The position numbers were made by a program, and so were the translations under genes. Below the pieces are notes generated by a model that did not search any database, was not told the DNA's origin, and was given only the letters and a program-made list of their open reading frames with translations. This document shows positions 1 to 28,174 of a stretch of DNA of 28,174 nucleotides, piece by piece; position 1 is the first letter of the stretch; every line of letters starts with the position of its first letter. This stretch comes from a virus, in the IMG/VR virus record IMGVR_UViG_3300036828_000655, positions 1 through 28,174 of that record; one strand, 5' to 3'.

Positions 1-2
1 AA

Positions 3-200
3 TTGGTCAAGGCGCTGAGTCAGATGAACCAGGCGCTTTCGAGTCAGGCGGCGAAGTTGGAGGAATTCTTCAATACGCCGTACAGCGAAGACAATGCGCG
101 GCTGATAAAAACGACGATGGAGGCGATCGAGCGCATCGAATTGCAGTTGGAGCGCTGGCACTTCCTGATCTATCCAAATCAGAAACGGAAAGAGGACTGA
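3..200 (+). CDS. Hypothetical protein, 5' end probably outside the window
   Basis: At least 65 residues, helical and charged, with no family I recognise. The reading frame is open to the left edge and the only start seen is a TTG two bases from it, so the true N-terminus may lie upstream. The composition (many Glu, Gln, Leu and Arg, no Cys) suggests an amphipathic helical or coiled-coil protein. Its TGA shares one base with the ATG of the next gene (TGATG), which suggests translational coupling. It belongs to the small-gene cassette that fills the first 5 kb. Confidence 0.6.
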   Translation: MVKALSQMNQALSSQAAKLEEFFNTPYSEDNARLIKTTMEAIERIELQLERWHFLIYPNQKRKED

Positions 201-601
201 TGATCGACGTAGACCACCCGGTAATTCAGATATGCTCCGAGGCGATGGAGGGTCATCATCCTGAGCGCGGTGGAGCAGAACGACAGCAGGCGATATTCAC
301 TGTCCTCCAAGCGGCGATCAATTCGGGCTTTCTGAAAGAGGGGAATGGTCGCGAGCCGTCACTTGATCGCTCGTGGGCTGAGAAAAAGGTGGGTGAGCCA
401 TTTGCTATTTCAGAAATTCCCCCTACTGAATTCATCCTGCCATCGCGACAGCAACGCTTGAGGGAAGCATTACTCAGTGTGGGGGATTTCGCTTATCGCT
501 TGATGCCGGGGCAGATGATGATTGTCGAGCGCCATGCAGAAAATAAAGATGATGAGGGGCGCATGTTCACAGTGATGATCCACAATAGAAAAGAGGACTG
601 A
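200..601 (+). CDS. Hypothetical phage protein, 133 aa
   Basis: Not recognised. The ATG overlaps the upstream TGA by one base and follows an AGAGGA ribosome binding site. The N-terminal half looks helical (residues about 5-45). The C-terminal half, about residues 85-130, looks like a small alpha/beta unit ending in a basic and acidic tail. There are no membrane segments and only one cysteine, near the N-terminus. It shares one base with the next gene and is part of the coupled chain of small early or accessory genes. No function is proposed. Confidence 0.65.
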   Translation: MIDVDHPVIQICSEAMEGHHPERGGAERQQAIFTVLQAAINSGFLKEGNGREPSLDRSWAEKKVGEPFAISEIPPTEFILPSRQQRLREALLSVGDFAYRLMPGQMMIVERHAENKDDEGRMFTVMIHNRKED

Positions 602-774
602 TGAAAGAATTCAAAAACCCAACTGTCCGTGGTGAGGCGGTGACTGTTCTCGGTCCCAAGCCGCCGGGATTTACTGGCCTGGGTCATCTCAACGGGGATA
701 TCCTGGTCATGTATCCGGACGGGGAGCAGGGGTGCGTGAAGGAATCAGATATTCGCGAGGAAAGCAATGGATGA
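601..774 (+). CDS. Hypothetical small protein, 57 aa
   Basis: The product runs from MKEFKNPTVRGE to DIREESNG. The ATG overlaps the preceding TGA by one base, and GAGGA sits a few bases upstream. Its TGA lies 8 bases inside the next gene. The sequence looks like a compact beta protein (VRGEAVTVLGPK, GDILVMYPDGE). The Gly-Pro turns recall small SH3-like folds, but this is only an impression. The tight fit between both neighbours is the main support that it is real. Confidence 0.6.
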   Translation: MKEFKNPTVRGEAVTVLGPKPPGFTGLGHLNGDILVMYPDGEQGCVKESDIREESNG

Positions 775-1120
775 CGCCATATTTCTCTACGGGGAATCGG
801 AGCCGGAGGGGATTGTGATAATCAGCGACTCCGAGCCGATGAGCGATCACACCATCAATAGGATTCGCCAGAGACACAATGCCATGCGTAAGAATTTACG
901 TGATGTGACGATCACGGCCTTTGGCGTTGATCACGGCTTGGGTTCTCACTCTGGAAATGGTGGGGATTGGAGGACGACGGTGGTGGCGCAGATTCGTTTG
1001 GACTATCTAAAAAATTCACCGATCGCTTACGCGAGATTGGAAGGCGAGGCGGCGACCGAATTGCTGGCGCAATTGGCGTTTGCCGTTGCGATACGAGGAA
1101 GGAAGTTTGGAGATGACTGA
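767..1120 (+). CDS. Hypothetical phage protein, 117 aa
   Basis: Not recognised. A GAGG element six bases before the ATG supports this start. The first 8 bases of the gene overlap the end of the 57-residue upstream gene. The protein alternates beta-strand-like stretches (about residues 13-22 and 46-52, then TTVVAQIRLDY) and ends in a predicted helix rich in Ala and Leu (ATELLAQLAFAVAIRG). That pattern suggests a small alpha/beta domain. No metal-binding or catalytic motif is visible. It overlaps the alpha-CTD-like gene by 8 bases (ATGACTGA). Confidence 0.65.
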   Translation: MDDAIFLYGESEPEGIVIISDSEPMSDHTINRIRQRHNAMRKNLRDVTITAFGVDHGLGSHSGNGGDWRTTVVAQIRLDYLKNSPIAYARLEGEAATELLAQLAFAVAIRGRKFGDD

Positions 1121-1475
1121 GAAAATCGCAAACAGGGTGTTGGCGCTTGTGGCCGATGCGATCATCCTGATTGCCGCTGGTGATTACACAAAGGGGGCTA
1201 TCGTTCTGCGCAAGGCCGCTGGTCAGTTGGATGAGATTGACGATGCGCCGAAGAAAATCGATCCTGACACATTGATCAAGGACGCGCTGCCGCAATTGCC
1301 CATGCGGGTGTATAACACTCTGGCACGCGCGGGCATCAGAACGGTCGAAGACTTGACTAATAAGAGCGAGTGGGAGATGGTGGCGATTCAGAATATGGGC
1401 AGGCTTGGGATGTCGCATCTCAAAGAGGAAATGGCAAAAGCCGATCTCGAATTCACGGAGTACATCAGTGAATAA
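1113..1475 (+). CDS. Protein with RNA polymerase alpha-CTD-like domain
   Basis: 120 residues. The C-terminal half (about residues 54-112) has the helix-hairpin-helix pattern of the bacterial RNA polymerase alpha-subunit C-terminal domain: LPMRVYNTLARAGIRTVEDL, then a spacer, then IQNMGRLGMSHLKEEM. Compared with E. coli RpoA, the DNA-contacting Arg265, Asn268 and Gly296 correspond to Arg65, Asn68 and Gly96. Positions matching Lys298, Ser299 and Glu302 are Leu98, Gly99 and His102. The first 45 residues are two predicted amphipathic helices, not the polymerase alpha N-terminal domain. The start at 1113 is chosen over 1080 because it has a GGAAGG site upstream and makes the usual 8-base overlap. 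Family knowledge suggests binding of minor-groove DNA or of activators. A role in steering host transcription is inference. Confidence 0.75.
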   Translation: MTEKIANRVLALVADAIILIAAGDYTKGAIVLRKAAGQLDEIDDAPKKIDPDTLIKDALPQLPMRVYNTLARAGIRTVEDLTNKSEWEMVAIQNMGRLGMSHLKEEMAKADLEFTEYISE

Positions 1476-1683
1476 CCAAGAGGGTGATATAGAAAAGCTG
1501 ATACGCGAACGGGATTCGCTGCGTCTGGCGCTTGAGGCGTCGCGGACCGCGCACCGATTTGACAACGATTATCTGCTGCGTGAGCGTGATGAGGCTCGCC
1601 GGATAGCGCGCGATTTATTCCTACAAGTGGGTGATCGGATAATGGGTGGGCCGTATCCGGAGTGGGTGTGGAAAGATGACTGA
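1468..1683 (+). CDS. Small coiled-coil protein, 71 aa
   Basis: GTG start with GGAG about 8 bases upstream; it overlaps the preceding TAA by 8 bases (GTGAATAA). Residues 5-50 are dominated by Glu, Arg and Leu in heptad-like spacing (IEKLIRERDSLRLALEASR, then LLRERDEARRIARDLF), which suggests a dimeric coiled coil. The C-terminus (GGPYPEWVWKDD) is short and aromatic. The frame is open further upstream to 1405, but that longer version would overlap the alpha-CTD-like gene by 71 bases. I do not recognise the family. Confidence 0.6.
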   Translation: MNNQEGDIEKLIRERDSLRLALEASRTAHRFDNDYLLRERDEARRIARDLFLQVGDRIMGGPYPEWVWKDD

Positions 1684-1909
1684 CCGCGAACAAATTGCAA
1701 AGATCCTTGAGAACGCCGGTATCGTATTCACGATCTCTGAGGAAAGTGGCGAGGTGTCCTACGGATACCAAAAGGCGCACGCCTATGACTCATCGCTTGA
1801 GGTTGAGCAGTCCGACAAGCATATATACAACTTGGGCTACAGCGGATTCGTGACGGTCTTCTATTTTGATGAGGTTGGGAAGCTTGTGTGCATGGGGGCA
1901 TGGGAATGA
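1676..1909 (+). CDS. Hypothetical phage protein, 77 aa
   Basis: Begins MTDREQIAKILENAG. The ATG overlaps the upstream TGA by 8 bases (ATGACTGA), the same join as at 1113. The first 20 residues look like a helix. The rest looks like a four- or five-stranded sheet (IVFTISEESGEVSYGY, then SGFVTVFYFDEVGKLVCMGA) with the hydrophobic/polar alternation of a small alpha-beta domain. The function is unknown. A longer frame from 1646 is possible but would break the overlap pattern. Confidence 0.65.
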   Translation: MTDREQIAKILENAGIVFTISEESGEVSYGYQKAHAYDSSLEVEQSDKHIYNLGYSGFVTVFYFDEVGKLVCMGAWE

Positions 1910-2355
1910 GTAATGGGCTAACCGAACGTGAGCGTCTCGTGCTCGCCTGGGATAAAAGTCCGGAGGAATGGGAAGACGAATACGGGGGTCAATATGGAGC
2001 GGAATTGGTTGACGCCGAGCGCAAGCGTGACCGAATTGGAAAAAGCTCAATGACTAAAGCTCGACGCGGATTCAATATGCTACTTCGCAATTATCCTGAT
2101 GCGGAGGTGGCGACGATCTGGAATCAGGATAAGGGAGTCGTTGGAAATTATGTGCATCCCGAGGTGCAAGAGAGAATAAGGATGGTTGCTGTTACGCCGG
2201 GGCCGTGGACGTGCGTTGACTTATTGATCGAGGGCGAGCTAAAGCAATTTGCGATTTGGAATAACACCGGCCATGTATATCGGATCGGTAAGGGCGGCGC
2301 GGTTGAAGATGATCCTTTTCTAAAAATACGAGAACTACCAGGAGGTAACAAATGA
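1906..2355 (+). CDS. Hypothetical phage protein, 149 aa
   Basis: The start MSNGLTERERLVLAWD is chosen because its ATGA overlaps the previous stop by 4 bases. An in-frame ATG at 1888 would lengthen it by six residues. The N-terminal 55 residues are highly charged and helical (about residues 20-48). A second part, about residues 60-140, looks like an alpha/beta domain (VATIWNQDKGVVGNYVHPE, then VDLLIEGELKQFAIWNNTGH). No known motif was seen. The stop is reached four bases into the next gene, with a strong AGGAGG site for that gene inside this one. Confidence 0.65.
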   Translation: MSNGLTERERLVLAWDKSPEEWEDEYGGQYGAELVDAERKRDRIGKSSMTKARRGFNMLLRNYPDAEVATIWNQDKGVVGNYVHPEVQERIRMVAVTPGPWTCVDLLIEGELKQFAIWNNTGHVYRIGKGGAVEDDPFLKIRELPGGNK

Positions 2356-2780
2356 GGAAAGAAGAGATCAGAGTCGGTAAGGTGTATCGCGTCAATTCGC
2401 TTGGCTCGAAAAAGGTCAAGGTGGTAAGTCTACCCAAGCGCTCACATGGACAGACCTATAACGTCGAGGTTGAATTTCCTGACGAGCCGGGTGATCGTAA
2501 GGGCAAGATTGCCACGCGCGAATTCGATCGGCTGTGGACGGATGAGGATGACGCCAAGCTCCAACGTCAGCGCGACGAGAAGCAGGCGCTTGAGCAGCTT
2601 GATAACCGGCTTACCTTCGCTGGATATCATCCGGATCGTGTCTACCGCATTAGGCGCGACGGCGAGTTTGTATTGGCTTTGTCATTCAGTGGCGATGTGG
2701 CTTCGAAATTGGTGAATACGCTGACCGGAAATGTGGAGGATGATGCGGAAGAAAAAGCGAGAAGTGATTCTGATGCATGA
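2352..2780 (+). CDS. Hypothetical protein with SH3-like N-terminal part, 142 aa
   Basis: An AGGAGG ribosome binding site precedes the ATG, making this one of the best translation starts in the left block. Residues 5-60 look like a small beta barrel (IRVGKVYRVNSLGSKKVKVV, then YNVEVEFPDEPG, then IATREFDRLW), the kind of pattern seen in SH3-like or KOW-like phage proteins. This is resemblance only. A charged helix follows (residues 63-85), then a second short alpha/beta segment and an acidic tail. It overlaps the upstream gene by 4 bases and the downstream gene by 8. Confidence 0.65.
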   Translation: MRKEEIRVGKVYRVNSLGSKKVKVVSLPKRSHGQTYNVEVEFPDEPGDRKGKIATREFDRLWTDEDDAKLQRQRDEKQALEQLDNRLTFAGYHPDRVYRIRRDGEFVLALSFSGDVASKLVNTLTGNVEDDAEEKARSDSDA

Positions 2781-2988
2781 CTTTGTGGTCATTGGCGTCG
2801 GTCAATTCCCAATTGACATGCTTCGTTCTGATGTCTGCTTTCCGAAAACCGAAGACGACAGCGCCGAGATTGAAAAGTCATTCAGGCGACAGGAGCGGAA
2901 CGAACACACTGTCAAGCTCACGTCTTCGATGCGACCAGATGCCGCACATTGGCGATCATTTGGCTACAAACTTATTGCGGAACCGTGA
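2773..2988 (+). CDS. Hypothetical phage protein, 71 aa
   Basis: Starts MHDFVVIGVGQFPIDMLRSD. The ATG at 2773 gives an 8-base overlap with the preceding TGA (ATGCATGA), matching other joins in this cassette. An ATG at 2743 in the same frame is possible. No strong ribosome binding site is visible, so translation may depend on coupling. The protein opens with a short hydrophobic strand, then becomes polar and charged (FPKTEDDSAEIEKSFRRQER). No family is recognised. Confidence 0.55.
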   Translation: MHDFVVIGVGQFPIDMLRSDVCFPKTEDDSAEIEKSFRRQERNEHTVKLTSSMRPDAAHWRSFGYKLIAEP

Positions 2989-3167
2989 GCGCGAGGTATG
3001 CTCTATGGGTTATTACGTTCTTCTTTGCCGCCTTTTCGTTGATCGTCATTACCGCATTGGTGTGGGTAATTTCGGATTTGTGGCTTAGAATCAGACAACT
3101 CGAACATCGAGTACAAGAATTGGAATACGATAGAGCACATGATGAGGAATGGAGCACTGGTGAATGA
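2985..3167 (+). CDS. Small membrane protein with C-terminal coiled coil, 60 aa
   Basis: GTG start overlapping the previous stop by 4 bases (GTGA). Residues about 7-30 form one transmembrane helix (WVITFFFAAFSLIVITALVW). Residues 33-50 form an amphipathic charged helix (LWLRIRQLEHRVQELEYDRA). One N-terminal anchor followed by a coiled coil is seen in inner-membrane spanins and in other small phage membrane proteins, but no lysis genes are visible nearby and the protein is short for a spanin. The ORF extends to an ATG at 2949, which the overlap pattern argues against. Confidence 0.6.
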   Translation: MSARYALWVITFFFAAFSLIVITALVWVISDLWLRIRQLEHRVQELEYDRAHDEEWSTGE

Positions 3168-3597
3168 TGAAAGCAGGAAACGCGGACGGCCACCGAGTAA
3201 ACCAAATCTCGACGCCTTCCTCAAAGCAATCGCAGACGGTACATTCGATGATGACCTGGCGAGGATTCAAGGAGTTTGTAAAAACCGTGATGATGTCCTC
3301 AAGCAACAAGTATTAGACCTTGTGCATGAGGTATTTGGTCCTGATGCCCAAGTTCAAATTCCCAGAGTCGGAGAAGAACGCCGACCCAGAGGCCCGCAGA
3401 CGATGAAGAAGAATCCCTTCTTGGAAAAATCGAAAGCTGAGACGCCGCAAGATCCTCAAGTCCGTGACGATGACGAGCCGGTGCCTGATCAATTAGAGGA
3501 TGCCACGTTGCAAGCGATAAATAGCGGTGAAGAGATTCCACTTCATCTGCGCGGCGCGATTATTGGTGGACTCACCGCAGCGGATATGGGGGAATAA
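3160..3597 (+). CDS. Putative DNA-binding protein with AT-hook motif, 145 aa
   Basis: The GTG at 3160 has a GGAG site about 6 bases upstream and overlaps the previous stop by 8 bases (GTGAATGA); an in-frame ATG at 3139 is less well placed. Residues 6-15 (RKRGRPPSKP) match the AT-hook consensus centred on Arg-Gly-Arg-Pro, which binds the minor groove of AT-rich DNA. A helical segment follows (about 17-60), then a disordered, charged, Pro-rich stretch (75-115) and a C-terminal helix pair. Small terminase subunits can also begin with a basic GRP-type segment, so that remains an alternative. The AT-hook reading is moderately likely and the cellular role is unknown. Confidence 0.6.
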   Translation: MNDESRKRGRPPSKPNLDAFLKAIADGTFDDDLARIQGVCKNRDDVLKQQVLDLVHEVFGPDAQVQIPRVGEERRPRGPQTMKKNPFLEKSKAETPQDPQVRDDDEPVPDQLEDATLQAINSGEEIPLHLRGAIIGGLTAADMGE

Positions 3598-3758
3598 TGA
3601 ATACCGAACATCAACAGCGTGAGCAGGCGAAGATCGACTTTTGGAAGCTGATGAGCGGCTGGCCCTATCACGGCTGGCGTCGGCTAGCGCACAGTGTTCT
3701 TGTGCCGTTCGTGGTGATTTTCGTGCTGGCTAAGCTCGCGGAGAAAATCTTCGGATGA
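3597..3758 (+). CDS. Small single-pass membrane protein, 53 aa
   Basis: Reads MNTEHQQREQAKIDFWKLMSG at the start and ends AKLAEKIFG. The ATG shares its A with the TAA of the AT-hook gene. The N-terminal 18 residues are polar. Residues about 32-46 (SVLVPFVVIFVLAKL) form a hydrophobic helix preceded by Trp, His and Arg, which places the N-terminus probably on the cytoplasmic side. Its TGA overlaps the next ATG (ATGA). It is second in a run of four small membrane proteins. Function unknown. Confidence 0.55.
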   Translation: MNTEHQQREQAKIDFWKLMSGWPYHGWRRLAHSVLVPFVVIFVLAKLAEKIFG

Positions 3759-3850
3759 AGTGGAGTGACAAAATAGCTTGGAAGCTGGTGCTTCCTCTTT
3801 GTCTGTGGTGGGGTGTTGTCGGATTCTATTGTGGTTGGACGCTCAAATGA
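3755..3850 (+). CDS. Very small membrane peptide, 31 aa
   Basis: Starts MKWSDKIAWKLVLPLCLWWG and ends GWTLK. ATGA overlaps join it to the genes on both sides (3755-3758 and 3847-3850). Residues 9-28 are almost entirely hydrophobic, with five Trp and two Cys in the whole peptide, so it should insert as a single helix. Its size makes the call uncertain, but the two exact 4-base overlaps and the intact frame argue that it is translated. No family is known to me. Confidence 0.45.
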   Translation: MKWSDKIAWKLVLPLCLWWGVVGFYCGWTLK

Positions 3851-4170
3851 TCACGGAGGATATGGCACGGCTCCGTGTCGAGAGAAATAGACGCGGCGAC
3901 TTTATGCCGGTCACAGATTTACGAGCACGACCATCGGGCGATCCGATTTTCTTGCCGTGGATGCGACCTTCAAAAAAGGAACGGCGCTATGTCGCCTTGC
4001 AACGGTATGGATCAATTCCCGCATTTTGGTTGACTTTCATTGTTGTGGTGCCTGTACTTATGCTGGCGGCATTGTATGTTCTCATCTACGGATTACCACT
4101 CTGGATTGCCTGGGGGCTTTTTGTATTTATCAGACGGACCATTCGACGCCGAAGAGCCATTCCTCGATAG
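3847..4170 (+). CDS. Membrane protein, 107 aa
   Basis: MITEDMARLRVERNRRGDF begins a basic cytoplasmic segment of about 55 residues. It is followed by a long hydrophobic region (about residues 57-95, FWLTFIVVVPVLMLAALYV, then LYGLPLWIAWGLFVF), enough for two transmembrane helices, and then an Arg-rich tail (RRTIRRRRAIPR). By the positive-inside rule both ends would be cytoplasmic. The ATG makes a 4-base overlap with the upstream peptide. An ATG five codons later (3862) sits too close behind GGAGG to be preferred. The topology resembles small holins or exclusion proteins, but nothing specific supports that. Confidence 0.6.
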   Translation: MITEDMARLRVERNRRGDFMPVTDLRARPSGDPIFLPWMRPSKKERRYVALQRYGSIPAFWLTFIVVVPVLMLAALYVLIYGLPLWIAWGLFVFIRRTIRRRRAIPR

Positions 4171-4348
4171 TGACTTGACGGTTCACGAGTGTCACATTTA
4201 TGCTGGGCGCTCGCTGACGAACATCTCTGTGCAGCCGTTCGCCTTCCTTCTGACGCCGGATATTGTTATGATGCTGGCGATGGGAAGTCCTGAATTTTGG
4301 GAGCCGGTCCTCTCGATAATCGATGAGGATGTTCGAGGCGGAGCATGA
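4121..4348 (+). CDS. Hypothetical phage protein, start uncertain
   Basis: The frame ends at 4348 with an ATGA overlap to the zinc ribbon gene, and its C-terminal half reads as a plausible folded protein (CHIYAGRSLTNISVQPFAFL, then MGSPEFWEPVLSIIDEDV). The start is unclear. TTG at 4121 has GGGGG four bases upstream and overlaps the membrane protein gene by 50 bases. TTG at 4175 would avoid overlap but lacks a binding site. ATG at 4076 or 4040 would overlap by about 95 or 131 bases. The C-terminal part is the confident part. Confidence 0.45.
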   Translation: MYLSDGPFDAEEPFLDSDLTVHECHIYAGRSLTNISVQPFAFLLTPDIVMMLAMGSPEFWEPVLSIIDEDVRGGA

Positions 4349-4578
4349 AGCTGCCGCCCACGAATTGCCCGATCTGCAATGCTATGGAGCGATTTGCGCG
4401 AAAAGAGCGGCGCATCGGCAACATCACCTACGTCTACACGCGCTGCGGAACGTGCCGCACCGAATTCTCAATTGCGACCTACACCGATGATCAAAAACGG
4501 GCACGGGATCGAGATCAGCGTGAGCGTATCCGCCGACTCCGAGGGCAGTTCCGGCTTCGCTCTGCCCGTCGATCCTGA
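4345..4578 (+). CDS. Small zinc ribbon protein, 77 aa
   Basis: Cys8-x2-Cys11 (NCPICNAME) and Cys34-x2-Cys37 (RCGTCRTEF) form a four-cysteine zinc ribbon, with beta-strand sequence between the pairs (IGNITYVYTR). The remaining 35 residues are strongly basic (RARDRDQRERIRRLRGQFRL), which suits nucleic acid binding. The first codon overlaps the previous stop by 4 bases. The basic tail is encoded in the same DNA as the start of the next gene, so its composition may be constrained by that overlap. Small zinc ribbon proteins are common in phages and have no single role. Confidence 0.65.
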   Translation: MKLPPTNCPICNAMERFARKERRIGNITYVYTRCGTCRTEFSIATYTDDQKRARDRDQRERIRRLRGQFRLRSARRS

Positions 4579-4828
4579 GAAGAGCGTTACCCCGCGTCAA
4601 CTAGAATTACTTGCGCTCTATGCCTCCGGTTATAGATACGAGCATATAGCTCGTGTGAAATTCCTATCTCCATACACCGTGAGGCGTCATATGGCCTTGG
4701 CAGTAGCTCGATCCGGCGCTCGAAATCTGACGCACCTCTGCTCCGCGCTGGTCGAGGCGGGGATGATCCGGCGCAACGCTGAGAACATCTATGAGCCGGT
4801 GGCTCCCGACCTTCGGATTGTGGGGTGA
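4487..4828 (+). CDS. LuxR-type helix-turn-helix protein, 113 aa
   Basis: Residues 34-95 match the GerE/LuxR DNA-binding domain: VTPRQLELLALYASGYRYEH, IARVKFLSPYTVRRHM, then ARNLTHLCSALVEAGMI. Known features present are the T-P-R-Q-L-E opening, the Ala-Ser-Gly turn, and SPYTVRRH as the recognition helix. There is no receiver or sensor domain, only about 30 polar residues in front. The start is uncertain. ATG 4487 puts the first 92 bases inside the zinc ribbon gene, while GTG 4520 is an alternative; the frame stays open back to 4379. Phage-encoded single-domain LuxR proteins are usually read as transcription regulators. Targets here are unknown. Confidence 0.7.
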   Translation: MIKNGHGIEISVSVSADSEGSSGFALPVDPEKSVTPRQLELLALYASGYRYEHIARVKFLSPYTVRRHMALAVARSGARNLTHLCSALVEAGMIRRNAENIYEPVAPDLRIVG

Positions 4829-4829
4829 G

Positions 4830-5063
4830 ATGGCGACTCCAAATTTGAAACCGAAGATCGTTGAGACGACCTGGCTTGAGGACATCACCTACGTCGAGGC
4901 TCAACCGATGCCGGGTGACAGCGGGCGCATTCTTTTATTCACACTCAGCAACGGCCATCGCTATGCAATTCCCTTGTCCGGCGTGGCATTGCAGGCGACA
5001 CAGCGAGCGGTAAGCCCGGTGATCGTCGCTGAGATGAAACCCAACAACGGCACCGGGCTATAG
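4830..5063 (+). CDS. Hypothetical phage protein, 77 aa
   Basis: Begins MATPNLKPKIVETTWLEDIT one base after the LuxR-type gene, with GGGGTGAG just upstream of the ATG. It looks like an all-beta protein with a central pair of strands (RILLFTLSNGHRYAIPLSGV) and a short helix (ALQATQRAVSPVIVAEM). It is the last + strand gene of the left cassette and faces the reverse-strand gene with only five bases between the two stops. No terminator hairpin was seen in that gap. Function unknown. Confidence 0.65.
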   Translation: MATPNLKPKIVETTWLEDITYVEAQPMPGDSGRILLFTLSNGHRYAIPLSGVALQATQRAVSPVIVAEMKPNNGTGL

Positions 5064-5068
5064 CGCTC

Positions 5069-5311
5069 TTATCCGGCGAGTGACTCTAGCTCGCTGAGGA
5101 CGTTTAGCTCACGCTTCACGCGCCGTCGAATTTCAACGGTCGTGAGGCCGGTCGTGGCAGAGAGATCGTTGATGTCGGCTCCATTTCGCATCGCCTCGCG
5201 CAGCGCGATCGTCAATCGATCCTCACGCTTGAGCGTCTCGACGGAGCTTCGGATTGCCCATTCCGAAAGCTGCGCGAGAGTGTCCTCAAAGTCTCGATTG
5301 AATGTTGCCAT
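5069..5311 (-). CDS. Small putative helix-turn-helix regulator, 80 aa
   Basis: The only reverse-strand gene in the window. Read on the - strand, a GGAGGA ribosome binding site precedes MATFNRDFEDTLAQLSEWA. Residues 33-68 are helical with a turn (REAMRNGADINDLSATTG, then TTVEIRRRVKREL), a pattern of two helices and a basic recognition-like helix seen in small DNA-binding proteins. I cannot assign a named family. Its isolation, opposite orientation and the palindrome 40 bases upstream of its ATG fit an autoregulated repressor or switch protein standing between the left cassette and the structural genes. This is inference from arrangement. Confidence 0.6.
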   Translation of the reverse strand: MATFNRDFEDTLAQLSEWAIRSSVETLKREDRLTIALREAMRNGADINDLSATTGLTTVEIRRRVKRELNVLSELESLAG

Positions 5312-5324
5312 TTTGTGATGTCCT

Positions 5325-5338
5325 CCTACCAGAGTAGG
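5325..5338 (-). promoter_or_regulatory. Small hairpin touching the regulator's ribosome binding site
   Basis: CCTAC and GTAGG are inverted repeats separated by four bases. On the - strand transcript the second arm ends in GG, the first bases of the GTAGGAGGA ribosome binding region of the small regulator gene. Folding would partly cover that site. The stem is only five base pairs, so the effect on translation is uncertain. Confidence 0.3.
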
Positions 5339-5346
5339 CACATACT

Positions 5347-5370
5347 GTAGCAGCTTGTCAAGCTGTCTAC
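5347..5370. promoter_or_regulatory. Palindromic candidate operator
   Basis: CAGCTTG-T-CAAGCTG (5351-5365) is a perfect 7+7 inverted repeat about one central base. It is flanked by a further GTAG/CTAC pair (5347-5350 and 5367-5370) with one unpaired T on the right. This is typical of a dimer-binding operator. On the - strand the centre also contains TTGACA, a consensus -35 hexamer, although no convincing -10 follows at the right distance. The palindrome lies between two divergent genes, one of which encodes the putative regulator. Confidence 0.45.
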
Positions 5371-5392
5371 CCCCATCTTCTCTGCGTATAAC
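5363..5392 (+). promoter_or_regulatory. Weak candidate promoter for the structural genes
   Basis: TATAAC at 5387-5392 is close to the -10 consensus. Eighteen bases upstream, CTGTCT (5363-5368) is a poor -35 match that overlaps the right arm of the palindrome. If real, a protein bound to the palindrome would cover this -35 and block transcription of the head genes. The -35 match is too weak to be sure. Confidence 0.25.
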
Positions 5393-5456
5393 GAAAGATT
5401 ATCTAAATAGACCAATTTTCCTTTCGCCAAACCCAATAAGCTTCCGGTAGGGCGAA

Positions 5457-5705
5457 ATGGCTGTGGCTGCGGACGCAAAGCGACGTGAACGACTCATCGA
5501 TGGGCGCTATATGCGTTGCCCGAGATGTCGCGAAAAGCAGGACATCTTGCGGTATATCCCGATGGGCGTCGTTGAGGAATTCGCTGACGAGACGAACCCG
5601 ATTTACAAGTGTCCGCTCTGCCGTTGGGTCTTCTCGCCCGCCCTCACGCTCGATGAATTCAGAGCGATGGTTGAAGCCTTTCAAACAAGGGATACGGCAT
5701 CGTGA
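5457..5705 (+). CDS. Small zinc-finger protein before head genes, 82 aa
   Basis: Cys21-x2-Cys24 (MRCPRCREKQD) and Cys52-x2-Cys55 (YKCPLCRWVFSP) predict one zinc-binding site, with IPMGVVEEFAD between them. The ATG follows GGTAGGGCGAA. A helix at residues 64-78 (TLDEFRAMVEAF) closes the protein. It is the first gene of the structural module and overlaps the next one by 4 bases (GTGA). Its place before the capsid protease suggests a head-associated or assembly role, but that is from position only. Confidence 0.65.
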   Translation: MAVAADAKRRERLIDGRYMRCPRCREKQDILRYIPMGVVEEFADETNPIYKCPLCRWVFSPALTLDEFRAMVEAFQTRDTAS

Positions 5706-6157
5706 CTGACGCACAGCTACTCGCGGCTCAACGAGCGCGAGAGGATCGCTTGCTTGATGCGGCGATTGATAAAAATCTCGGAGTCTTCTTTGCTGGCGTG
5801 GGAGCAGTCACGCCGGGAGTATCCGAAGCGGAAACAGTTGGCCCAGACGCGCGGCACAAGCTTCGTGGCCTGCTTCGCTATTACGCGAAGAAGGATCATC
5901 CATTTACTGCTTGTGTCTCCGACAATATGAAGCGCTTCGGCCCCAATCGCACGGAGCGCGTGTGCGCCACGCTCAAGGACATAATTCGAGGCACGACACA
6001 TTGGCGCGGCCATCCAGAACTCGACCACGGAGCGCCGGGTGCTGTTGTCGCTTCGAATGCGCCTGCGATCGATGAGGAAGTGGCACAGCTTCTACTCAGT
6101 CTCAGCGAGTCGGATCTCGAAATTCTTTTCTCTGACGCACAGGAGGCGGTGGCATGA
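5702..6157 (+). CDS. Head-module protein with conserved-looking Cys motif, 151 aa
   Basis: GTG start in a 4-base overlap with the zinc-finger gene. The centre has the stretch YYAKKDHPFTACVSDN, then ERVCATLKDIIRGTTHWRGH (about residues 60-102). I recall similar HPF..C / VC..LKD / G.T.WR stretches in phage proteins near or within head maturation proteases, but I cannot name the family. The N-terminal 30 residues are helical. The C-terminal 30 residues are acidic and Leu-rich (EEVAQLLLSLSESDLEILFS). It overlaps the protease gene by 4 bases, so the two are probably made together. Confidence 0.55.
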   Translation: MTDAQLLAAQRAREDRLLDAAIDKNLGVFFAGVGAVTPGVSEAETVGPDARHKLRGLLRYYAKKDHPFTACVSDNMKRFGPNRTERVCATLKDIIRGTTHWRGHPELDHGAPGAVVASNAPAIDEEVAQLLLSLSESDLEILFSDAQEAVA

Positions 6158-8043
6158 ATTTCGACAACGGCATCGATTACGTCGGCATGTTTCTTTTCAA
6201 AGCTGTGCCTACTGATCCAACCGATTTGATTCCAGCCGAAGATCCATACGCCGGATATGCCGAGGCACCTCCTGCGATTTCTGGATACCGGGATGCAAAT
6301 GTCGCAGGCATGGCGTGTTGGAATTGCGCCCACTTCACGGCCATTGATGACGCCGACAACGATGGAATTATTGATGGCATTTGCGATTTGTTCGAGGCAA
6401 AGGCCGATGGCAATTGCACATGCGATCGATTCACGGCACACGCTGATCTGCTTCGTCAAGCGCCACACACATCATTTCCGGAGGACATGAGAAATCAAAA
6501 GCTCGATCAGCAGGAAATGGCAGCATACGGTCCGAGCATGACGATGATGTCGTATTCGGATAAGTCTTCTCTCGGCGCTTTGAATTTTGCTGGGGGCGAC
6601 GCCGAGGAAGAGGATGGCCTGATTTGGAAGGACATCCTTCGTACAGGTAAATGGACGCACACGCCGACGAGCAAGGGTGTCGTCAAAAAGCAACTACAAA
6701 TCATTCGCGATGGTGATAGCGATCCGACTGCCGGGGTCATTTCGTTGTCGGAGCTATATAAAAATTTCGATGAGGGCGCAGTTCCATACGTAACGGTGCC
6801 TCTCTCGGATGATCAAGAAGACCACAAGAACATCGCCCGTTTGAATACGGGCTTCGTTCGAAAGCTCCAATTGATCGATCGCGATGGTGAAAGTGTCCTG
6901 CGTGCTGGAATTGATTTCACAGAGCCGGATGTCAAGGGGAAGGTTCTGCGAGGAACAATTCCAGATGTCAGCGCAGGCATCCCCTTCAACGTGATCAGGC
7001 GTTCCGATAACCGTGTTTTCAATACGGTGCTCGATCACGTTTGTCTGACTCGAAAGCCATTCGTGGAAAAGCTTGTTCCATTTGGCATCGCCGCTGCCGA
7101 TGGTGATGAGCTTCCAGTCGAATCCTTCGAGCCGGAAACGGAGGCGGAGTCAAATCCGCCGGAGCCACCTACTCCCTCCGAGCCGGAGCCTGCTCGACCA
7201 GCAGCTTCGCCTCCGTCATCTTTGTCGTTCCGTCAGCAGATCGAAGAAATTCGAAATGCGCTGACGACTCAGCTTCGACTTGGCCCCGACTATGAAGTGG
7301 AGGACATAACCGGAACAGTCGCAACGATCGTTCACAAAATCTCAGGGGCAAAATGGAAGGTCGGATTCAGGCTCACCGAGCAAGAAGACATTCCAATTCG
7401 TGTCGCTGAGGTTGAGAGTTGGGAGATGATCGAGCCGCAACCCGCAGCGGGCGAGGCCGAAGAGGTAGTTGCTGCTTCTAATTCTCCCAAGATCGATGAA
7501 TTGCAACGTGCAAGAGAACTGCGCGAGCTTCGACTCTCGCAGCCAACCAGACGAACAGGAGGAATTCAAATGTCCACACTGTCGCTGGATGGTGTTGAGC
7601 TTTCGGCTTTGCCGGACGACGCTCGCGCCCGAATCCAGTCGATCGTTGACGAGAACGCCAATTTGCGGCGCGAGGGTCGCGAGACAAAGGCCGATGATCG
7701 GATCGAGGAATTGAAGACGATTCCAGGTCTGAATCTTTCGGATCGGCCTGGTGCTCTCAAGCTCTACCGACAGGTGATGCTTTCGGACGATGGCGGTCCA
7801 GCGGTCATCCTATTTTCAGAGGGTGACGAGGATAAAAAGGAGCCGATCACGGCCCTTGCAATTCTCGACCGCTTCATCGATGGTCTGAAAGGTGCCGGTG
7901 ACGTGCAACTTTCGGATCAGCATTTCGCGTCCGGAAATGACACCAAGCCGCCGACGAACGCTGAGGGGGAAAAGAAGCCGCTCGAAGAGCGTGTGGAAGA
8001 GTCCAAGCAAGCGCTCTACGGCAAGCGCACCCATCGGAAGTAG
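6154..8043 (+). CDS. Capsid maturation protease-scaffold fusion
   Basis: 629 residues in three parts. Residues 50-95 hold a Cys cluster (Cys55, 58, 77, 88, 90) with an aspartate-rich loop inside it (DDADNDGIID). Residues about 150-310 resemble the Mu gpI-like and related prohead protease fold: HKNIARLNTGFVRKLQL, DVSAGIPFNVI, LDHVCLTRKPF. His224, Ser273 and His295 are candidate catalytic residues by position only. A Pro/Glu-rich linker (about 330-360) leads to a variable region and, from Met473, a scaffold-like helical domain. Such proteases normally cut the scaffold and capsid during head maturation, often removing themselves. The gene precedes the decoration and capsid genes, as expected. 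Confidence 0.7.
   Translation: MNFDNGIDYVGMFLFKAVPTDPTDLIPAEDPYAGYAEAPPAISGYRDANVAGMACWNCAHFTAIDDADNDGIIDGICDLFEAKADGNCTCDRFTAHADLLRQAPHTSFPEDMRNQKLDQQEMAAYGPSMTMMSYSDKSSLGALNFAGGDAEEEDGLIWKDILRTGKWTHTPTSKGVVKKQLQIIRDGDSDPTAGVISLSELYKNFDEGAVPYVTVPLSDDQEDHKNIARLNTGFVRKLQLIDRDGESVLRAGIDFTEPDVKGKVLRGTIPDVSAGIPFNVIRRSDNRVFNTVLDHVCLTRKPFVEKLVPFGIAAADGDELPVESFEPETEAESNPPEPPTPSEPEPARPAASPPSSLSFRQQIEEIRNALTTQLRLGPDYEVEDITGTVATIVHKISGAKWKVGFRLTEQEDIPIRVAEVESWEMIEPQPAAGEAEEVVAASNSPKIDELQRARELRELRLSQPTRRTGGIQMSTLSLDGVELSALPDDARARIQSIVDENANLRREGRETKADDRIEELKTIPGLNLSDRPGALKLYRQVMLSDDGGPAVILFSEGDEDKKEPITALAILDRFIDGLKGAGDVQLSDQHFASGNDTKPPTNAEGEKKPLEERVEESKQALYGKRTHRK
7557..7563 (+). promoter_or_regulatory. 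Internal ribosome binding site for the scaffold
   Basis: AGGAGGA lies six bases before the in-frame ATG at 7570, inside the protease-scaffold gene. In-frame codons around it encode RRTGGIQM, an unremarkable linker, so the sequence is probably kept for translation initiation. Confidence 0.7.
7570..8043 (+). CDS. Scaffold protein from in-frame internal start
   Basis: Met473 of the fusion protein is preceded by AGGAGGA with six bases of spacing, as strong a ribosome binding site as any in the window, in the middle of an open reading frame. Starting there gives a 157-residue acidic protein (MSTLSLDGVELSALPDDARA onward) with helices around residues 15-55 and 125-150 and a Pro-rich, disordered part before the last helix. 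Lambda makes its scaffold Nu3 from an internal start within the protease gene C, and the same layout is inferred here. The short form would be made in excess of the protease. Confidence 0.7.
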   Translation: MSTLSLDGVELSALPDDARARIQSIVDENANLRREGRETKADDRIEELKTIPGLNLSDRPGALKLYRQVMLSDDGGPAVILFSEGDEDKKEPITALAILDRFIDGLKGAGDVQLSDQHFASGNDTKPPTNAEGEKKPLEERVEESKQALYGKRTHRK

Positions 8044-8060
8044 AAAGGAGGCTGTTCTAA

Positions 8061-8798
8061 ATGCCATTTGGCGTTCAACGCGGGTGGATGCGCTATGCCC
8101 TTCCGCGTCCCGAAATCCTCGCATATCCGCTGAGCACGAATGTCATCGACTCAGTTGTGCTCAATTCGGGTGGAGTTGCACCCGATGCGAGCGGGCCGTA
8201 TATGTTGCGGCGTTATTTGGTAGCGGGCACTCCGCTGTCAAAGCGCACCGACAATACATACGAGCAGTACACCGGAGCTACCGATGTTGCGGCTGGCTCT
8301 GTATGGACTCTGACGATGGTGGGACCGCCCACGGGTGGAACCTTCGCCGTTTCGGTGCATACGACAACAGGTGGTCAGCAGACCACACCACAGCAGCCGT
8401 TCAACGTCTCGGCGGCTACATTGCAAGCGGCAATTATTGCGCTTTCAAATGTAGGCGCAGCCGGTGTCACGGTGACGCTCTCCGGAAACGTCTACACACT
8501 GACATTTGCTTCGACGGTGGCCGAGGTGGACAACATCACGGTTGACGCTTCGCAGTTGACCGGACCCGGAAATCAAGATGTCGTTCCAAAAGAGACGACA
8601 CAAGAGCAGACGGCAGGCGCTCAGAACGTCGCCGGAATTCTGTTCGATACGGTGGAATTTGCAGACGGCTCCGAGCTTTCAGACGAGCCGGTTGCAATGC
8701 TCCGCCGTAACGTTTCATTCCAAGCAGCCAAGATCGTCGGATTTGTCGCGAATCAGTCGGCAATTACGACGGCACTGTCAACCTGCGAATTTGTCTAG
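8061..8798 (+). CDS. Head decoration protein with inserted beta module
   Basis: 245 residues. The outer parts fit lambda gpD-type decoration proteins: YMLRRYLVAGTPLSKR (48-62) and AGILFDTVEFADGSE to PVAMLRRNVSFQAAKIVGF (191-228). Residues about 80-182 are an extra beta-rich module (GGTFAVSVHTTTGG, AATLQAAIIALSNVGAAGVT, then YTLTFAS) that also appears in the tail tube protein. Decoration proteins sit on the outside of the shell and stabilise it, so the insertion would be displayed on the capsid surface. An AGGAGG site precedes the ATG. The gene lies directly between scaffold and capsid genes, the usual place for gpD. Confidence 0.7.
   Translation: MPFGVQRGWMRYALPRPEILAYPLSTNVIDSVVLNSGGVAPDASGPYMLRRYLVAGTPLSKRTDNTYEQYTGATDVAAGSVWTLTMVGPPTGGTFAVSVHTTTGGQQTTPQQPFNVSAATLQAAIIALSNVGAAGVTVTLSGNVYTLTFASTVAEVDNITVDASQLTGPGNQDVVPKETTQEQTAGAQNVAGILFDTVEFADGSELSDEPVAMLRRNVSFQAAKIVGFVANQSAITTALSTCEFV
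8298..8606 (+). repeat. Inserted beta module, copy in decoration protein
   Basis: Encodes residues about 80-182 of the decoration protein. It shares a pattern with the copy in the tail tube protein: G-T-F-x-(V/L)-x-V, then S/A-A-A-x-(L/I)-Q-A-A-(I/L)-x-A-L-S-x-V-G, then T-F-x-x-x-x-A, V-D-x-x-x-L. The likeness is at protein level; the DNA is diverged. Boundaries are estimated from where gpD-like sequence stops and resumes. Confidence 0.6.
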
Positions 8799-8808
8799 GA
8801 GGTGAGAA

Positions 8809-9864
8809 ATGCCACTATTTGATATTTATGACCAGGCGGTTCTCACCGAGCTAGTCAATCAGCCGGTTGACACGGCTCTTGAAGCCGCACCATTCCTGGG
8901 TGAGACGATTGCTCCGGCAGTCGATCAGGAAAGCCGCATGGCTCGAATGGATATTGGACGACAGTATTCATTCGGCATCGGGCAATTCAAGGCACCGAAC
9001 GCGATGCCTGCGTTGGTCGAGATGCCAGTCACAGAGCGCAGGGAAGCGCTAATCGAGATGGCCCAATTGGAAGAGATGCACCGCATCAATTCCGAGCAAT
9101 GGCTGAGGCTGAATTCGTCAGATGAATTCATTGCCAACGCTGAGGGCCTCGATGTCGTGTCTCGTGGTCAAGTGCTTCGTCGCCGGTTGGAGCGTCTGAC
9201 CGAGTGGATGCGCTGGCAAGCATTCGTAAATGGAAGTGTGACGATCGTGTATCCACGCACGAACGCTCAGATTTTCATTGACTACGGATTCCTGCCGGGT
9301 CACATGCCAGTGTCGGGAACGCTATGGAGCGATCTCGTCAACTCAGATCCCGTCGCGGATTTGGAAGCTTGGCAGCTTCAACTCGCGAACGATGCCGGTT
9401 TCTTGGGGTTGAATATCCACCTCACCTCCAAGACAGCCAAGTTGATCCTCACAAATCAGAAGCTCAAGACGTATTTCAACGTGCCGACCGGGACTCCGTT
9501 CCGTGCCACGTTGGAGCAAGTCTCACAGCTTCTCGCTGTGGGTACGCAATTTGTCGTTCACGATGCTGGTTTCCGTCCGATGGCATCCGGTGCGTCCCGT
9601 TCGGAGGCCGCGCACACGCGCTACCTGCCGAATTACAAGGTGCTCATCACGACGGAGTACAACATCGAGGGTGAGCCGATTGCGGACACCCTCAACGGCC
9701 AGGTGGAAATCGGAACCGACTACAACGAAACCGAAATCCAGCAGGGTCCATCGAGTGAGGTGCTGCTCGACAATATGACCAAGAATCGCTACCTCCGTGA
9801 AGCGGCAGCGAGAATCGTTCGGATCATCCATCCGGAATGCTTCCTCTCCGCCACGGTCGCATAG
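8809..9864 (+). CDS. Major capsid protein, lambda gpE-like
   Basis: 351 residues, the usual length for the gpE family of HK97-fold capsid proteins. It begins MPLFDIYDQAVLTELVNQ. Typical parts are the early FLGETIAPAV segment, the long helix with RLERLTEWMRWQAFVNG, the central NDAGFLGLNIHLTSKTAKLI segment, and the C-terminal EIQQGPSSEVLLDNMT and IVRIIHPECFLSATVA. An AGGAGGTGAGAA ribosome binding region gives a strong start, as expected for the most abundant virion protein. It should form the icosahedral shell after scaffold-directed assembly and proteolysis. Confidence 0.85.
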   Translation: MPLFDIYDQAVLTELVNQPVDTALEAAPFLGETIAPAVDQESRMARMDIGRQYSFGIGQFKAPNAMPALVEMPVTERREALIEMAQLEEMHRINSEQWLRLNSSDEFIANAEGLDVVSRGQVLRRRLERLTEWMRWQAFVNGSVTIVYPRTNAQIFIDYGFLPGHMPVSGTLWSDLVNSDPVADLEAWQLQLANDAGFLGLNIHLTSKTAKLILTNQKLKTYFNVPTGTPFRATLEQVSQLLAVGTQFVVHDAGFRPMASGASRSEAAHTRYLPNYKVLITTEYNIEGEPIADTLNGQVEIGTDYNETEIQQGPSSEVLLDNMTKNRYLREAAARIVRIIHPECFLSATVA

Positions 9865-9882
9865 GAAAGGAGGCGATATAAA

Positions 9883-10548
9883 ATGGAAGCCAGTGAAGAG
9901 AAGCAGGAGAAGCAGGAGCAGAGCGCCGATGTTTATCAGGCGATGAACGATGTCACTCTGCAACGTGTAATTGGACGAACCGGCGGCGGTGATGACGCGG
10001 AGGAAATTACCGAGAGCGTCACTTACCCCGCAGGCAGTGCAGTGCAGGCGAATTCGCTTCCTTCTCATTTGCGTGAGCGGGTCGAAGCGGGTGAGCTAGG
10101 CGGAATGCTTCGTCCACTCTCCGGCGATGAAGCGGAGGCTGCCAAAAACGCTCCGGTTGGCGAGCCGGAGTTCGGCGTATTTGTTGCCGAGCATGAAGCA
10201 GAGGCACATGCGCTCGAACAGTACGGCCATGTTGTCGTGCCCGAGGATCAAGCAATGGAGGCTCAGTCATCCAGCGCTGATTATCAGAGGCAATATCAGC
10301 AGGCCGCAGCGGAGCACGGACTTAGTGACCGTCCGAATTTGGCGGCTACGAATCCGGCAAATCGGGAACGGGTTCCGGATGAAGTGCTCCAAGGTGCAGA
10401 GACGCGCACAGGACTGCCCTACAACCGTGGGCCGGTTGAGGGCGCGACAACCTCCGAAGAGGCTGAGGAAAATTCGGAGGAAGGCGGAGAAGAGCCTACG
10501 CGCCCCGCTCCGCCACAAACCGCTGACCCGCAGACGATAGGCGGTTAG
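9883..10548 (+). CDS. Acidic, largely disordered protein after capsid gene, 221 aa
   Basis: The start follows AAGGAGG, a very strong site, so the protein may be abundant. The N-terminus is Glu/Gln/Lys-rich (EASEEKQEKQEQSADVYQAM). The middle is Ala/Glu-rich and includes PLSGDEAEAAKN. The end is an acidic, Pro-rich tail. Short structured parts are possible at residues about 25-75 (LQRVIGRTGG, SLPSHLRERVEAGELG). It lies between capsid and connector genes, where small head proteins are usual. I cannot name it; a minor head or head-tail joining accessory protein is a guess from position. Confidence 0.55.
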   Translation: MEASEEKQEKQEQSADVYQAMNDVTLQRVIGRTGGGDDAEEITESVTYPAGSAVQANSLPSHLRERVEAGELGGMLRPLSGDEAEAAKNAPVGEPEFGVFVAEHEAEAHALEQYGHVVVPEDQAMEAQSSSADYQRQYQQAAAEHGLSDRPNLAATNPANRERVPDEVLQGAETRTGLPYNRGPVEGATTSEEAEENSEEGGEEPTRPAPPQTADPQTIGG

Positions 10549-10552
10549 TCGC

Positions 10553-11059
10553 ATGGCGATTCAGGGTGCTGTTGCTGATCGTGTCCGGGCATTGATCCCG
10601 ATTACATACGATGCGCTCGAAAAGGATGATCGAGTTGGTGACAGCACCCTGCAATCGGCAATTGATCTTGCTAAGGAAAATACGGCAGGGATAGTCGTTG
10701 CAAATGCTCAGGAAGAGCTTTATCCAGTAGTCGTCGTTGATTACATCGCGAAGCTCGCGGTAATCGAAATCTCAAATGCGGCGATCGATTATTGGATGAA
10801 TCAAGCGCTGGCCGTGAGCGCTACCGGGACAAATGAGAATTTGTCCTACGTCGATCGAGCGGCTTATGTTGGCAATCTTCGTGCGCAATATATCCAAGAG
10901 ACTCGCGAGAAATATAATCAAGTCGCGAAGATCGTTGGGTATTACATCGATAACGGGGAATCCGTACCGCAGCTTTCGAGCGCGACGATCAACCCGTTCC
11001 ATCTGACACCAAGCCCCGAAGAATTTCCTCGTCCTTACCGGCAGACACAATACTCGTAA
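10553..11059 (+). CDS. Probable head-tail connector (adaptor) protein, 168 aa
   Basis: A mostly helical protein of the size of phage head completion/adaptor proteins. It begins with a helix (MAIQGAVADRVRALIP), followed by a regular helical body (LQSAIDLAKENTAGI, VDYIAKLAVIEISNAAIDYW, LRAQYIQETREKYNQVAKIV) and an extended Pro-rich C-terminus (FHLTPSPEEFPRPYRQTQYS) like the arms that such proteins wrap around neighbours. It sits in the classical slot after the capsid gene. An AGGCGG site lies upstream. The assignment rests on length, helical character and order, not on a diagnostic motif. Confidence 0.5.
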   Translation: MAIQGAVADRVRALIPITYDALEKDDRVGDSTLQSAIDLAKENTAGIVVANAQEELYPVVVVDYIAKLAVIEISNAAIDYWMNQALAVSATGTNENLSYVDRAAYVGNLRAQYIQETREKYNQVAKIVGYYIDNGESVPQLSSATINPFHLTPSPEEFPRPYRQTQYS

Positions 11060-11746
11060 ATGTCATTCACACTTCTCGAAACTTCGGTCGTCGGTCTGGA
11101 AGATTTTCAGCGCGCCGCTTTCTATGTCTTTTTCGAAGGCATGAACAATGCGCTCGCAGTGATCGAGGCATATTGGCAACCGCGTGATCAGACTTTCAAC
11201 GATCGCACCGGGCGTGACATTCCGCCAACGACTCTAGAGCCGTTTCCAAATGATAATTTCCACGAGGGTCACAGACCTTCGCTTGTCAATGGAACGCCAG
11301 AGAATTATCCAAATCTTACGGTCTTCGCCACGCAAGCAGTGCCATCGCCATTTGATCAAGGGCTTGATGTTGAAGATTCTTGGATCGAAACTCTTTTGGT
11401 TGAAGTGATGGTGAAGGGTTCGAATGAGGAAGAGACGAATCGCAGAATTCAGAGAGCTACCGAAGCGGCTGTGATGTGCATTCGCCGTAATATGGGATTG
11501 GGTGGAGCGACCGATGGTTACACCGCTGCCCCCTCTGTTGTAATTTCGGATCTCTTTGCGGTACGTTCGATTTCTCAAGGCGGAGCTTATCCGGGTGAGA
11601 AAGGCTCCGGCGCGCGTTATTTGTGGCAAGGGTCGCAGATCACATTCCGCGTGCAAAAAGAATCCGTTCAACAGCCGTCTGACGGCTCCGACACCTTCGC
11701 TAAGGCGTCAACAGTCGATTATTCGGCGCAAATCGATCAAGGCTAG
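11060..11746 (+). CDS. Probable tail terminator or neck protein, 228 aa
   Basis: The ATG directly follows the connector's TAA, with no clear ribosome binding site, so it is probably coupled. Central features are YPNLTVFATQAVPSP and a strand leading into a helix (ETLLVEVMVKGSNEEETNRR, then RATEAAVMCIRRNMGLGG), the alpha/beta arrangement of tail terminator proteins such as lambda gpU. The protein ends in an acidic, Ser-rich tail. Its place just before the tail tube gene supports a role in closing the tail tube or joining it to the head. Alternatives are other neck proteins. Confidence 0.5.
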   Translation: MSFTLLETSVVGLEDFQRAAFYVFFEGMNNALAVIEAYWQPRDQTFNDRTGRDIPPTTLEPFPNDNFHEGHRPSLVNGTPENYPNLTVFATQAVPSPFDQGLDVEDSWIETLLVEVMVKGSNEEETNRRIQRATEAAVMCIRRNMGLGGATDGYTAAPSVVISDLFAVRSISQGGAYPGEKGSGARYLWQGSQITFRVQKESVQQPSDGSDTFAKASTVDYSAQIDQG

Positions 11747-11761
11747 GAGGAACGGTACTAG

Positions 11762-11803
11762 ATGCCTTCTGCGAAATGTCGGGTAAACAATTCAATGCTG
11801 TAA
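11762..11803 (+). CDS. Possible 13-residue mini-ORF
   Basis: MPSAKCRVNNSML lies between the terminator-like gene and the tail tube gene. AGGAGG stands about 11 bases before its ATG, farther than usual. Its TAA directly precedes the AAGGAGGTGAGC binding site of the tail tube gene, so a ribosome finishing here would be placed at that site. It could be a leader peptide for the tail tube gene or mere chance. Nothing in the peptide suggests a function. Confidence 0.2.
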   Translation: MPSAKCRVNNSML

Positions 11804-11816
11804 GGAGGTGAGCTAA

Positions 11817-12782
11817 ATGTCAATCAGTGCTCCAAGTTCGGCATTCTTCCGAGTCGCGGTAAACGATTCGAGCTTCATTCGAGGCGCGGCCCGTCTCCTT
11901 GCGGCTCCAATCGATCAGCCGATGCCGGATGAAATTGCCGAGGTAGTCACGTTTGCCCCGGTCACTGGACAAAATGATGTCCAGACAGTTTCCGAGGGTG
12001 CTGCCACAAGCGGAACTTTCAAGCTAACGGTGCTTGGGCAGCAAACAGCGGGCATCGCATTTGGTGCTACGGCAGCGGCTATTCAAGCTGCTCTCGTGGC
12101 ACTTTCCACTGTCGGCTCTGGGCAAGTGGTGTGCTCTGGTGGTCCACTGCCAACCACGCCGGTCGTTTGCACTTTTCAAGGCACGTTGGCAAAAACCGTT
12201 GTGCCGACGATGAGTGTTGACAATACGGCTTTGGTCGGTGGCAATGTGTCGGTGGCACATACCACGCCAGGTGGTCCGGATCTGAACATTTACGATGCGA
12301 TGCCAGGATGGAGTGATCTCGGTGCGACCAAGAACGGGATCACAATTACCATCAACAACACGGAAGAGACATTCGATATCGATCAGCAGCTTTCGATCAT
12401 CGGATCTCAGCCGGTCAGTTGGACGGTGACAGTCGGAACGTCTCTCGCGGAAGTCACGCCACAGAGAATGCAAGTCGCGTGGGAGGGTTCGGATATCAGC
12501 ATCGACACTACTCCCACGGCTGGACCTGAATTGGAAATCGGATTCGGTGCTCCGAACTTCTATATTCAGCGTCGGCTTGCCGTTCTCTATCAGCGTCCGA
12601 GCAAGAAGATCCGGGCATTCTTTTTCCGGATCACGCAGCGGTCGCCTGCGGAATCGGCGTTGGCGTTCAACAAGACAGGCGAGCAGCAGTCAATTCCAGT
12701 GGTGTTCAACTGCATCGCGGACAATACGATCACCGATGTCCTCAAGCAGTTCTTCATCATTCGGGATCAAGCAACGACGTAG
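11817..12782 (+). CDS. Major tail tube protein with inserted beta module
   Basis: 321 residues. The tail tube signature is MPGWSDLGATKNGITITIN followed by FDIDQQLSIIGSQPVSW, LAEVTPQRMQVAWEG, and the C-terminal pair FFFRITQRSPAES and SIPVVFNCIADNT (from about residue 160). Near the N-terminus, residues about 48-154 are an extra module (SGTFKLTVLGQQTAG, AAAIQAALVALSTVG, VVCTFQGTLAK) also found in the decoration protein. A strong AAGGAGG site precedes the ATG. Tube proteins stack as hexameric rings, so the module would be repeated along the tail surface. A terminator-like hairpin follows the gene. Confidence 0.8.
   Translation: MSISAPSSAFFRVAVNDSSFIRGAARLLAAPIDQPMPDEIAEVVTFAPVTGQNDVQTVSEGAATSGTFKLTVLGQQTAGIAFGATAAAIQAALVALSTVGSGQVVCSGGPLPTTPVVCTFQGTLAKTVVPTMSVDNTALVGGNVSVAHTTPGGPDLNIYDAMPGWSDLGATKNGITITINNTEETFDIDQQLSIIGSQPVSWTVTVGTSLAEVTPQRMQVAWEGSDISIDTTPTAGPELEIGFGAPNFYIQRRLAVLYQRPSKKIRAFFFRITQRSPAESALAFNKTGEQQSIPVVFNCIADNTITDVLKQFFIIRDQATT
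11958..12278 (+). repeat. Inserted beta module, copy in tail tube protein
   Basis: Encodes residues about 48-154 of the tail tube protein, between the N-terminal arm and the GWSDLG tube core. It shares the G-T-F, I-Q-A-A-L-V-A-L-S-T-V-G and T-F landmarks with the module in the decoration protein. Sequences of this type recur in structural proteins of other phages, as far as I recall, but I cannot name a Pfam family. Confidence 0.6.
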
Positions 12783-12806
12783 CAGTTCAAAAAACTAAAT
12801 ATTGTG

Positions 12807-12840
12807 CCGGAGTGACGTAACGCGGCTCCGGACATTCCGG
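12807..12840 (+). promoter_or_regulatory. Two mutually exclusive small hairpins
   Basis: CCGGAG (12807-12812) pairs with CTCCGG (12826-12831). Alternatively CCGGA (12828-12832) pairs with TCCGG (12836-12840) around a three-base loop. The two structures share bases, so only one can form at a time. CCGGAG also recurs at 12878-12883 and CTCCGG at 12916-12921 in the larger hairpin downstream, allowing longer-range alternatives. This could be an attenuator-like arrangement or processing site. No known riboswitch was recognised. Confidence 0.35.
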
Positions 12841-12876
12841 CCACTAAATAGGGTCACGGGGTCAACTTGCACAATC

Positions 12877-12930
12877 ACCGGAGTCGTCAGGTTTTTCCTC
12901 GCTAGAACTTGACGGCTCCGGTTCATTTTT
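12877..12930 (+). terminator. Strong terminator-like hairpin after tail tube gene
   Basis: Arms 12877-12893 (ACCGGAGTCGTCAGGTT) and 12906-12922 (AACTTGACGGCTCCGGT) form a 17-base-pair RNA stem with two G-U pairs and a 12-base loop, followed by TTCATTTTT. This is the form of a rho-independent terminator. It would end most transcripts after the abundant head and tail tube messages and let a fraction read through to the less abundant tail proteins. The next gene's ATG begins immediately after the T run. Confidence 0.6.
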
Positions 12931-13473
12931 ATGCCCGAAATCGATTTTGATATACGTGAGTATCCCGGCGACACTGAGTTACGCCTTCAAGCTGTGCGTA
13001 CTGAGTTCCCGAGAGAAGCGGCTGAAATTGTAGGTGAGGCTGCCCGTCGCGGTGCAGAGAAAGCGCGTGAGATCGCCCCTCGCTCCAATCTTTTTCGGAA
13101 TGAAGGGCATCGTATTTCTGATTCGATTCTCTACGAGCTTCCCAAGTATCTACCGGGTGGCTTTGGCGGTGGTGGAGATTATGAAGCACGCTTTTTCGCT
13201 TCGGATGAGATCGCCCCTCATCTTGAATATGTCCTCGAAGGGACACCGAAAGGAGATCCGGGCGAAGGGAAGATTTTCCCTAAAGCTAGGGGAAATTTGA
13301 AGGGCACTAAGGGCAATTTGGGTGTGTTAGCACTTCAAAAGGAGGGTGAGAAGGTTAGTTTCGTTCGCTGGGTTCGCGGTCAGCATCCACAGTCAGGATG
13401 GTGGGAAGTTGCTACCGGCGTGGCCGAGCGTTATATCGAAGAACGAATCAACGACATTCTGCATGGGTCGTAA
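12931..13473 (+). CDS. HK97 gp10-like tail protein, 180 aa
   Basis: The central part resembles HK97 gp10 family head-tail/tail completion proteins: AARRGAEKAREIAPRSNLFR, ISDSILYEL, then APHLEYVLEGTP and a C-terminal HPQSGWWEVATGVAERYIEE. These proteins usually help join or complete the tail. The family is normally encoded before the tail tube gene, so finding it after it is unusual. The ATG has no Shine-Dalgarno sequence and sits directly behind the terminator-like T run. No better in-frame start with a binding site was seen, so translation may be weak or use an unusual mechanism. Confidence 0.6.
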   Translation: MPEIDFDIREYPGDTELRLQAVRTEFPREAAEIVGEAARRGAEKAREIAPRSNLFRNEGHRISDSILYELPKYLPGGFGGGGDYEARFFASDEIAPHLEYVLEGTPKGDPGEGKIFPKARGNLKGTKGNLGVLALQKEGEKVSFVRWVRGQHPQSGWWEVATGVAERYIEERINDILHGS

Positions 13474-13486
13474 ATAGCGAGGAAAA

Positions 13487-14167
13487 ATGTCAGAGATCGA
13501 AATCCCGATCGATGAAGTTGGTACTGATCAGCAGGGCGAGCAGGAAAATGTGTTCGTGTCGCGAGCGCAGCCGCATGGTGATGAACAGCAAGAGCCGATG
13601 AGCAAGGAAGAGGCAGAGCGCAAGGCGGCTCAGGATGACCTTGAATTGCTCGCTCCAAAAATCAAACCGCGCGAGTGGACATTTGGACCGGAAGCTCAAA
13701 AGCGCACTTATGTCCAATATGAGCTTTCTGTAACCGGCTCAGCGCAGTGGTTCGGATTGGTCGGTGAGGTTTTGGAAGACGCGCTCAGTGGAGACAATGC
13801 ATTGTCTCTCAATTCGTTGCTGGCTGTTCCCGAACGTCAGGCGGGACAATTTCAGATTCAAGATTTCCGTGACGCTGATATGTTCGTTCACGCTCTCGGA
13901 ATGCTTCTTACACACGCTCCGGAGTTTTTGGAAAAGTCTGTATGCATTTGGCTCAACGTGCCTGATTACGAATGGGAATTGGTAGCGGCGTTGATGAAGC
14001 TATCGCCCGCTCAAGGTGGAATGTCTCACGATATGTTCGAAGGAATTCTTGAGACGTTCATCGATCAGAATTATCCCGAGATCGATCGTTTTTTTCGCGT
14101 TCGGTATCCGCGTCTACGCGCTCGTTGGCAGGCGCGAGCGAAAGAAGCCGCGCAGTCCCGCTCCTAG
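13487..14167 (+). CDS. Tail assembly chaperone, upstream (G-like) protein
   Basis: 226 residues with a GAGGAA site upstream. The N-terminal 55 residues are acidic and disordered. The core, from about residue 60, is predicted mixed alpha/beta then helical (YVQYELSVTGSAQWFGLVGE, MFVHALGMLLTHAPEFLEKS, PDYEWELVAALMKLSP). It occupies the classical G position between tail proteins and tape measure. Near its end codons 202-203 are both TTT in a run of seven T (14089-14095), where some ribosomes should slip back one base into the downstream frame. The unslipped product ends in an Arg-rich tail. Chaperones of this type coat the tape measure during tail assembly and are not kept in the virion. Confidence 0.75.
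   Translation: MSEIEIPIDEVGTDQQGEQENVFVSRAQPHGDEQQEPMSKEEAERKAAQDDLELLAPKIKPREWTFGPEAQKRTYVQYELSVTGSAQWFGLVGEVLEDALSGDNALSLNSLLAVPERQAGQFQIQDFRDADMFVHALGMLLTHAPEFLEKSVCIWLNVPDYEWELVAALMKLSPAQGGMSHDMFEGILETFIDQNYPEIDRFFRVRYPRLRARWQARAKEAAQSRS
14089..14095 (+). promoter_or_regulatory. Slippery heptamer for -1 frameshift
   Basis: T TTT TTT in the frame of the upstream chaperone gene is a canonical X-XXY-YYZ slippery site. A -1 slip continues as FFSRSVSASTRSLAGASERS without a stop into the downstream frame. Short inverted repeats follow: CGG/CCG six bases downstream, CGCG/CGCG around a four-base loop at 14109-14120, and CGCTCG/CGAGCG at 14119-14140. No single strong stimulatory structure stands out. 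Confidence 0.75.
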
Positions 14168-14601
14168 AAGCTCTCGAAGACTATTCCGCTCATCATCCAG
14201 AGTCCATCGGAGAATTATCTACATGGGCCTCACGACGCTTTCGGCGCTTTTACGAATTACATCTAAAGCGTCTGACCATCTCCGCGCTCGAAGATCAGAA
14301 AAATCGTATGGTCGCGGCTACCTGGGGCACTCAAGGAATGGTTGAAGGCAAGGACGTAAATAAGATGATCAATGGCATCAACGCTGATTTTGAAGAAACG
14401 CTTGAGGCAGTGAATTCAGCATTTTCAAATAGAGTGGTGCCCGAGGAAGAAAAGCTCGACAAGAGCAATCCCTTCTTTGCCGCTGCTGATCGCGGGCTTG
14501 CAAAAGTCGATGCACGAATCAGAAAACTAAAGGGCGAACCCGAACCCGAAGAAACTGAAGAAGAAAAGATTGACTACATGGAGGGTCTTGATCAAGGGTA
14601 A
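14095..14601 (+). CDS. Tail assembly chaperone, downstream (T-like) part by -1 frameshift
   Basis: 168 residues read after slipping at the T run, giving a fusion of 371 residues in all. The segment is largely helical and charged (LLEALEDYSAHHPESIG, RRFRRFYELHLKRLTISALE, INADFEETLEAVNSAFSN) and ends in an acidic tail (EPEPEETEEEKIDYMEGLDQ). A TTG at 14125 could in principle start it alone, but no ribosome binding site precedes it, while the frame is open back through the slippery heptamer. The G/GT arrangement is well established for lambda and many siphoviruses. It ends five bases before the tape measure gene. Confidence 0.7.
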   Translation, partial: SRSVSASTRSLAGASERSRAVPLLEALEDYSAHHPESIGELSTWASRRFRRFYELHLKRLTISALEDQKNRMVAATWGTQGMVEGKDVNKMINGINADFEETLEAVNSAFSNRVVPEEEKLDKSNPFFAAADRGLAKVDARIRKLKGEPEPEETEEEKIDYMEGLDQG

Positions 14602-14605
14602 TTAG

Positions 14606-17600
14606 ATGGCTGATCGCACGTACATAGTCGAAGTTCTTCTCAACGCGAAGGATAATATGGGTCGTGCCTTCGCTGAGGCGACTGCCGAGATGAAGGCTTT
14701 CGATGGGCTACTCGATGAGCAAAAAGCAAAAACTAAAGCGGCAAAAGAAACTCAGAAAGATTATGCCGATGAATTGGAGAGCGGCACTACATCGTTACGA
14801 CGGCATAAAGAAGCGCTAGCGGCTCTCGGACTTCAATATAAAACTCAAAAGAAAAGCACTGATGATGGTACAAAAAGTGTCAAAGATGCTAATGCCGCTA
14901 ATAATCGTGCAGTTGACGCTCATGTAAGACTCGAATCTGCGGTAAGACGCCTAACACAAGTACAAAACCAAGGGAAAGCTAGTAAAGCACAATATGCACA
15001 AGCTACGAGAAGTGTCAGAAATGCCGAGACAGAATTACAGCGAGCACTTGTAAAAGCAACTGATATAAGTCGTCAAGCGGCAGTCGCAAGAGCACATCAG
15101 ATACGAGAGGAAATTGAGTATCAAGAAAGACTGAAAATAACAGGTCAATCAGAAGCCGCTCGAATTGCTCAAATTGATAAGATAATTTCTGGCACTCAGC
15201 GTTATGCCGATGTTCTTGCTAAAACAACTTCGAGTCAGACGGATGAAGCCAGGGCTGTACGTGCGCTGACCGCCGCCCACGATGAATTAGTCACCAGAGG
15301 ATTGCTCCCTGCCGAGGAAGCCTCAAAACGTATCGGTGCGGTTCGGCTGCAATCTCTTCGTGATTATGGTTTTGAAAATCAAGCAGCGCGTGATGCAGCA
15401 AGGGCACATCATCTTGAAGTTGATGCGCTACGACAGGTTGAGAAATATGAACGCGATGTATCGAGCGCCAAGCGTGCCGGTCGTGATCTCGGAACTATTG
15501 TCAAACCAGCGGAAGCGACGTATCAACTTGCAGACCGCGCGAGGATGGGCACTGCGGATGCGGGTACTCAAGGGATTACGAGCTTCGGTGATGCGCTTAC
15601 TCATTTACAGCAGAATTTGGCGAGCGCAGACTCATCGACTACCGGATTTATCGGTCATCTCAAGTCCTCATTTGGATTTGCTCTCGTTGGTCTAATTCAG
15701 CCGCTCTCTGTGCTGATCGTGGGCCTCGTGGGGGCTTTTGGAGCGTTAGCCAGCGCTGCGGTGGCAGCGGGCGGTGCAATCGCCGGAGGATTTGTCGCAG
15801 CCATTGCTCAGGGAATTCCGGTCTTGGGGCTTTTCGCTATTGCGATGCAGCGGTTGCAGGGCGTGATGGGATATGTCCAAGCGATTTTGCAAAAACAGCA
15901 AGCGGCTTGGATTGCTCAATACGAAACGCAAAAGCAGACACAGCTAGGAATAAATCAAGTTGTCATCGCAGAGCACAGCCTCTCCGATGCTTTATTCTCG
16001 CAACAGTCGGCCATCATAAATGTTGGCGTAGCTCAGCACGGTTATCAGGATTCGCTCTACAGTTTGAAAAATGCACAGTTTGCTGAGCATGCTGCCGAAT
16101 TCAGCCTTTTGCAAACGCGCCAGCAAGCCACTCGTCAGCTACAGGATCTCGTATTTGCTGAGGTACAAGCTCGACTCGCGGCAGAAGCATCGACACTCGC
16201 AGTCGTACATTCTCGACTAGCTTTGCAGCAGGCCGTTGCCGAAGGTGGCGACGTTGCAACAGCGCAATTGAATTTGGCGCAAGCTAATGCTACTCATCGT
16301 CAATCACTCACGGAGCGTCAGCGTGCGGCTCAGGATGCTGCACAAGGCTCAATTGCTCGCCGTGGCATAGCTCTGCAAATTCAAGAGGCAGCTAATGCAG
16401 TTGCCAATTCACGTCACGCTGTCACCGATGCTGAATTTGCAGTTAGGTCCGCAGCACGCGGAGTAATCGAAGCTCGTCGTGCTGTCATAGATGCACAATT
16501 CCAAGTGAATCAAGCGCGAGCCGCTGTCATTCAAGCTCAATTGGCAGCACGCGGTTACAACTTGGGCACCGAGGCTCAATTGGCTTATCTGCGAGCCACG
16601 ATGTCGAAGACTGAATTTGCGCTCACACGCAATATTCTGAATATCCTTGGACTGTTCCGAAGCATTCCTGGTCATGTCAGTGCGTTCCGTGGAATCACTG
16701 ATGCGATTCTCAGACCATTTGTAACTCTGACCGATCATATTCTCAAAGTCCTTCAAGACCCGAGAATATTCCATGCGCTGACTACTCTGGCTGATGCGAT
16801 GAGTCGTGGCATGGGCACGATCATCAGAGCGATTTTCAATCCGCGCTCGATCAATGCATTTGTATCGATTATCAGCGCTGCTGCAAAGAATATTGGTCCG
16901 CTCGCGAAGATCGCAGCCGATCTATTCAAGGTCATCCAAGCAGTCGTTATTGCTGTTCAACCATACTTGGCTGTATTCTTGAAGTCACTGGCCGGTGCAG
17001 CGGGACAATTTGCGAAGTGGGCGCAGAATACCAAGGGCCAGAAGTGGCTCAAGGAATTCTTCGATGAGGGTTTCAAGTCACTGACAGCATTTATGAAGCT
17101 TGGGCTTGCGATCATCAAGTTGATTCTCGCAATTGTCACTTCCGGCGGCGGCGCGAAAGCCGGAATCGGCCTGATCAATACGTTTGCTGGTAATATCAAC
17201 AAGCTCACCGATGAGATAAATAACAAACATAGTAAAGCTTGGCGGGATCTACAACTTCTATGGAAGACCGCTCCAATTGCACTTCATGCTCTCGGCACTA
17301 TTCTTGGCGCGGTTGTCAATGGGCTTTTGGATCTCGCACGTTCGAAGCAGGGACAACAGGCGCTCAAGGATCTCGCTGATATTACGGCGAAGGTCGTTGT
17401 TCCGGGTTTTGTCAAGTTTGTCGAAATAATCGGAAAAGTCGTTGGCTCAATTCTGCAATATCTCGATAAGCATCCGAAGCTTCAAAAAGCTTTGATCGAG
17501 CTTGTCGGCGCTCTGTTGGCGTTTTCATTTGCATCGAAGGCGCTTGGCCTCATATTTGGTCCGATTTCAGCTTTGATTGGCGTCGTGAACAAATTGCGCG

Positions 17601-20600
17601 GGGCGTTCAAGTTTGTCAAGGATCTCAAAATTGGCGAGATGTTTAGTGGTATTGCTGCGAACGTCAAGAGAGCGGCTGGCGAGATTCCGAAATTTGCCAA
17701 GGGACTTGCAAGCGTCACAATAACTCCTGCCAGAAGAGCTTTACAGCACGTTCCTCTCGTTGGAAGGCTTCCAGGCATCAGAGCAGCGGGTGGCGCAGGC
17801 GCAGCCGCAGGAGAGGGAGCAGCAGGCGCAGCGGGAGCAGCAGGTGCAGGACAATTAGCGATCCCCGGACTTGAAGCTGGTGCAGCAACGGGCGCTGAGG
17901 CAGGGGGTATTGGAATTGCAGGAGTTGCAGGAGTCGCTACAGGAGTTCTTGCAATTGTTGCTGCCATTGTTTTGCTAGCGAAGTGGACCGGCACGCTGGG
18001 CAAACTCATATCTGCGGTCGAATCTCCATTTATCTCGCTATTCAATACCGTCAAGGGACCGATTTCGGATCTCGTCAAGCAATTCAGCTACATGGTCAGC
18101 GGCATCGGTAATGTTGTCAGTGCCGTTGTTGATGCCAAGGGTCCGATAGGTATTTTCAAAACTATCTTGGGCGATACCTTTACGACGGTATTCAATATCG
18201 CCAAAGATATTTTGAGTGGAATCGGAAGGGTCTTGGGAGATATTATCAATGTTCCCATAAAGATGATCTCAGGACTGTTCGAGATCATCGGCGGAATTTT
18301 GCATGGCAATATTGGGAAAGTCTGGGATGGAGCAAAGAAGGTATTTGGGGCCATTCCGGCAGCCATGTTCGATATCCTCAAAACTTTGGGCACGACGCTA
18401 TTGAGCATTCTCAGAGATGCTTTCAATGGAATTCTCAGGCTTGGTGGATATCTCCTGAACCTTGGTGGTCAGCTTATTGGTAAGCTGGTAGATGGAATTA
18501 CAAAACTGCCGGGGATTTTGTTGCATTTGGGCGATTGGCTCTGGAAGCAGATCAAAAGTAATATCGAAAAGCTCCCAGGCTTCTTGGTGCAGCTTGGCAA
18601 GGACATGATCAATGGCATCGTCAGTGGCATCAAGAAAGTCCCAAATCTGATCATAAATGCAATTGAGAGCATTCTTCCCGGCTGGGCAAAAGACGCTCTC
18701 AACTTAGTGTTTGGTGGCGGAAGCACCTCGCATATTCCAAGGCCGCGCACTCCTACGGGAGTCGCGATTCATCCTGGTCGTCAGCATGGCGGTCCAATTT
18801 CGGGATATGGTGGTGGTGATGTCATTTCGACACGACTCGAACCAGGCGAGCACGTTCTCACCAAAGAAGAGGTTCGGTCGGCTGGTGGACACGGCCCGAT
18901 TTTCGCAATGCGTCGAGCACTTGGCGGAGGCGGTCAAGGTGGACCGCATGGATATCAGGCTGGTGGCGTTCCTTATGCCGGAGCATTATTGCCAAGTATC
19001 GGTCCTGGTGGTCTGATCAATGTATCACCGGGTCTAGTTGAATCTTCATCGTTCTTGAGTCGTGCAATTGCGATTGCCAATAGAGCGCAAGGCATTTTCC
19101 TAAGAAGACTTCAAGATAACTCGATCTCGATGTCTAAGGCCATCAACATATTCACAAACAATATTGGCGAAATTGGCACGCTGATTGATATTGCGACGAC
19201 AGCGATTCAGAATGCTGCGGATCGGGCGACTGATGCGGCACGTCTGTTGTCTTTGGGATTCAGGATGGTCGGCACACGGCTCATTCAAATCGGAGCCACG
19301 AGCGCACTAACTCAAGCGCAAGCCTTCGTCAAGGCGAATGATGCGAATATTGCTAGCTTGCGTGGCCTCCTACGCACAGAGAACACTTCGCTAAACAGCA
19401 TCAATGCACAAATTCGCGCACTTGGCAAGCCACGCACTTCTGAACAGAAAAAGCTCTATGCACAGCTAGTCGGCGCACGGCAGACGCTTCTCACTAAAAT
19501 TCAATCGACGGACGACTCACTCGTCAGCGCGCTTCAAAATCAATACACGGATGCGATCAACGCGCTTGATGTTGCGGCACAGCGTCAATTGACTCATCTC
19601 GATATTCGAGATCGTCTTGCCGCCGTCGTTGCCGGTCTTGGAGCGCCACAACAGGCAGCCGCTTTGCAAATTCAGACATCGCAACAGCGCACGCAAGCGT
19701 TGCAGGGTCAGATCGGTGGCTATCAGCAGCTTCTAAGAGACGCAACGGTGAGTCACAACACCGAAGCGATGCACACGCTACAGGATAAAATCGCCGATTT
19801 GCAAGCGCAGGTTGCCGAATCTGTATTGGCAACGCAACAATTGATTACTTCACAGCGAGCATTGCAAATCACCATGCTTCAAACGCGCGCTTCTGCGACT
19901 GCGGGTGCTCAACAGGGCGCGGCTGGTCTTTTGACAACGATTGGACAAATCACGGGTGCTCCAAATCTGCCGCTGATGATCAAGCAAGTTCGCGACGCGC
20001 TGACCGATTTGGCTAGTCAAGCGGCTGCCATTGTGAAAAATGTGCAAGGCGCGATTTCTGATCAATCGCTTGGTGCTTTCCAGGGTGCGGCGGCTCCCCT
20101 TCTGCAACAGCTTATGGCAGCCTTCCAAGCAGGCCCACAACAGTTTGCGACTGTGCTTGCGCAATTGGCCCCGCAAATCGGAGCGCTCGAAGCGAGAATG
20201 CCGGATGACATCAAGGGTATTTTTGATGGTCTGATTCAGTCGATGACTGGAAATACGCAAGCCACACTCGACAATACGCTTCAATTGCGTCAGCTACAGG
20301 CTACGACGATGACTCAGGATTTCGCTTCGTCGGCTTGGTCGATGTTCCGCTCTGCGATTTTTACCGGCATCGGCACTCTCCTGCCGCAATATGCGATGAG
20401 TGTGCCATCAGCGCAAGTCGGTGCTCATATTCAGCAAAGCGGTTTGCTTTATGGTCACACCGGCGAGCACATTGTTCCGGCGAAGCTAGCGAGTCCATAT
20501 TCGGTCGGGCCGGTCAAGACGATTCAGAGTCATTTGCATATTACAAGTCCGACCGAGGTTGCCGATCCGGTTCATCTTGGTAATACGATCGCGTTCCGGC

Positions 20601-20626
20601 TGAACCACGATCCCAATGCGAGATAG
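14606..20626 (+). CDS. Tape measure protein, 2006 aa
   Basis: By far the longest gene. The N-terminus (MADRTYIVEVLLNAKDNMGR) and about 330 following residues are Lys/Ala/Glu-rich coiled coil. Hydrophobic stretches lie at about residues 351-418 (VLIVGLVGAFGALASAAV), 965-995 and 1107-1128 (LAIVAAIVLLAKW), the first and last within or next to Ala/Gly-rich sequence. A Gly-rich segment with LEPGEHVLTKEE is near residue 1414, and a similar GHTGEHIVPAKL is near 1953. Such proteins set tail length and help DNA enter the cell. By the lambda ratio of about 0.15 nm per residue, the tail would be around 300 nm long. No lytic transglycosylase or peptidase motif was recognised. Confidence 0.9.
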   Translation: MADRTYIVEVLLNAKDNMGRAFAEATAEMKAFDGLLDEQKAKTKAAKETQKDYADELESGTTSLRRHKEALAALGLQYKTQKKSTDDGTKSVKDANAANNRAVDAHVRLESAVRRLTQVQNQGKASKAQYAQATRSVRNAETELQRALVKATDISRQAAVARAHQIREEIEYQERLKITGQSEAARIAQIDKIISGTQRYADVLAKTTSSQTDEARAVRALTAAHDELVTRGLLPAEEASKRIGAVRLQSLRDYGFENQAARDAARAHHLEVDALRQVEKYERDVSSAKRAGRDLGTIVKPAEATYQLADRARMGTADAGTQGITSFGDALTHLQQNLASADSSTTGFIGHLKSSFGFALVGLIQPLSVLIVGLVGAFGALASAAVAAGGAIAGGFVAAIAQGIPVLGLFAIAMQRLQGVMGYVQAILQKQQAAWIAQYETQKQTQLGINQVVIAEHSLSDALFSQQSAIINVGVAQHGYQDSLYSLKNAQFAEHAAEFSLLQTRQQATRQLQDLVFAEVQARLAAEASTLAVVHSRLALQQAVAEGGDVATAQLNLAQANATHRQSLTERQRAAQDAAQGSIARRGIALQIQEAANAVANSRHAVTDAEFAVRSAARGVIEARRAVIDAQFQVNQARAAVIQAQLAARGYNLGTEAQLAYLRATMSKTEFALTRNILNILGLFRSIPGHVSAFRGITDAILRPFVTLTDHILKVLQDPRIFHALTTLADAMSRGMGTIIRAIFNPRSINAFVSIISAAAKNIGPLAKIAADLFKVIQAVVIAVQPYLAVFLKSLAGAAGQFAKWAQNTKGQKWLKEFFDEGFKSLTAFMKLGLAIIKLILAIVTSGGGAKAGIGLINTFAGNINKLTDEINNKHSKAWRDLQLLWKTAPIALHALGTILGAVVNGLLDLARSKQGQQALKDLADITAKVVVPGFVKFVEIIGKVVGSILQYLDKHPKLQKALIELVGALLAFSFASKALGLIFGPISALIGVVNKLRGAFKFVKDLKIGEMFSGIAANVKRAAGEIPKFAKGLASVTITPARRALQHVPLVGRLPGIRAAGGAGAAAGEGAAGAAGAAGAGQLAIPGLEAGAATGAEAGGIGIAGVAGVATGVLAIVAAIVLLAKWTGTLGKLISAVESPFISLFNTVKGPISDLVKQFSYMVSGIGNVVSAVVDAKGPIGIFKTILGDTFTTVFNIAKDILSGIGRVLGDIINVPIKMISGLFEIIGGILHGNIGKVWDGAKKVFGAIPAAMFDILKTLGTTLLSILRDAFNGILRLGGYLLNLGGQLIGKLVDGITKLPGILLHLGDWLWKQIKSNIEKLPGFLVQLGKDMINGIVSGIKKVPNLIINAIESILPGWAKDALNLVFGGGSTSHIPRPRTPTGVAIHPGRQHGGPISGYGGGDVISTRLEPGEHVLTKEEVRSAGGHGPIFAMRRALGGGGQGGPHGYQAGGVPYAGALLPSIGPGGLINVSPGLVESSSFLSRAIAIANRAQGIFLRRLQDNSISMSKAINIFTNNIGEIGTLIDIATTAIQNAADRATDAARLLSLGFRMVGTRLIQIGATSALTQAQAFVKANDANIASLRGLLRTENTSLNSINAQIRALGKPRTSEQKKLYAQLVGARQTLLTKIQSTDDSLVSALQNQYTDAINALDVAAQRQLTHLDIRDRLAAVVAGLGAPQQAAALQIQTSQQRTQALQGQIGGYQQLLRDATVSHNTEAMHTLQDKIADLQAQVAESVLATQQLITSQRALQITMLQTRASATAGAQQGAAGLLTTIGQITGAPNLPLMIKQVRDALTDLASQAAAIVKNVQGAISDQSLGAFQGAAAPLLQQLMAAFQAGPQQFATVLAQLAPQIGALEARMPDDIKGIFDGLIQSMTGNTQATLDNTLQLRQLQATTMTQDFASSAWSMFRSAIFTGIGTLLPQYAMSVPSAQVGAHIQQSGLLYGHTGEHIVPAKLASPYSVGPVKTIQSHLHITSPTEVADPVHLGNTIAFRLNHDPNAR

Positions 20627-20635
20627 GAGAATTTG

Positions 20636-21625
20636 ATGGCGAGGGCGAATTATTCTGAAACGATCACGGTGCCTTCTGGTCCGGGTGGATCGATGGTGCC
20701 CTTGGCAGCAGTTAGCGCCACGCCATTTACGATCAATCCTGATGGCTCCGAAGGTGCTGAGGCGGCGGCATATGCTGGGCGCACGGGCGCTACAGCGGCT
20801 TCCACGCTTGTCACAAATGGCGCTGGCTATGTGAGCTATTGGCTCGATGACGGCGATTACAACATTCATATCGCTGACACCGAAAGCTCACCCCGAATTG
20901 CTGCATATGTTCGAGGCTTCTGTGCTGCCGTGCTCACAGCCGATGCATTGATGACCGCTGCGGAGGGTGTCATTGTATTTGTGGGTGACTACAAATACTC
21001 TCATCAAGATAGCGATCATGGGTTGAAGACCGATGGCACTTATCATTGGCTTTTGGTTGCGAGCGCTGGTGATGGTGGAGGGCGACTCGTTTCGCAATCA
21101 AATTATCCGAACCTTTGGACTAAAGTTGGCGCTCCACCGATCGATGGCAGTGGAAATTTCCGACTGCCGAATCTTTCTGGACGCACTTTTGTCGCGACTG
21201 GCGATGCTAGTCCTCTCTCGGCGCGGACACGGATGCAGTTATTCGGTGAGGAAAATCATGTGCTCGTCACTGCGGAATTGGCGGCACACGCTCATCCGAT
21301 TGAAGCTGCTCCTACTGGCGTCTCAGTAAATGGTGGTTCCCCGCTGTTCGCTGGTCAACAGGGAGCCGTTACAGCACATGCGCTGGATGGTCACTCGATT
21401 GCCAGCGGACAGGCATCACCTGATACCGGAACGATTCAGAATTGGGTGCCCCGCATCGTGCCATCGAGTACAGCGCCCGATATCGATTGGGGTGGTCACG
21501 ATTTGAATCACGGTCATGGCGTTACCGATCCGACTCACGGCCACACGGCTGATAATACCGGAAGTGACATCGGCCATAACACAATACAGCCATCCGTTGG
21601 CATGAACCTCTTCGTCAAGACCTGA
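20636..21625 (+). CDS. Tail fibre protein with phage collar domain, 329 aa
   Basis: The ATG at 20636 follows GGAGA; an in-frame TTG three bases earlier is less likely. The N-terminal 110 residues are a beta-rich domain (WLDDGDYNIHIADTESSP). From about residue 170 the sequence fits the tail collar / microcystin-dependent protein family: NFRLPNLSGRTFVATGD, HVLTAELAAHAHPI fitting its ALT..ELPAH pattern, and the end HNTIQPSVGMNLFVKT. His-x-His pairs (AHAHP, NHGHG, HGHTA) resemble the metal-binding histidines of T4 gp12. It probably binds the host surface. Its place between tape measure and Dit is unusual for a fibre gene. Confidence 0.75.
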   Translation: MARANYSETITVPSGPGGSMVPLAAVSATPFTINPDGSEGAEAAAYAGRTGATAASTLVTNGAGYVSYWLDDGDYNIHIADTESSPRIAAYVRGFCAAVLTADALMTAAEGVIVFVGDYKYSHQDSDHGLKTDGTYHWLLVASAGDGGGRLVSQSNYPNLWTKVGAPPIDGSGNFRLPNLSGRTFVATGDASPLSARTRMQLFGEENHVLVTAELAAHAHPIEAAPTGVSVNGGSPLFAGQQGAVTAHALDGHSIASGQASPDTGTIQNWVPRIVPSSTAPDIDWGGHDLNHGHGVTDPTHGHTADNTGSDIGHNTIQPSVGMNLFVKT

Positions 21626-21626
21626 T

Positions 21627-22538
21627 ATGTCAGTCCTCGGCACAGAATTTCTAACCCCTGGTCCGGGCGATGGCGCTCCGGGTCATTTCACGCTCCCTGG
21701 CACTGGTTTTTCTGTACCGGCTGGCTTGGAGGCAGTGCTCGAATTCAACGGCCTCTTTATGAACATACAAGAAAACGTCGATCGCATCAGAGTTACTAGC
21801 ATCGATGGGCTTTTTGACGCCGATGTCCGTGATGTACGCGATGTGCGATCGGATGCCGATGGGGAATGTCCTTACAATTCTCTGTATGGCGGTCGGACGA
21901 TCGTCATAGGTGGCACGATTCAGACGTATACGGTTGGCAAGATGCGCGATCTTCAAATGGCGCTTCGTGCGAGCTTCGCTGATATTCGGAATGAGTACCC
22001 CTTGCATTTCCGGGTGGGAGATTACACCAAGGATCACTTTATCAACTGCAAGAAGATCGCTCCGATAGCCGGAATCGAGCAACAGACGAGCCTTCGGGCA
22101 GAACGTGATTTTCAGATTTCTCTACGTGCCTCGAATCCACGTTTCCTCTCGTACACGCAAAATCTTTTGGATGCGGATCTTCCGGGTTCGATGATCAACA
22201 CGCCACTTTTGGTAGGGAATGCTCATAATCGTGGAGATTATTGGGCACAGCCGATCTATCGCATATATGGAAAGGCCACTCGCACCACGATCATCAATGA
22301 TACGACAGGCAAGCGGTTTTCTGTTGGTTTCATTGAAGCAGGCGACTATCTGGAATTCGATCTGACCAAAGCCAGTCCGACCTTGCAAAATAGTCGCGGT
22401 GAGAATTCGTGGCTGTGGCTCAACGATGACAGCGATTATGTCGAGCTTCAAGGTGGCGTCTTCGGCTCTGATAATGAGATTTACTACTCCGGTGACGCGA
22501 CGCGCGTGGAGATCCGCTGGCGCGATAGCTGGATCTGA
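21627..22538 (+). CDS. Distal tail protein (Dit), siphovirus type
   Basis: 303 residues. The N-terminal half has the siphovirus tail component pattern: VTSIDGLFDADVRDVRDVRS, SLYGGRTIVIGGTIQTYT, MRDLQMALRASFADI. The C-terminal half is a beta domain with WLWLNDDSDYVELQG and EIRWRDSWI. Dit proteins form a ring at the tail tip, joining the tube to the hub and receptor-binding proteins. The ATG starts one base after the fibre gene's TGA without a clear ribosome binding site, and the stop shares one base with the hub gene. Confidence 0.75.
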   Translation: MSVLGTEFLTPGPGDGAPGHFTLPGTGFSVPAGLEAVLEFNGLFMNIQENVDRIRVTSIDGLFDADVRDVRDVRSDADGECPYNSLYGGRTIVIGGTIQTYTVGKMRDLQMALRASFADIRNEYPLHFRVGDYTKDHFINCKKIAPIAGIEQQTSLRAERDFQISLRASNPRFLSYTQNLLDADLPGSMINTPLLVGNAHNRGDYWAQPIYRIYGKATRTTIINDTTGKRFSVGFIEAGDYLEFDLTKASPTLQNSRGENSWLWLNDDSDYVELQGGVFGSDNEIYYSGDATRVEIRWRDSWI

Positions 22539-24631
22539 TGCCGCTTCTATTCAATTTCAGCGCGTCGAGTGGCCCAGCGGCAGCGAGCAGTCCAGCTAAT
22601 GTGAGTTACGGCTCAGCGTTGGCAGCGGGCACATTTGTCTCAGTATTGGTAGCGGATGCCTATGGTCATCCCAACAGTGTTACCGGGATTACCGACAGTG
22701 CCGGAAACACCTATCATCTAGATAGTGCCGTGAATGAAGCGGATGGCGACGGGTCAGTATTTGTAGCCTCTTGTGTGTTGTCTAATCCGGTGACTACATC
22801 CGACAATCTAATCATAACCTTTGATAGCGGTGTATGGTTGGCCTTTTATGTCACCGGAATCGCATTTTCGAACGTATTGGGTCTAGATGTAGCAGGGACT
22901 CCGGTAGGCATAAGTGGTTCTGGAACTCTAGTATCAAGCGTTTCCGCAAATAGCGGGGATCTGCTAATAGCCTATGCTACATTTCAAGGGACCATACTTC
23001 CAGACTCAGGTAGTGCCTGGAAGCCTTTTCCTACTCCTGTCATGGGCGACGCTGCTAATCAAACAGTGGCGGCATGGCAGCAAGTAAGTAGTAGCTCTAA
23101 TGTAACATTTACCACTCCCTGCACTGGATCTGGTGATTTCGGTGCATCGATCATCTGCGCGTACTCCACCAGCGGAATTATATCTCAGCCGATCAATTTG
23201 GGATTCGCCTCGGCTGCTGCAATTAGTGAAGCTGACGTTGCTTCTGTTGATGCTCCGTTTTCATTGCCATTGCCTATTGAAGCTGGCGCGGCCACCGAAG
23301 CTGATCTATTAGTTAGAGTTTCGGTACGGGTTCTACCCAATCCGGTAAGAGCCGTAACTAGCGCAGGTCTTGCAATTTTCTTCATCGGCGGGCGCTTTGT
23401 GCAGATTCGCCCCGGCTTGGCTAATGCAGGCATTCAACGGCAGCCTGAGTATGAATGGATTTTGTGCAAGAAACCCACTCCACCGGCTTTTACGAACCCT
23501 ACGCAAGTCGCTGATATGAAAATATTGCGCGATGCCGTTGTAGCACAAGGAGGTTCACTTGGTCCGCTCAGCACCGATTGGCCTTCATTTTTTATAGACG
23601 AGCCACTTTTGAAAGTTGGCCCGCTCAGCAATATTCACAATCGTACTTTTCAGATTGTTGCTAATCGAGCAGGTTCGGCGAGCTTTACCATTCGCACGAA
23701 TAGCGATATGGCTGCTGAAATCTTGAATGGAGTTGATTTTGGTGACGTGAGAGGCACTGTGAGGCACTGTCTGCGAATTCGACGCAACAAAGTGGATCTC
23801 TGGTCGGGTCCGATCTGGGGAATTCAAGGGGATCTCGACAATGGCCTCTTGAATATCAGTTGCGTGGGGTGGCTTGAGACACTCCAACATCGAATTTTGT
23901 GGGGAGTAGCCGATTATTCTGGTGGAGGATTCGGAACAGAGCCAAATATCATCGCTTTTGACCTTCTCGGACAGGAAGCACTTCAAAATCTCGATCATCC
24001 ACCGCTCGTCATACCGGGAAGCTTGGCTGGCACACTTCAAGTTCGCAATCGGTTCTATACGCGCGGGCAAAATATCGGTCAGGCACTCCAAGAGCTATCC
24101 GATATCGAGGACGGATACGATTATGAAGTAGATCCACTCACGCGCAGGATGAATTTGATTGCTCCGGAGCTATTTGAGGTGCGCGAAGACGTAAGACTTG
24201 GCTATAATTGGGGTCCGAACAACCTCAAGAACGTCCAATGGCAAGAAGATGCATCGCGGACGTGTAATTACATGAGTGTTCAGTCTCAAGGCGCTCCGGT
24301 TGTAGTGTACGATGATACTTCCATCGCTCAATACGACTTATTTGAAGAGAATAATACACTCACGTCAGCTAATCAGGGTATTCTCGCGCCCTACGCTGCT
24401 GCTGAATTGTTCATTCGTGGTCGTCCGATGGTCACTTACAGTCTTCAACCACAACCATTTGGCCCGCGTCTTTTTGATGACTTTCAAATCAGAGATCAGA
24501 TTTTCTTTGACGCTAGGAAAGATCACGTCAAAATCAGAAATCAGGGCATTCGTGTCTTCGGAGCTACTGTGCAGATCGATGATAATGGCAATGAAGCCGT
24601 TTCTGAATTGATGACTGCACCCTCAAGCTAA
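22538..24631 (+). CDS. Tail hub protein (Tal / Gp37-like) with extra N-terminal beta domain
   Basis: 697 residues. From about residue 315 the protein resembles hub proteins of the ReqiPepy6 Gp37-like type: SFTIRTNSDMAAEILNG, CLRIRRNKVDLWSGPIWG, LNISCVGWLETLQHRILW, then IGQALQELSDIEDGYDYEVD and a C-terminal GATVQIDDNGNEAVSELM. The first ~215 residues are a separate Ser/Thr/Gly-rich beta sandwich (VTGITDSAGNTYHLDSAV, SANSGDLLIAYATFQG), and residues 215-290 are an Ala/Pro-rich linker. Synonymous codon choice in the N-terminal part (more CTA, GTA, AGT) looks unlike its neighbours, suggesting a later addition. The hub closes the tail tip; the added domain may bind host carbohydrate. Confidence 0.7.
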   Translation: MPLLFNFSASSGPAAASSPANVSYGSALAAGTFVSVLVADAYGHPNSVTGITDSAGNTYHLDSAVNEADGDGSVFVASCVLSNPVTTSDNLIITFDSGVWLAFYVTGIAFSNVLGLDVAGTPVGISGSGTLVSSVSANSGDLLIAYATFQGTILPDSGSAWKPFPTPVMGDAANQTVAAWQQVSSSSNVTFTTPCTGSGDFGASIICAYSTSGIISQPINLGFASAAAISEADVASVDAPFSLPLPIEAGAATEADLLVRVSVRVLPNPVRAVTSAGLAIFFIGGRFVQIRPGLANAGIQRQPEYEWILCKKPTPPAFTNPTQVADMKILRDAVVAQGGSLGPLSTDWPSFFIDEPLLKVGPLSNIHNRTFQIVANRAGSASFTIRTNSDMAAEILNGVDFGDVRGTVRHCLRIRRNKVDLWSGPIWGIQGDLDNGLLNISCVGWLETLQHRILWGVADYSGGGFGTEPNIIAFDLLGQEALQNLDHPPLVIPGSLAGTLQVRNRFYTRGQNIGQALQELSDIEDGYDYEVDPLTRRMNLIAPELFEVREDVRLGYNWGPNNLKNVQWQEDASRTCNYMSVQSQGAPVVVYDDTSIAQYDLFEENNTLTSANQGILAPYAAAELFIRGRPMVTYSLQPQPFGPRLFDDFQIRDQIFFDARKDHVKIRNQGIRVFGATVQIDDNGNEAVSELMTAPSS

Positions 24632-26535
24632 TGGCTATACGTAACCAAGACGGAACTATCATTGATCCTCAGAGTAGGGTGCCTGTTCAACAGAGCACGG
24701 TCGATGGAATTGTCATCGATCACCTGAATAGGATCAAAAAACTAGAGGACTTGCTGCGCTCGTTGGGACTTACAGCGCTGATTTTAGGCGAGGCTCCGAC
24801 GCATCCCGGCGAGGTAGTCATCTGGACGGGCATGGAATGGATTCCGATCGACCCTCCGTGGCTACAATTAGGTGCTGCGCCTACTCAACCTGGCGAGATA
24901 ATCGTCTGGAATGGGTCAGCGTGGATACCGCAACCCATTCCAGAGGATGATGACAGCGCATATTTGAAGCTTGCGCTTCCGCCAGCCGAATATGTCACTA
25001 ATTTGATCCCTATTTGGGATGGTCATTCGTGGCGTCCTCTTCCGCAAGGCGGTGGCGAGGATCTCAATGACTATACGCTGATAAATGCCATGACTGATTT
25101 TTCCCTCTGGGGAGCTACGGCAGGAGTCGTTGGAGATTTGGTTGCTGAAGACTCTGACGCCATAAATGCAGCGTGTGCTTATTGTGCATCGCTTGGCGGC
25201 GGTGAAGTTGAGTTGCCTGCGAATCCGCCGTCAACTACTACTTATCATACAATAGGTCCGAATGGGACAATCAATGCACATGGAAAATTAGCTTATCGAA
25301 TTACTAAAACAGTTTATGTGCCACCCGGAGTGATTCTAAAGGGTCAAGGCACTATGGCAACACAAATTTGGGCAGATTTCAGCGCTAGCACCAATTGGGA
25401 CGCTGTGCAAGTTGGACAAATTTCAGGTAGTGATTTTTCGCGCGGTCAATGTGGTGTTCGTGATTTAGCGATTCTATCTGGTTTGGGATTTTCCACAAGC
25501 GCTCCACAACAGGATTCTCTTTATGCTGGCCTCGCTACTGGCGTCGATGAGGTTTTGATAGAAAATGTCGTTATTGGTCGCTCCGATACTCAAAGCACTA
25601 ACGGTCCACAGGTGAAAGATCCAATAGTCTCTTGGGGGAGTGATTTTGCTGTTGGTGCTGCACTTGATATGAGCACCAATGGTGGTCTGACTGTAAGAGG
25701 TTTGAAAGCTGTAGGGCGCGAACAGGGAATTTGGATGGGAGCGTTGAGCGGAAGCCTCGGTACTCCGGCGACACTCGATGATATTGGTGCGAGTGGCGTA
25801 GGCAGTGGCGGCATGGGGCTTCGAGTTTGGTGGGCGCAAGGTGTTGAAGTCAATAGCCTGGTTGTTGCGAGCAATGGTGGCGGAGATATTGTCATAGATG
25901 GCCCTGATGATGGTGGGCCTTTCCCGTCAAAGATACGTGGGACATTTGTTCAAGGGTTGACTATTAGAAATGTCAATACGTATAGCACAGGATGTCCGCT
26001 TGTCATCATTACTCCAATAGATTCTGGAACAAATGGGAGTTTGATACAGAGTGTGTTGATTGATGATTATCAGTCCAATGGCGTAGGTGGTGACGTTCCG
26101 ATTATCGTCGTAGGCAAGAAGGACACTTCTGGTAATGATGTAGCGCTCACGAACCAAGACAATTTCGAAGCTATATGGCTGAAACACTTTTGGGTAAATG
26201 GATGCGGACGCATTGCTTATATAGGTTCGGGCCAGGGGATTTATCTAGAAGACAGTGTATTTATAGATCCTCTATTCACCGGCACTACAACATCTCCCGG
26301 TATCGAGCTTGCGGCTGTAGCCAATTCGGTTACGGTTAGTCGTAATAAATTGATCCCATATCATCCGGGCGAGACTGTTACTAGCTTCGAGCGACAACTT
26401 CAATATGCTGTCAAGATCAATAATGGCGCTGATCGTTTCGTAATTTCCGAGAATGACTTCGACCCGATTGTCTGTGCTGGTCAGGTGAACGATCTCAGCA
26501 CCACCACCCACAAGATCATCAACAACATTCCGTAG
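24631..26535 (+). CDS. Tail spike with beta-helix (pectate lyase-like) domain
   Basis: 634 residues, joined to the hub gene by TAATG. Residues 1-50 are a helical attachment part (LNRIKKLEDLLRSLGL). Residues 52-140 hold three W-x-G-x-x-W repeats. From about 145 the sequence matches the start of phage beta-helix spikes (FSLWGATAGVVGDLVAEDSD, ACAYCASLGGGEVELPA, then VYVPPGVILKGQGT), then repeated short strands (VLIENVVIGRSD, LTVRGLKAVGREQGIWMG, LTIRNVNTYSTG) to about 600. Such spikes bind and often cleave surface polysaccharide; no catalytic residues can be fixed by eye. The part from about 25250 onward is more AT-rich than the head genes. Confidence 0.75.
   Translation: MAIRNQDGTIIDPQSRVPVQQSTVDGIVIDHLNRIKKLEDLLRSLGLTALILGEAPTHPGEVVIWTGMEWIPIDPPWLQLGAAPTQPGEIIVWNGSAWIPQPIPEDDDSAYLKLALPPAEYVTNLIPIWDGHSWRPLPQGGGEDLNDYTLINAMTDFSLWGATAGVVGDLVAEDSDAINAACAYCASLGGGEVELPANPPSTTTYHTIGPNGTINAHGKLAYRITKTVYVPPGVILKGQGTMATQIWADFSASTNWDAVQVGQISGSDFSRGQCGVRDLAILSGLGFSTSAPQQDSLYAGLATGVDEVLIENVVIGRSDTQSTNGPQVKDPIVSWGSDFAVGAALDMSTNGGLTVRGLKAVGREQGIWMGALSGSLGTPATLDDIGASGVGSGGMGLRVWWAQGVEVNSLVVASNGGGDIVIDGPDDGGPFPSKIRGTFVQGLTIRNVNTYSTGCPLVIITPIDSGTNGSLIQSVLIDDYQSNGVGGDVPIIVVGKKDTSGNDVALTNQDNFEAIWLKHFWVNGCGRIAYIGSGQGIYLEDSVFIDPLFTGTTTSPGIELAAVANSVTVSRNKLIPYHPGETVTSFERQLQYAVKINNGADRFVISENDFDPIVCAGQVNDLSTTTHKIINNIP
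24784..25050 (+). repeat. Three W-x-G-x-x-W repeats in tail spike
   Basis: Residues 52-76, 80-104 and about 114-140 repeat the pattern L-G-x-A-P-T-x-P-G-E-(V/I)-(V/I)-(I/V)-W-x-G-x-x-W-(I/R)-P. The cores are VVIWTGMEWIP, IIVWNGSAWIP and LIPIWDGHSWRPLP. The first two are close copies and the third is diverged. Similar Trp-Gly-Trp strands occur in N-terminal parts of phage fibres, where they build a trimeric stem. Confidence 0.65.
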
Positions 26536-26544
26536 GAGAAATTT

Positions 26545-26796
26545 GTGTCTGTATCGTCACCTCCACTTCCGACTGTCGTAATTGCAATTTCTGGAACCTT
26601 TTATGCATTGAAGTCTGATCAGACACTTTGGAAGACAGATACATGCACGAGTAGTGGTCCGGATTTTTCCAGTGCTGTTGCGGCTGATGATGATTTTCAG
26701 GGTGTGGGTGGAATTGTTCTAAATATGATGCGTGACTCTCAGCGGCTCGTTACACAGATGGGCGCACCACAACCGATCATTTACATCGATTCGTAG
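26545..26796 (+). CDS. Hypothetical protein at end of tail module, 83 aa
   Basis: GTG start preceded by GGAGAAATTT. The sequence begins with a beta stretch (PTVVIAISGTFYALKSDQTL) and is polar in the middle. A helix (GIVLNMMRDSQRLVTQMG) and a short strand (PQPIIYIDS) end the protein. Its place directly after the tail spike and before a change in function suggests a small tail-tip component or a chaperone for the spike, but no motif supports either. An acidic run (AADDDFQG) lies in the middle. Confidence 0.55.
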   Translation: MSVSSPPLPTVVIAISGTFYALKSDQTLWKTDTCTSSGPDFSSAVAADDDFQGVGGIVLNMMRDSQRLVTQMGAPQPIIYIDS

Positions 26797-26809
26797 TCTG
26801 TGCTAAGAT
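26780..26809 (+). promoter_or_regulatory. Promoter-like sequence before helicase gene
   Basis: TTTACA (26780-26785) and TAAGAT (26804-26809) are separated by 18 bases, and TGC directly before the -10 makes an extended -10. Five of six and four of six bases match the sigma-70 consensus. The expected transcription start, about seven bases after the -10, falls at or next to the GTG at 26816, which would make the helicase mRNA leaderless. The -35 lies within the last codons of the preceding gene. Confidence 0.5.
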
Positions 26810-26815
26810 CGCAGC

Positions 26816-28174
26816 GTGCTTACTGTTCGCGCTGATCACAAGATTCGAATTTATAGACCAGAGATGCCGGGGCGCTTAGTGGAGATGCTTCGCGAGGCTC
26901 TGTCGATTCCAAATATGGAACGTCAGCATGCGATGGAGCAAAACATCTGGGGCTGGCAGTCAATGCCGGATAGCATCGATCTGTGGTCGATCGAGGACGG
27001 CCATTTTGTGATGCCGCGCGGATTTTTGAAGAGCTTGCTTGAAGGGCTGAACGATTTAGGCATTGTGTGGGAATTCGTTGATGAGCGCACGCTTGAGTCA
27101 GATGTCCCGATGCCTGAAAATCCGATCGATTTACGTCGGTGGCAAATTCCGGCGGTCGAGGCTATCTTTTATTACCAGCAAGGGATCTGGAAGGCTCCTG
27201 CCGGGTCAGGAAAAACCGTGGGTGTCCTAGAGGCCATCCGGCGCTCGAAAAGCCCCAGCATCGTCCTGGTGAACACCAAGGACATCATGCGGCAGTGGGA
27301 GGCACGAGCGAGAGCCTTTTTAGGCGATGATTTGCCCGTGGGCTGGATTGGCGACGGGCAATTCGAGGTGAGCGATTTCCTGACGGTCGCGATGGTGCAA
27401 ACCCTGCATCGGCGCTACGATGAGCTTGAGCATGATGGATTTTTCGATCAATTCTCGTTCGTGTGTCTCGATGAATGCCACCACGCGACGGCTGAGACAT
27501 ATAGGCGGCTCGTGAATCGCTTTTCGGCATATATTCGCATCGGTGTGAGCGCGACACCGGACAAGACAGGTGATTTCGCGCTGGCGACAAACGTCTTAGG
27601 GCCGGTCTTTCACGAGACGAAGCGCAGGGATGTTGAAAATCTGATCGAGCCGGAAGTTTTCAAGGTGATGACCAACTTCTCGTTCAAATTCCAAGAGCGT
27701 AAGGGTCGTCGTCCTTCGAATTATCCACAATTGCTCCAAAGCTTGATCGCTGATCCTGCACGGAATGAGCTAATAGTCAAATCGTTGATGATCGATCAAG
27801 GATCTCGGGCGCTCGTCGTGTCAAAGCGGCTCGATCATCTGTGGACCCTCAAGTCGATGCTCGAAGAGGCCGGTTATTCGTATCCCACATATATGTTGAC
27901 CGGCAAGGAGTCATCTGAGGTGCGGGCTGAGGTGATCGACAATATTTCGAAACTGCCCGGAGTAGTCTTCTCGACACTCGCTGATGAGGCGCTCGATATT
28001 CCCCGGCTCGAATCGCTCTACTTGGTATTCCCGCAGCGCAACGCGGGGCTGATCGAGCAGCAGGTAGGCCGTATCTGCCGAGGGCACCCTGATAAGACAC
28101 GCGCCGTCGTATTCGATTTCGCTGACCCGTGTGTGGGTGTCTTAGATAATCAGTGGAAGGCTAGACGCCGCGAG
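26816..28174 (+). CDS. Superfamily II DNA/RNA helicase, 3' end outside the window
   Basis: 453 codons are open to the right edge. An N-terminal domain of about 105 residues precedes the helicase core. It runs: RRWQIPAVEAIFYYQQGIW (Q-like entry), Walker A APAGSGKT, VNTKDIMRQW (Ia), Walker B LDECHHA, GVSATPDKT (motif III), VVFSTLADEALDIPRLESL (V) and QQVGRICRGHPDK (VI). Both RecA-like halves are present, so only the C-terminal tail is missing. The order resembles XPB/UvsW/RapA-like phage helicases, which remodel forks or recombination intermediates. The GTG at 26816 is the first start after an in-frame TAA (26804) and has little Shine-Dalgarno support; ATG 26864 is the alternative. Confidence 0.85.
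   Translation, partial: MLTVRADHKIRIYRPEMPGRLVEMLREALSIPNMERQHAMEQNIWGWQSMPDSIDLWSIEDGHFVMPRGFLKSLLEGLNDLGIVWEFVDERTLESDVPMPENPIDLRRWQIPAVEAIFYYQQGIWKAPAGSGKTVGVLEAIRRSKSPSIVLVNTKDIMRQWEARARAFLGDDLPVGWIGDGQFEVSDFLTVAMVQTLHRRYDELEHDGFFDQFSFVCLDECHHATAETYRRLVNRFSAYIRIGVSATPDKTGDFALATNVLGPVFHETKRRDVENLIEPEVFKVMTNFSFKFQERKGRRPSNYPQLLQSLIADPARNELIVKSLMIDQGSRALVVSKRLDHLWTLKSMLEEAGYSYPTYMLTGKESSEVRAEVIDNISKLPGVVFSTLADEALDIPRLESLYLVFPQRNAGLIEQQVGRICRGHPDKTRAVVFDFADPCVGVLDNQWKARRRE

Follow-up and report, generated by a model that had tools for sequence, protein, structure and literature searches.

A shared mobile virion module in the head decoration and tail tube proteins of a viral genome fragment

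The viral record IMGVR_UViG_3300036828_000655, a fragment of 28,174 bases from an uncultured phage which was analysed as a whole and is referred to here as the window, encodes a gpD-like head decoration protein and a tail tube protein, and it is close to certain that one shared module is inserted in both of these carriers. As an overall explanation we moderately favour a mobile virion domain that was acquired separately by the two genes, is displayed outward and serves in weak multivalent binding of glycans. The coordinates of the carriers, the two module copies and the neighbouring structural genes are given in Table 1.

Table 1. Structural genes and module copies in the window
Feature	Coordinates	Strand	Basis or extent
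Head decoration protein (gpD-like), 245 aa	8061..8798	+	core residues 1-77 and 180-245
Module copy 1, in decoration protein	8301..8570	+	profile match residues 81-170; predicted domain ~8298-8603 (to residue 181)
Major capsid protein, Phage_cap_E	8809..9864	+	PF03864 E 4.3e-11; phrog_29 E 5.6e-27
Tail tube protein, 321 aa	11817..12782	+	core ~residues 8-52 and 156-319
Module copy 2, in tube protein	11973..12242	+	profile match residues 53-142; predicted domain to ~12266 (residue 150)
Tape measure protein, 2006 aa	14606..20626	+	phrog_1272 E 1.4e-11, plus other tape measure families
Distal tail protein (Dit)	21627..22538	+	phrog_33 E 4.5e-10; PF22768 SPP1_Dit E 0.0028, under curated cut-off

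Carriers, detection and predicted fold of the module

The decoration gene ends at 8798 and the capsid ORF, a member of the lambda gpE family (PF03864), starts directly downstream at 8809. Homologues of the decoration core that are without the module matched the head families phrog_49 and phrog_909; the window protein itself reached only E 0.04 against the PHROG decoration families. The tube gene lies upstream of the tape measure gene, and the model of its product, searched whole with Foldseek, matched the solved tubes of JBD30, Douge, YSD1 and Bxb1 (E 7e-7 to 1e-4). No relatives of the tube protein were confirmed in a collection of 84,980 species genomes, and the sole match in a cultured phage, Nocardia phage NTR1, was made via the module. 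Just upstream of the decoration gene, a 629-aa ORF (6154-8043) gave no Pfam or PHROG match, and, judged by where it lies, it may encode a head maturation protease or scaffold.

The original prediction placed the same inserted module in the decoration and tube proteins. A profile was built from 106 modules of other phages, with the window clade and its related carriers excluded, and this independent profile found exactly these two frames. The tube match covers residues 53-142 with E 6.6e-33; in the decoration protein, residues 82-168 were matched with E 5.3e-17 (domain E 1.4e-16). No third copy was detected below E 2 among the 552 frames of the window. Both ORFs had been called correctly, and the module limits first proposed, 8298-8606 and 11958-12278, were near exact when compared with the profile match and the predicted domain, with a module length of about 92-105 residues in both carriers. 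BLASTP of the tube against the decoration protein gave 36% identity over 114 columns at E 0.11, which is non-significant alone. Smith-Waterman alignment of the two window modules scored above 1000 of 1000 shuffles (Z 8.8), and all 1000 shuffles were likewise beaten in the related loci L003 (Z 18.5) and L004 (Z 11.2). The pairwise profile alignment that had been proposed as a check bore out the relationship, with hhalign joining tube-only and decoration-only module sets at 99.0% (E 9e-18). Conservation within the module falls mainly on Gly, Ala, Thr and hydrophobic core residues, with no obvious binding patch.

AlphaFold2 models were computed from alignments of the window and fetched viral loci only, some fragment ends in the decoration alignment being misplaced, which possibly lowered the quality of that model. 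The decoration model reached a mean pLDDT of 87.9 and the tube model one of 90.4, with values of about 85-98 across the modules. In the model of copy 1, strands are predicted at residues 80-87, 94-101 and 105-108, a helix at 118-126, and further strands at 136-141, 144-149, 156-162 and 173-181. Copy 2 is modelled with strands at 55-60 and 65-72, a helix at 86-94, and strands at 104-108, 116-120, 133-135 and 144-150 (pLDDT blocks of 92-98). Thus both modules were predicted, with high confidence, to share one topology of strand-strand-(short strand)-helix-four strands, with a strand at each end. The description of this unit as a beta module holds for its mostly stranded make-up and has to be amended by the one predicted helix.

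Both whole models matched 8giu (Patience gp22), 9d93/9d94 (the Bxb1 gp23 and tube chains) and 8kee (A-1(L) sheath) in Foldseek searches. The whole decoration model matched the Bxb1 chains 9d93_Ma and 9d94_Jh, and the whole tube model aligned with the Bxb1 capsid chain 9d9w_Aa at 4.4 A across 110 columns (24% identity). Among predicted viral structures, the best match of the decoration model was the major tail protein of the Microbacterium phage Teamocil, again via the module. The contractile sheaths of Milano and A-1(L) (8fop, 8foy, 8fqc, 8kee) also matched the window models, and such sheaths may be another carrier class of a similar domain. None of 53 modules tested matched a curated Ig-like (Big) family in NCBIfam or Pfam, and the whole decoration model gave weak matches to antibody domains (E 0.4-0.9).

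Insertion into complete cores and origin of the two copies

Relatives of the tube protein in IMG/VR are mostly about 195-220 aa long and align on either side of the insert with nothing between, and the decoration genes of those relatives encode 127-155 aa with the insert absent. Altogether, 30 distinct contigs, some of them near-duplicates, held both genes and no module in either. The search for module-free relatives was thus positive, with identities to the window of about 46-57% for the tube and 59-68% for the nearest decoration cores. Because complete homologous cores exist without the module, a reading of the region as part of the core fold was ruled out, and the proposed insertion of one domain into two different multi-copy virion proteins was upheld.

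Three members, the window, L003 and L004, carry both modules and form one clade; L132 has the module in the decoration protein only. In a distant relative, L130, a tube module occupies the same loop as in the window, which is the N-terminal loop just ahead of a conserved GW-x-x-LGAT segment. Just upstream of the capsid gene of L130 lies a 350-aa gene (L130:139-1188), read by eye as decoration-like and containing the module twice, in an earlier loop and in the Y-x-Y-T-G-A hairpin that it also occupies in the window. In core trees built with the modules cut out, the window clade formed one group (99 support) amid module-less rows for both genes. At least three state changes were required on the tube tree and at least two on the decoration tree, these counts being blind to gain versus loss. 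The trees favour a gain of the module in the window clade, because this clade nests among module-less rows.

The original prediction had further envisaged that the module spread within the genome, and this part was not borne out. The tube module found its best partners in other phages, at up to 86 bits, and scored 16-28 bits against its own decoration partner, which ranked about 108-110 of 114; the decoration modules of the clade were closest to each other and then to modules of other phages. DNA similarity between the two window modules was not above that of shuffles. A recent duplication inside the genome is thus unsupported. These sequence comparisons make separate recruitment of each copy from the gene pool of phages the likeliest origin, since the partners of the tube module lie elsewhere and the DNA of the copies aligns no better than shuffles. 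An alternative, in which this phage lineage duplicated the module of one virion gene into the other, is very improbable. That both the window clade and L130 have the two modules together would fit such copying, and the branch order of the weakly resolved module tree leaves room for an old duplication; however, numerous modules in other phages are closer to the tube copy than the module in its partner gene is, the DNA of the two copies shows no similarity, and L132 has the decoration module alone.

The module family on heads and tails of other phages

A viral profile scan confirmed the module at a minimum of 283 loci, of which 80 were read. Placement was found to vary between N-terminal, internal, C-terminal and tandem, the last with up to seven copies (L053), and the carriers are many, so that the family clearly moves between virion proteins, as had been proposed for a mobile module. 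Tandem arrays of five to seven modules, similar to Bxb1 gp23, were seen at L053:1993-5553 and L084:2210-4135. When 50 records were searched whole, 41 had the module (most of them having been picked for one), and 15 of these 41 had it in two or more genes. The module is thus present on solved virions and on hundreds of viral contigs, yet it is unnamed in Pfam and NCBIfam, neither of which held a curated model for any of 53 modules tested.

The module is included in the PHROG 'tail sheath' and 'major tail' models, whose matches are therefore misleading; the 'tail sheath' match on the decoration protein and the 'major tail' matches on the tube reflect the module and not the carrier. As these families absorb the module, annotation can go astray. 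A Pfam match of the decoration protein to DUF4010 (E 1.6e-4, 21.9 bits against a cut-off of 30) was rejected because the model matches one of 53 modules only.

In about ten other viral records a head protein and a tail protein each carry the module, these records having been gathered via the module and not sampled at random. In G017, G022, G027, G029 and G043, a decoration protein (phrog_3583) and a major tail protein (phrog_2491) both carry it, and in L024, L058, L089 and L067 (with L162) the carriers are the capsid and the major tail protein. In G039 the module is found in a gene read by eye as capsid-like and at the N-terminal loop of a phrog_117 tube. A phrog_117 tube, thus of another family than the window's, is encoded at L161:2748-3623; its module lies ahead of a GWKMTGHT motif, apparently in the N-terminal loop that is also used in the window, and this record also has a module on a capsid-like gene.

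In the window clade, in L132 and in the phrog_3583 group, the module lies between a G-x-x-L ... Y-x-x-Y hairpin and a G-I/F-L strand. Compared without modules, the decoration cores of the window clade show remote homology to those of the phrog_3583 group (hhalign 80.9%, E 1.2e-5), so that the PHROG 3583 decoration proteins (L153-L158, L038) hold the module in a hairpin that corresponds to the one occupied in the window clade. In contrast to the window, the partner tube proteins of these phages have the module at the C-terminus. L034 and L025 show a similar decoration arrangement with weaker support. Since the nearest relatives are without modules, several insertions into the decoration hairpin are favoured over one old insertion lost many times. 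Selection for module coverage of both head and tail is a fair reading of these records. A broader reading, that unrelated phages repeatedly and in parallel coat head and tail with one unnamed domain via recurring acceptor loops (a hairpin in gpD-like decoration proteins and the N-terminal loop in tube proteins), is offered tentatively, as somewhat less than an even chance. If it holds, selection would act on whole-virion module coverage, whatever the carrier, and the acceptor loops would be natural display sites.

Among solved particles, Bxb1 belongs to the same domain family by profile (E 6e-58 for gp23, 4e-11 for the capsid and 9e-8 for the gp19 tube) and is likewise one phage with the module on head and tail (PDB 9d93, 9d94, 9d9w, 9d9x). 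It differs in that its capsid and tube copies lie near the C-terminus, whereas both window copies are internal, in that its head carrier is the capsid protein and not a decoration protein, and in that gp23, a tail tip cage, has several tandem modules. Taken whole, the decoration protein of the window had its best solved match in the minor capsid protein gp22 of Patience (8giu), although this carrier is far from the window protein in sequence; its match to the module profile was weak (residues 109-190 of 232, E 0.004). Within this minor capsid protein family, an extra 'peanut-like' domain is present in Patience and absent from Adjutor (PMC10635136). The Patience protein probably carries the module, and we infer that the 'peanut-like' domain is this module, placed in the same loop as in the window. 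The window pair is thus a further case of an exchanged accessory virion domain already present on solved particles.

Possible role of the displayed modules

The mechanism that we propose starts from a single mobile domain of phage virions, about 92 residues in length, of which copy 1 sits in the hairpin of the gpD-like decoration protein and copy 2 in the N-terminal loop of the tube. The ends of the domain are predicted to be close together, and it would therefore fit in a loop and leave core assembly undisturbed. Decoration proteins attach to the exterior of the capsid, and the tail tube is built of stacked hexameric rings, its length being governed by the tape measure. Each decoration and tube subunit would carry one module outwards, amounting to several hundred per particle. 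In lambda, a tape measure of 853 aa corresponds to about 32 rings, and scaling from this value the 2006-aa tape measure of the window gives an estimate of about 75 rings and about 450 tube modules, with an estimated several hundred further modules on the head. The tube module presumably faces outwards, because the channel would be blocked by six inward-facing copies in each ring.

The weak surface binding put forward in the original prediction is plausible by a precedent found in Douge, in which Ig-like domains of the capsid and tube, 919 per particle, bind M. smegmatis and its glycans (PMC13033339). Like the window, Douge displays an accessory domain on the head and tube of one phage; its domains are, in contrast, described as Ig-like, and no Douge chain was among the solved-chain matches of the module profile. 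Promiscuous Ig-like domains of tailed phages, for which frequent exchange among virion proteins and weak carbohydrate binding have been proposed (Fraser et al. 2006, as cited in PMC9230969), differ from the window module in that the latter has no Pfam Ig-like (Big) match and has a helix predicted between its third and fourth strands. By analogy with Douge, the modules may bind host-surface glycans weakly and with high valency, and this binding would speed adsorption before the baseplate engages its receptor. We put a role in host-glycan adhesion at about an even chance. No ligand was found for any member of the module family.

It is unlikely that the modules serve instead to stabilise the particle by clamping neighbouring decoration trimers and tube rings, with any host binding incidental. 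Precedents for such a function exist in the YSD1 tube, in which an inserted beta-sandwich adds a large intra-ring interface, and in lambda gpV, which without its Ig-like domain is about 100-fold less active and still forms tails (PMC8718954). However, the related contigs described above have both genes and neither module, and the same domain occurs on unrelated carriers at varied sites, including the C-terminal ends of capsid and tube proteins and the long tandem arrays, so that a self-standing unit fits better than a fitted interface. Still less probable is that the modules are near-neutral or selfish loop insertions, tolerated because their ends are close and bringing no benefit. The patchy distribution, with presence in one small clade and absence nearby, and the great variety of carriers are what such insertions would produce; yet the modules are in frame, their fold is conserved across large divergence, head and tail are repeatedly occupied together in unrelated phages, and the estimated load is several hundred domains per particle. 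We thus retain outward display with a possible adhesive function as the preferred reading. The same cores with and without the module constitute matched sets, which make the function of phage accessory domains directly testable, and the common acceptor loops suggest natural sites for protein display. Elsewhere in the window, ahead of the structural genes, a 149-aa ORF (4379-4828) matched the LuxR-type helix-turn-helix family PF00196 at 25 bits, over the cut-off.
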